A stretch of 64,000 nucleotides of DNA from assembly GCA_001630475.1 (NCBI GenBank), contig KV419464.1:1-64000 (forward strand). The letters run 5' to 3'. The DNA comes from Sistotremastrum niveocremeum HHB9708 (lineage: Eukaryota > Basidiomycota > Agaricomycetes > Sistotremastrales > Sistotremastraceae). Under the pieces are notes generated by a model. The model ran no database searches, was not told where the DNA came from, and saw only the letters and a list, made by a program, of their open reading frames with translations. Shown here one piece after another: positions 1 through 64,000 of this stretch. Within the stretch, counting starts at the first letter, position 1; each line of letters begins with the position of its first letter. The position numbers and the translations under genes were made by a program.

Positions 1-72
1 CTAACCTAACCGCTAACCTAACCTAACCGCTAACCTAACCTAACCTAACCGCTAACCTAACCGCTAACCTAA
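1..72. repeat. Degenerate telomere-like array (CCTAA units with inserted GC)
   Basis: The first 72 bases are a run of 5-base TAACC units (TTAGG on the other strand) in groups of two to four, separated by GC dinucleotides. This is not the canonical CCCTAA array of most basidiomycetes. The C-rich strand reads 5'->3' into the window, which is the orientation expected at a left chromosome end. A short stretch in the opposite orientation, GGTTAGGGTTAG, follows at 92-103. The array may be the true telomere edge or a subtelomeric variant array. The window alone cannot decide, because no sequence lies further out. Confidence 0.75.
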
Positions 73-103
73 TGACCTGGTACAAAGTATAGGTTAGGGT
101 TAG

Positions 104-600
104 TGCTGGGATGGCCGAGAAGCAAGAGCTAAACGAGCTCTTTGTGGAGGTGGAAAGGAGGAGCATGTTATCCGGTGCAATTACAAGCATATAGTGTATG
201 GGACACACGGGCAATCAGGGGCCGCGAGGCAGAAACCGCTGGATTTCGCCAAAAGACATTCCAGACTGAAAAGATTGACATCACGGAAGGGCAGGTCTTC
301 TTGACGTGGCGAAGCAACGCAAGCGCATGGGATTGAGTGCCGGAGATGGCTCAATTCACGCGGCGCGAGATTGCACGGAAGGCCGCACCAATATGTTAGG
401 CGAGAACGACTGGCTTAGTTTGCGTGGGAGTTCGGGCGGGGTAGCTTGGCGCGAGCGAAATGGGTGTCGGAACAGTGGGACAACACGTGGGCGGGTGGGG
501 AGCGCAGAGACATAGAGGCATGGACAACGACGCCTGGAGTAGGTAGGCAAACTGCGAGAGAGCTGGAGAACAATGGATAAGGAGCGAGACGCCCAGGGAA
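104..600. other. Subtelomeric stretch without a recognisable gene
   Basis: Two short plus-strand open frames lie here (142-336 and 306-515). Neither has a recognisable domain, splice context or start. I see no gene I can support in this interval. Confidence 0.4.
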
Positions 601-1060
601 GGGCGACCATTGACGGAAACAGTGCGAAATAAGCAGAAACACGCCGAAACACAGCAAAACATGCCGACGCACAGGACGACACATATAGAGACATCGAGAA
701 CAGATTAAACACTGTGAAAGTCGACGAAAGATGCCAAAACAGAGCGATACACACAGCGATACATGCTGAAACAGGACAAGATGGGGCGAAACCTCGAGAA
801 CCCTGGGGCTACATGCAGAAACACGAACAAATAGGAGGAGAAGCGAGGAAAAGTGACGAAAGATCGGCGAAACCAGGCGAAACAGGGCGAAACCAGCCGA
901 CACAGAACGAAACACGAAGAACCTCGCGGACAGACGACGAAACACGCAGAAACACGCAGAAACACGCAGAAACATGACGAAACACGCAGAAACATGAAGA
1001 GACGTGAAGAGACATGACGAAACACGACGAAACACGAAGAGACGTGAAGGGACGCGGTCG
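601..1060. repeat. Subtelomeric array with a 10-bp period, T-poor plus strand
   Basis: About 45 consecutive degenerate 10-base units resemble GAAACACGCA, with variants ending GAC or GAA and a few GAGACGTGAA units. They are cleanest at 940-1045. The period holds across the whole block with only small drift of register. Because 10 is not a multiple of 3, a stop-free unit is open in every frame. This produces long minus-strand open frames rich in Phe, Val, Ser and Cys (for example 415-1215) with a 10-residue period. I treat those as by-products of the repeat, not as genes. Confidence 0.8.
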
Positions 1061-1528
1061 AAACGGGATACGAGGCTCGGCAGTGAGAGAGGTGAAATGG
1101 CAGGCTTGGGGAACTGCCTTAAACGGTAAAGAGCATACCTAAACTGGAAAGGAGAGATGGGAAATCTCATTCCAGGGAGGCACAAAAGCAGGCACAAGGG
1201 AGAAAAGGGGACCACATAAAGTGGCAGCGACGGAGACGCTCACCCAAGGGCGTCGCCCCCGGGACGCTAAGCGAGCAGAGACAGGGTAACAGGGTCTGGT
1301 CGCTGCTGCCAGTCGCTGCTCCCTGGCCGAAAACGGAGGTGATGTTGCTGAGGCTGTAGAGGGCCAGGGGGGAGGCCAAATCTCTTGAAAAGGGGTGCAA
1401 ATTGGAGGTGAGACTCTTGGGAACACACAGAGAAGGGAATGGAGTTGATATCTTGCAACGGGGATGCAGGATTAAGTGGACAAGCCATGGACCGAAGTTT
1501 TGATGTACAAAGTATATTGTAGATTGAT

Positions 1529-3587
1529 TTATATACATGATACTGTTACTAATTTCCTAGGCATTGCATGAGGAACTTCAGGAGCCCTACCACAGTGGTG
1601 ATAACTTGTTTTTATATAAAAAGCAGCACAAATAGAGTGGATCTCATGAATCTTTGGAAGCTCCACTTGTTCCTGCTCAAGAGGATAAGCCAATATTGGT
1701 GGGGAACTATGCCATCTGTGAAGTAAACTTCTGAAAGAATCTACAGCTTTCACATATGAATGCTGATCCTTGTCTGCAAGGCCTGGCTCCAAAGGGTTTT
1801 GAGCTGTGTTCAGGTGTAGTCCTCCAAGAGCCATATACACTGAGTGTAAAAATGTCTCATGACTTGCTTTCTCTTGGTATGTATAACCACCAATAGGTAC
1901 CATGATGTGATCAAGATGATCAAGTTCAAAGATGAAGTTCAAATGTATCAGCTCATGCAGTATCATTTGCATTGCTGATTGGACAAGAATGTCTCTTTTC
2001 TCCGCATTCTCCCAAACATGTGTCCCCATGAACTTGATGTCACCAAGAGAGCCCTTGAAATTCCAATCTGTGGCAACAAAAGGCCCAAGCTTCTTGCTCA
2101 TGGCATCATGAGCAAGTGCGGTCTTGGTTGAATTACTTTTGCTGATTTCTGATGATGCCCCAGACTGGGAGAGAAAGTCACGCCATTCCTGAGGCTTCAG
2201 AGCATTGATATGGTGTCCATTGGTCATCACATGGCCAAACCATGCTTCACGGAAACTGAGCCATTTCATCACATGAACATTCATTCTCTCATCAGCCAAA
2301 GCAAGGAACATGCGAGCCTGTGGTAATAAATATCCCAAGGGCTTTGTTACTAATGGATCTTCACATGGTTTTTGAGCAAAGGCATGCAATGCCCTTGTCC
2401 AAATTTCCAAGTCAGGAGGCATCAAATCGGACCTTGGTTCCTGGAACTTCAATGCATTCTGTGCATTGATTTTGGACAATTTTGGAGCACCCCTTGCATC
2501 TAGTGTAATGAATTAGTCTTGAATATAGAAAAGCCGTTCACAAAAACTTACATGGGGTGGGCCTTAATGGTTTTTTTGGCTTTGAATGCGGCATAGATAG
2601 AGTTCTTGACACTGTTTCCGGATGCAGACGACTCCATAGTTCGTTGTTGACATAATCACGAGAGAAGCGATAGCGACATGTGATGAACTCCGGATCGACC
2701 GTGCTTCCTTGATATATGATTGGATATGACCGTCGGACTTCCCCATCTAGCCATTCATCTGCCGAGAGGGTAGCGCAGGGATTGACTAGATCGACTATAG
2801 ACCGGCAGACGGAATCCTCTGCTATTTCGCTTCGAGGGCGAATATACCACACGGGAATGCCTGCGTCGCAAAGACGCTGGACAGTATGAGCAGTGTACGT
2901 AAAGACTCCAAGTAATTCCCGATTGGTTTGCGGGGGTTCCTCAAAACCGGACGATCGTACCACGCGCGCGGCATACACATCCATGTATAGATGAATACCC
3001 TGTAGCTCTAGCCAATATCTCTGGGCTTCCGTGACATGGCGCCACAGATCTCGACGGCTCATCGGAATATCGTGCAGGCGGGTGATGGTATGTTGAAGCG
3101 TCTGGAGAAGATAAACGCATGCCGATGTAAACCCTTGCTCTGTAGACTCTCGCGCTATCAATTCGCGAGTGATTTTCTCCATATGAGAGCCGCAGAGACG
3201 AAGTTGATCGCAGATGAGGCGACTGAGACGGAACATTGAGGGTGTATTAGCGTGAAGCAGAGGGGTGAGCCAAGATTCCGAAGGATCTTCGAACATCACA
3301 TCCGGAGCGGATGGATGGGCATCGTCAAAGTACACCACACCTCTACGACTCCGCGGAATACACATCAGATGCGGGAAGCCGCTGAGGTAAAGCTGAGGCC
3401 ATCGAGTGTGGTCGTCGATCCAATAGCGAGCATCTTGGCGCAGATGGACCTTTCGGGGGTATAGATGGGGATTGGGAATAAATGGCATGTTGGGGGAAGA
3501 GATACAGTTATCTTTATCGTACTCCGCGAATGAGTACACGTCGAATGCGCTGATGCTCGCATTGAGCGAAGCTCTCCAGAGTGACAT
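1529..3587 (-). CDS. Multicopy agaricomycete protein family, function unknown (two exons)
   Basis: Two exons, 3587-2552 and 2499-1529, join in frame across a 52-nt intron (2551-2500) with a perfect GTAAGT donor, a CTAAT branch sequence and a CACTAG acceptor, giving 668 residues. Landmarks fit a large family found in many copies in mushroom genomes: an N-terminal part with PRKVHLRQDARYW and PMSRRDLWR, a middle block GVFTYTAHTVQRLCDAGIPV followed by WYIRP, and a C-terminal part containing LGYLLP, WLSFREAW and EWRDFL. The assignment rests on recalled family pattern. No function is known for the family. The frame is intact, so the copy looks expressible, and its position is the closest gene to the chromosome end. 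HELIH in the second exon looks like a zinc-protease motif but lies where relatives have an unrelated E-L-x-E-L-N pattern. Confidence 0.75.
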
Positions 3588-4502
3588 AGAACCGAGAGGA
3601 GGAGTTGATGAACGAAGACGGAGAAGGTGAGGGTGTCGTATACGATCTCACTACACACGAAGTATAAGAGAGATGTCGCTCAGGTCGCTGGATTCACTCG
3701 TAGTGAATGCAGTAACAAGAGTAAGCCACCGAGCGTAGACTGAGCGCAAAGCAGAGAAGACGCGGGGTGGTGAATGGCGATAGCCTCTTATATGAGTACG
3801 TGCCCGAAATGTAGACTAGCAGAGGTTACTTACTGGATGCCGAGCTATACCCACAATATCGACGACTATCTCTGCTTCACTCCTCAAGCTCAAAACCGAT
3901 GAACCAGGCCGATGAACCAAGAAAGCTGCGCCGAAGAGTGATGTATCCGCTGTAATATCGGATTCCGTTCTCAAGCAGACTCGGACTGACGCTGATGATG
4001 CCGCTGGACAGCGCTGAGAACAGCGAGATAACCTGTGACGCAACGTCACGCCCTCGACGAGGGATTATCAGGTCGGATCGAAAGGTTATTCATTCAAATC
4101 ACTGTTACTGTACAGAAATTACCTCCTATATACCTCAGAATCCGCGAGTAAACAGATTGAGAAAGGAGCACGCGAACTAGACGCTAGCAACTTCGAATGG
4201 ATCGACGATCAGGAGGAGATATGAAAGAAGGAAGCGAAAGGAATGAGACAACGAGAGGTTGAACGAACGAAAAATCGACGCGAAAACAAGAAATGGATGA
4301 AATGCAGAACACATCTCAGCAGGAGAGAAAACGAAAGCGCAGTACGATCGGATTCCTCGACGTTGCGACCGAAGGTAGTCGATGGTTCCGGGCACAACAA
4401 AGATGTTCTGAAGGTAATCGGTAAGTATAACTGACAATGTCATATGATACGATAGGTGCGCACCTTTCGTTCCAACTCGCATCCTCGACACAACTATAGA
4501 TG

Positions 4503-4781
4503 TTACTCTAGTCGGTCCCGCCCAACGCTCTCGGACGAGATCTTCTTAGTTCGAGGGAGAAGATGTCGAGGATCCCGTTGAGAGAATGGTCCCGTGGACG
4601 AGTCGAAAGATTCGGGATGCACGGTGAAGCTGACACCTCGACGAAGAAGACGATCGACCTCGCAACGGGATCCTCGATATTCAATCACTTCACGCTCCTG
4701 CGGAGGCACTGGCCGCGCTAGAGGGACATCTTTCTCTTCATCATCCGAGTCCCTGTGAATCCAGACGGACTGCCAATCCAC
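4503..4781 (-). other. Possible orphan exon, 92 codons
   Basis: An open frame of 92 codons without an ATG, preceded on the minus strand by a GATAG that could be a splice acceptor. The composition (acidic and basic, DSDDEEKD near the start, then REVIEYRGSRCEVDRLL) is more protein-like than the neighbouring shadow frames. I do not recognise a domain and found no convincing partner exons. Confidence 0.2.
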
Positions 4782-6190
4782 TATCAGCTCTCCATGACTT
4801 CTCCGTCCCGAGGCCGTCTTCTCCGAGCTCCCGGAAGTCCATCATTCGGAGGGGTTGAGACGAGTGATACACGTCTATTTGTGATGGGTAGAGATGAAGA
4901 GCGGAAAGAGCCCGCGAGAGTGTTATAAGGAGGGAGAAAGGGTCATAGCACGATATTAGATACCTGCTTATCTCTCAGTCGAATGTCTCGAACTTGACCA
5001 ACGAATGGACGTACGAATTATCCCAGCTCAGACACGAATCTCCTTTATGCTTGATGCCGTCCATCCCCTCCCTCCGGTACGACATTTCCGACGTCTCAAG
5101 GATCCTCCATACGAAGTCACGAGACTCCCTTCCATCGTCTGCAGTGAAAGGAACATCGGTCGTGTTGCCGATGGTCCGTCGAATACTCTAGCTATCAAAT
5201 CTCTGTCAGATTATAGATCAAGCTACGATTATGAGTAGGACGTACCGTAGACGGCCGCTCCACTTCATTCCATGATGTCCGAGAAGAGGGTATTCATCAT
5301 CGAGTGCTCAGTTATTCGCGGGAATTTGTCGTCGAGGAGGCGAATAAACTCCCTCTAGCAGATAGCATCTCCGCAGCGATATTGTAGCCTCAAGTGAGGT
5401 AGAGTCTTGGAGGAGCGATGCAAGAGCGTAGCATAGCTAAAGCTCGCAGTCGAATGAAGATGAAGTCGAGCAGAGCGTAACTACGCTACGACGATGGTCC
5501 CCAGGTTTGATAGAATATTCATTTGACATGGAAAGATATTCCCACTCATCCGTATCATCGGAGAGCCACAGTGTCGTCGTAGATCAAATAGCCATGTACG
5601 CTTTCGTCGTCGCCATACATGTCCGAGCGTTGGGGAAGCCAGGCGCTTGATTCGGAGGGCAAGTCTCGGAATCGGCGTCCGGAGCTTCCCAGCGAAGAAC
5701 GACGCTACGTCTTTCACTTTCGGGCACTTCTTATCTACTTTCTTTCACTTTCGGGGTGCTATCGTATATAATAGACCTCCATCCGCCTTCCACAATTTTT
5801 TCCTAAATTTCAACGCTCTGTAGTCGGCCAAGGGGAATATTTCAGCTTCTGTTATCCAGGATTCGTCGGCGACTCTCGAAAAACCACGTCCGAGTCAAGG
5901 AGCTCATGCATCGGAGAATATAGTAGATCATATTGATATTTGTGCAATGCAATCAAGAGCCGTCAAAGGAATCTTTTGAACGCAAAGAATAAAGCGGAGG
6001 TTTCAACCCGGCAGCGCGGCATCGTAGGCATGAATACTCAGTAACAGAGCAGATCACGATTCCTCCCGGAAGTCTCGAACGTAGCCATTATGAGAAGAGA
6101 ATAGACGGTCCTTTCTGCGAGGCGATATATGAGCTCCAGTTCAAGCATGACACAGATATCGAATAAATCCGATGAGAAGAGAAGCGCTGA

Positions 6191-6487
6191 TTAGCCTACC
6201 TTTTCGAATATCCAGTAACGCTCGACATCGCAGTGTAGTCTTCCCATATAATGCAGTAATACCAACCAAGTCATCTTGTCGGCAGGAAAAGAGCTCGATT
6301 GACAAATCATGATTCGCTCCCGAACGTACAGTAATTCCTGAATTTCGTCCGCACAACTAACGACAAGCTGGGTTCGGAATCCATCTAGAAAGGGTTGACA
6401 GGATAAGTTGACAGTTGTTCCATCAGCAGGAATGCAGCTCTTCATGTGCTCCTGTACATTTTCGACGCGCTCTTTGAGCGGCGTCAT
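6191..6487 (-). other. Possible first exon of an unknown gene
   Basis: An ATG-started frame at 6487 gives 98 codons of balanced composition (MTPLKERVENVQEHMKSC at the start) and runs to a possible donor in AAGGTAGGC near 6199. A possible continuation starting MLELELIYRL lies downstream around 6040-6150, but I could not find a clean acceptor that links them. No domain is recognised. It could be a small lineage-specific gene or chance. Confidence 0.22.
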
Positions 6488-6980
6488 AGAGGTCCAGCAA
6501 AAGCAAAAATAACAATCCCAGTAGAAAAATCAGTAGAAAAGATGATTCTCAATTGGCATGTGACGAATTATTGCATCGCATAGTGGGAATATTTGCGTTG
6601 GTTTTTCCCGTTCTCTCAACGACGACGTCTGATCTCGATTGCTGGATCTGGGATGGACGACAGGGAAAAATGACGGAAGGCCGATCGGAGTTTCAATAGC
6701 GTGACAGGCGCGCATGGTTCGGGCGCGCCGTGTTCACCTGGAAACACGCTCATACCAGGCACGATCGTAGGCTCTTGTCTCACTCCACATCTGTCTCTCG
6801 TCGGCGTCGTCAAAAGATCGTTCGACATCGTTCAACCTGCGTAACTCGTTCTAGTCCTCGTCCGATCGACTGTGAAACCGTGAGAATTTGGGTTGAAGGT
6901 TTTTCGCGTTACTGACGCTGCCTCTTACCATCATGGACAGGTCAAATCGCGTCTGATTTCGTACCCAAGCTTCCGTGATC

Positions 6981-8336
6981 ATGGAGAAGTACGCGAAAAT
7001 TGAGAAAGTTGGCGAAGGTATGGAGATCGTATGCGCAGCCCGTGAAGATCTGACTCACCGTACGATGATGTCGCCAGGAACATATGGTGTCGTCTACAAA
7101 GCCAGAGATACTACGAACGGGAATATTGTGGCATTGAAGAAAATTCGATTAGAAGCAGAGGATGAAGGGGTTCCTAGTACTGCGATTAGGGAGATCAGTT
7201 TGCTGAAGGAGCTCAATGACGAGCATATCGTTCGGTGCGTGGCATTCCCGTCGCTATTTCTTTCTCCTCTAATTTAACATTCACTCCTCACTCTTATTGA
7301 TGTGTTCAGTCTTCTTGAGATCGTTCATGCCGATCAGAAGCTCTATCTCGTCTTCGAGTTCCTCGATATGGATCTTAAACGATACATGGATAATGGCACG
7401 AAAGAGGGCAAACCCATCACCCCCGAGATTACCAAGGCGCGTTCGCATCTCAGCCACCAGCTCCTTTATTCACATGCCCTCCAGAAATTTACGTACCAGC
7501 TCATCAAGGGTCTCTTGTATTGCCATGCTCACCGCATTCTTCATCGCGACCTCAAGCCTCAGAATCTTCTCATCGATTCGTCAGAAAATCTCAAATTAGC
7601 GGATTTCGGTCTTGCGAGAGCTTTTGGCATTCCCCTTCGGACATACACTCACGAGGCACGTCTCGCTTGCTTGTTTGATCGCCGGCTTCTCACGCTTTGA
7701 CGTGTTCCTGAAGGTTGTAACACTCTGGTACCGATCACCTGAAGTGCTTCTCGGATCGCGACATTACAGCACCGCGATCGATATGTGGAGTGTCGGGTAT
7801 GTTATCTTTTTCGACGCGATTCGGGTTATCTGACTTTACGTCTCACAGATGTATATTTGCGGAAATGATCTTGAAAGGTCAACCTCTATTCCCGGGCGAT
7901 TCTGAGATCGATCAAATCTTCAAGATCTTCCGGTGCGGGACTCCATGTACACTAGTGCCGACAAATCGACTGATCCATATATTGCAGCGTGCTTGGTACC
8001 CCAAGTGAAGCAACGTGGCCTGGCGTCACCCAGTTGCCGGACTACAAGACGACATTCCCTCATTGGAATGGGGTTGATCTTGGAACTGCTGTCCCCAAGC
8101 TCGACGCAGCGGGAGCAGATCTGCTCGAGGTAACACACAATATATCAATTCTCATGTCCAAGCTGACGATTGTATCTCAGCGCATCTTGGTCTATGACAC
8201 CGCTCAACGTCTATCCGGTGAGTATTCGCTTCCTTTGAAGCCTCTTCCTTATCGTTTGACGCGTCGCTATATAGCCAAACGAGCACTAGACCATCCCTAC
8301 TTTGCCGAATACAAGGCGAAATCAATGACGTCATAA
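6981..8336 (+). CDS. cdk1: Cyclin-dependent kinase 1 (Cdc28/Cdc2)
   Basis: The catalytic subunit that drives the G1/S and G2/M transitions with cyclin partners. Nine exons give 299 residues: 6981-7017, 7078-7234, 7310-7436, 7485-7655, 7714-7796, 7849-7932, 7988-8129, 8181-8217 and 8275-8336. Visible landmarks are the glycine loop GEGTYG with the inhibitory pair T14 and Y15 (split by intron 1), the cyclin-binding helix PSTAIRE, the catalytic loop HRDLKPQN, the DFG loop, the T-loop [10 protein letters not shown], and RSPEVLLG, where most relatives have RAPE. Introns 3 (7437-7484) and 4 (7656-7713) start with GC rather than GT (GCGCGT and GCACGT). Intron 3 is 48 nt, stop-free and a multiple of three, so its retention would add 16 residues before KFTYQL. 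Both assignments follow from the strong conservation of the flanking kinase sequence. Confidence 0.96.
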
Positions 8337-9750
8337 TCTGCTTCTTCGCTTCCCGTCAATCCCTGCTGTGCTCGAGTTCCCTTGAATGTTTCCTTTTTTG
8401 TTCTATTGCTTGGTCTACGTCGCATCCCAACCAATGTCAGTATCAGTATCAGCATTTCGTCGCGTTTCTCTTTTTGATTCGTGCATCGCTTGTCTCGGCC
8501 GTGTACTATCTTTTTGTACAAGTCCCTCCTATAAATCAAAGTCTACCGAGGCCGTATTTCTGAGACTCCGGGTCTCACTCTATGACTTCACGAGGCTTCA
8601 TCATCTCCAAAAGAACACGAATCACCCGACTTCTCCGACAGTGTCATGATTCAACTGGACATACATGTTCGACGAGACCTGAGGCGTATTTTATTCCCGC
8701 GGGTAGCATTCATGGATCAGAGTCTTAGATATTCAAGGAACACGTAATATACGCGAAGGGTTCCGTTCATCGAGTCTATATACGATGTCGAGTTAACTTA
8801 TAGCAGTTAGCAATCCTCGCCTTCTCCACAATCAAGTGACACGTCATCGACCATATGCAGCATCCAAGCGTTCCTCATCGCTCGAGGTCGTCTCGTGGGT
8901 CCAAGTCATGTGGGAGCGTTACTCCATACGAGATGCAGGGAGTATGCACGAGCTCTTTTGTCCTCGTCCGACCCTTTGGGGAGTTGCTAGCGAGGGTTCA
9001 GACCCATATAAAATATCAGTCAGTCTTGCTCGCGAGGTCGATCAGGCTTAGGTGTTCCACAGAACTAGAAGAATGAGAAAAATCCTCTTCGGATCCCCAG
9101 ATTCCTTGAGTGAATACAAAACAGAGCATTACAGTAGTTCGTGTCCGGTGAATGAATCGCCACCATTCAAGGCCATGTTTGGACGTATTTGGCTCCAACT
9201 CCTGAAAGCGCTATGAAGCTCTCGTAAATGGTCCTATTCATGGGGACGTACGGCTAGCTGGCGCAGAAATATTAACTGAACGTCGCGCTCACTTTCCTTG
9301 CTGAATAGTCCGCCCATCCCTTCTGTCACGTTTACTGTCAATTTGTGGTTCCGATGCCATCAAACTTGTCCTCGTGCATCGGCCTCCGACGAATGGCCGA
9401 TTGCCTCTGAATGTCCATCGAGCATCTTCAACATGGCCGATCCTTCTGACGCGCGCGGACCACACAGCTCGTCTATCAGTCTCAGTTCCGATGCATTATA
9501 GTTCCCCGATGACTCAATCTTTGACCGGCCATGAACCGTATTGATGAAGTGACATAAACTCAGCAAGGCTTGGCAGACAGTACTCTGTCGATGCACAATA
9601 TATCTCTGAATAGTTCAAGCACGTCTACATCTCAACTGCTACAGCGCACCAACGGATACATGGGCCCACGCGGTATCTGTAGGGTCTTCGATCATTCTCG
9701 CTTCTGGGCACTGTTATCGTCCAAGAACCGCCTCGCCAACGTTGGAGCTG
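8337..9750. other. Intergenic stretch between CDK1 and the GH5 gene
   Basis: This contains the 3' flank of CDK1 and the upstream region of the GH5 gene. Short open frames on both strands lack domains or splice context. I see no RNA gene, repeat or mobile element here. Confidence 0.5.
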
Positions 9751-9758
9751 TATAAATA
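9751..9758 (+). promoter_or_regulatory. TATA box of the GH5 gene
   Basis: TATAAATA lies 47 bases upstream of the GH5 start codon, a spacing that puts transcription start close to 9781 and leaves a very short leader. A strong TATA box fits a highly inducible secreted enzyme gene. Confidence 0.6.
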
Positions 9759-9797
9759 GAGACCTCTAGCTTTCTATCTGCATCCTTCAAGGTACCG

Positions 9798-11495
9798 ATG
9801 CTCGCTCGATTCTTTGCTCTCCTATGCGTTGCTTTGTCGGTCGTCGCCAGCCCCACAGCACGAGCGACTCCGAAATCTTTTGCTGGGGCTAATCTTTATT
9901 ACGCGGCCGGACTTTCCACGAGCGAACAAAATACTCTGTTCTCCGCCATGAAAAGTGGTAGGTTTGATTCATTCATAATACTTGTATATTGGTCTAGCTG
10001 ACTGTACCTGAAAAGCGAATATGAAGGTCCTTAGGGTTTGGCTCGATGGACAGTCGACTGCTACGACCAAGGGTACAACGATCACCAGTTATAACGATTT
10101 GGAACCCAACACCGTCGGAACATACGATGACACCGTGCTCAACCTCCTGGACGCTGTGATGGTGAATGCTCATAGTTACGGGATTAAGTTGTTGATCAGC
10201 ATGCATTCTTGGAGTACCCCTTTTTATTACTTTAGAATTTCTCAGAACTGACATCCAGTCCCAGATGCACTGTCTCGCCCCGACATTTACGGGCAATGGT
10301 ATGGCACAGGATATTTCTACGAACAGTCAGTCAAATCTCGTACTCGCATCGTCGATATCCATGATTACATTGTCAAATCAGAACTCAGCCACAGCAATAC
10401 TTCGATAACCGTCTTCGACATATTCTCAATCACGTACATACGACCCTCAATAAACCTTGGCATCAACTCTCCCAATATATTTTTGCTTTTGAGGTATAGA
10501 ATATCACTCGCATTCCTTGAACCGAGACTCACTCATGATTTTCAGGCTGAAAATGAGGCGATGATCGGCAAGGTATATGGGAAGTTGGTCCCTCGTGAAC
10601 GATTTCTGACCATATCAAGGGCTCGGATTATATTGCTGCTCATCGACAATGGTACGTCGAACGAACTCCGATATTCATATAATCTTAACAAGAGAAATTA
10701 AAGGCAATGCGACCGTGCGACGACCATCAAAAGCGTCCTCGGATCCAATAGCGGAGTAGGTTTTAAATTGACTGAAGGTATTTCTCTGACTAATTTCGTA
10801 TAGATCCTCGTCGTTACTGGAGGCGAAAGCTGGCTGGTAGGATAATGCTCCATTTCGTGACTCATTCAAAGCTCACTTCGTCGACAATAGTCAGAGTCCG
10901 TCCAACCTAACTGGTTCAGCTGTGCCGCAATAGACGTGATCTCCATCCATGCGTACGGGAACGGCGATCTCGTTCAATCAGCCATCACGGTTTGTCAAAG
11001 TCTCTCGAAAGATGTCCGAAACTGACGCATGTCCCAAAGCCATACGTCCAACAAGCTCAGAATGCGGGCAAGAAACTACTTTTCGAAGAATGGTAGGCCC
11101 TATTCACGTCCGATCAGTGACTTCCACACTGAAGATCACTGATGATAATTTAGGGGAGCTTGCTATTTCAACACCGCGAACAACAATTGTCCCAGCGGAA
11201 CAGCCTTGTCAACAAGCGCTCGCAATAGCAACATACAATCTTTCGCAAGTGCAATCACAGGCGCAGGCGTGCCTTGGCTATACTGGCAAGTTCTTCCGAA
11301 CGCTGACCCTCATGTGCGTATTGCTAAGTCTCGACTCACGTCTCTGGGGTACGCATTAGTTTGCTAACAATGCTCTAGTATGGAAGCGATTATGAAATTG
11401 GAGTAACTGATCCATCCTGGAGCGCGCTGAAGTCCGCAGCTCAGACTGCCGCAACTTCTAACGCAGCGTTCGATTTCTCTGCGTACTTGCTGTGA
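9798..11495 (+). CDS. Secreted glycoside hydrolase family 5 (endo-mannanase-like)
   Basis: Twelve exons give 369 residues: 9798-9957, 10016-10213, 10259-10325, 10382-10493, 10546-10572, 10620-10651, 10704-10755, 10804-10836, 10891-10989, 11040-11092, 11154-11313 and 11379-11495. A signal peptide (about 23 residues ending near ARA) precedes the catalytic TIM barrel. Family landmarks are MKVLRVWLDGQS, KLLISMHSW, the acid/base Glu in FAFEAENEAM, GILVVTGGESW, DVISIHAYGNGDL and the nucleophile region KKLLFEEWG. Basidiomycete relatives are annotated as mannan endo-1,4-beta-mannosidase-like, so it probably acts on plant-wall mannan outside the cell. Substrate specificity within GH5 cannot be read from sequence. 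Exons 5, 6 and 8 are only 27, 32 and 33 nt. All phases sum correctly and no stop interrupts the model. Confidence 0.9.
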
Positions 11496-12125
11496 TCCCA
11501 CCGCTTCCGTGCGTATTCCCCAATTTGGTCGACTAAGAAATGAATGATTTATCTTGGTCCACCGATGTGTAGAAACCCTGCTCAGATATCCACTCGCATT
11601 AGATGAATGCTGAACGGTTTCATAAATGCGGAGCTCGGGTGAAACCGGCGAAACAAGGCGATGGGGGAATAGTCAAATCACATGAGATAATACATCGACG
11701 AAGATTCATTCAGATAGGAATCAAGAAAGCCCTCTTGAAATATCGATTCTAGTATAGCTCGGGAACAAACAAAAAAACGAAGATATTGTTCCCTTTGTTA
11801 GTGCCGTTGTAGAGACGGTGTTCTGTGAGAGTCACAGGAATTTAAGCCTGACACATTGTCATCAGCAGCCCGCTCGTGCGATCGTTTGCTTTTCAACACA
11901 TCGACTGCGGATTACAAGGTGAAGATAGCATCATCATCCTCTCGGTTTCGGAATCTGGGCATCGGTGTACGGTGCAGTGTATCTTTGGATCCAGATAATC
12001 AGTTGATCGCCGCGAGGACATCAAACTTGATGAAAGCTTTAGATCTCATGTTGATGCGTACATGATCAAAGCTTGCCCTTCTTCAAGATTCCTGGGTTCT
12101 ATATCTACATAAATACACGAATAGG
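11496..12125. other. Intergenic stretch, nothing recognised
   Basis: The downstream flank of the GH5 gene and of the convergent DUF6533 gene A. A 69-codon plus-strand frame (11856-12065) has no domain and no splice context. Confidence 0.5.
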
Positions 12126-13439
12126 TTATACATCCGATCTAATATCGCTCGCCGACTCGCCGACTTTTGAAGGCTCGATGGCATACACTCCGGCGTCTAG
12201 CTGACTCAACCCGATAACAGTGATCGGCTGTCGATGCAGTTTTCTGATGTCGAGGATGAAACGCGAACCCTGTGCACTATGAATATATAAATGCATCTGA
12301 TTCTGCGGAGGACTTACACTATATGCCGAAATCGCCCCGATCCAACTAGAGATAGACCCTGTGAGATACAGTAACATTCTATATCTTTCGACTCACGGAT
12401 ATGCGGCCGACGTGATTGTCAATTTATTCATGCACAGGGCAGTATATTGAACGGTTCCGAGACCTACGAGGATATAGTCAAGCAAGGAAATGAGAATTAG
12501 ACAAAGACGAACAGATCATCATAAGATAAACCCAAGCGCCATCCAGTAAGATGATCTTCGTATATCGAGAAGACCATGCAGAATCCATTCTTCGAGGTCG
12601 TAGTTTGTAAATCGTCATCCCAAGGAGCACCGTGTTGTAAATCACTGTAGGCGCCCATGCACCGAGTCTACCGAGGTTGGTTTGCGAAGGTCCCAGATCG
12701 GCACAGATATGAACATCGGACATCGGAGAGACTTGTATTCTTGCGAACTTCAGATTGCCAATAATGGTTGTAAGAACTACCCAGATTCCAATGCCGTACG
12801 TCAAAGATAAAAGCCCGAGGAGGAAGATTAGGCATCTTCGCTGACAAGCGAATAGCGCATAAACTTCGTCGGATCAATGTGGGAAACAAGACGAAAGAAC
12901 CGGACAGACCTCGAATAAGGAGAACAGAATCAACTCCCAACCATATCAACGCTTGTACCGTTGCAATATAATGATGAAACGCTCGGCAATATTCGTCCGA
13001 CGGAGGAGAGATTATGAACCAACCGTTAGGAGGAGCTCCCAACAGTCTGTGAAAGTCTCAGCAAAGGATCTTCGACTACCTTGAAAGACTGAACTCACAA
13101 CAGGAAGAATCCACAATACCGACAATAAAAATAAAGCCCTTTGTAAATGGTCCATGATGATCTGGCCATATAGCATCGAATGAGCAGGGGTCCCGCAACG
13201 GGATTAACCAACATACTTCCAGATGTACTCGATCTTGCGGAGCGTTAGTTACGACCACAACCGGACTGACTGTTGACTCACTTCGTCATCCAATGTGAGC
13301 AAGATATTATATCCAAGCCAAGTAATCGCCGAGACTGGTTCCCCAAAAATCAGCGTACGATACTCGTAGATACATACCACATACCAGAACCATAGACTGG
13401 GAGGTCCACCAGACGCAGTAGATCAACCGGAGTAGACAT
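12126..13439 (-). CDS. DUF6533 seven-helix membrane protein, copy A
   Basis: This is a member of the basidiomycete DUF6533 family of predicted seven-helix membrane proteins of unknown function. Translation starts at 13439 (MSTPVDLLRLVDLPVYGS), followed after an intron by the family signature ITWLGYNILLTLDDE, then IEYIWK and LYFYCRYCGFFLLLL. The next block, GAPPNGWFIISPPSDEYC, leads into helix-forming segments (VQALIWLGVDSVLLIRG). The C-terminal exon starts with QGSRFILDIRKL, the conserved tail seen in all five copies here. Several introns of about 50 nt with GTGAGT or GTATGT donors separate the exons. Not every junction in the middle could be fixed by eye, so the limits are firmer than the internal model. 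Confidence 0.82.
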
Positions 13440-14471
13440 AATGGTATCCACGAAAAGAGAGTCGAATCTTCCGAAATCATGAGCAGGGATCGTGACTCGA
13501 CTGCGCTTCAAACTCACTGATCTCAGATGGATCCAAATGAATGAATTGTCCTACGCGAGCTCCTCTACCAAAACGGGGAAATCGCGAAGAGAGATCGTAC
13601 TCCCGGTTTGATCCCGCTGGATGTTATATGAGTGTCTAATCATACGCGTCAAAAGTCAGGCCTGATCCTCATCTCTGGCTAAGCACAAAGCATGATAGCG
13701 TACCTGGTTGACAGGGCCTCTACACCGAGTCTGCTTCATAACCAAGCTAATGATGTATCCCACATCCATCCATTGGCTTTACTCGCGAGTCGATCAACCT
13801 CGGAATAACCCTGTGCATGCTGTGAAGCGATGGACTGATAGGACGCATGATCTGATTCGATGGCAGACGTGATCTTCGAGATGTGCCTGGTCTCTGCGTA
13901 CCAAAGCATGCGGGCAAAGTGTATCGAACGAGTCGGAGGTCGATTTTATCGATGTGATCATGATCGTTGCGAACAGGCTATAGACGCTCGCGTGACTTTG
14001 CACGGCTTCGTCGACGCTTCCTCTGATCAATCAATTGCATAGCATCCACTGCGACAGCAATGTGTGCTCGAGGTAAATCGATGAGCCGACTGCAGAATCT
14101 TCAGGAATGATCATAAAAATCAATTGATTTAAGGGTTAAAGAGAATATTTGGGATATGTCATTTGCAAGTAAACCAATATCCAGTCGATTGATGGCACAC
14201 GACGACGAGAAGATGTTGAATGTTCCATACGCAATGATAGAGGTGACCATCACAAAAGAATATACTAGAGAGAGTAAACCATTGAATTGGATTGATTCGT
14301 GTACTAATTTGATACAAAGGCGATCGATCGTATAGTAATGGGTATCCGGTGTATTACAAGTGTAAGAGAAAAAGACTTTAGTTCGTAGACGGATCGTGAT
14401 CATTTTCGTAGCGCGGAGGCGGGTGAATTATGAGAGAAGAAGATAGAGACCACGACATTGACGGAAGCGTT
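13440..14471. other. Intergenic stretch, nothing supported
   Basis: It holds short open frames in both directions (for example 13794-14030 minus, 13860-14042 plus and the AT-rich 14101-14403 minus). None shows a domain, a start context or splice partners. Confidence 0.45.
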
Positions 14472-17236
14472 TTAGACAATCGAGAAACTGAACGAAGATG
14501 GTGATCAGAATATAAACTTGAATCAATGGAGCATTAGACTTACGCTTCTGACCTCCACTCCGAACCAGAAGAAGCAGCTTGAGCACGCTCGTTGGAGCGG
14601 TTGATGAGACCAGTGGGATGACCCTGATCAGGAAGGAGGAGCGAATCGCGTTTCGACACGACCTTGAAATGCGAGTCGGTCTTGCTCTTCACGCTCTGAG
14701 CGGTATCAGCCTTCGACTTGAACATCTACAAGGAGGGATTAGCGGAAGTCGGGAAGTAGGTATCATAGAACGTACGTCGGCAAGAACTTGAGTGCGCGAA
14801 GTCTCATCGCTGTCCTTAGCCTCCGCCATACGATCGCGGACACCAACCAGTTGACCATCGACGTATTCGAGACCAGTGCGGATAGCGTCAGCGACGGCCT
14901 TCTGGATCTGCTTCTTGATAAGACCAGTAGCGAGAGGGCGAATGGTCTTGTAGAGAAGCTCGTGCTTGGCGTCACGAATGGAGAACTTGAGGGTATCGAT
15001 CTTGACATGGACATCCTTGACGTGGAAGACCGAGGAATGATCCTTCTCCGCGGAGGAGAGATGAACGGTGGCGGTGAGACCTTCGCCGCCGAGGACGACG
15101 TCGGCGAGACCGGAGTCGCTGATCTTGATGCCGCGGCGATTCTTGTAGTAGAAGGCGACATCGCGCATATCGGCCTGGATCTGACCGAAGGTGAGAGTGA
15201 ACTCGTGATGACGCTCGTCCTTGATGCTGTTGTACGGCGAGAACTTCATGAAGTTGTGAGCCTCCATGGTGATGAAGCTAAATGACGTCATCAGTGAAAA
15301 TGTTAAAGCGAAGAATGAGAATGACGTACTTGGGGAAGAGATTGCGGCCGCTGAGGGTCAAGTTCTCGACGACGAGATCGAGCATGTCATCGGTGTACTC
15401 GATGCGAGGAATGGGGACATATCCGACGCGATCGATGATGCTGGGAAGGATGGTCTTGCGGATGTCGGCCCAAAGGTCAGGCTTGAAGGTAAGCTTGCCT
15501 TCGGTGTCGAAGAGAAGATCCTTGGTAAGACGAGCCCAGTCTTGACCGAATCGCTTGTTGAGAGGATCGTCGCCCATAGCGCCGAACCATCCGCCGATCT
15601 GGTCGAAGAGGTTGTCGAAGTGACCCTTGTATTTCTCGTCGTAGAATTGACGACCAGAGTCGCGGAGTTCGCGGGCACGAGTATCGCAAGCGGGTTGGAG
15701 GACGTAACCGGCTTCGAGGAGACACTTGCGAATGTAGGTGTCGACCTCGCTGATCCAGTTTCTCAGACCTTCGTCGTTCTGAGCATCGTCGGCGAGATTC
15801 TGGAGGGCGTCGATGATGGGTTGGAAGGATTTGCCGTTAGCGAAGCGCTCGAGGAGGGTGCGGAGCTCGCGGATGGCGAGGTTGAGTTTGGGGTCCTCCT
15901 TGACTTCGGCGACGCTGCCGCCTCCGCTCTTCGTAGCAGTCTTGGCATGGTTGAAGTAGGTCTCGATGAAGTCGATGAGCCAGGTGATGGACTCTTGGTA
16001 GTCGGAGTGCTTCTGGCATTCGAGGATGACCTTCTTGCCGCGGTAGATGAACTGATCGCGACGCTCGGGAGGGAAGTATTCTTCGGAGAAGAATTGCTTG
16101 GTGCGATCCATCTGTTCGTTGGCACGATCCTTGTGCTCTTGGGGAATGCGACCAGTGATATCATCCTGGAGAGTAAAGTTAGATAGTGCAAGAATGCAAC
16201 ACCGAATAGACGTACCCTGAAGCCTCTCAGCTTATCTTTGAGAGTAGACTTGGCGACATCGCCCTTCTCCTCATCAGGGACATTGTCGACATTGGCCTGA
16301 ACGTCCTGAGCGTGTGACTGACCAACGGCTGCGGCCTGGTTGGCTGCGTCGTTGGCGGTCGAGGTGGCCTCCGCCTTCAACTGATCGTAATCCTTGACCT
16401 GACCATCGGCAGTGTGAACAGCTACGCCGTTCTGAGGGTGGCTGCGGAAGGTGTGGTCGGTACCGGGGATACGTTCTTCAAGGACGGGAGTGTCGTTGGG
16501 TCCGAAGGTCCTGTCGCCGCTGCGGAATTCGTCGGCGGGGGCAGCTTCGTCGACACGAGCCATCTGCTCATCAGAAGGAGCGATCTTGCCGGCAGCCTTA
16601 GCAGCGCCCTTGGCGAGGAGATCGCGTCCGATGAGAGAGAAGTCGGTGAGGAGTTTGCGAACTTCGGAGTTGGTGAGGACGAGATGGAGGAGAGTGCGGA
16701 GATGCTCGACGGCCTTGTCGGCGTCCTTCTGAGCTTGGGTCTGATCGACGGGGAGGTGGTCGGCGGGGTTTGTTTTGGCTTTCTCGAAGTCGGTGCCGGA
16801 GGTGTGCCAGACGAAGTTCTGGAAGAGTTCGTCGGCGTTCTTCTCCTTGACCATGAGACGAGCGGTCTCGATGATATCGCGAGAGTCTTCGATGAGTTTG
16901 CGGCCCTGAGGAGAGAGCTCGTTCAGGGGAACAGGGGAGTTGTCGCGGACGTAGAGGAGGGTCTGGTCGATCTGCTTGTTGTCGGGCATGCGACCTTGTC
17001 GGAAGGCCTCGATGACACCGTAGAAGCGCATCTACAAAAATGTTAGAAATATTCAAGCGCATATATGATGCCATGACGCACCTTGCGATCGACATCAGCA
17101 TCCTTCAAGTCCTTGTTCACTGGGTCGACAACAGAGCCCTACAATACGAGTAAGCACAGAATATATTGGCGATATTTATTGGTACAACCTTTTGGGGATG
17201 GTCAGAGATATCTTTGGGAGCAGGTGGGAGAGACAT
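14472..17236 (-). CDS. HAM1-like protein (HAM1 N- and C-terminal domains, BPI-type lipid-binding fold)
   Basis: Seven exons give 818 residues: 17236-17189, 17138-17082, 17031-16216, 16165-15330, 15277-14776, 14725-14544 and 14487-14472. All introns are 49-56 nt with GTACGT, GTGCGT, GTTGTA or GTAAGT donors. The protein matches the fungal HAM1-like family: an N-terminal domain from MRFYGVIEAFRQGRMPDNKQ onward and a C-terminal domain (former DUF4449) with MEAHNFMKFSPYNSI, DMRDVAFYYKNRRG and DSGLADVVLGG. The family resembles BPI/LBP-type lipid-binding proteins, so binding of membrane lipid is a reasonable but untested role. The tail EWRSEA can end at a TAA at 14542 or splice through a perfect GTAAGT donor to a 16-nt last exon ending FSIV. 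I prefer the spliced form. The start at 17236 lies about 100 bp from the end of the same-strand MPP6-like gene. Confidence 0.88.
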
Positions 17237-17335
17237 GATGATGGGGGAAATTGAAGACGAAGAGAGGAGAGGGAACGCTTTTGTAGGATCCCCAGACGCG
17301 CACCAACATGACGAGGCGGGTGACGTCATGTTTTC

Positions 17336-17791
17336 CTCACTTTCCTTTTCGGAATATCCTGCTCATTTTCGTCGTCGATGGATCGTTTGGCACCTGGAGT
17401 CGTGGCCTGTGGATCTTGCTTGTCGTCATTCTAGATCCTTCGATTATTATGCGCCGCCGCTTAGCGTGGAATTGACGTACCCTCTCTCCAAATTTACGTC
17501 GACTGCTCGCGCGACCCTCTCCAATAAACGGAACGTAGCTCGCCTCGTACTCCACCTCCTCTCTATTACAACGTCATTAGCGGAGCATTAGACTTTGCTA
17601 TCCTAGACTCACTCTTCCCTTTTCGCACCCCACACCTCCCGATTAGGTATCTCCCATTCATCCTCGTTTTTCTTTTTCGTCGCCTTTGCCTCCTCTTCCT
17701 GTTGTATCTTCAACGCCGTCGCATTTCGCATAAACTTCAAGTTCTGCGTCGCCTTTGAAAGACGCGGATTACTCGTTGGTTTCGTCGACAT
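17336..17791 (-). CDS. mpp6: MPP6-like nuclear exosome cofactor (M-phase phosphoprotein 6 family)
   Basis: Exon 1 (17791-17613) encodes MSTKPTSNPRLSKATQNLKF then MRNATALKIQQEEE, matching the N-terminal LS-x-LKFM-R motif of MPP6, the small RNA-binding cofactor that recruits the Mtr4 helicase to the nuclear exosome. A 49-50 nt intron with a GTGAGT donor leads to exon 2 from 17562 (EYEASYVPFIGEGRASSRRK). The last junction is ambiguous. One splice gives an ending in RIFRKGK. Another frame gives a basic, MPP6-like ending (DIPKRKVRKT) with its stop at 17338-17336. The family is short (about 100-170 residues), as here. It is transcribed toward HAM1 with about 100 bp between them. Confidence 0.7.
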
Positions 17792-18730
17792 CGTTCAAGC
17801 ACGTCGACACGACGAAAAGAGGCGGAGTTGAATCAGCGGAGTTTAAACTAACCTTGGCTTCATCGTCATTGAATTTCGAAATTCGAAATTGAGGAGCTCC
17901 TTCACACCGAGCTAGACCATGTGAAACCACGCAGCTTATCGACACAATCTCGAACATCTTTCAAACTAAGCTGATCCCCTAATCCACCCCCTGCAACCCT
18001 TCATCTGCATTAATCGGTGACTCACTTATGACGATGCTTTCCGAAACTCCTGTCGCAGGCAATGATCCACACGAAGATCAATGACTAAAAATGTAGCAGG
18101 CTTCCTCATGTTTGATCGATCTAGCATTCTCTTGAAGCCCGATGATCTAGAATATTCTTCCCAGGCAGTTCCGAACTTCGTCATCATACGTAGCGCTCAA
18201 TGCATTCCAAACATCATCGTAATCGGCTGTCGTCAAGACGGAACCTTATATGTGAAATATAATAACGTTCAATTCTGCCACGTTTGAGGACAAATATTTA
18301 ACATATATCTAACGTAAAGAGCTCGGAGCTCATAGGGCGAAATCATCGACGCGCGGTGAGACTCACACAAAGCATGTCTGGTCATATGCATACGGACTCA
18401 AATATGTGTATAAATCCCGACAGAAGTCCCATATCCTGTATACTTTTTGATCTTAGAGCATCACGAATAAACCCACGAATAAAATGCTGAAATAAGTATA
18501 CTTCCTCGAGCAACGTGCATGAAGGGACACCTCTCCTAAAATCATCACTCAAGCCCCATCAGGAAAACCTTTCGAGAAAGATAGAGGAACGAATAGGGTC
18601 TTATTCCTCACAAAGCAACCAAACCGCACAGCAGCAGGGTCCTTATCAATGCGAGACCTACGAGCGTGTGAGAGATGAGAACCTCGGTCCGATGGTGAAT
18701 TTCTGAGACCCTTCAGGCTTATGGGAATGT
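17792..18730. other. Intergenic stretch upstream of the metallothionein gene
   Basis: It contains the divergent upstream regions of the MPP6-like and metallothionein genes. A 63-codon plus-strand frame (18515-18706) has no recognisable domain. Nothing else is supported. Confidence 0.45.
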
Positions 18731-18738
18731 TATATATA
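18731..18738 (+). promoter_or_regulatory. TATA box of the metallothionein gene
   Basis: TATATATA lies about 118 bases upstream of the metallothionein ATG at 18857, leaving room for a leader of roughly 85-90 bases. No second TATA lies closer to the gene. Confidence 0.5.
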
Positions 18739-18856
18739 CGAGGCATTTTGGCCTTCTGGTCCCCTCAAGACTTCCCATATCGCCCCCAAAGATCCAAAGA
18801 GCAGCACATACTTTGCACCTTCAAATTAATTCGACACTAATAGAATATCAATTACA

Positions 18857-19559
18857 ATGGCTGGAGAATATGGATGTGGATGTGGGTCGACGTACGTTCC
18901 TTTCTGATTCCATCGCAAGATATGGTGATAGCATTGACTGCGATTCATAGTTGTTCTTGTGCTGCTGTTCGTTATCCCGCAATCGTCTCGAACTCTTACC
19001 CGATTATTTAATTCCGTCATTATTTCTAGAGTTCCAAAGTCCAGTCACGACTGGACTTTTTCCAAAATTCCTCGTGACTGGCAACTGCGACCAGTTGCCA
19101 AATCCCAAATTTGCCATGACTGGCAACTGCAACTGCAGTTGCGGTCCGGCAACCAGTCATNNNNNNNNNNNNNNNNNNNNNNNNNNNNNNNNNNNNNNNN
19201 NNNNNNNNNNNNNNNNNNNNNNNNNNNNNNNNNNNNNNNNNNNNNNNNNNNNNNNNNNNNNNNNNNNNNNNNNNNNNNNNNNNNNNNNNNNNNNNNNNNN
19301 NNNNNNNNNNNNNNNNNNNNNNNNNNNNNNNNNNNNNNNNNNNNNNNNNNNNNNNNNNNNNNNNNNNNNNNNNNNNNNNNNNNNNNNNNNNNNNNNNNNN
19401 NNNNNNNNNNNNNNNNNNNNNNNNNNNNNNGAAACCGAGGCAACTGGCAACTGCAGTCCAGTCGCGACTTCGGTCCGGTTGCCCAATACGACCAGTCACG
19501 TGGACTGGACCTTGGAACTCTAATTATTTCCACAGGGCCAATGCAAATGCGGAACCTGA
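18857..19559 (+). CDS. Metallothionein, 24 residues, three exons
   Basis: The gene is too short to stand out as an open frame. It was found through Cys-Xaa-Cys pairs on three small exons: 18857-18891 (MAGEYGCGCGS plus part of Thr), 18951-18966 (CSCAA) and 19536-19559 (GQCKCGT and stop). The junctions are GTACGT...CATAG for intron 1 (59 nt) and GTTCGT...CCACAG for intron 2. The joined protein has six cysteines at 7, 9, 13, 15, 20 and 22, all in CxC pairs, the pattern of short fungal copper metallothioneins that buffer Cu(I) in the cytosol. Intron 2 would be 65 nt but carries a hAT-type MITE inserted 13 nt before its acceptor. The reading frame and both splice pairs are intact, so the gene could still work. 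Metal-responsive sites could not be recognised. Confidence 0.82.
19027..19522. mobile_element. hAT-type MITE inside the metallothionein intron
   Basis: The insertion is bounded by terminal inverted repeats. The left end reads TAGAGTTCCAAAGTCCAG and the right end is its complement with one difference (TAGAGTTCCAAGGTCCAG). It is flanked on both sides by the exact 8-bp duplication ATTATTTC (19019-19026 and 19523-19530). An 8-bp duplication with ends of the form YARNG is the mark of the hAT superfamily. The visible interior is full of hairpin-forming pieces built from CCAGTC, GACTGG and GGCAACTG, including the self-complementary GCAACTGCAGTTGC. No transposase is visible, so it is non-autonomous. 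The middle is an assembly gap, so the true length is unknown. The exact duplication and near-identical ends suggest a recent insertion. Confidence 0.85.
19161..19430. other. Assembly gap of 270 N
   Basis: A run of 270 undetermined bases lies in the middle of the MITE. The flanking sequence is strongly hairpin-forming and repetitive, a likely cause of the failed assembly. Open frames that appear to cross it are meaningless. Confidence 0.99.
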
Positions 19560-20511
19560 TTCATAGATATCTCGGGATCTAGTCACTGTTGTCGTGATCA
19601 GCAATCTCGTAGCAAAAAATCAGCAGGATGTATCAGATAAAAATCGGCGCGCGTCTTGTGTAGATGTTATCGGCATTTGAATAATTCGAGATTTTTCCGT
19701 GATTCATCTGTGATAAATTCACCAGATATTCCATCAATAAAAAATCCCCAAATCACGGAATCAATCGAGTGTCGATTCACCGACCAAGACTATCGAAAGA
19801 AATTCCCGCTACTTTAGTAGAGGGTCTGTGCGTCGGTCCTCAAAACCCCTCCTCGCCGTTAACTCCAAATATATCCAAAAACAGCTCTAGCGGACCGTTT
19901 TCATAGCAAAACCTGGGTTTCCGGCCCGGCTTAATTGTGTGAATGAATAATTGAATATTATGTGGTTCTTTTTGGGAGTTATACACACCGCGTGACCCAG
20001 GGGCTCGTGAGACACTCGGTTTCTGGACCGAGTCTTTCGACCGCTGTACTGAAAGCAAGACTGAAGATAATTGGAACGCGACAGCTTGCTCTGAAGGATG
20101 CATCTTCAAAACTCTGGTACATATCTAAGTAGTCGAAGCGGTGCATCTCATTATGAAATCATCAATAATCTCGTCGGTATTCACACACATCTCGTGACTT
20201 ATGGGCATCCAAGCAATTGGGCAACTTTCGGAGCCACTTGTGATAAGCTAATTGGTCGATAGCAAGATCATTGTTCTGGTCCACCGGGGCCAGCAGCTGT
20301 CATATTCGGCTACAAAACAAATGTTATAGGCTATAACTTATAGCGCAGGAAAAAGTAGCGGGACTTGCTGCGTGAGCGCAGCGTTTACCTAATGAGGAAA
20401 AGGCGAGCAGGAGGATACATCCGACATCCGACATCGACTTGCTAGGGCTGACCGAATATCGTAACTCCGAACGCTTTCAGTCTCCGATCCCATCCCTTTT
20501 TCGCAAAGCAG
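19560..20511. other. Intergenic stretch, nothing supported
   Basis: The 3' flank of the metallothionein gene and the upstream region of the uS7m gene. The minus-strand 89-codon frame at 19840-20109 has low-quality composition and no domain. Confidence 0.45.
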
Positions 20512-21319
20512 ATGCTCGGTCGAATACGACAAGCTGTTCGCCATACTCCTCCAATACCACGATGTTCGACATCAGGAGTAACAACCCTAACCCAAACACG
20601 TGCCCTCTCACTCGATAACTCCATCATCAACGATGTCCGAGAAATCCTGAACGGCGTATACAACCCTCCCCCACCCCCTGCCCAACCCTCTGCAGATGCA
20701 CCTCCACCCACCTCCGAAGTTACCTCCCCAACCCCCCTCAAACGATCCTCAATCTACATATTCCCTCCACCCGCCGACCCCCTCCTCTCATTCCTAACCT
20801 CAAGCATCCAACAAGATGGAAACCGCCATCGAGCCTCCCGCACCATCTCCCGTACCCTCCTCTACATCTACACCATGACCCGCTGTCCACCCCTCCCCAT
20901 CGTCCGACAAGCCATATTCTCAGCTTCCCCCTCCGTCCGGTTGATGACTCAGAAAAGAGGAGGGAAGAGCGTTCAAAAACCCATAGCGCTGGGCGAGAAA
21001 CAAAGGACGCGATACGCCGTTCGATGGATATTACAAAGCTCGAATCGAAGGTCTGGAAAGACGCTCGAAGAGAGGCTGGCGAGGGAGTTGGTGAACATTG
21101 CGAGAAATGCGGAGATGAAGGTTGAGAAAGATGCGGATGAAGAAACTGATGATGGGGAGAAGAAGAAAAGCGGTGGGGATGGTAATGCTGGAGGTGTCTT
21201 CGCTAAAAAGAAGGAGGTTCATGAACTTGCGGTCGCCAACCGGTATGATCTTCTCTCTGTTCTTGAGTACCCCTCGCTCACCTTGATAAACTAGGTCGGC
21301 TATCGGGACACGCGTTTGA
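20512..21319 (+). CDS. RSM7: Mitochondrial small-subunit ribosomal protein uS7m
   Basis: Two exons, 20512-21242 and 21295-21319, are separated by a 52-nt intron (GTATGA...AACTAG) and give 251 residues. The N-terminus (MLGRIRQAVRHTPPIPRCST) is basic and hydroxylated like a mitochondrial presequence, followed by a Pro-rich linker. The uS7 domain starts near residue 80 with DPLLSFLTSSIQQDGNRHRA and continues with RTLLYIYTMTR, SVRLMTQKRGGKSVQKPIAL, RYAVRWILQSS and LARELVNIARN. uS7 nucleates assembly of the 3' domain of the small rRNA and lines the exit site. A charged insert (DADEETDDGEKKKSGGDG) precedes the last helix, and the tail ANRSAIGTRV comes from the short second exon. The symbol follows the yeast orthologue. 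Confidence 0.88.
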
Positions 21320-21504
21320 GGCGACCTTTCTTTTGTGGTCATTGCCCAGACATTCGCTACGACATCTTTCTTCATCCTACATGTAATCGATCTAATCACA
21401 CCCATCATGAGATCTGCTACATTTTCGTCCACAAAGCCTGGTCAATCAGCACCTTTCCGTAGGCCCTTTGTTCGTCGGAAATTATGTACAAGCGCTACGA
21501 ATGT

Positions 21505-22961
21505 TCACACATCGATCACGTCCTGTTCTGCTCGCACTGGGGTGCGTTCAGGGGCGACCGACATTTCATCCACGCATGTCAACTCGTCTGCGGTCGTCAT
21601 CTGATAGAACTCTATATCTCCCACTGTAGTGAGAGGCGCATCCCGACCAGCTCCATTCGGCGTCGCCGTTTTACGCATATTGAGAATCAAACGGGATCCC
21701 TTCGCATAATTTCAGTATCGATCTAATAAATGACAAGCGAAAGACTTACAGAGAAAGAAATTACAGCGATATTCCACCTGTAGAAGCCATCAGACTTGGG
21801 TATTTGTTCCGATATCAAAACACCTACGGATAAAAAACCGCAATCAACTCTTGCATTCCGCGTGACCATGCAACCTCACACATTGCGCTCGTCACTGTTC
21901 TATCTTGTTAATAAGAAATTGGGTATCGACGGAGCTGGGCGACTTACCGAACAGCAGAATATACACCGTGATGCCATCAATCAAAATCGGAACTCTCCAA
22001 ACCGAGTCTTTTCTTTTGTGAAAGCCTTGTTGAATTGATTGGTACAGCGTCAAGAAAAATAATAACGTCTCGAAAGCGATGGAAGGGATCCTATATCTCG
22101 CCATCAATAACAACCTACGGTTGAATGGTTATTAGATCATGAAAGTCAACGTACCAATTGCCAATCCTGAAACCCGAAATTTCACTGCTTACACACGTAT
22201 ATTCTCCTCTCTCCGGAATCACAAGAACACGGCCAAACTGACGCCCTTGTGCCAATCCCAGAATAGCAGTGACCGCACCACCCACAAATTGAACGACAAA
22301 AGCAACGATGAGGAATATTGTGATCTTCCGGCTAAAATACAGTGCTCTGACTGAGAGGTATGTCAATTCATGAGTGGTGCGAATTCATAGAGACGATAGC
22401 TGACCTCGAAGAATGAGGATGATATCCGTGCCGAGAATAGCGGCTAATGCTATGCCGGATTGGTAAATCCCGATTATATGGCACCATAAATCAGAGGGTG
22501 GGGACCCAATTTTCCATCCGTTCCAGACAGGTCCCATAGAGCTGCGAGATACTAGTTTTCAGTGGTACGATGTTCGCTGTCTCAGAGAACTCACAGTGTC
22601 ATTAATAAAACGACATAGCGTTCGTAGACGTACAGAAGATGGCAGCGTGTCCACTTCGACCTGTAACAAATAAATCGAACGATCATACGACCAGATTGGT
22701 TCCTCTTACTTCCAGACATAGGTGATCTTAAGTCGGGCATCACTACACAAGACTAGAGGGATGAAGCAACAGAGACATACCTCATCGTCGAAGGAAATCA
22801 AAAGACTCCAGAACAACCACGTAAGTGCCGAAACTAAGGACGATTAGTAAGAATACTCTATTAAAATCGAAGAACACAAATCAATGCTTACTCCATCCAT
22901 AAACAGCATACTGATCTCTCTCAATCAACCCCAAGTTAAACCTATCAACAACTTCGAGCAT
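21505..22961 (-). CDS. DUF6533 seven-helix membrane protein, copy B
   Basis: Translation starts at 22961 (MLEVVDRFNLGLIERDQYAV then YGW). Spliced exons continue with SALTWLFWSLLISFDDE, SKWTRCHLLYVYERYVVLL, MGPVWNGWKIGSPPSDLWCH, GIYQSGIALAAILGTDIILI, and a loop ending in CVSSEISGFRIGNWYV. A further helix block (ARYRIPSIAFETLLFFLTLY) and ILIDGITVYILLFGK follow, then the tail GSRLILNMRK with about 55 hydrophilic residues. The order and motifs match copy D at 43-44.6 kb most closely (RCHLLYVYERY against RCNILYLYERY), so B and D are probably the nearest pair in the window. The family's role is unknown. The hydrophobic pattern predicts a plasma-membrane or endomembrane protein with about seven helices. 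Confidence 0.82.
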
Positions 22962-24550
22962 TCCCTGGAAAGAGATGAATGAAAAGGTTGCGATGCGTTC
23001 GAAGACTTCCCCAACCACCTAGCTGAGACGATGTTATATGATTCACCATAATATTCCACTGGGCTCAGAATGAGCCCATACGACCACACAACTCTACCAT
23101 CGACTCACGCCGTAATCATGGCGGTGTTCTTTTTTCAAAGAAGCTCGGTTAACCCACTCTTCTGACCCCAGGGGAAGGAACGTCTGAGAGTTCAATGACG
23201 CTATAGGTTATCTGATAGAAGATACTCGTAAGCCGAGTTCTATAACGAGCGTGAGTATGTACAACTCAGTATACCCACCGTGAGCTCTGCTGACGGAATT
23301 CCCGGAAAGGACAATCCTGCCCTGTCCGTCGAAGCCCCACGTGCGGAAATAGAGGGGCTTGTGAGCCAAACGGGGAAGGTCTTTCTCTTCGATCCGGTAA
23401 GATCTCCCGAAGAAGCAAATTTGGTGCCTTGCGGCCTAAGCTGAAACATTAGCAGATATGCTCCGCCACGAAACTATCCCACTTTCCTTACGACACCAAT
23501 GAGTCAATGATGTTAGCTGACTGGCGATATCAAGAGACCATGTGTTCAATCTGGTTCAATACCAGACAGGGTTGATGTCAGTACGGTTTCAACCGCGGAC
23601 GGCGCACATCATATGAAAAATACTAGTAAGGCTCGCGATTGGTTTCCTGCGCTTCGATGCCGGAGCCGTCACTCCACTCGAAGCCCGAATCAGCATGTGC
23701 ATTCGGTAATGTCTGTGCAGTCGTTAGCAAGGTGGACGTAGGAATGTGCGCCAAAGTAGTCATACGGATGGCATGCCTGCGGATTTTCGACTCTTTGATC
23801 AATCGGTGCCAGTCGATCCCTCCGGCTCCTGATGTGGATGACCAGTGCAGCCACCTTGAAGTAGGCGTCTGTTCTGAGCACAGAAGGGATATCGTGTCAG
23901 GGGTCGATCATAATCTTGATTTACGTGTCGTGTCAAACCGCGAGCCAACTAGATATTCTAGAATTGGAGTGCGCTTTATGTCTTAGCTCATCATCACGCA
24001 CCTTCTTTGAGATTTCGCAGGTTATCCCAGCCCCCAAAACGACAACCTAACTCGTGTCCTTGCTGGAGTCATCCGTGTATGTCTCGCTCAGTCCGAGGAA
24101 CTGGCAGCCGGAGTGTCAGTAGCCTTGAGTGGACTGTGTCGATGGAAAAAAATCGTCAAGCTTGGTCGGCGATTTGGGAGACCTCAGAGTAGGATCCATT
24201 GAGAGAACGGGATCACACTGATTAGTGATAGATGAGAACAGATGGCCAACTAGCGAGCAATTGATGTCCCTGAGCGAGCGCCTTGACAAGCGCCAACGGC
24301 CCGATTGGAGGCTTTCCAAACAGAGGTAAATAGAGTTCACGTGATCGCGTTCCCGTCACGGTCACAGCATCACGAGTCTAAGCATCCGTGACGATTCAGT
24401 CACAGGTTCATCCGAAACCTCTTATCAACCGCGTCGCGCTGCATTTTCTCCCCCATTCTCTTTACTCCAACCCTCACCACCAACGCTCTCTGTCCAGCGT
24501 CTCCATCCACCGCATCCCCTCCCCACTTCGTATCTTTACTCCTCGTTGCA
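22962..24550. other. Intergenic stretch of 1.6 kb, nothing supported
   Basis: Several open frames of 60-115 codons occur on both strands (for example 23639-23986 plus), but none has a domain, homologous partner or splice context I recognise. A CTGG-TTCAATA-CCAG hairpin near 23545 resembles a tRNA T-arm but has no tRNA around it. Confidence 0.4.
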
Positions 24551-25239
24551 ATGGCCAAAGACGAAACTGGTTCGTGCATGTCTCAGACGCATCCAATCTT
24601 CTTCTGGAGCATATTTGCTGATTCGTACATTTTTCCGTTCAGAGACTACCACGCGTAAAGCTCGCAAGGAGGCAACAGAGAAGCCTAGTACGTCGATATG
24701 CTTTATCTTTCTATTCATTACCACGCGTATTGACGCGTTTTTCTGCTTTGCTAGCCAAGGAGACCAAGACCAAACGTCCACCCAGCGCGTACAACCAGTA
24801 GTACGTATCTGCGTGTCCAAGATCTCGCTATATATCCAATGTCGACGCGCTCTGCTTCCAGTATGAAAGATAACCTGCCGGGATACAAGAAAGAGAACCC
24901 TGACAAGTCTCACAAGGAGGCTTTCGCCGCGGTACGTTCTTTTCTTTCCCGTCCTCATTGTCGATCATTCCCTCGCTATCATCATCTGTTATCACCCTGA
25001 TCTGTCTTCGCTATTTCCCTCGATGCTATCGTGAATGTGCGCTTATCCAACGTTACAATTTACAGGTTGCCCAACAGTGGGCCGACGCGCCAGAGAACCC
25101 CAAACGCGGACAGACGGCTGCAGAGAAGGAGAACAAGCCTAAGAAAGAGAAAGCTCCCAAGAAAGAACCTGCCGCCAAGAAGAAGAAGGAGGCCGAAGCA
25201 ACTGATGAAGAAGCTGCTGAGCCTGGTAGTGATGCATAA
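24551..25239 (+). CDS. Small HMG-box-like (YABBY-like) chromatin protein
   Basis: Five exons give 117 residues: 24551-24569, 24643-24687, 24755-24800, 24862-24931 and 25066-25239. After a basic N-terminus (MAKDETETTRKARKEATEKP), the HMG-like box reads KRPPSAYNQYMKDNLPGYKK and then HKEAFAAVAQQWADAPENP, the pattern shared by fungal HMG-type and plant YABBY boxes. The C-terminal third is an alternating Lys/Glu/Pro/Ala tail typical of small nuclear architectural proteins. A role in non-specific DNA bending or chromatin is inferred from the family. It converges on the first GFA gene, with about 230 bp between the stop codons. The four introns use GTTCGT, GTACGT, GTACGT and GTACGT donors. Confidence 0.82.
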
Positions 25240-25471
25240 TGTGCGTTCATCATTAACCCTCGTCGGTTCCATTTCGCTAATGTGGCTTTTCAGATATATC
25301 CCTTAACTTATTCATCGTATTGCTCTTACTCTACCCTTCGATTTCGCCCTATTTGTGTCCTCTGCTTTCGTTGAGCTCGACGATCCATCGTTTATGTACA
25401 CCCGATGTGAAGCATGTATCCCGACATCATGATATACGATACAATGTAATCCTGCTTTCGTCGATTTGTAT

Positions 25472-26221
25472 TCAATGCCATCCTTCAGGTCTCACTCTAC
25501 TCTCGAACGGAGGATTTCCTTCCAGTCCCGGCTTCGTTGGGGCTTTGACACTCCCTTGCACGCCTTCGCACCATTTTACTCGATCCTTCGCATAAAACTC
25601 CAGCCAAGGTCTTCCGAGACCCTCCAATCCGACTTCTTTCCATTTTGTTCTATTCGTTTCTCCATCCGCAACATCATCATCTGCATCCGTCGTATTGGAC
25701 TCGCGAATGAGAACAGAGTCCACGAGACCAAGATATGACTCGACTTCTCCCTTGGCGTCGATGCAAAAGAGCGAGCTTCCGCATGTGAGACAGAACTGGC
25801 GTGTGAGAGGATTCTTGGAAGCTTGATTTCGATCAACGTAGGATTTGAGAGTGGTAGGAGGTGAAGTGAATTCGAGTGACTATTGGAATCGTCGACCGAT
25901 CAATCGGAACGATTGATGCGTTGGTGTAGGGGAAAGGAGAAAGCCAGGACAATAAGGAACTAATCAAACAATCGAGTGTGAGTCGGAACTTACAGTTCCA
26001 AGAAAGGTCAAAGTCGTTTGGAACACTGATCCCGTAAATTTCTTGCAATTCGAGCAATGACACAACGATATCCTACGCTGTTCAAGCCATCATCCCATAG
26101 AGACATCACGAAGAACGAACAGAGCAGGAGGCTTGCTGAGATCCACATCGATCTCGAACTTGATAGAAGAGCATAAACAGGACGACCTGATCAGGAATTC
26201 AGAGTGATTTGCATTCGACAT
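25472..26221 (-). CDS. GFA/CENP-V domain protein, copy 1
   Basis: Three exons, 26221-26121, 26072-25994 and 25879-25472, give 195 residues. The GFA zinc-binding fold is visible: SSCLCSSIKFEI near the N-terminus, the double pair CHCSNCKKFTGS in exon 2, and RQFCLTCGSSLFCIDAKG in exon 3, supplying the Cys ligands. Members resemble glutathione-dependent formaldehyde-activating enzyme and CENP-V, but most fungal copies have no proven substrate. The middle exon is 79 nt, exactly as in copy 2 at 27.5 kb, and the intron phases agree, so the two are paralogues. The first donor is GTTCGT, and the second intron is long for this window (114 nt). The C-terminal 50 residues are hydrophilic. Confidence 0.83.
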
Positions 26222-26356
26222 GATGACTGACGTCGTCATCGGAATCGGTCTTCGGATGTCTTCTGGGCGGTGAGTCAGTTAGACGCCCGAGACATCCCAT
26301 CACCTCAACGTTCTCGACGTACCTCCGAGTCGGCTTTCTGTTCTTTCTCCAGCGTC

Positions 26357-27307
26357 ATGGGCAAACTGAACATCGCACATCACAAATCATACCATCCCTA
26401 CCGCGCCGACAACATCGCTCGAGTTCGAGCGGATGAGGAGGCCGCAGCACTGGTCGAAGCGCAGGCGGAAGGCAAGATGCGATTGGCAGACGGAGAAGCT
26501 CGTCTCGAACTCCTCAGACAACGAGCTGGACTCGATAAGAGTAAAGGAAAGGAGAAGAGAAGACGAGAAGGGACGGTAGAAGAGATCGAGAGAGTCCGAA
26601 AAGAAATTTCGGAAAGGGAGGGCAAGGCTATTGGATTCGGCGGTGGGGGTCATATCAACTTCTTTGAGGAGATGGAAAAGGTGCGTATACATCTACTTGA
26701 ATATAGAAGATGGCTCTAAGTGATTGCGTAGCCTTTGGTTCCTAATCCTGCTGTGAGCAAAGCTCTCTCAACGTCGAATAAAGGAAAGGGGAGAGAAGAC
26801 ACCGGCGAAACCGACAAAGGCTTCCCACTTGCGCCCTCCCTCAAAGACCGAAATCCATGGTACGCCTCCCGTCCAACCGATCCCAACGCGGACGAGCCCG
26901 AAGAAGACGGCAAGGACGAAAAATCACTCTGGGGCAAGAAAGAATCAAAAGCATCCAAAGCCTCCATGATACTCCACGATCCACTAACGACTATCAATTC
27001 GACCTTGGAACGACATCAACGTCTCACTAACGCTATCGCATCCCGCGAACGATCATCATACTCACACTCACACTCATCTTCGCGTCCGAGATCGTCATCA
27101 TCATCAAATCCGGTTGAAGCTCGTCAATCTCGTGAATCTTCAGAGCGCCAGAGAGCGCTCGATTTGATTGAGAGAAAGAAGCGAGAAATGCAGGGCATGA
27201 TGACACCTTCGACTGTCGCTGGCGATGATAGAGATGGAGGATACCGCGATGTATTCAATAGGGTCGAGGTTGAGGAGGCAGGGCGACGAAGAGGGAGACG
27301 TTGGTAG
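26357..27307 (+). CDS. LENG1/CWC25-type protein with N-terminal Cir_N domain
   Basis: Two exons, 26357-26680 and 26732-27307, give 299 residues. The N-terminus MGKLNIAHHKSYHPYRADNI followed by ARVRADEEAA matches the Cir_N domain shared by LENG1, CWC25 and CIR, proteins linked to pre-mRNA splicing. A long charged helix (residues 30-85, RLADGEARLELLRQRAGLDK) and a glycine stretch with HINFFEEMEK follow, the arrangement seen in LENG1 orthologues. The C-terminal half is disordered, with Ser/His-Ser repeats and a basic end (RRRGRRW). The start is chosen at the MGKLN that begins the conserved domain. It lies between two GFA genes facing outward. LENG1 is a better fit than CWC25, but neither is certain. 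Confidence 0.75.
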
Positions 27308-27541
27308 CCTTTTCATCATTTATCTAAATTATTTCCATTCGCATCCATACTTGTTTTGCATATTATTTAGGAAAATCAGCTCAAATATTCGGAAAATGTC
27401 GGCCCGGGAAGCTACAGCCAAAGTTACACAAACAATTGACTTCATTGCCGAGACTATCCCGAAACTCCCATCCAGGCTTCAGCTCGACATCCCTTGTTGT
27501 TCAACTCGGTCTTTCTCGTCGATAATAAACGATACATCATC

Positions 27542-28169
27542 ATGAGCGCAGATCGGATTACTGGCGAACAGGCTCTCTTCAAAGGAACATGTCTTTGCGG
27601 CGAGATATGTTTCGAAGTCTTATCCGAACCCGTCATGTGCGTCGATCAGCTCGATCATAATGACTTTGAAGTTGTCGATGATCAGAATTGACGATTTATT
27701 GCATCCAGAACATCAACTTGTCATTGTTCAAACTGCAAAAAATTCACGGGAACAGTGTTCACCACAAACCTTGTCTTCCCCTCCAACGTACGTCCACATC
27801 TTCTCACCATCATCATTGATCAACCACATCATCGGATAGAGTATAAAAGTAACCCGCGGAGAGTCTCAAATATCCCTCTACATCGACAAAGTCCAAGACT
27901 CGGGCAACATCCTCAAACGACATTTCTGTTCAAATTGCGGCTCACCTCTCTATAATTTCGGAGGTGATTTCGGGAAGACATGTGCTGTATTTTGGGGGGC
28001 TCTGAGTGAGGAATATGTGTCGACGTCTGAAGGGAAAGGAGAGTGGACGAAGTTTGATGAAGGGAAGTGGAGGCCGAGGGTGGAGTATTATTCGAAGGAT
28101 CGAGTTGGATGGGTCCATGGCGTCGATGGAGCTGATCAACCTAGAACAAAACCTGGAAGGGAGAGCTAA
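27542..28169 (+). CDS. GFA/CENP-V domain protein, copy 2
   Basis: Three exons, 27542-27636, 27709-27787 and 27840-28169, give 167 residues. Zinc-binding blocks match copy 1: GTCLCGEICFEV, STCHCSNCKKFTGT and RHFCSNCGSPLYNFGG. The C-terminal part contains DEGKWRPRVEYYSKDRVGWV, a typical GFA-family ending that describes the substrate-pocket side. The middle exon is 79 nt, as in copy 1. The protein is shorter than copy 1 mainly because the loop after the last Cys pair is short. The two copies face away from each other across the LENG1-like gene, which suggests an inverted duplication around it or separate insertion. Function beyond zinc binding is unknown. Confidence 0.85.
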
Positions 28170-28326
28170 GTGGTCCGCGTTTTGGACATGGAGAATCAGT
28201 TCTGGAAGCGCTCTCATCCGTCGGTGCTCAGGCTGGCATGGACAATTATGATCAAGATGACAATCCTACTTAAGCACTTGTAAACATCGTCCGATGGCAC
28301 GATGCAATACAAAACATACAAATGAT

Positions 28327-29054
28327 CTACAAAGGCAAATGAAGCGGGTCAAAATATCCTGGAATACGACTATAGCAATCCGTGTCGGTCAAATCCTGGG
28401 TAAAGGATTCAGATCCGAGCATAGAATGTTGGTATGTACCGGAGATCTCGAATGCAATGTCATCCGGAATACTATGCTGGTGCTTGTTTGACATGGAGGA
28501 CGCGGCATACTCGAAACCAACAGGGTCACCGAGCAGATGTGTGGTCAAACGTGAGGATCCCAAGTCACGAGTGCTTGGATTTTCGGGACAAGTTTCGGGA
28601 TTGCTAGCAGGCGACTGACACATAGGCCTCAACGAAAGCGTGTTGGAGAGATTTTCAAGAAGAATCCGCATCTCTGACATCTCTTGAATGAGCATCCTAT
28701 GTGAACGTAATCAGTTCAGCAATCGGGTGCGTACGAAAAAACTTGAGTCATAACACCAACCGGACGAGATGCTCGTTCTTTTCGATTGCGATTCCATCTT
28801 TCCTAATGAATGTGAGAAGAAGAAACGACGAAATGTACTCCAAACACTCACGTTATCTTTTCAGTGGCTTGATAGAGAGTATCGGGGAGGGAGCGAGGAG
28901 GAGCACAGCCTCGCTCACCCAGAGCCTGTTTGAGCTCTTTGAAAGCGTGGGAACGGCTCGCTCGATACTTGTGCTCGGGCGTCTTGAAAGTCTTATCCTC
29001 GGCGGTGGCTGAGGTCATGTAGTCGTCGACCGTTTGTGGAGGTGTATATTCCAT
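28327..29054 (-). CDS. Left paralogue of the inverted-repeat pair (bHLH-like N-terminus)
   Basis: Three exons, 29054-28852, 28802-28761 and 28696-28327, give 204 residues. The first 81 residues are identical to those of the right paralogue (30191-30916) because the DNA is the same. They contain HKYRASRSHAFKELKQAL, a Pro-rich loop and SLPDTLYQATEKIT, which I read as a possible basic helix-loop-helix: basic stretch, helix, loop, helix. EKNEHLVR then runs into a heptad-like segment (MLIQEMSEMRILLENLSNTL). The third exon differs from its partner in sequence but keeps the same start phase, nearly the same length (370 against 367 nt) and the R-x-L-[IV] / S-[ED]-[MI]-R-x-L-L pattern. The C-terminal 100 residues are Ser/Pro-rich and unrelated to known domains. 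A transcription-factor role is inference only. Confidence 0.65.
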
Positions 29055-29464
29055 CAACGACGATTTGGGGGAGGATGGTTCAAGAAAGCTCAGGGAGCTC
29101 GAGAGTACTTATATGAGTTCGCGGAAAGTTGAGCTTACTGAAGGATCGTGCGTGCCCCATTATGCACGAGAGGGGAATCCGAAACGGTGAGTTAATGTGT
29201 GTATGGGTTCACCTGGATCCCAAGAAGCGCCTCGGTTCGTTACGGACTTACGGCGACCTGCGATAGACATGAGGCGGTGAGCTGGATAAGGCCTTGATTA
29301 TGTCATTACCCCACATTTTCCTGGATTAGGAAGGCAATCACAACTTACCCCGCATTTCCCTGAAGTCGAAGGCGATGATAGGTGAACATGAGGAGGCAAT
29401 CATAACTTACCCCGCGTTTTCGTGAAGTCGAGGGCGATGATAAGTCAAGTTCACTTGCCGTTTT
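28758..29464. repeat. Left arm of a 707-bp inverted repeat
   Basis: The reverse complement of this segment matches 29781-30487. Every segment compared directly (coding, intron and upstream) was identical, and the arm lengths agree to the base (707 each). The arm holds exon 2, intron 1 and exon 1 of the left paralogue and about 410 bp of upstream DNA. Its outer end is three bases inside intron 2, so identity stops at the GTT of the donor. Its inner end borders a 316-bp unrelated spacer. Confidence 0.93.
29333..29456. repeat. Two 62-bp tandem units in the left upstream region
   Basis: Two adjacent units starting at 29333 and 29395 share GGCAATCA(C/T)AACTTACCCCGC at their start and a GAAGTCGA(A/G)GGCGATGATA core. 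A weaker partial relative (CATTACCCCACATTTTCC) lies just outside at about 29304. The same two units recur in mirror image near 29789-29912. Their place upstream of both divergent start codons makes them candidate shared regulatory sites. Confidence 0.6.
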
Positions 29465-29780
29465 CGCAGACGATCCTCAACACACCAAAGTCGGCGCCCA
29501 AAACGAGACGGCAACCCGTTAATGCAAAAGGTAGCCGAAGAAACGAGACTGGCACACAGAGAAAGCGTCTCACACAGCCAGAAAGCAAAAGTTAGAATAC
29601 GCAAATCAATCAAACATACACCACTCTAGAGCCCAGGCAGAACAGGACCAAAAAAAACGAACCCAGAACAAATCAAAAGACGGCTACACATACCACCACA
29701 CCGGACCCACAGACACGTAACAAAAAAGAACGACACAACACGGAGAAGCAAAAAAAGAGGGCTCCCCACGAAAAGAAGAC
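29465..29780. other. T-poor spacer between the inverted-repeat arms
   Basis: The 316 bp between the arms are strikingly poor in T on the plus strand (under one base in ten by eye) and rich in A and C. They have no open frame with recognisable content on the plus strand. The minus-strand frames here are Leu/Phe/Val-rich because of the skew. No origin or terminal repeat is recognised. Confidence 0.7.
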
Positions 29781-30487
29781 AAAACGGCAAGTGAACTTGA
29801 CTTATCATCGCCCTCGACTTCACGAAAACGCGGGGTAAGTTATGATTGCCTCCTCATGTTCACCTATCATCGCCTTCGACTTCAGGGAAATGCGGGGTAA
29901 GTTGTGATTGCCTTCCTAATCCAGGAAAATGTGGGGTAATGACATAATCAAGGCCTTATCCAGCTCACCGCCTCATGTCTATCGCAGGTCGCCGTAAGTC
30001 CGTAACGAACCGAGGCGCTTCTTGGGATCCAGGTGAACCCATACACACATTAACTCACCGTTTCGGATTCCCCTCTCGTGCATAATGGGGCACGCACGAT
30101 CCTTCAGTAAGCTCAACTTTCCGCGAACTCATATAAGTACTCTCGAGCTCCCTGAGCTTTCTTGAACCATCCTCCCCCAAATCGTCGTTGATGGAATATA
30201 CACCTCCACAAACGGTCGACGACTACATGACCTCAGCCACCGCCGAGGATAAGACTTTCAAGACGCCCGAGCACAAGTATCGAGCGAGCCGTTCCCACGC
30301 TTTCAAAGAGCTCAAACAGGCTCTGGGTGAGCGAGGCTGTGCTCCTCCTCGCTCCCTCCCCGATACTCTCTATCAAGCCACTGAAAAGATAACGTGAGTG
30401 TTTGGAGTACATTTCGTCGTTTCTTCTTCTCACATTCATTAGGAAAGATGGAATCGCAATCGAAAAGAACGAGCATCTCGTCCGGTT
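29781..30487. repeat. Right arm of a 707-bp inverted repeat
   Basis: Mirror copy of 28758-29464. It contains about 410 bp of upstream DNA with the two 62-bp units, then exon 1, intron 1 and exon 2 of the right paralogue, and ends three bases inside intron 2 (GTT, after which left reads GGT and right reads TGT). Confidence 0.93.
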
Positions 30488-30916
30488 TGTCACTCCAACT
30501 CTTTTTTTGTAATGAATCCTCACTATTCTCGATCTCAAATTATCGATAGACAATTAGTCAAGGATGTCTCGGATATCCGAAAGCTACTCGATGCTATCTA
30601 CGCTCATCTCCTGCCAGACATGGCATCGGCCTCGGCGGTCGCCCAGTCAGACGCCCCCGAGTCTTCCGAGGCCTCCAGCGATATCGGCGTCCTGAACATT
30701 CCGAAGGACACATCGACTTTAATTGGAGGTTATCTTCCCTACAATCCTTACCCACTCGCCTTCCCAGAGAATGTAGGAACCCCTGCGTCTTTCAATTTTC
30801 GACGAGGTTGGAACGGGTCATCCTTCACCGGAAAAGGTGGACCAGATACCCAGGGCAAACATAATAGTCACGGTGGGCCCAGGTTTGATGGCCCGAGCCA
30901 TATGTCGTTCCACTGA
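30191..30916 (+). CDS. Right paralogue of the inverted-repeat pair (bHLH-like N-terminus)
   Basis: Three exons, 30191-30393, 30443-30484 and 30550-30916, give 203 residues. Residues 1-81 are identical to the left paralogue. The third exon starts in the same phase and encodes QLVKDVSDIRKLLDAIYAHL, a diverged counterpart of the left segment. A Ser/Ala-rich stretch and a Gly/Phe/His-rich end (RRGWNGSSFTGKGG) follow. The shared N-terminal half would be the putative DNA-binding and dimerising part, and the private half would give each protein its own output or partner. The two genes diverge from a common upstream region with 1.1 kb between start codons. The bHLH reading is tentative: the expected basic-region Glu is absent, and the helices were judged only from pattern. 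Confidence 0.65.
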
Positions 30917-31249
30917 TGGCGACATTATGCACGGAAATCCTAAATCATGTTTCAGTGTACCGATGTTGTCTTGTGTATCCCTTTCACTAACCACATATCT
31001 CGCTCTTGTCCTCGCTCTGTATATGCTCTCCTTTGTCTGTCCGTTTACCGCGCTACTGTCTTACCCATGATGGATAATGATTTCGACTACAGAATAGTCA
31101 TTACGCGTTCCCTTATCAATTCCTTTTGTGAACAGAGGGAACCCAGTCAAGCTGTGAAAATCGAGAAAGCTATACAATACTCTTTCTGAAACATTATATT
31201 GTTGGTAAAGTAGTCTAGGAGCTTGCTTAGCTCGATCGATGCTACGAGA
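30917..31249. other. Short intergenic stretch between convergent genes
   Basis: The downstream flank of the right paralogue and of SDR-A. Two overlapping plus-strand frames here are Ser/Leu/Val-rich and unsupported. Confidence 0.5.
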
Positions 31250-32388
31250 TTATGCTTCAACAGGAACAGACAACCGGCTAACAAGCCCTTCACTAGCAAT
31301 GATCTTTTCCTTCCACTGTTCCTCAACCTCATCGAGATCCCAATTCGACGACACATATCTATTCAACCATAAGCATCAATTCCAAAAGCCTCGTAATGAA
31401 GACATACCGTCCAGAGAACCAATCATATTTCCCAGATGTGAGGCGGAGGACAGTAGCAGCGGGAAGTTGGAGTGTATCAACGAGCCACGAAGCAATCTGG
31501 GGATTCACCTCCGCTAAAGTAGTCTTGATCGATCCGGGGTGGAGAGCGATGGATTTGACATTGGGATGTTCTGCGCAAGTGGTGAGACTAAGATCGATGA
31601 GATGACGTAAGCAAAAATATCTCACCGATGTGGATGTACTCGTTCAGTCGGCCGACAGCATGCTTGGAAAGAACGTATGCGCTAGCGAAAGGAACACGGA
31701 ATTGGGCAGCGAGGGAGGAGGTAATGATGAAGTATCCCGACGTCTTGTCGAGGTGTGGTACAGCGTAACTGAGGATTCGATCAGTGAACGATCGGGGAAG
31801 AATGGAAAGAGAAGTACGTACTGAGCAACGTTGTAGACTCCACGAACATTGACTTCGACAACGTTCCACCAGACTTCGGGGTCACTCTCAGTGAAAGCTA
31901 GAATACGAGAAGTCAGACACTCGATCGAGAGATAAGATATATGAGCTCACGTTTCGACCAGTCCTCTGCCGTTCCAGCATTGGCGACGACGATATCGAGC
32001 TTTCCGAATTTCTCAGCAGCTCCTTCAATAGCACTCTTAACAGCCTTCAGATCCGTAACATCCGCAACGAAAGTAGCGATTTCAGCCTTCGGAAGTTCCT
32101 TCAGAAGATCATCGCGGACACCATCGAGAGTCGACTGCTTTCGGGAGACGAGTGCGAGTGATGCGCCGGATCGAGCGTAGAAGAGGGCGATTTCGGAACC
32201 GATGCCCCGAGAAGCACCAGTGATGAGAACTACTTTGCCAGCGTAGGTTTGGGCTTTGTAGTGAGGTGTGGGATCGATGCCAGGGTAGACGCTATAAAAA
32301 TCAAATGAGATTATTTCGAATAGGAGTTGCTGAAGAGAGCGTACTCGTTGTGATGGGTAACAGGGAGATCTTCAGGAGCAGCAGGCAT
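31250..32388 (-). CDS. Short-chain dehydrogenase/reductase, copy A
   Basis: This is a classical SDR with a Rossmann fold using NAD(P)H. The start at 32388 (MPAAPEDLPVTHHN) is followed after a short intron by VYPGIDPTPHYKAQTYAGKV and the nucleotide-binding motif LITGASRGIG. Further blocks are the NAG motif (DIVVANAGTA), the active-site Ser in YFIITSSLAAQ, and the catalytic pair in SAYVLSKHAVGRLNEY (Tyr and Lys four apart). HPNVKSIALHPGSIKTTLAE forms the substrate-loop side. The tail is YVSSNWDLDEVEEQWKEKII ending SVPVEA. About five short introns interrupt it at the same places as in copy B next door. Fungal relatives are often tied to secondary metabolism or detoxification. The substrate cannot be told. 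Confidence 0.88.
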
Positions 32389-33033
32389 TGCGATATTGGG
32401 TGTGAGAGAGGATGTAGGGATGGATTGAAGTAGGTGTTGATGACGACTATCGACGATTTCATCCTGGCTTTATAGCACCTAGCATCGCGGCAGTGAATGG
32501 ACTTGCTCAGCGAGTCTCTCGCTGATGAATGTGCTTGCTAATTCGGCCAAGCTCGCAATTCCTCGTGCGCCAATCGCGGATAACCATAATAGGAGAAAGA
32601 CGAGCTTCGAAAGTCGGGCCATCGCACAAGTTTGCTTGGTAAGCGCCCATAGAAGGAGTTATTGGCCAATGAGAAGCGCTGAAACAGATTGCAAGAGTCT
32701 CAGTCAGCGCTGAGTAATCAACCTCATTACTTTGTAAAGCCTGACGAAAGTCTTCTTCAGGCCTAAAAGAGAGTTATCGAATGTGATAGAAGCAATCCGT
32801 TATCTCTGGTCCGCGGGATAGACTGGGTGTATCTTTTTGCGATATTTCCACGACCGCTCGAGTCGTTGTCGAAGAAGTAGAGGTGCGAGCGAGGTTGGTA
32901 ACTCCGAATCTACTCACAATATCGGAAATCGGAACTCATCTCGACCCAAGATTATCTATTGGGCTGACGTATATACACATATTTTTAATCGTGGGGACAA
33001 CATATTCAGGGAAAGAAACAATAGGAAACGTTC
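32389..33033. other. Intergenic stretch between the two SDR genes
   Basis: The upstream region of SDR-A and downstream flank of SDR-B. No gene, repeat or RNA was recognised. Confidence 0.5.
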
Positions 33034-34198
33034 TTACACCTCTGCCGCAGGGATTGAAAGTCGACTGACTAATGCTTTGCTCCGAATGATTTTCTCTTTC
33101 CAGTCTTTATTGACTTCATCGAGGTCCCAATTCGACGATACATATCTAAACAGCCCATTAGGTCTCAATTTCAAACGTCGTGGGTTGAAGAAGCATACCT
33201 TCCCGAAAGCCAATGCTCTCTCCCAGAAGTAAGACGTAACAAAGTCGCAGCAGGAAGTTGAAGCGAGTCAATAAGTCTCGGAGCCAAGAAAGAATTTTCA
33301 CCAGATAACGCAGTCTTAATCGCTCCAGGATGAAAAGCGAACGTCTTGATATTCGGATATTCTTCCAAAAGTACATGAATATGGTGTCAAGCGACCGAAT
33401 GAGAATGTCCGTACCGCGTGCCATATATTCGTTCAATCTGCCTACTGCGAGCTTCGAAAGGACGTAAGCACTTGCGAATGCGATACGAGATTGAGCAGTG
33501 ATTGAAGAGGTGATGACGAAATAGCCGGAGGTCTTATTCAAATGAGGAATCGCGAAGCTGAAGTATTTCGCATTAGTTATTAGTATTCCAAGAAAAACAA
33601 AGAAACATACTGTGCAACATTATAGACACCGCGAACATTGACTTCAACAGTCCTCCACCAATCCTCAGGATCATTTTCAACAAACGCTACCAAAGCGAAT
33701 CAAGTTAAATCAATCGATGTCAAACCTGATGTCAACTCACGTTTAACCCATTCATTAGCTTTCCCCGCATTAGCAACAACAACATCAATCCTCCCAAACA
33801 CTTCAACAGCTCTCTCCACAACACTCCTAACATCCTCAATACTCGTAACATCCCCAACGACCGTCACAAGCCTCCCCTTTGCCTCTTTCACATCCTTCAA
33901 AATCTCCTCCCGAACATCATCAAGCGCCTCTCGTTTCCTGGAGAAGAGAACGAGAGACGCGCCGGAACGAGCGTAGAAGAGGGCTATTTCTGATCCGATA
34001 CCACGGGATGCACCAGTTATGAGGATTGTTTTGCCTGCGTAGGATTGGGAGGTGTAGTGTGGGGAGGGGTCGATGCCTGGATAGATGCTATATATATATT
34101 CGAAGTGAGGTCAGTCGAGATGAAGAGGGTGGGGGGACGGACTCGTGGTGGAGGGTGATGGGAAGATCTTCGGAAGGCGCAGACCTAATTCTATGTAT
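33034..34198 (-). CDS. Short-chain dehydrogenase/reductase, copy B, start codon unclear
   Basis: A tandem paralogue of SDR-A with the same exon plan. Visible motifs are LITGASRGIGSE in the first long exon, VVVANAGKANEWVKR, YFVITSSITAQ and the catalytic SAYVLSKLAVGRLNEYMARG. PNIKTFAFHPGAIKTALSG follows, then a tail YVSSNWDLDEVNKDWKEKII ending SIPAAEV. The body is open throughout, and all active-site residues are present. The first exon aligns with copy A from RSAPSEDLPITLHHE, but where A has its ATG, B reads ATTAGG, and no in-frame ATG follows before the Rossmann motif. The nearest upstream ATG (34251) is separated by an (AG)12 tract and is out of frame by two bases. The gene may use another start, be polymorphic at the tract, or be newly silenced. 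Confidence 0.78.
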
Positions 34199-34208
34199 AT
34201 CAAGGAAA

Positions 34209-34232
34209 AGAGAGAGAGAGAGAGAGAGAGAG
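34209..34232. repeat. (AG)12 microsatellite at the 5' end of SDR-B
   Basis: Twelve perfect AG units lie between a minus-strand ATG (34251-34249) and the first recognisable SDR-B codons. With twelve units that ATG is out of frame. With eleven or fourteen it would be in frame with no intervening stop. Confidence 0.85.
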
Positions 34233-34251
34233 ATGGATGTTGGGGGACCAT

Positions 34252-35086
34252 TGATGGATTTTGAGGTGTATCTATAGTACCCCGAGTACCCCGAACGTCG
34301 AATTAGGAGTCGAACAACCGCCCAGCTGACGAAGGTGATTCATAAGATTGAACGTGGATGATATATCCATGTTCCTAGATCAAGGTTTGCCAGAAAAGAT
34401 AGTGTTGGCTTCACTTCGTGGAGAGTTGAGTCGGGATGCCTCGGGGAGCAACGACGTTGAAAAGGTACCAAACTATCAGGAAGTTTGACGGATCACTGAG
34501 TCATCGCTCATATTTCTGACTCAGCCTCTGAAGAATTATGTATCCATCTGTTTCGAGATCCAAAAGCCATACGCGGAAGACAGGACGCCAACGATCACGG
34601 CCCGGGATAGGGAGAAGAAGATGCGGAATTCGGATGCGGAATTCGGAGACAATGTAATGATTTCGCAATACGTGCCAAGTTCCTGGTCCTCGTGAAGATC
34701 TTTATACAGCTGAGGAACGTTCTATGCGAGCATATCTCTCTCGAGAATCATGTACACCAGGAAAAAGGCCTTTGAAACATTACTAGAGATAAAAAACCCT
34801 AAGTTACGGTCATACTAGTATCCGAAGGCTATAGGGTTTTGAACGAGTCCCGAAGGAGAAAGACCGAATACTCGATTCAATGTGCCCAAAATACTTCTTC
34901 ATTCATTCCTCGAACGACTAGTGCGGATTTAGCAACCTTACAGGGCGGGTTACCACGCTTGTCGGCGTCGTCGTTATCGCTCGGTAACTTCCGACACTGC
35001 TTTCTTCTCGCCATGTACGTCGTTTTCTACACATCTGTTTCAATTAACAGTGTCGTCTAGATATCTGAGATTTCAAAGGAATATCA
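34252..35086. other. Intergenic stretch between SDR-B and HRI1
   Basis: Divergent upstream regions of SDR-B and HRI1. A short duplicated GATGCGGAATTCG lies near 34611-34640. No gene was recognised. Confidence 0.5.
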
Positions 35087-35806
35087 ATGGGTCCTTCTAT
35101 ATCGCACCGTGTCTCCATCGCTTGGCCTCCGTCTCCTCCTTCCGAGCCAACATCGACTTTGGTGCTCACGTCACCCCTTGGGCGCTTCGTCGATCTTCGT
35201 CTGACGAAAGACAAGCCTCCATCACTCTCCTGGGCGTTCTACGGCGTAGCACATTACTGGACAGACTGTAAAAGTCGAAATCACGGATCATGGTCCCACG
35301 AAGTTGACTCCCGAATAATTGCTCTCAATCTCGAACCCGAACCTGAAGCTGAGGACGATACTGGAATATTGAAAAGCTTGGAGAATGGAGATGAGTTGGA
35401 AGTGGGGAGTATGAAAGATGATAGTGGAGTTGTTAGAGAATATGAGGAGGTGTGGAGAGCTGAGGAGCCGAATCCGAGAGTTTGGAAAGTGTGGAAGTTT
35501 AATCACGTCGCGGATGACGCCTTCAATCAGGGAATGATGATACGTCTTGGGAGATGGGCACAAGGTATCGTCAGACGAGGGAAGATTTTGACGTCTGTGC
35601 GTGCACAACTGGTGGATATGAGCGGGAGTGAAGAGCCTGACGATGTGGTTTGGAGGATTGAATTCATCGGTGGAGATAAATATGTAGCGGAGGAGATGAT
35701 GAGTGTGTTGACGGAGACTTATCGAAGTGATGAGTCTGTTGGATCTCAAGGAGATGTTCCTCCTGGAGTATGGGCGTTGATTGAAAGCTCGGACGTGACG
35801 GTTTGA
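35087..35806 (+). CDS. HRI1: HRI1 family protein
   Basis: A single exon of 239 residues starting MGPSISHRVSIAWPPSPPSE. It matches the fungal HRI1 family: STLVLTSPLGRFVDLRL, then SWAFYGVAHYW where relatives carry a similar aromatic segment, and the C-terminal half MMIRLGRWAQGIVRRGKILT with VVWRIEFIGG. In yeast Hri1 binds the kinase Hrr25, and the protein consists of two similar beta-barrel domains, which fits the two halves here separated by an acidic linker (residues 95-130, EPEPEAEDD). The family is small and its biochemical role is not settled. The unbroken frame is unusual for this intron-rich window. Confidence 0.72.
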   Translation: MGPSISHRVSIAWPPSPPSEPTSTLVLTSPLGRFVDLRLTKDKPPSLSWAFYGVAHYWTDCKSRNHGSWSHEVDSRIIALNLEPEPEAEDDTGILKSLENGDELEVGSMKDDSGVVREYEEVWRAEEPNPRVWKVWKFNHVADDAFNQGMMIRLGRWAQGIVRRGKILTSVRAQLVDMSGSEEPDDVVWRIEFIGGDKYVAEEMMSVLTETYRSDESVGSQGDVPPGVWALIESSDVTV

Positions 35807-36224
35807 GATCTCACTGATGGCGAAGGTGAAAATTAATCTGTACCACCCGCTGTAATATATAAGGACAATTGAACTCTTGTGAAAAGCTGTAACATTTGAC
35901 TTTCTATATCCTGATATCAGTTCTTTCTGTTACGAGTGTGTTTCCCTATCGTTTAGCAGGAAGGCACACCTCGATACTGATGACCGTGTATGGCAGTCGA
36001 CACTTCTCTCAGGAGAGCGCGCTGATAGGAGAAAATGTCAAATCATATGCGAAAATATTCTCTATCCGTGGCCTGATGTCTCTTTCCGCCTGTGTCTGCT
36101 CTGGCGCCTCAACAGGATTTATGTCAACAAAGTTCGGAGACTTCGGAGCCGGAACACGGAGATAGTCGGCGAGTCGGTTACGGAACGAACACCAAACACG
36201 CCCAAACACAGTCCCCCTGCCGCC
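35807..36224. other. Intergenic stretch between HRI1 and the DUF262 gene
   Basis: Downstream flank of HRI1 and upstream region of the DUF262 gene. No feature was recognised beyond short shadow frames. Confidence 0.5.
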
Positions 36225-39200
36225 ATGGACGAGGAAGACTACCAAGACGACGACGACCTCGACGTCTCATCCGGCGAAGACCAAATCGAAGACCAAGAAG
36301 ACAAAAAGCAAACTTACAACACTCGCAATCCCAAGAAAGTCCTCGTCCTGACGGAGACTCTGCGACCTCCTAGATCAACCACCTATTCCGTCAAATCGCT
36401 TTATGGTATGAATGTGTCGCATCGTGTGGAGAGATTGCTTAGCAGAGTTCATAGATAAGATTCGGAGAGGGGAGATTGACTTGAATCCTGATTATCAAAG
36501 AGGTGCGTTCACCGTTCAACTTTTTCGCCGGGGTCTGGTTGGCTGAGCGTTGTGCTCAGATGTGGTTTGGGATGCCAAGAAGCAGATGGGCATCATCGAT
36601 TCGATTTTCCGACACTATTATGTCCCCCCAGTACTCTTTGTTGGTGCTCCCACATCACCATCGACCAAAATCTCACAGTTCCCAGGCCGTTTCAGCCGAT
36701 GACGATACCGGAGCGGACAAGCGCACTTGTATCGACGGGAAACAACGGTTGACTTCTATCCAAAGGTGAGACCATTGGCTCCAGTATCTCGCTCTTTCTG
36801 ACGCGTCTCCTGTCAGATTCATTGATGGAGAGGTTCGTTCTGCCTAACCCCTGAACCCGCGCATATTCACCACATCGCTTAGATTCCTTGTGAGCTCGTT
36901 CAAAGTATGATTTCTTGAGCGCAAACATAACTCATGTTGCCGTCTTCGCTAGTCCATGACCAGTACGTTTTCTCTTGTCCTCGTCCTTCCTCTCTCAATG
37001 ATATCGCTAGTGAATCCGGCGTCAAGTATTGGTTCCGTGAAACCCCTCGGAAGGCGCAACCTGATCCTACCGAACCTCAAAAGCCAACGAGACGACGCTT
37101 GTTAGACAAGAAATTTCGCAAACAATTCTACGATAGGCAGATCATGTGTTACGAATATACCGACCTCTTGGAAAAACAAGAACGCGAGATATTCCAGGTG
37201 TGTCGCACTGTCCTTGCTTCTTTCTCTTTGCTCATTTTATATTTGGCGTAGCGCGTTCAACTTGGTGCTGCCTTGACGGTGCGTCTATTCTTCCGCAATT
37301 CTATGGTTAATCATGTTGTTCATTGTTGTCGCCATAGCCTGGTGAAAAGCTGCAGGCGCTATCCAGCCCACGCGCCGATTTCATTCGCGACGTGGTTGGA
37401 AAATACCTCGATGTGCAGACTGGCCTCGGCGAACTCCTCAAACTAAACACGGACCGTGCCCGGCCCTTTCAAACCATCGCCCAACTCCTCTATTCCATCC
37501 ATCTCCAACTCTACGAACCCCCGTTATCGAAATCCACATCCCCATCAAAGAAGAAGACAATCAAAGCTGGCGGAGTATCAACGGCAGGACATCCCGTTCT
37601 GACGAAATTTCTCGTCGAGTCGCAAGAGCCCGTCGAACCACCTCTTCATTCCACCTTTCAAATGACGATGACCATCTTCCTCGGCCTCGCTCGTCATCCG
37701 GAATATAAATCATGTTTCAACATTCGCGAGAAAGACGTTCTCAGTCCTATCGAGTTCATCATGAGCGGATATCTCATTTGGAAGAATATGAAACAAGCGA
37801 CGGTGGAGGAGCTTAGTCGGGGTATTTCGCAAATGAGATTGGCTGCGAGGAGAGAACATGCAGATTTGAGGACGAATTCCAAGTGTTTCAAGACCTTCAA
37901 CGACCTCGTTGACAACTTCGGCCGAAGTCTGCCTTCGTCTAATCCAAATCCTAATGGTGTCCAAGGAGTCTTGGGTTTACCGCCTCCGATGCGTATTCCT
38001 GCGGCGGATGATGAAGCGTTCTTGCAACCCATCAAAGAGCTGTTGAAGCAGAAACGGGACAAGAGCAAGAAGCGAAAGCGGGATGATACGGGAGAGGAGG
38101 AGGACATTCGTGAAGAAGCCTTGGGAGCGAATAAGGTTCCGAGGCACGACGAGTCGGAGGAGGTCAATCTGGATGAGCCTCCCATCGCGACGCTCTCGAA
38201 GGGGAAGAAACCCGCGTCAAAGGGAACTCCTTCGAAGCATGTTCATTTCACGTCCCCGATTCGACCTCACGCTCCCGAAGCGTCTACATCTACTTCCTCT
38301 TCCCATTCAGCACCTATACCTCCTCCGGTGTTCGCCTCGCAAGCTGAGCTTAACGGTCGACCTCCGCCTATGGGCGATCGCATAGAGGTCGATCATGAAC
38401 CCGATTCCTTCTTCAACACTCCCAACGCCACGCAGATCGAGGATCAAACCATGTCCCAAATTACGATACCCTCCACACAAGACACAACCTCTTCACAGAT
38501 TCCTCATACGCCCTCTCAACCTGCCATGAGTCAGAGTCAGCGCATGTCCAGTACACCTCTGCCCCCCATGAGCTCGTCGGTCAAACATCATCTCGAACAA
38601 GAATACAAAAAACTTCGTAGTCGGGGTGTACCCGACGAACAAAGTCGCTTCAGACTGTCGCAACTCTTGACGAACTACGAGGCGGCAGGTGAACTCATGC
38701 GGAATGTGAATCTTGACGATACGGTGCAGCATCCGGATTCTTTTTACGGAAGTGAGGAAGGGAGACTGATAAAGAGTGAACCGGCCTCGCAGGCAGACGA
38801 ATTCCAGAGATTCCAAACGTGGAGTGCCGAGAAGGGCAAGGAACGGAAAGTGATGAAGGTTCAACTTACGTCACAAGTTGCCGATGTTCCTGCCCATACC
38901 CGGCCTCAAGATCCTCCAGAAAGTGCGTCCCACCAGGAAGCATCGACCTCGGCGCCTATTCCAACATCCATCGCTGCTCCGCCCAATCCTCAACCTTCAA
39001 CGCCGCAGACAAACTCACGACCCCCAGGGCCTCCAGGATTCGAACCATCCGCCTTCACCTCCCAAGCCCCTCCATCTATTAGAACGTCCGCCGGACCTTC
39101 TCAATCTCCGGCAAGACAATCCGCTCCTTCGCCCATAACGAATTCAAGTATGAATAATCCATATGCTCCTCTGAGAGCTCTGATGTTCACTGGAATCGTG

Positions 39201-39680
39201 CCGTCGACAACCGACAACCGCCAAGAATTCCGACATGCTATGGCAGCATCCAATGCTGCTGCCGTTAACGGTTCTGCAGGTGTGGAAAGGCGTACGCTAG
39301 CTGGGGGCCCTATCGCTGTCCCTGTGCCTACCAATCAGCTCAGACGGGGTACCAATCCGTTTACATCAACTGAGCATCCTTCTGCCAGTCCGAGTCCGCA
39401 GGTCAATAACATGCCGATGACGCATCCTGCGCCGGTTTCACGAAATTCAGCTCAGCCTCAATCTTTGACAATACAACCGCAGCATCAGCCTTCGCCTTCA
39501 TCTCCTTTGACCCCCCTTCAACAGACGCCACATCCACTTGCGATGCCGACATCTGGAACTCCGAACGCTGCGCAGCTTGCGCTAGCAAAGTTGACTAGAA
39601 AGGAGAGTCTGACGCTTGAGGAGTTACATCTATTGAGGAATCACCCCAGTATTTCTTTACAGCCGTCGTTTCGAAAGTGA
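36225..39680 (+). CDS. DUF262 (ParB/Srx-like) protein with long disordered C-terminus
   Basis: About ten exons encode roughly 1,000 residues. After an acidic start (MDEEDYQDDDDLDVSSGED), the DUF262 domain reads EFIDKIRRGEIDLNPDYQR, DVVWDAKKQMGIIDSIFRHY, PPVLFAVSADDD and the key motif CIDGKQRLTSIQRFIDGE. KYWFRETPRKAQPDPTEP and DRQIMCYEYTDLLEKQEREI follow. The DG-x-QR-x-T block is the hallmark that links DUF262 to ParB/sulfiredoxin folds and to bacterial GmrSD defence nucleases. The second, HNH-type half of GmrSD is not seen. The last exon (from about 37348) carries a helical part and then about 550 residues rich in Ser, Pro, Gln and Thr. Intron 1 is only 40 nt. Fungal copies are widespread but functionally unassigned, so nuclease activity should not be assumed. 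Confidence 0.83.
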
Positions 39681-39983
39681 GTGGGACAGGGCATGATACG
39701 ATGTTGTTGGAAGGATGCGGTGGCAATGTTGAAATACTCCGGCTTGTAAATTTGCTGTGATATAGGGTCGATTTGGTTCTTGTTCTAATGTTTTGGATCT
39801 GGATTAAATACAATATATTATCTTGGTGGTCTCAGTTCCGCCGTTTCCATTGGAAGTGTCCAAGCATGTGCTGAATCAGGGCCATGCTACACGTAATCAG
39901 TTCGCTGTACAATCGCTGTATGATTTATGCCAGACAATACATGTAGACAACTTCCGAAACCCGGCCCCCATGAAAGCCCGATG

Positions 39984-41314
39984 TTATCGTGACGTGTCCT
40001 TGGTCAGAGCTGAGTGCACGATTGCGCTAACTTCATGCGAGGTCACAGGTCTGGTGTTTAGCTTTCTTAAGTTCAAAGTAAGACGAGTCCCCTGTGGGAT
40101 GAGTGAGATTAATCTCTAACAGAAATTCTCAGACTCACAGCGAACGACATAATTGCAATATTCCATCTGGTTTTCTTTTATATAATATCCTGGATATAGC
40201 TGGAGATATTACTCACGGGTAGAGGACAATCAAAGATGCTACATCGGTCTTACTACTCCATACCAGGTTACAAATAATGCTCATCCCTTATATGTCAATC
40301 AAATTTAGTTCTGCAAATTTTACGCAGATTTTTACCTACGAGCACCGCGTAAGCCCACGTGCCATCTCGTACCATGACAAATAAATATCTGGAAGGAAAC
40401 TTCCAATCAAATCCCGTCCGGAGAGATTTATACAGGGTCATCCCGAAAAGGAGAGTCTGGAATGCAATCACAGGAATCCTGGGATCGTCGATAAATAGAC
40501 GATCAGCAAAGATAATGAAAAGCTCACCAGCAGGCGCGAAAGACGTGAGGAACCGCTCGAGGAAGACACGTATAATAATCAAGCTGTGGGCTAATCAGGA
40601 CCGGGTCAACTTTGATCATATCTTCCCCGAGGGAAGTGACTACGACTTGAGACGCAAATTGAAGTAAATAAAGAGAAAGGAGCGTGATCAAGCAAGTACG
40701 ATTCCGACCATATATAGCATGTACTATATGACCTTGAGCGCATATTCTGTAGAAGATGTTGCCGCTTACCACGAAGGATGAAAATCAAATCAACTCCAAG
40801 GACTACGATAATCGGAACGACGATTTGAAATACACAAAGTTGGTGACAATATGTAGATGACGACTGCGATCCATTCAACCAACCATTCCAAGGAGGACCC
40901 ATAGCCCTGCGAACGAGTCCTGTGAGCGGAAAGCGCATTTGGGATCGAGCACTCACGCTATAGCAAATAATGTTATGTAACGAGCGTAAAGATAAAGATA
41001 TTTAGGCAAGGTTGGCGGGGACCTTCGGTTCGTTATCTCAATGTGGTTTAAAGAATGGACGAGGACGGACTGCCAAATGTATTTGATCTAAAGGAGGCCT
41101 TGGTTAATATCTCCGCGATAAAATGTATGTAAGTGAAGCCTCACTTCGTCCTCGAGAGTGATGACAATATCCCAAATCATCCATGTTAGAACAGATACTA
41201 ATTGGTTGCTTCAGGTTAGAATTCTTTACTGGTCTTATCATATTATAAGATGGCTTCACCGATGCTGTAGAAGTTATTCCTGTTGGCGATCAGGAGCTGT
41301 AGATTTGTCGACAT
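39984..41314 (-). CDS. DUF6533 seven-helix membrane protein, copy C
   Basis: The start at 41314 gives MSTNLQLLIANRNNFYSI, followed by SVLTWMIWDIVITLEDE after a GTGAAG-donor intron, PKYLYLYARYITLFAIA, MGPPWNGWLNGSQSSSTYCH, and VVPIIVVLGVDLIFILRG. Later blocks are LSLYLLQFASQVVVTSLG, a loop with DYYTCLPRAVPHVFRA, IPVIAFQTLLFGMTLYKSL and MVRDGTWAYAVLVGK. The final exon begins GTRLTLNLRKLNTR and stops at 39984. It is the family signature in the same order as the other four copies. It is transcribed away from copy D with 1.7 kb between them. Confidence 0.82.
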
Positions 41315-43039
41315 TGTGAATGTGAATTATGTGAGGAAGGAAAGGGACAATTCTGAGACGTACCCCTCTACGAGGTCCCATATAGTCGCAATTCCAGACG
41401 CCGGCATGCCACTGTTGTTTGACGGATGTCCGATTATGTCTGTCTCGCCCCAGCGCTGTCACCAGACTGGCCACAGAACGTTAGAGAGAGGTGTCAAGTC
41501 TCGCGCCTCCCTTCGCGTACCGGATGGGGTGAGAATAATTCCAGTCCGTAATTAATGTCAGTTCGGCAGCTACATGTCGTACATGCAATGTTGCGCGTTC
41601 AAGGAACTCGAAAAATAGAATATGGATGCCATTGGTCGCTGAACCACGTTTTAGCTGATGTAAGCTCGTATGACTGGCTCTACAGCTGATGCTGGACTTA
41701 TTTGACGCTGTGGCATGAGAACAGCACATCCCGGAAGCGCTCTGGAAGTGTTTGCGGGCCGCGCACGTCCAGAATCTGCGGACACTGCATTCAAGTTCAT
41801 TCCGATATTGGGGAAATCAAATCTCGATGAACCCGCGGAGTGCGAGGAGAGCATGAGAATGGGTCGGGGCCAGGGAACGGACGTGCTTTCGTGGTGGGAA
41901 ATCTGAAGAAGGTTGCATCCGAATGCCGCTCCGTGATTTACGCTCGTACCATCCTTGATTTAACCTCGAGTCAAGTTGTTTCAAGTTCGACCTTCCACAC
42001 TAAATTCACGGTCTATAACCCTCGAAGATGATGAATCACACGGGTCTTTCCAAGACTCCAGAATATCAAGTTGTGCTCAGATGAGGCCACTACCAAGACC
42101 ACTACACCATCGCCAATCCAGTGATGGCCGACAGGTCCGATGACAGAAACCGAGAAGCTTGCCGAGAAGCCAAATTGGTATCTCTTTCACATTCTCCAGT
42201 CGCCGCAACATGTCTCATCCATCCATGACATGAACATCCAGTGCGCAACTCGTCCAAAGGATCTACAACCTGAACGGAGCTCAATGAAGCACAACGCATT
42301 CCTCTAAAATTCCTACGTGAAAGACCCTATTGGCTGCTTTATATTTCCATCGTTCCTGAGCGCTACCGGCCGTCGTCAAGATTCAAGATCCTGCGTCAAT
42401 CTCAGTCTGGCTTCAGCATCTGTGTCATTCAGGACAGATTATGGAACCAGAGTTAGGCACCGTGTGTTTGCACTGAGAGTCGAGATTCTGGCAGCGGATC
42501 ACACTAGCGTCTACTTCACTTGACCAAGGGCCAAAGGCGATTTTCCAGTGGGATTTTGAATTTATGATCACGCAGTTTGGACCAAGGTACGAGCTTTACT
42601 TTTACACCCCCTCATCTGCTCGTACTCAATTCCATGCCTGCACAGTACAAGACACATCTACTACAGGGCCCTAGATCTCGTCTTACGAATTCGGTTGTGC
42701 CAACGTTTTCCTATAACGTAATCGGAATTACGGCTTGCCTGGATGATCAGTACAACATACATGGGCACATTCTGCACATACTCGACTTCGACTCCACAAC
42801 CTTAGCTCGACCCTGGTGATTCGTTTCTCTCACTCAGAGCAACTCGCTCTCGCTCCGGCTTTCGTTCGTACCGTACCAGGTTGTCCAAGAGGTTGTCACC
42901 ACCACCATCAAGCTTTCAATTCCCGAGAATTTCCACCTTCTGCCGAGCTATGCTCAATCCTCCACGACGATGAGCACAGATCATAGCATCTGCTATATAA
43001 CATTCCATCCACCCAATCTCTTCATCGAGCTCCCAATCG
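41315..43039. other. Intergenic stretch between DUF6533 copies C and D
   Basis: 1.7 kb with several frames of 60-90 codons on both strands. None has a domain, homology to the flanking paralogues or splice partners. No inverted or direct repeats linking C and D were seen. Confidence 0.45.
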
Positions 43040-44466
43040 ATGCTAAGCCTGACGATCTACGAAATCTCAGAGTTGATATCGAGAGATCAATATGCGATAT
43101 ACGGATGGAGTTCAGTGACTTTCATTCTCGGATATACGCTGCAATCTGACGCTTTGGGTCGTCGCAGTATCAGCTTTTACTTGGTTAGTTTGGGACCTCA
43201 TCATTTCGTTCGAGGACGAGGTAACGGTTTCGGTCCGACCGAATAGAATATATGATGACTGAAGGTTGTCCAGATAATCTACGTCTGGAAGTCGGTACAC
43301 TCCGCCAACTTGAACAATTATATCCGAGCTCAATGATACTCCAAAGGAAACCAACACGCTGCAACATTCTGTACCTCTACGAACGTTACTTCGTCCTCAT
43401 CCTCGTCATGTAAGACCTCAATCATTCCATCGCCATAGCGCTACTGAAGCATACTGTTACCAGTACAATGGGACCAATCTGGAACGGCTGGGCATTCGGC
43501 AGTCCACCTTCCAATGGATGGTGTCACGGAATCGGTATATACCAATCCTTCATCGCACTGATCTCCATCCTCGGAACAGACGTAATCCTAATCCTCCGAG
43601 GTACCCATTCCTCCTTTCCTCTCCCGTTCTCCCCATTTGAGAACAATTTCACAGTTAGCGCATTGTATAAATCTACGTCCTGTCACAGGACCTACACAAG
43701 AGTCTTAAAATTCCTCATCGGAGCGTGTACACTGCAATTCTTAGGCGTGATCGCCATCGCCATCCCAGGCTTAACAGGGGATCGGACCCTCATCCGTATC
43801 CCCCTCACTGGGCTTCCATCCGAAAGATGGTCCTGTATAAGCGCACAAATCCCTTCTTTCCGGATAGGCAATTGGTGAGTCAAGTCTTCCCACGAAGAAC
43901 TGTTATTCAAAGGTGCTATTAGGATGACGTCAATCGCATTCGAAACGATACTCGTTCTAATGACTTTATATCAATCTATCAAACACCGAGTTTCATAAGC
44001 GGAAGTCTATCTGGGGAGCTGCTATTCTCATCGATGGCCTGACAGTTTATTTCCTTCTACTCGGCAAGTCGTGTTTCTCCAATTCCATTATTCTTCGCTG
44101 AGCTATCATACGTGTAGTCACGAGTATCATCTGTGAAGTCGCGTGGTCGTGGGGACTGGATAAGATGATCGCCGTTTTTTATCCGTAAGTCTTCGTCTCC
44201 CAAAGGTCCAAAACTCGCTTCATTGGATATTGACGTCCTGATGGATCTATAGCTGGAACGTTGCCGCTATTTCATTCTCAGTTCGTCCCCTCCACCCAAG
44301 TCCTTTTCAGCTCTATTAATCCCATCAATGACAGGGCTCACGACTCATCGTCAACATGCGCAAAGCAGCCAATCCGGCCCTCCGATCGCCAATAGATTCC
44401 ATAGGCGTACGAAGTGCATTCGAACTCGATGACATAGTCTTTTGTTCGAATCATCCGCCGGAGGTA

Positions 44467-44503
<37 letters not shown>

Positions 44504-44595
44504 TGATCGACATCAACCGGGGCGGGGTTTTGGTCCCGATTTCACTTTCGAGTGCAGTGTTGAGGAGGAATGAAGGCATTGATCGTGAACCATAG
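43040..44595 (+). CDS. DUF6533 seven-helix membrane protein, copy D, with poly-Asp tail segment
   Basis: Exons join as MLSLTIYEISELISRDQYAI YGW, then ISAFTWLVWDLIISFEDE, IIYVWKKPTRCNILYLYERY and FVLILV. MGPIWNGWAFGSPPSNGWCH, then GIGIYQSFIALISILGTDVI follow, then a soluble loop and IPSFRIGNW. Later helices lead to the tail RLIVNMRKAANPALRSPIDS. The last exon carries a run of twelve Asp from a (GAT)12 tract and ends at 44595. Motifs agree best with copy B. The protein is probably seven-helix and membrane-bound. The acidic tail would face one side of the membrane, and its length could vary between strains. Confidence 0.82.
44467..44502 (+). repeat. (GAT)12 coding microsatellite
   Basis: Twelve perfect GAT units encode twelve consecutive Asp in the last exon of DUF6533 copy D. 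Changes in unit number keep the frame. Confidence 0.9.
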
Positions 44596-45108
44596 ATTCG
44601 AATTCGTCTAGTGGGATGGGGTGCGTAGTCTCGCTCTCGATCTATTCGTCGATTTGTTTACAATTGGCGAGACAAATATGGCGGTAGGGAACCATGTTTA
44701 TCCTAAGCCAGATGAAATAGCGAGCTAGGCTTTATTCTAAAAAGCTGTACAGAACCAAACGGCACTTTAAGAATTCGAACACCCATCGCGAAACTTGAAA
44801 ATCTGACGACTCTTTAAATTTTGATTTCGTACTTTCCATGTCCGGACTCGAATTTTCATCTGCTGAGTATCAGCTATCAGCAAGGCTATTAGACGCTATC
44901 CCCCCTAACGCTCCTTGGAAATATGCACATGCACATTCGTCACCAACATTGGAAGGCCCATGAACTCGTCGAATAACTTAAAAATAAACGAGAACGATCA
45001 TATCATATCGATACCTTATCATACCGCAACACTGACAAAAGAACAAAAGCATAGCATAGCGATATCATCAATCCACAATCTCCTCGACGATAAAATAACG
45101 ACAGAAGC
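44596..45108. other. Intergenic stretch between convergent genes
   Basis: The downstream flank of copy D and of eL8. An inverted TGCTGA/TCAGCA hairpin near 44862-44884 has no recognised role. Confidence 0.5.
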
Positions 45109-46090
45109 TTAGAGCTTCTTAGCAGCAGCGAGGGTGATAGTGTTACCAGCCGCCTTCGCTCTCCTCCTCAACTTCTCCGCGCTCTTGTTTCCGCGTATAC
45201 CTCCACCCCATACACGTCTCTGCTCCTCGTATTTATCCGAGCTACAGTATCATCAGTATCAATGTGGGAGAGAAAAGTGCAAGAGGGACTGACAAGTTTG
45301 CCTTGGCGGCGGAGACGATAGTAGCCAACTCCTTAGCGTCCTCGCTCTTCACCTCCTCGACAGTAAGGACAGCAGCAGTCTTCTTGTGCACGACAGTTCC
45401 GAGACGGGCTTTTGATTTAACGATGACGTAAGGGACACCCATCTTGCGACAGAGAGCGGGGAGGAAGACGACGAGCTCGATAGGGTCGACGTCGTCGGCG
45501 ATGATTACGAGTTGGGCTTTCTTGGCTTCGATGAGGGCGACGGAGTGGTTGAGGCCGTACTTGACGAAGAGGGGCTTCTTGGTCTCCTACGATGACACCG
45601 TCAATCACGGTTGATGGAGAGGAGAGAGCGATGTACCTTTTCTTTCTCGCCCTCGGCTTTCTTAGAAGCCTCAGCGAGGAGACGAGCCTTCTTCTCCTGC
45701 TTCGTCTCAGGGCGGTACTTGTTCAAGAGCTTGAACAGCTGGGTGGCAGTGTTCTTGTCCAAGACGTGGGAGAACTGCGCAATAGCGGGGGGGACCTTAA
45801 GGCGCTGGTGGAGGATAACCTTCTGGCGCTGCAGACGGACGTATTCGGGCCATTTGACGAATCGAGTGAGATCAGTCACAGGCTGGATATCCTGGCCTAT
45901 CCATCACACATCACCACATCGATATGGAACGCAGAATGAAGAGAAGGGAGGGGGACGTACCGATACCAAAGTTCTTGGGACGAGACTCGAAGAGAGGGTT
46001 CTTGGTGACTTTTGCAGATGCACCTTTTGAGCCGGGGGCAGGGGCGGGCTTCTTGCCGGTACCGGTAGACTTTTTGGGGGCCTGGGTCAT
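45109..46090 (-). CDS. RPL8: 60S ribosomal protein eL8 (L7a/L8)
   Basis: Four exons, 46090-45961, 45896-45637, 45586-45294 and 45241-45109, give 271 residues. The sequence is a clear eL8: [51 protein letters not shown], then the L7Ae-type RNA-binding domain with [20 protein letters not shown] and [34 protein letters not shown] follows. eL8 sits near the polypeptide exit tunnel and helps pre-60S processing. The C-terminus [15 protein letters not shown] is typical. Introns of 50-64 nt use GTACGT, GTACAT and GTCAGT donors. The fungal extension is a Lys/Ala/Pro-rich N-terminus. Confidence 0.96.
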
Positions 46091-46935
46091 TGAGACGATG
46101 TCGTTAGCTCATTCCTTCTCGTACAAAAGTAGAGAGGAAGAGGGATGGACGTCGGAGCTCTAGTACCCGCATCAGCCTCTCGGGGATGAGAGGAGATGCG
46201 GGTCCCAGGAGAGCAATCATCATGCACCTTTGAACACACTCTATTCTCGAGAGAGAGGAGAGTGGAATCAGTGCATTCATGCTCGTATGTATCGCAATCG
46301 AGGATTCAGGAAAGGATCCTAAAGACCTCTTAGCAGAAGCTCGGACCGTGATCCAGATGAAAGACTTACAATCCATCCTAATCCACATCTCCGCTCCTCC
46401 AATCAACGATACACATCCAGCTCCATCCATCCCATCTTCCTCAGTTGCAAAGAAAGTGTTGCTCACCATTGATGTCGAAGGTTGAGACCGGGCGGGAAGG
46501 CGTTGGCGTGTCTTGAGGGATAAGGTTTGCGAGGTGTCGGAGTACGAAAACTTTCACCTCCAACGGAGTCGGGCGTCGGATGCCAATAGCCTTAGCGCGC
46601 GTCCGCAAGGCCGCAGCGAAAAGGGTCCGCTTCCGTACGTCTAAGACACGTTCACTTCTCATATCTTTGCCGAGGCATGGAAAGAAAAATTGGAACTCGT
46701 CGAGTCTGGAGCGATTCGCCATTTCGCACGTGTGTTCTTTCACTCTTTCCAAAGTTTCCATGATAGGTAATAATATTAGAATCCATCCCATGCTCGCTTA
46801 GATTTCTATCTCCCAAGCTCGAATTTGGATGCTAATACATAGTCTCAGCACGCAATCGCTCTTCCCTCCGATCCTCATCGCACTGAGACTCCTGGACCAG
46901 GTAACACAACTCAATAAATGCTAATTTAGTACTGT
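46091..46935. other. Intergenic stretch with an unsupported frame
   Basis: A minus-strand frame at 46441-46791 (MANRSRLDEFQFFFPCLGKD within it) has acceptable composition but no domain. An antisense frame overlaps it. Neither is supported as a gene. Confidence 0.35.
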
Positions 46936-47618
46936 CTAGTCGTCTAATCCGGGACAGTTCTCCGACGTCTGCGAGACGATTTTCTGATTTTGAAGAGTCC
47001 AGATGATGTTGAACCTACACCATACCGTCAGCGTCAACGTTAGTGTGATTTAGAACGAGGAGGGACGTACGCATCGTCGGGGTAGTCAGGAGCGTTCTTC
47101 ACACCAAGAGCCTTAGCGATATCATGCAGATTGTCATGTTCCTAATGAACAATAAATCAACCACCACAAGGGAAAACTCGAGAGACGCACCCAGCAAATC
47201 AGAATATTCTTGCTACTCTTCTTCGCGAAAGCCTTAACAGCATCCGCCACACAATCCTGATCATCCCTATCACAACTCGTATCCACCGTCAATCCAAGTT
47301 CCTCAGCAAGCGGTGTGACAGTCTCCACAGGTCTTTCACGCGATCCATCGGATTTAGGTGTCTCAGCTAGGATATCACCGATGTTGAAGCCAGAAGAGGG
47401 ACCGAAGACCTAGGATCAATTCAGCTCTGATATTAAAACTTGGGGTTGGGAAGAGGACGTACGTTTGTAAGACATTGAGCGCGTTCTTCGCCTTGAGCTG
47501 AAAGACCGTTCGAGCCGTCTGAGGGCTTTTCACCATGACGAATGAGATAGACGGTGTTGCTGAAGGCAGTGACGGAGAGTGTCACGGTGGAGAGGAGGAG
47601 GACGAGCGAAGCGAGCAT
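46936..47618 (-). CDS. Secreted histidine-phosphatase-like (phosphoglycerate-mutase superfamily) protein
   Basis: Four exons give about 173 residues. A signal peptide (MLASLVLLLSTVTLSVTAF) is followed by the histidine-phosphatase signature VYLIRHGEKPSDGSNGLSAQ with the catalytic RHGE, then GEERAQCL. Exon 2 has VFGPSSGFNIGDILAETPKS and an ERPVETVTPLAEELGL block with a Cys pair. The second catalytic His lies in ILICWEHDNLHDIAKALGV, and the C-terminus is CPGLDD. This short, secreted form is frequent in basidiomycetes. The substrate is unknown. Relatives include acid phosphatases and non-enzymatic members. Both catalytic histidines are present, so activity is possible. Confidence 0.8.
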
Positions 47619-48838
47619 CGTTATGAGTGGGATCGGGATGGGATCGTGTAAGAGGAGGGACCAGGTAGGATTGCGAAGATGAATTTATACGACGACGAGA
47701 GAAGTCCAACGTTTCTCGATCCTCATCGCTAAGTATATCGAGCAGAAGAAGTAGTGCCGGCATCATTATCGTTCATCCATCGACAGAACACCTGCATTGA
47801 CACAGTACTGACAGTCGAACGTTGAGCGTCGAGTAAAATGGGAGGATCGACGAACGTTCGTCCAGTTCACGAGGGAATGTCATGCATCGTGAACTGGAGA
47901 AGGCGGAGCAAGAGGACGGAGCACGCGTTGCTACGAGAAATGAGACACCTGACGATCACGACACCTTCCAATCTTCCTCCTTCCGTAAAGTAACTTGATG
48001 TGGAGAATGACATGCCGGCATCGCATGACATCGATAATCGATAGATCACGGCATCAGATGAGATCCACTTCCTCCGTGTAGTCAGAGAGAGTGAGTAGGA
48101 GCCGACGAACGATTGAAGAGCCGTAAGCTTCACGATGAGTGGGACACATGCACATGGACTATTTCGGCATTATCGGCATATCGTTCGAGAACGAGAGTGT
48201 GCCAGTATAGAACCAGTCGTCGGGGCTAGTCATTGGTACTGGTCTTGAAGGGCGGGAAGACAGACACCTCGAGCGCGAGGAGAGCCAGATTCGCGAAGAA
48301 AGTGACATGTGCTTCACGTTTTATTCTTGTTCCAGCTTTGATCCCGCACGGCAAGATGTCAGCAACTTGGCTGTCAGTGAGAATACAGGGAGAACGAAGA
48401 GGAGAGTGGTTCGTAGAGTAGTAGCATGTGTAGCCTGGATAATCGGACACGCAAGCTCAAACGTCGGCTTGAGCGTCTTGATCTCTGTCTGTGAATTGGA
48501 TGAAGACGAACGAGCGCTAATCCTTGAGAAGAGCTCGGCAGCTCGGCCCAGTATGCCCCGAGGGAAAATATATTACGTAAACTTTACCCTTCAATCAACA
48601 ACTGCAATGTTGTCGACAGCCCTAAAAGAGTACGACGGGCGGATAAGCTGAGTCGCTCAGAATTCTATCACTCCAAACTATCACGCACTCATTACTAGTA
48701 CCACCGTCTCGAAAAGCTGCAGACCCCGCCTCCCAATATACATTTCAATTTTCCAAGGTTACAAATTTCCGACAACTCAACAGAGGCGTTCTTTTAAGTA
48801 TTTAAACATATTCCTAGCACGCTACACTCTACCACCAC
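47619..48838. other. Intergenic stretch, nothing supported
   Basis: Open frames of 60-115 codons on both strands overlap each other between 47.9 and 48.65 kb. None has a domain or splice context. Confidence 0.4.
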
Positions 48839-49312
48839 TTAAGGATCCCAAGTAACACTAACAGGTCCTGGTCCACTGATCCCCAAAGCCGTAAAGAGCG
48901 CAGCAGGCCCCTTGATATCCCCTCCAGAAAGGGAAGTATCAAGCTGACCGATAGTCGCAAGCGCACCTCCAGAGTTTCCAACTAAACAGCAAAATCATTA
49001 TTAATCTTCTCAGGATAATCAGGAAAGAAAAACGTACCGAAGACGCGAACGGTATGGCCGCAGGTGAAAGTTTCGAGAATGGCGGGAGCGACGGCGATCA
49101 CAGGTCCTGCACCTGCGGCACCTTCACAGGTGAATGGAGAGGGAACAGTGCTATACTGAGTCACTAATTTCAACATATCCATCAGCACTGAACTCATCGT
49201 AACAAGAAAGGAGGAACGTACAAGTGCCAGCCTCGACGATGCCTTGGCCGTTAACGACAGCGACGCCGCTAGCAAGAGCAGCGATGAAAGCAACAGCGAT
49301 CTTGGAGAACAT
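48839..49312 (-). CDS. Small secreted protein, double-psi-barrel-like, copy 1
   Basis: Three exons, 49312-49222, 49163-49038 and 48981-48839, give 119 residues. A signal peptide (MFSKIAVAFIAALASGVAVV then NGQ) precedes a mature chain of about 95 residues with two cysteines: PSPFTCEGAAGAGPVIAVAP and LETFTCGHTVRVF. The end, IKGPAALFTALG then PVSVTWDP, resembles the close of RlpA-like double-psi beta barrels (expansin, barwin, cerato-platanin neighbours), which end in a similar L-x-x-x-F-x-x-L / I-x-V-x-W pattern. The fold is inference. It is one of three paralogues within 4.3 kb. A possible TATATAA lies near 49390, about 75 bases upstream of the ATG. Confidence 0.78.
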
Positions 49313-51428
49313 TTTGAGTGAGAGGAGTGAAGTGAGTAGGAGAGAAAAGTCGAGTGACTGATACTTTTCCAGGTCTATTTCACCCTCATTATATACACTT
49401 TTCACCCCCATTGACACCCTTAACAGTTCCCATCACCGCCAAGAAAAATAATCAAAAGCAATAGCATACTGTGCCTGTCAGTCTGAAGTCCATCACCACC
49501 GCAATTGACGACCCTGAATAAATTCGCCCTCGTGATCCCTCTGAATCACCGCCAACATACTGGGCCATCGCCGACGCCTCCAACATCAAATCAATATATT
49601 TCGCCTAATTCGCTGTCTATACTCCACATCCGATTTGTTTTATTGCTTTGTCTTTTTTGTCCGGACTCGGAGCTGACAGGCAGTGTCATCAATATCGTCA
49701 GGTCTGCGACGAGCAACATGCTGATCGACTTCAACCACACGCTCCTCGATTCTCGTCCCTCGGCGAACTTCGAAGGTCCGGACTCGCGCACTGGTTTATG
49801 GAATATATCAATATACTCTCACTTTTCATGCGAGCGCTAGAGCCATCGTGACCGTTCGATGCCGACTAGGACAACGGATCCTTTACTCGCTTTCCTCTCG
49901 CCTCGCATACCACTCGAATAACCGCAATGATTTCACAATTCCACATCCGTTCGCCGAGTCGGTTATTATTATCAATTTATAGAGAAACCCCAATGGCGCA
50001 ATCTCCCTCGCCAAACACTTGATTTTCTATCGCTAGCGCTTCTCCCGACTGAGGCTAGGTCTGACTTCTGAAACGCGAGACTCGCCTAATTTGGTTAGTC
50101 CGCGCTTTGTGGGCGTCGAATAGCTTAATTATTATTAATAGCTGGGGTTGGGCGCTTTTCGTGAGTTTCACAGACGCAACGCTACGCTACCGTATCTGAT
50201 AATCTGATCAAGTAATCTTGTCGGAGGATTTTTGATTCCGTCTCGGGAAGCACGTTGGTAACGTCCGACATGGTGGGGACGTCATTCGTTCGGTCAATTC
50301 AGGCCTTGGAATTCAGAATGGATCGACGTACGTGCGTTCAGGTTCTTTATTCTCGTGAGAACGTTAACGGAATGTAGCATATCGAGCAGTCGAGCGATCC
50401 TTCCAAGGTCAAAGCAACATGTTCATGAATTCCTGAACAAGAACCCTCAAAAATGGTCGAATCATACCATAAAGTCACAATCAGGGTGCACTGGTGCACC
50501 AACCGAAAAACGAAAACTCAACAAGCACACTCATTCTCAACACGCCGTCCCCGTCGAACCAATAAGACTCATCCATGCACCTCTCACCCAAACCGAAAGC
50601 CGAAAAACATACGGTCCGATTCGGGCATAGGACGATCATGAGACTTCCATCAGCCCGAAAAGTGGAGCTCGCATTGTCCTTCGCATACACGTACCGAGGG
50701 TGCCGTACAAACGGAAGCATTTACAATGTTGAAATTCCCAAATATAGAAGGAGTGATCGCTGCTATGACCGTCGGAGACGTCGACGCGGGCTCCTTGACC
50801 TCGGCTATCAATTTGAGTACCCTAATTGGTCCCTAAAGCGACTTTGTTTCTCCGATGTTTGTGCGAGGGGGTTGGGGAGCATTGTTGTCAGGGTATGTTC
50901 AGGGTTCTTTTGCTGCCGCTGGTGGGTATCTTCGGGGAGGTTTTGTGATTTTGAGTTGTAAGAATGTTCATTCTGCTGACTTTATGTCCTCTAGATGACG
51001 AGTACTCCGTCTCGGTGAAAAGAAATGCTTCGGATCCGAGATCTCTCAGGTCCTTGCTTTGTTCCGAATTGTTTGAACAATGTGTGCCTGGCGAAAGGAA
51101 TAATTTTTCTCACGGAAGCGGATGAAGCGTTGGGTCGTTTATGGTCATGGGACTCGTGTCTTGTCTTCCTTATTGATAGAAGCTTGATGGAAGCTTGTCA
51201 GATATGGATCGCTACTGGCAGCGACCCTGACGGGGCTAGGACCACAATGCAAGCAATCTAACATTGGACGCGCGCTCAGGCCATACACGGAGAGGAGATA
51301 TGCAACCATTTCGACAGCGGGGTGATTGGCAATGCGAACGTGCTAGAATATCAAAAATGGCGACTTTGCATGACAGTGGCGGGACCTCGGCGAGAAAATT
51401 GTCTGGCCGATTAGGAGGACGCAGTTGG
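49313..51428. other. Two-kilobase stretch with a possible gene relic
   Basis: No intact gene was recognised. Between 50.35 and 51.26 kb, protein-like pieces occur in several plus-strand frames, for example IEGVIAAMTVGDVDAGSLTS near 50.75 kb and GGWGALLSGYVQGSFAAAGG near 50.87 kb. They could be exons of an unrecognised gene or a decayed one. I could not assign a family or a consistent splice path. Confidence 0.3.
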
Positions 51429-51436
51429 TATTTAAC
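51429..51436 (+). promoter_or_regulatory. TATA-like element of small secreted protein 2
   Basis: TATTTAAC lies about 75 bases upstream of the ATG at 51504, the same spacing as the TATA elements of the other two paralogues. Confidence 0.4.
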
Positions 51437-51503
51437 GAGGAGGAAATTGGAGTGGAGAGGAGCATCAGTCACTTTAACGACTTTTCTCTCTCAAGTCTTC
51501 ACA

Positions 51504-51970
51504 ATGTTATCCAAGCTCGCTATTGCTTTCATCGCTCTCGCCAGTGGCGTCGCAGTCAATGCCCAAGGCATCGTCGAATCGGGCACTTGTGAGTTTCTAT
51601 CGCAGTTATTCTATAGAATCGCTCATCATATCTATTAATATAGTGACCCAATACAGCACTGTCCCCTCTCCATTCACTTGTGAGGGAGCGGCCGGCGCAG
51701 GCCCCGTCATCGCCGTCTCTCCCGCTCTGCTCGAGACATTCACTTGCGGACATACCGTCCGCGTTTTCTGTAAGTCTCATTGCTTCTCCAATGTATCATA
51801 TAATAATTCATGCACCAGTCGGAACCGGGGCGTCCACTACGAGCTCTCTCGCCACCATTGGCCAGCTTGATACCACTCTTACCGGAGGAAATATCAAAGG
51901 CCCTGCTGCGCTCTTCACTGCTCTTGGAACTAGCGGCCCTGGCCCTATCTCTGTTACTTGGGATCCTTAG
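51504..51970 (+). CDS. Small secreted protein, double-psi-barrel-like, copy 2
   Basis: Three exons, 51504-51588, 51644-51769 and 51819-51970, give 120 residues. The signal peptide is MLSKLAIAFIALASGVAVNA. The mature part repeats copy 1 closely: PSPFTCEGAAGAGPVIAVSP, ETFTCGHTVRVF, SLATIGQLDTTLTGGNIKGP and the end PISVTWDP. Exon 2 is 126 nt, as in copy 1. It lies on the opposite strand from copy 1, about 2.2 kb away. A secreted role outside the hypha (matrix, host or prey interaction) is inferred from size and signal peptide only. Confidence 0.8.
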
Positions 51971-52550
51971 ATAAAAGCCTGTTGTAGGGAAGATTGTACA
52001 AAAAGAATAACGCATTTTGTACTTCTATACCTGTAAATTACGTCGAGTCGAAAACAACGGTCCAAAGTCATATGGCGACTCTATGTTTGAATGTCGGACG
52101 AAACTCTGTTATCCCGTGTGATAGATTGGGAATGACGTGATGGAATGTAAGTGAGCGAACGTTTGAGGAGTCTCGAGTCTAGCTCGCCGCGAAGGCAATA
52201 GCGGAAGCTAATTGGTGCCGATTGAAGTGTGAACACGAACGTGACATCGACTGTGGAGGAAGGTGAGAAATCATAGCTCTGAATCTGGAATCCAGAGTAA
52301 GTCTCATAGAAATGGAAACCCTTAAAGCGCATTCACAATGCATACATGTACATGTAAGAGGCCCGAAAAGTGTGCTAGACGCTCAATTAGGCCATGGGCG
52401 GAGTGAACCTTCGTGTCGGCACGCAGCAGAAGCCTCAACATCTCACCTCAACGTTTACCCATCCAATCACATTTGGAAACCAACGGCAAGATAATGGCAC
52501 GGGATATCTCTTCGCATTTGATTATGATCCAATCTGGGGGTCGAAAAGCA

Positions 52551-52558
52551 TATAAAAG
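52551..52558 (+). promoter_or_regulatory. TATA box of small secreted protein 3
   Basis: TATAAAAG lies 73 bases upstream of the ATG at 52624. Confidence 0.6.
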
Positions 52559-52623
52559 AAGAGCCAAAGCGCACTGAGAGAGCATCAGTCACTCACTCGA
52601 CTACTCTTGTCTCTTACTCAAAT

Positions 52624-53108
52624 ATGTTCTCCAAACTCGCCGTCGCTTTCATTGCTGCCCTCGCAAGCAATCTCGCTGTCGTGAACGCCCAAGGCGGGAT
52701 AGTCGAAGTCGGCACCCGTACGTTTCGTCTCCGCTTTCATCGTTGTCTGATGTTGACATGCATTAACGGTTTGTACTAGTCACTGAATTTAATCCCGAGA
52801 TCTTCACTTGCGAATCTGCCGCCGGCACGGGACCCAACATAATTGCTGTATCTCCTGCGCTCCTCCAAGAATTCACCTGTGGACATAGTGTCCGTGTCAT
52901 CTGTAAGCTCGCTTCCATATCACTTGCCCAAAGATGTCGAATTTTTTTGGATACAGTCGGTACTGGGTCGTCGGTAGTGACGACTATCGCGGTCATTGGT
53001 GCCCTTGACACTAGCCTAACTGGGGGAAACATTTTCGGAACGCCTGGTGTATTCAGCTCTCTTGGGCTCACCCCTCCTGGCCCCTTTTCTATTACTTGGG
53101 AACCTTAG
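52624..53108 (+). CDS. Small secreted protein, double-psi-barrel-like, copy 3
   Basis: Three exons, 52624-52717, 52780-52902 and 52957-53108, give 122 residues. The signal peptide is MFSKLAVAFIAALASNLAVV. It is more diverged than copies 1 and 2: FNPEIFTCESAAGTGPNIIA, LLQEFTCGHSVRVI, IAVIGALDTSLTGGNIFGTP and the end PFSITWEP. Both cysteines and the Thr-Gly-Gly-Asn turn are kept. It is tandem with copy 2, with about 650 bp between. Exon phases and lengths (exon 3 is 152 nt in copies 2 and 3) show common origin. Confidence 0.78.
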
Positions 53109-54080
53109 ATGGCTCTCCATGAGATGACCAAGGTATGAAAGAAGCGGGTCCGAATTACGCATCTTAAGTCAAACATGTGCTCGGATAACATTGTAATATG
53201 CTTATGTGTATGAAATACGGAATTCTGAAGCTTGAGTATGAGCCGTAACCTCGAGCTATTTTCTTGACTCTGGTTTTCACTGTGCAGACGCGAGCATCTC
53301 ATTGGAGGATAGTTCGGTCTGAAGCGGGTCTGGACCAACAGGATGACTGAGAGAAGCCAGAAAGCCCCAGGCAAAAGATACATAATAGGTCCTTCTTTCG
53401 GTTTCAGAATCATGAGAATCCGGGAACGAACGTGATAGAGGGAACTCACAAGTCGGACTTCCGTATTGTCAGATTATGCGCCTTGTTTCAAGCGGAACGA
53501 CGATTCGCCCTGCAGTGCTCTGCTTTCACAAGCAAGAACTCGCTTACTTTACAGCACATCTGAATGCAAATTTGACATGAAAATCCAGGCGAACAACATG
53601 GGATCAATGAAAATGAGCTGATTGATCATTATTACCAGTCCTCCGCACGCCTTTCAAGCGTACACGAATACCATCCGGAAACGCTCTTTCTGATAGGCGC
53701 ATGTGATTCCTTCGTGAAAATTAGATCATGATTAATAGAAACTCGTTCCAAAGTACATGCCATATTCACACGCCGAAATTGGCCTCTCCCGCCAAAGTCG
53801 ACGATAGGCAAGTCACGGGGGGACAGTCGGCGACTCAAAGCACATTTGGGTTGTAAGATTGAAGATTTGATCTACGAGCCGGGCATGTGCACCATATCAT
53901 AGCGCCTTGAAACGTTTGAGATGTTTCCCGCTGCTGTGAGAATCGTAGAGCGACTGCGAGTGATCAACAAGACGCGCTAAATTTGAAACAAAGGGCTTGC
54001 CGCGTTGCCGACTGAGCTTGAACTGAGTTTGAAAAAGCACTTCACGCAGTTCTTACGTAATCGTTCCCTCTGCTTCGCCC
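53109..54080. other. Intergenic stretch between small secreted protein 3 and GH79
   Basis: Only short shadow frames on the minus strand. No repeat or RNA gene was recognised. Confidence 0.5.
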
Positions 54081-56425
54081 ATGTCGCTCCTTTCAAGATT
54101 TTATTATTTCGTCTCCTTACTCTCTGTCGTTTCTTGCTCTGTGACCGTCTACACCAACCTTAATCCTTTTCTTACCGGGACCGCAAATCCAGCCTTCCAG
54201 ACCGCAATATGCATCGGCGCTGTTCCTTGTGATGGCAATGTCCTCAACCCCATCCCGAACCCATCACTGAACGGTGGTCAATTCGCGATTCAATTGTACT
54301 CTGGAGGGATGACAGGGATGAGCATACCGGTTAGCGGAAGTTTCTTGGGGTTCTCTATTGAACTTTCAGTCTCAAATGCCGTCCGTGAGTAGAGCAGCAG
54401 CGTCTCTACGATCACGTCCTGACATCTCCAATACAGTCGGAAACAATGGAAACACTCTCAATCCTATTTTCTTGAATCTTATGGCAAATATGCAAGCGCG
54501 AGCTGGAAAGACACTCGTTCGTGTAGGCGGTAACTCTCAGGAGAGTGCAACCGTCGTTCCGAGCGGTCTTCCAAACAACACTGCTATTGAGAAGCCTCAA
54601 GTTGGAACAGACAGAGTGCGTACTTGCTGTCCTTTGTTGAACATTTATCTGAATCGTCGCAGACATTCACTCCCGTGCTCCTCATTTCTCCCAATTTGAT
54701 CTACGCAATGGGCAACATTTCTACCCTCGTGAACGTCGAGTGGTTCATCGGTCTTCCTTTTAACGACACCTCCAACCCTCGGTACGTCATTACCTTGCGT
54801 ATTGGTCCTCCAGCTCATTTTGCGCCATAGCACGACATTGGCCGAGATTGCCCAGAGCGTTCTCGGGAAAAATCTTATCGGCATGCAGCTTGGGAACGAA
54901 CCTGATCTTTACACTACAAATCAACTTCGAAACTCTTCGTACACCGTTCAAGATTACACAGTGGAATGGGGTCAAGTCTTGCAGGATTACCAACAGGACT
55001 CGAAGGTTCCTAACACCGACATCTTCGTCGCGCCGAGTATCTGCTGTGGCTTGAGCGGCAATGGTTGGATGCCGGAACAAGTTTGGGATACTGGATTCCT
55101 GACTCAGTATGGAAACAATCTGGCTTATATCGCGGTGGAACAGTGAGTGTTCCGCCTATTTCACGATTTGCTGATCTTGACCAGCCTGCTTTCTTCAGTT
55201 ATCCCACGAACAACTGTAACGACACCGGCCCCCTCGACCCCGAACAACAGATGCCCCAGTTCTTCCTCAACCACTCCGCCGTCATCGAGCTTTCTCAACC
55301 ATACGCCAACACATCGCAGATTGCGGCTCAGATGAACAAGCCTTTCATCATGTTCGAAACCAACACCGCGTCTTGTGGTGGCTTCTCCGGCCTTAGTGAT
55401 AGCTTCGTGTCCGCTCTTTGGACAATTGATTATGCGCTCAACATGGCAAGCTTCAACTTTTCCAACGCTCTTCTCCATGTCGGTGGTCAGAGCGACTACT
55501 ATAACGTATGTCACCTCTGCATCTTTGTCATTGAAATCGCTCACAACTCGTCAACAGCCTTTCACTCCTCCCACCACCAATCAAACCAGCTATCGTCAAT
55601 GGAGCATCGGCCCAACATACTACGCTGCCCTCGTCGTCGCTGAAGCGCTCGGCCCTACAGGCGACGCTCAGGTTCTCGATCTCGGCTTGAACAATCGCAA
55701 CGATCTCACTCCCGGCTACGTCATTTACGAACAAGGCAATCCGACTCGCGTCGTCCTCATCAATTCCTTAACGGATCCAAGCGGAGCAAGCAATTATACG
55801 GCTCTCATCAGTGTTGGTGGAAATAATACGGGGCAGCCAGGCGCTACTCCTGCGACTGTCACCGTCAAATATCTGTTAGCGCCAAGCGCTACGGACAAGT
55901 GGAACATCACTTGGGGTGGGCAGGTGCGTCGGCTTCATTCTTTATGATGGGAGCGTCGCTGATGGTGATGTATTTAGACTTTCGGCGGGCCATTTGCGTC
56001 AGATGGTCGTCTCACTGGCGATCTCCAGACCTATACAGTGACCTGCGATCAGACGAACAACGTTTGCCCTATAACCGTCCCCGCACCCGCTGTCGCCGTC
56101 GTCTTCCTTACCCCCGAATCCTTCGCAAATTCTCAAGGAAGTGCTACTGTAACTTTCGAGACGACGATCGCAACTGCTGTCCGTGTTATTTTCCTTATTC
56201 AAAGCCCTGAAACTGACATATTATTCATAGACAATAAACACGGCTACCGTCAATCCGACGGTCCTCGAAAAGTCAAACGGCCGAGGAGGACAATCTTTCC
56301 TCGGATTAGGATCAACGAGTCCCGGTAGTGCCAGTGGTGCAGAGAGGACCTCACAAGTGATGACTTTAACGGGTATCTTGGGATTGGCTTTATTAATAGG
56401 CGCTTCGGCTGTGCTTGGCGCTTAG
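54081..56425 (+). CDS. Glycoside hydrolase family 79 (beta-glucuronidase-like), GPI-type C-terminus
   Basis: A secreted GH79 enzyme encoded by about eight exons. The signal peptide (MSLLSRFYYFVSLLSVVSCS) leads to the barrel with GFSIELSVSNAV, KTLVRVGGNSQESATVVPSG, and VEWFIGLPFNDTSNP. The acid/base Glu lies in GMQLGNEPDLYTTNQ, and the nucleophile region is IMFETNTASCGGFSGLSDSF. A GH79 C-terminal domain follows (VVAEALGPTGDAQVLDLGLN; TPGYVIYEQGNPTRVVLINS). The last residues are Gly/Ser-rich then hydrophobic (LTGILGLALLIGASAVLGA), which fits a GPI-anchor signal. Likely substrates are glucuronic-acid side chains of arabinogalactan or similar glycans at the wall. This is inferred from the family. 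All catalytic residues are present. Confidence 0.9.
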
Positions 56426-56733
56426 GACTTTTCGGACATCATCCATTTCTTCACTTCATTCATTTTCATTATATCTCTTCTCGTCTTGTCTCTTGCATAT
56501 CCCGACTCCAGATAAGTTCTGGATTCGGTTGTGAATACTCTGTAAAATATCTCCGTTAGAAGACGGGTTAGAATCTGGATATAATGGGAAGCACCGGCTA
56601 AAATAATCGATTATCGGCATATATCGGCGGTCATACTGCTACTGACACATAATTCCCAGTCAACTCGACGTTGAGCTGTTGCTGGTTATAAACATAGACA
56701 GTGGATGATTCAGAAGTTTTGAAAATATTATTT

Positions 56734-58185
56734 TCAATATCCTGCCGAACTTGACATTGTGTACTGCGTAGCTGAAATCGAAAAACTGGGCATCTCGCTC
56801 CCGTTGGCTCCCAATATTGAATCACCGAGCACGCGACTCTGAACTTCTCGGAACTCCATGTTCCCGAGTTGAGTCAAGTCCATGGAAATGAGGTCAACTG
56901 ACATGCGCTGCTGGTGAAACTTGCGGAGGTTTAGGTTCAACCGTGCACCCTGTGGCCGTTCGGTCGAATACCAGGAAAGCAGGGAATCAATGAATACTCA
57001 CAGCAATTGACATCACTGCAGTGTTCCATCTAATTTTTTAAACTTTAACAGCGGAAGTGTACTTGCGAAACTCTCTTACGGGTATAGGACTGAGAAGACA
57101 ATATCCTGATTCAATGCCCAGCTGATATTGCACATAACACTTGTGGCTAAAATTCGGCCCACAAAATGAGATGAGATATATATTGAACATGGATTGTGCT
57201 CACCCAACATCAAAGCGTATGTCCAAGTACCATCTCTGATGATGATGTTGAGATATGGGGATCGATCAGAACGCGCAATTCCAGATTGCAAGGATCTGTG
57301 AATTGTCGCGGAGAATAGACACGTTTCGAATATTATTAGAGGGGTCCTGAACGGTTTTATGATCACTTTCTTTAATAAAATCTATCCACTTACCAGCACG
57401 AATATCTGATCTTTCCTTCTGGGACAGTGCAGGTATAATAATCAATCTCGGGAATCACCAGTATCCGCTCGGGCGTCACATTCGCCTCCAAGACGGACCC
57501 GACTGTCAAGACCACAGCCATCTGGATTACATATACAATGCTGCTTAGGAAGAGAAATTTGCGATTGCAACCATAAAGGGCGTAAACTAGATTGCGAGCG
57601 AATTGAGAATAAGTGGCGGAAGGTTGTTGAAGTGCTTACGCCGAATAATCAGTATAATATCCACTCCTGCTTTTACGGCGAAGGGGACGAGAGATCCGAA
57701 TATGAATGTGCCATAGCAGAACTCGTCGGAAGGCGGAGAGTGTCCACTCCAACTGTTCCACGTGGGACCAACAGAACTAGGAACAGCTTTCGTCAGACAA
57801 GAGGAAAGGCCAGATAGAGACACTCACAGAAGGGCGAAAAGCCCAAAGTATCTAGAGTACAGATAAATGCATTTACTCGGAGACCAGGAAGAGCTGAGAA
57901 GCTGTTCAGGTGAACGACGAGCAAAGTGGCGGAAAGGCATACCTCCATAAATATCGTATCTATTGATCAGAAGCATATCGTTAGGTCGAGTTCATGCCTT
58001 GAGAATGGAAATTACTTCGTCATCGATGGTCACCAGTATATCCCAGATTAACCATGTAGTGGCAGAGACTGTCATTCGTTATTTTGATCAACATAAGCAG
58101 AGCGACACCAGCTCTTACTCGATCCGTACACACTGAATTGATCTCTTGTTAGGAGATGTACTGCAAGGCTGGAGGAGACGGACAT
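56734..58185 (-). CDS. DUF6533 seven-helix membrane protein, copy E
   Basis: The start at 58185 reads MSVSSSLAVHLLTRDQFSVY, aligning with the other copies. Later exons include VGPTWNSWSGHSPPSDEFCY, GTFIFGSLVPFAVKAGVDII, and MIIKPFRTPLIIFETCLFSA with IIIRDGTWTYALMLGE. The last exon is GARLNLNLRKFHQQRMSVDL ending SSSAGY at 56734. The MGP block found in copies B-D is replaced by a diverged VGP. The intron-rich structure is the same. The middle region between 57370 and 57590 was not fully joined by eye. Confidence 0.78.
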
Positions 58186-59575
58186 GGTGAGAAGAAAGTA
58201 GTCGGAGGCTTCTGGCGGCGATACTGGGAGGTTCTATCATTTAAAGCACACGACCTATGTTGTTTCCCATGCGTGTAACTGAGGTCGGACAGTGGACCCT
58301 GAAGAAATCAAAATGAGGCCATAGCCCCCAATCGTGAGTAGATTCACGGCCTGTTTCATGAAGCCGATCCAAGATCTTGTCCAATCCTCTAAGTGCTCAG
58401 GATCAAGCAAACTGAGGACGCACTAGAGTGTAGCAAAATATATCGTCCAGTATATTGTCGTCTCCCAGTCTCTGTATAGCAAGGCAGGTGCACTTTCAAA
58501 TGGAATTCACCACTTTGCCTGGTGCGCCGTACAGTATGAAACATCTCCAAGGGTTCCGAAATTCTGTGCCTGAACTAGACTCGAACTCACGGTCTCCAGG
58601 AGAGGCGAGTCAAGCCGTCGCCAGAAGGTTCAGCAAGAGAGAAAGAAGCTCAGTATGGACATTGCTTCAACGAATGACTGAGTCTCTTCGGAGCTCCTGA
58701 CTCCGGAACGTCACCACACCCACGACAATCCGATGTCCTTGGTTCGCACTGCTCCACTTCGGCGTCCAAAGATCATGAAGTAGAGAACATCGGAGAGATC
58801 TCGGGGTCCCCTCGGCATTTCTCAGTCAGCGCTCCTGGCCAAGGGTGCGAAAGACGCGTTTGAAATGGTCCAAGTGAGTCTTGATCACGGGAGAAAAACG
58901 ATGTCCCTCGAGCTTCCTCTTCCTTAGTTCCTGCCATCACCGTTAGAACCATGTTGCTATGCGGTGCGCTATCGAGATTACTCACATTCAAGCACGAGGA
59001 AATCTTTACCGTGTCAACACATTTGATGTCAGTCTCTTCTCGAAACAGCATTCAGCATTCATTATCGTTCGACTTCGGCTCTCGAAATTCAGTCTCATAT
59101 CCAAGTTAGGCATTTCGAGAAGTACACCGAGCCATCGTTGCATACGTCCTATTCCGTTTCAGCCAGCACTGGCCCTGCAGGGACGACTTGAGATCGAAAT
59201 GGACTTGCCATGACAGCGTTTTCGTGAGAGCCTCAAAGGGGCTGGGAGAGGCCGAGAATTATCCGTCCGCCACCCCCGCAAAGGAAGCTCCCTGGTACGG
59301 GCGTGATGCATGCTGATGCCTATGCAGAACTCGAGTTGGGTCGTCTGGAGGAGCTATTGGACAGTCGGACAATCGGGACGGTCCCGGTCCCGGATGATCG
59401 ATTGCGGTGTTCGACTTCGGTTACATAATATCCTGAGAGTGATGAATCTGGATCCCGAACGATGCTTCCATTATGACTTTGATTTCATGTAGATTATTAT
59501 ACTCATTATACGTTATTTTATTTGAGGCTGCTTGGTGCATTGATCTAAAATCTGTCACACCGCTCCATTCGCCGA
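58186..59575. other. Intergenic stretch of 1.4 kb
   Basis: No gene is supported. A minus-strand segment near 58560-58640 has a tRNA-like box B (GAGTTCGAGTC) but no foldable tRNA, and is listed under rejected calls. Confidence 0.4.
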
Positions 59576-61577
59576 CTACTTCTTTGCCAGTGCTGGTGTT
59601 TCAGGATCAATCGCTATTGTTGGCTTCCGAGGGTCGTGAGTGAAATACTCCGAAGCGAAATCAGAGTCCACGAGCACGCGTTGAACATGAACTATGGGAA
59701 AGTGGATTATTAGTGTCATGGATCTGCTCGTCAGGGCCGACATACGGTAGTGAGCTAATCCTTTTCCGAAATTTCGATAACAAGCGATGCCAATTATAAA
59801 AGTCGAAATCATCAGGACAAATGAAGTCACCGTCATGGTCCTAGAAAAATTTCAGGTCGAAGAAGGGATACTTAGCCAAGGAGAACGTACGCAAAAAAGG
59901 GCCAGGTTAGAAAGGTGTATCGATAGACAATGGAGTAAAACATAATTGACCAACAGCAAACGATGACGAAACATATGCCAAGGAAAGTACACATTATTCT
60001 TCTGTTTTCATGTTTTATCGCGATGTTTCCCTGAGATTATAACAATGTAAGTATGAAGAACATGGATGGACCTGCACATAATGTAAATAACGCACGAGAG
60101 CTAGCCAGGGAATGAGAAGGAGTAAGGTACTGATGTACAGAGCCTTGTAGAGAGGGGTGTGCAGAGAAAATTCCTCGATCGCACCGCCATTGAAAAGCTG
60201 ATTTATCCAGAGACACATCGATGTAACAAGAACGAATGAAGACAAGGTGAAAGACGCAGAAAGTGCGAGTGCAACCTGGGAAACGTTCAGCATTAAGCAA
60301 CAGTCAACGGTACATCAAGTATTCGATGCCGCACATTCAGAATGCCATTGATGTGTTCCGTTGATCCCGCGTGAGCTAGTCTTTGCACTTCAAAAATCTA
60401 ACAATGCAATGAGGCCAACGTCAAGATTTGAGAGAGACTCGCTGACCTTGATCATTTTACGTGCTATGACCACGGAAGCAACAAGCCCAATTAGATTGAA
60501 ACACAATATCACCAACTACGTGTGACGGGCTCAATAAAACATTGCGGCGAGACAAGGTTCTGGGGACTGACGTTCAGAATCAATCGCTCGTCCCACGCAG
60601 AGCCGATTAAGAGTAAGGACTCAGTTGCGGGACCGGGTTCTTCCAATGCCGTAGCGCAAGCTCCTTGGATAACAAAAGTTTGAAAATTTGATCTTCCAGT
60701 TGCCGTGAGTTTGATTGCAAACATTGACCATATAGTCGAAAGAAGCGTAGTCGCAAGTGCACCAATCCTAAGAATGATCAGACATTGAATGAAGAATGAG
60801 AAGATAGATCACACAAGTCGGGAGTTGATTCTTTGAAGATCTGTATAGTTCGTTCAACAAGAGATATTAACCTTCGAAATTAAGGCGTACGCTGAGAATC
60901 GAGATAAGCAAGAGCCATGCTTGAAGGGCAACGAAGGCCAGATCGTCCCTTTCGGAATTTTGAAAACTAGACGAGGTCAGTGAACCGCTGGGGCAGATTA
61001 CACGGGGTACACTTACAACTCCAATGCCCACAGAAGGGCTGTGTCGCACGGTTGGCTCACGTTGAGCGGGAATGAGATTGGGCCTGCTAACCCAGCTGCT
61101 GAGGATGCCAATGCTCCATCGGATATACTCAGATTCTATACATGAAATAAAGACTCAGCAATATCAAGGAGAAGGATATTGGCACGTACCGGAGATATCT
61201 CCAAGTTAACAGCTAAAACTGGGCACTCTACGGTTCCATCGAAAGCGGGTGCTTTCAAGTTTGTCCCATTACAAACTTTGAAAATAGGTCCTTCGAGCTT
61301 GACGAACGTGCGTGGGGGAAGAACAAACGGGGGACTTTGGATGTTCTGAGATGCATTCCGATCAATGGTGAAAAGGAAGGCGTGGAGTACAGCGAGAGCA
61401 GAAGCCTGGAAAAATATCACGACGAAAAAAGCAAACGAGAAACGATTCTGGAATAATCTCTTGAACTGTGACACCCGTCAAATTCATCAGTTTTCGTGAC
61501 GTATGGGAGATAAGAGCTATAACACCTACGAAGAATTTTCCGCGATTCGAATAAGGCAATTTATCGAACGAAAGCAT
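59576..61577 (-). CDS. Multi-pass membrane protein, basidiomycete-specific, unknown function
   Basis: The chosen start at 61577 gives MLSFDKLPYSNRGKFF, joined after a GTAGGT intron to FKRLFQNRFSFAFFVVIFFQ with a first hydrophobic helix. An extracytoplasmic domain follows with cysteines (FKVCNGTNLKAPAFDGTVEC) and the segment NLSISDGALASSAAGLAGPI. Then come repeated helices: LAFVALQAWLLLISILSV, LLSTIWSMFAIKL, VALALSASFTLSSFVLVTSM, ALYISTLLLLIPWLALV, and TMTVTSFVLMISTFIIGIAC. The tail FGKGLAHY...HVQRVLVDSDFASEYF is one I associate with a family of unassigned basidiomycete membrane proteins. About ten short introns are needed, and not all were fixed. There is no link in sequence to DUF6533. Confidence 0.65.
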
Positions 61578-62408
61578 AGGCACGGTCCACGTGGCCTCGG
61601 GATCAAATTTCAAGAGAAATACAAAGCAAGAAAATTGAAGGAGTGGACGGTCGTTCACTGAACGATTCAGAGGACAGGACAGCCAGTGTCGAGTGAAGGT
61701 GATGAATGAAGATGTCTCGTCACCGTCGTCTGCAAGGGGACCGAGATGGTAAATGCGGGCATTAAATATTAAAGTGCTAAGATCGATGGATTTGCCGAAT
61801 CATGCCGAGTGATTGATTGATTGATCCCTCGTTGTCAAGGCGCCCGTCCTCATATGACCGTTCTAGATTTTCGGGTTCTGCCGACCTTCGTCCTCCTCGA
61901 CCATGCCAAGCTCGACAGTCCGTCCGACGTTGTGTCGAATTTCGTAGGATGCGTCTTGTTTTGTTCTCTGTGCCTTCACCGATTTTCTTGAAACAACTCT
62001 ACAAAAATAGAAAAACTGACCTTTCAACTGGAGCGAGCTGGGCCCGCTGTAACTCGAAGCGATTGCATGACGGTCAACTTGACGGCAGATGGCGATAGAG
62101 CGTACATTCGAAAGGATATTTTCAAAAAACAACAAACGGCATTAATGCGGACAAAAGCGTTGAGTTTTCATTGCTCGTTTGGACTCGTGGATACCACTAT
62201 TCGAGTATTTTTGGGTGCAAACTGATGAACCAGCCTCTCGCAATAGTTAATGTGAAACTGCTACTCCGTCTCACGATCGACATCCATCTAAGACGACCAC
62301 CAATTTCTTTCAAAAAGCAATGCATGCTTCCCCAAATTCTAGGACGAGGGGAGTTAGAAGCGTGGTAGCAAGAACTTATAGTATCTCGAAGTATGTCCCT
62401 CTCCGAAA
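61578..62408. other. Intergenic stretch between divergent genes
   Basis: Upstream regions of the membrane protein (minus) and the small hydrophobic protein (plus). The overlapping frames at 61817-62135 on both strands are unsupported. Confidence 0.5.
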
Positions 62409-62416
62409 TATAAAAG
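62409..62416 (+). promoter_or_regulatory. TATA box of the small hydrophobic protein gene
   Basis: TATAAAAG lies 66 bases upstream of the ATG at 62475, close to the spacing at small secreted protein 3. Confidence 0.6.
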
Positions 62417-62474
62417 CCACTCCATAAGCTCCGAAAACCTTCATTCCGCTCTCCATCCCCTCATACCATCCATC

Positions 62475-63183
62475 ATGTTCAAATTCCACGCTCGCTTTAT
62501 CTTCGCATTCTTCGCCACAACAGCGTTGATACTCTCAGCTTATGCACTAGTCCCCTCAGTAAAGAGAAACGATGACCTCGTCATCATCCCGGATATCTGT
62601 GCAAACCTCAACATCGACTTGACCGTCCTCTTGACTTCTATTGGTTCGTTACATTCATTCTCTAGCACCTTTCATACGCTGATGGTTCATCCAGCTCAGT
62701 GTGCTAAATCTGGAGCCGATTCAACTTCCCTTTGGGTCGAACTCGTGGCCCAGCTTCAAGTTTGCGCTGAAGCTATCGTCGAGATAAAGCCCAATACTTG
62801 GGATAAGACCACATTCATTACTCTCGTCGTCAACCTCTTCATCGTCAGCCTTCTCACATTCTCTCCGCTTGCCAATTCTGACCGCCTGAGCACAGAACAT
62901 CTTCGCCGTCATCAAGCTATTCGATATCTCCGCCCTCTTGATCATCCTTCTCAGCGCAGAGATCAAGCTTGACGCCGTACTGTCCCTTATCCTCAAGAAT
63001 TGCGATATTATCTTCGCGAACGTCGTTGTGATTATCTCAGCACAGTAAGCTCTCCATCTTCATCTCCGAGATCAAACTTCGATTGAGCGATTTTCCAGAT
63101 TGACGGCCATCGTCACTTTGTTGGTTGAACTCAAACTTCTCTTGACGATCAAGATTTTGGGATTGATCAGCATCAGTCTCTAA
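62475..63183 (+). CDS. Small hydrophobic secreted or membrane protein
   Basis: Four exons, 62475-62643, 62695-62843, 62896-63044 and 63099-63183, give 183 residues. An N-terminal signal peptide or anchor (MFKFHARFIFAFFATTALIL) ends near SAYALVPSVKR, a possible dibasic processing site. The rest is alternating hydrophobic helices with few charges: NIDLTVLLTSIAQCAKSG, VAQLQVCAEAIVEI, ALLIILLSAEIKLDAVLSLI, NVVVIISAQLTAIVTLLVEL and a hydrophobic end. Cysteines occur at regular places (about residues 30, 59, 79 and 140). Similar small proteins are common in mushroom secretomes, without known function. Exons 2 and 3 are both 149 nt. Confidence 0.7.
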
Positions 63184-63942
63184 AGATCTGCGTGCTTGAA
63201 AATAAAGCAATGCGAGCTCATGTGCCTGCATTCGTACTTGGGAGAGCTTGAATTGAACAATGACCCGAGATCCATCCCCAACTATTAACAATCAGGACAT
63301 TATATTTGACAGATCCACAACGAGTGGGCAAAACTTTTATTAGTATTGAACGTTTTTCTTGGGCATTCGGTCTACCCTTCGATTAAATCTACACTTTTCT
63401 GTTCTCAGTTGCCTTACCGCTTTATGCATTCTGAGACACCATATTCTTGTCAATATTTGATAGTGCCCCAGGCTTGAAAATTCCAAAGTATACGCACTCT
63501 ATCATCAAATTCAAACTCCAATTAATCCAAAACGCTGTCGCTCTGGCAGCGACCAGCGTTGCGCTTGACATCCACACAGTTAGATTAGAAAACTGCACCA
63601 CCCGCCGCAGGGGTTTATCAACGGACCGTCATGGACAACAATCACGCAATTGACTCTTCTCTCGGACGTGATCCTTCAAAGGACCTGTGTCCGAGCGCTT
63701 GCGACCGAGCTCAATCTTCGCGGAAGCCTCTGCCTCAGTCTGCACCATATATGGTCGTTTCAATCCACCATATTGCATAAATCCAAGCATAATGGACATC
63801 GATAAGGGTCTATCATCTATCATGCATGAGGAACCAACGGGATCTTCATAGCTGAAAGGAGTTCACCCCACGGCCAGATGACCGATGAGACGATAAAGCA
63901 TCTTCAACGCTCTGGCATTCGTACCCTCATCCGATTCTCACC
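63184..63942. other. Intergenic stretch, nothing supported
   Basis: Only short frames of 64-68 codons without domains. Confidence 0.5.
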
Positions 63943-64000
63943 ATGCCTCCTCCTCCTGAAGTCCCCACAGTCCAACTCAGACACGAGTAAGCGCTCCTTC
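63943..64000 (+). CDS. 5' end of a gene cut by the window edge
   Basis: An ATG in good context (CACCATGCC) begins MPPPPEVPTVQLRHE, with a GTAAGC donor at 63987. The exon would be 63943-63986. Too little remains to name the product. Confidence 0.45.

Follow-up and report, generated by a model that had tools for sequence, protein, structure and literature searches.

Two facing genes, here called L and R, lie head to head in the window (the whole stretch of 64,000 nucleotides that was analysed). The locus raises the question of how their front halves can be the same letter for letter while their third exons differ as old paralogues do, and which process drew the boundary between the two parts.

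An exact inverted repeat at the front of two facing genes

The arms of the locus were compared base by base, and the left arm matched the reverse complement of the right arm at 707 of 707 positions. The positions that an earlier note had assigned to the arms and genes were correct. The arms are as follows.

28758..29464, minus strand: left arm of the exact 707-bp inverted repeat (base comparison and inverted-repeat scan)
29781..30487, plus strand: right arm of the exact 707-bp inverted repeat (base comparison and inverted-repeat scan)

Read outward from the spacer, each arm contained 410 nt of upstream and leader sequence, 203 coding nucleotides of exon 1, the 49 nt of intron 1, the 42 nt of exon 2 and 3 nt of intron 2. 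The end of identity just inside intron 2, which the earlier note had described, was recovered exactly, with exon 2 of gene R ending at 30484 and identity ending at 30487. The 410 bp of upstream and leader sequence, exon 1, intron 1 and exon 2 were letter-identical between L and R; hence, the noncoding and synonymous sites were homogenised along with the coding ones, as intron 1, the leader and the upstream region all lacked a single difference. The 95% upper bound on the divergence between the 707-bp arms was 0.42%. Ungapped extension of the arms to 710 nt brought in one mismatch (99.859% of 710). Apart from the arms, exact inverted repeats in the whole 64-kb window reached 18 nt at most.

The self-comparison of the window gave the background for this value. 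The other duplicates of at least 100 nt were 66.6-70.6% identical. They included 31298-32384 with 33085-34182 (66.6%) and 48840-49396 with 51969-51428 (69.6%, inverted). The remaining pairs were 49215-49410 with 52724-52535 (70.6%, inverted), 22403-22537 with 43602-43468 (70.4%, inverted), 51455-51597 with 52576-52726 (69.0%) and 51673-51774 with 52803-52907 (70.5%). Four duplicated pieces shorter than 100 nt were 73-86% identical, and one of them was located inside the near-telomeric short repeats. The L/R pair is thus the exception among the duplicates of the window.

Gene models

The exon models of both genes were open and reached stop codons at the ends of their spans, giving predicted proteins of 204 amino acids (L) and 203 amino acids (R). 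The splice junctions are predictions based on frame, phase and GT..AG borders. The parts of the two genes are given below from left to right.

28327..28696, minus strand: gene L exon 3, 370 nt, coiled-coil start and acidic, Ser/Pro-rich tail (in-frame translation to the stop)
28697..28760, minus strand: gene L intron 2, 64 nt, matching the R intron for 3 nt and diverged past that point (alignment versus shuffles)
28761..28802, minus strand: gene L exon 2, 42 nt, the same as R exon 2 (sequence identity)
28803..28851, minus strand: gene L intron 1, 49 nt, the same as R intron 1 (sequence identity)
28852..29054, minus strand: gene L exon 1, coding part, 203 nt (translation)
29055..29464, minus strand: gene L leader and upstream region, 410 nt (arm identity)
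29781..30190, plus strand: gene R upstream region and leader, 410 nt (arm identity)
30191..30393, plus strand: gene R exon 1, coding part, 203 nt (translation)
30394..30442, plus strand: gene R intron 1, 49 nt (sequence identity)
30443..30484, plus strand: gene R exon 2, 42 nt (translation)
30485..30549, plus strand: gene R intron 2, 65 nt, identical to L up to 30487 (alignment)
30550..30916, plus strand: gene R exon 3, 367 nt, coiled-coil start and Gly/Ser/Pro-rich tail (translation)

The two proteins had their first 81 residues in common, together with an Arg whose codon straddles intron 2. The third exons were in the same phase and of nearly equal length (370 nt in L and 367 nt in R), as the earlier note had reported. 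Its description of two proteins with the same upstream DNA and N-terminus and with different C-terminal tails was supported.

Old third exons beside identical front halves

The earlier note had held that the two genes differ completely at the DNA level past the arms. This was an overstatement, since 24 of the first 48 nucleotides of exon 3 were identical in register. The identities by codon position over this segment were 9/16, 13/16 and, at third positions, 2/16, and such a split indicates old divergence under protein constraint. For the first 64 nt of exon 3, the score of the DNA alignment was reached by 4/1000 shuffles (global) and 12/1000 shuffles (local); for the entire exon, the corresponding values were 62/1000 and 29/1000. 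The score of the exon 3 protein alignment was reached by 0/5000 shuffles (global) and 13/5000 shuffles (local).

The similarity was concentrated at the start of the exon. The heptad-like resemblance that the earlier note had recognised there held for residues 83-102, for which none of the 20,000 shuffles reached the score even when hydrophobic and polar positions were held in place; for residues 83-98, five of 20,000 such position-keeping shuffles did so. The tails past the coil showed no similarity between L and R above shuffles (1911/5000 and 2047/5000), and the same was true of the 3' flanks (625/1000 and 951/1000). For intron 2, the local score was reached by 292/1000 shuffles and the global score by 14/1000. 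Judged from these alignments, the third exons are homologous but anciently diverged, and the synonymous sites of the conserved coil are saturated, with agreement at 2/16 third positions.

Character of the proteins

The coil at the start of exon 3 was regular in both proteins. Heptad positions 84, 88, 91, 95, 98 and 102 were occupied by L/M/M/L/L/L in one protein and L/V/I/L/I/L in the other, all of which are hydrophobic, and an acidic residue at 87 and an Arg at 92 were conserved between L and R. The single-sequence structure model of R had a mean pLDDT of 48.8, with helices at residues 32-47, 58-69 and 78-105 and an unstructured tail. In this low-confidence model, a break at residues 70-77 separated helix 2 from the coil. 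A Foldseek search with the poor R model returned no matches. No Pfam family was matched by L or R at E up to 10, a search in which the HMMER filters drop most weak matches, and the best match of the PDB sequence search had an E of 0.094, which is not meaningful. Searches of IMG/VR and the prokaryote genome collection gave no relatives, as expected for a eukaryote gene.

The shared N-terminal part had been called bHLH-like in the earlier note. A profile built from six PDB sequences of bHLH proteins scored both L and R at 3.7 bits, and the aligned part covered residues 27-46 only. Of 3000 shuffles of residues 1-105, 1679 returned a score, and 7 of the 3000 scored as high as L and R; the best score among window ORFs of at least 110 amino acids was 2.7. 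The bHLH-like features were the segment E27-H-K-Y-R31, the hydrophobic residues at 38, 41 and 45, and LYQATEKI compared with ILDKATEYI in MAX; the choice of positions that mark a bHLH follows general knowledge of this fold. In the PDB sequences of bHLH and bHLH-zip proteins (SREBP, MAX, TYE7 and HMS1), E-x-x-Y-R likewise stands ahead of the first helix with hydrophobic residues in register. The second helix of L and R has ATEKI where MAX has ATEYI, and a coiled coil comes afterwards in both. In contrast to these proteins, L and R had no Pfam match, a profile score of 3.7 bits and the break between helix 2 and the coil in the low-confidence model, whereas bHLH-zip proteins run from helix 2 into the coil without a break.

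The bHLH label drew weak support from the profile and its shuffles, and no Pfam family backed it. Hence, the proteins are better called probably helical and coiled-coil, with possible bHLH ancestry. Each has a module at its N-terminus that is probably helical, then a coiled coil, and finally a diverged tail that is probably disordered. A role as transcription regulators would be a guess from the weak bHLH resemblance. The claim of different output domains was an overstatement. The tails after the coil do differ, whereas the coil at the start of exon 3 is conserved and the tail in the low-confidence R model has no structure.

Upstream boxes, spacer and surroundings

Three boxes close to CTTACCCCRCNTTTYC were found in each arm, at 29305-29320, 29344-29359 and 29406-29421 in L and at 29824-29839, 29886-29901 and 29925-29940 in R. 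With up to two mismatches, CTTACCCCRCNTTTYC had six matches in the window, all of them in the two arms, compared with a shuffle mean of 0.32. The pattern was drawn from the arms themselves, and it is thus a local repeat and not a known site. The three repeats of each arm contain GYGGGG cores, which resemble the Mig1/CreA sites (SYGGGG) of carbon repression. Among 1272 sliding 410-bp windows, the arms included, 17 had a SYGGGG count equal to or above that of the arms, and no enrichment was seen for the looser form SYGGRG (250/1272 windows). The cores give a hint that the arms may carry carbon-repression boxes. Because their upstream DNA is identical, L and R are likely to be equally regulated, as a prediction from these letters.

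The arms are separated by the following segment.

29465..29780, no strand: spacer, 316 bp, no second copy in the window, T-depleted, A141 C91 G61 T23 (composition and self-comparison)

One other stretch in the window, the near-telomeric 431-1316, was as poor in one of A and T. The 3-mer profile of the spacer was closest to that of near-telomere DNA (windows starting at 501-951, r up to 0.76), followed by minus-strand windows at 50751-50901 (r up to 0.71, at 50801). An alignment of the spacer with positions 73-3000 did not rise above shuffles (217/300 reached the score, and 188/300 on the other strand), and homology between them was rejected. The composition of the spacer is a hint at an origin as filler DNA, and such an origin would speak for one-ended repair.

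The window starts at 1-72 with CTAACC/CTAACCG repeats, the C-rich strand being leftmost. They are probably the chromosome end, with an irregular TTAGG-type telomere repeat, and on this interpretation the L/R locus lies approximately 28 kb from the chromosome end. The adjoining stretch 431-1316 is strongly T-depleted and has GAAACACG-like short tandem repeats at 909-1053. At 19029-19520, an inverted-repeat element was recognised by eye; both its ends begin with GAGTTCCAA when read inwards, and a run of N occupies 19161-19430 in its middle. It resembles a non-autonomous DNA transposon, and the run of N in it would be an assembly gap or a masked stretch.

Several gene families were also observed. 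Five scattered, multi-piece relatives of one family with a WNGW-type start were located at about 12.5-13.0, 21.8-22.8, 40.3-41.2, 43.1-44.2 and 57.1-58.1 kb, and the three of its ORFs that were scanned had no Pfam match at E up to 0.1. Three copies of an unnamed gene, two in tandem and one inverted, were 69-71% identical at 48.8-53.1 kb, and a tandem pair of short-chain dehydrogenase genes at 31.2-34.2 kb was 67% identical across 1.1 kb. A divergent related pair, perhaps GFA-like, at 25475-26089 (minus strand) and 27692-28166 (plus strand) surrounded an ORF with a weak CIR N-terminal match. The two Pfam matches (E 0.023 and 0.016) were below the curated cut-offs, the left gene being the one of the pair that was scanned. 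A ribosomal eL8 fragment had 8esq as its nearest PDB match. The shortness of the introns and the kinds of genes present point to a fungus, perhaps a basidiomycete. Rfam at the gathering threshold gave no matches in the window, and ARAGORN with the bacterial code gave no tRNAs.

Origin of the identical front halves

The reading that we prefer, at a probability of roughly 0.68, is that L and R are old head-to-head paralogues, that the front half of one was recently overwritten by that of the other through interlocus gene conversion, and that the two genes are co-expressed and their products dimerise through the coil. The earlier proposal of old paralogues with a recently homogenised 5' half is favoured by arms that agree at all 707 positions, set against saturated synonymous sites in the coil of exon 3. 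As conversion would leave them, the 707 identical bp lie beside a homologous exon 3 in which 2/16 third positions were alike. In the proposed course of events, a break in one gene would have been repaired from the facing paralogue, with pairing in the conserved exon 2, and the repair would have copied outward through exon 1 and then the promoter. The tract would have stopped at the splice donor, where intron 2 was already too diverged for pairing. Since exon 2 could pair and intron 2 had diverged, the end of the tract at the splice donor needs no special cause. Both genes would then be expressed together from identical promoters, and their products may form homodimers and heterodimers via the coil, mixing partners with the same front and different tails. 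Dimerisation through the coil is suggested by the six heptad positions, all hydrophobic in both proteins, and by the retained acidic residue at 87 and Arg at 92.

The length of the tract counts against conversion. The 707 bp are longer than is usual for ectopic conversion: tracts in yeast have means of about 50 to several hundred bp (PMC3924818), and Caenorhabditis tracts are mostly 50-200 nt, with up to 2,958 bp tabulated for C. elegans (PMC3966223). Precedents have been described for conversion between adjacent inverted paralogues, for tracts with introns and for conversion beside a 3' end that is not shared (PMC3966223). The GC3 values were 0.57 for the common exons, 0.56 for R exon 3 and 0.50 for L exon 3, a sample too small to give the direction of copying.

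The best of the alternatives, still an unlikely one, is a single recent inverted duplication, in which the promoter and exons 1-2 were copied by template switch or break repair beside the exon 3 of an old relative, with filler in between and no continuing homogenisation. It would account for the sharpness of both identity edges and for a spacer that has no copy in the window and an odd, near-telomere-like composition, as filler DNA might have. In one genome, a recent inverted copy of the cassette would look like conversion, and an incomplete recent duplication can mimic it (PMC3966223). However, the spacer aligned with 73-3000 no better than shuffles did. Moreover, the third exon of the recipient is a homologue that keeps the phase and the start of the coil, and a complete gene, front included, therefore probably occupied this place before; in-register replacement of this kind is typical of conversion and rare for random insertion.

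An extension of gene conversion, which we regard as doubtful, is a self-homogenising module. Selection would favour repeated copying of the promoter and N-terminal part, the partners would stay interchangeable and equally expressed, and the diverged intron 2 would act as a barrier behind which the coil and tails evolve separate outputs.

Assembly collapse, with slightly differing arms given one consensus twice or with a chimeric inverted arrangement, is improbable. The run of N within another inverted repeat indicates that repeats may have been hard to assemble here, or that the stretch was masked. However, each arm joins in frame a different, homologous exon 3, which a random chimera would not do, and a collapse would still require nearly identical arms, so that the contrast with exon 3 stands.

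The earlier note had also likened the layout to mating-type or recognition loci. That the pair is a mating-type or self-recognition locus, joining a common module to diversifying specificity parts, is very improbable. A divergent gene pair is indeed present, as in basidiomycete HD loci (PMC12510652), but neither L nor R has a homeodomain or any other Pfam domain. Among 30 other window ORFs, a part of the total, no pheromone-receptor or homeodomain family was matched at E up to 0.1. Furthermore, mating-type differences in basidiomycete HD loci lie mainly in the N-terminal regions (PMC12510652), and the identical N-terminus and diverged C-terminus of L and R are the reverse layout. The analogy is not supported and should be dropped.

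Least probable of all is extreme purifying selection that kept the arms identical with no copying: nothing beyond the arm identity itself speaks for it, and selection alone is a poor explanation when intron 1, the leader, the upstream region and synonymous sites are equally identical and the change from zero differences at all arm sites to saturated synonymous sites in the coil takes place within a few codons.

Comparison with known systems

The closest layouts come from Caenorhabditis elegans. The genes fog-2 and ftr-1 are adjacent paralogues that have common upstream DNA (about 170 bp), 5' exons and introns and a differing 3' end, with conversion in the common part (PMC3966223). Unlike L and R, which are inverted and 100% identical in the common part, they are in tandem and their coding part is 82% identical; moreover, the fog-2 3' end was recruited and has no homology (PMC3966223), whereas the third exons of L and R are homologous and both retain a coiled coil. 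The hsp16-1/hsp16-48 pair has 100% identical inverted modules with 416 bp of unique sequence between them and fully diverged flanks, for which the authors favoured conversion (PMC3966223). Those modules hold whole genes, whereas the identity of L and R ends within the genes at a splice donor.

In fungi, the Saccharomyces flip/flop genes YNL018C and YNL034W are nearly identical inverted paralogues for which conversion has been proposed, being homogenised within strains and species, and the reason for their homogenisation is unknown (PMC9731477). Their repeats are 4.2 kb long, 24 kb apart and hold whole genes (PMC9731477), whereas the 707-bp arms of L and R are 316 bp apart and end inside genes. 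A crossover between the L/R arms would flip only the 316-bp spacer. The GOT1 paralogues of Tigriopus are a mosaic of high and low divergence under conversion (PMC3728101), and ectopic conversion between paralogues has been described in the fungus Aspergillus (PMC12844118). The available parts of these two papers describe no head-to-head pair with a common promoter and front up to a splice donor (PMC3728101, PMC12844118). In the portions of the literature covered, no partial 5' conversion in a head-to-head fungal pair was identified, which is no proof of its absence from print. The literature matches listed for basidiomycete bHLH relatives and telomere repeats made no mention of this gene or species.

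Meaning of the locus

The L/R pair is a neat example of a known process, the partial recent homogenisation of head-to-head paralogues. It is a very clean case of two ages within a single gene, the border between them falling at a splice donor. Its wider meaning is modest for now. If the copying is recurrent, the pair would show how an intron can divide a concerted segment from one that is free to diverge, and it would caution against dating duplications by the front half of genes of this type, where the result is misleading.
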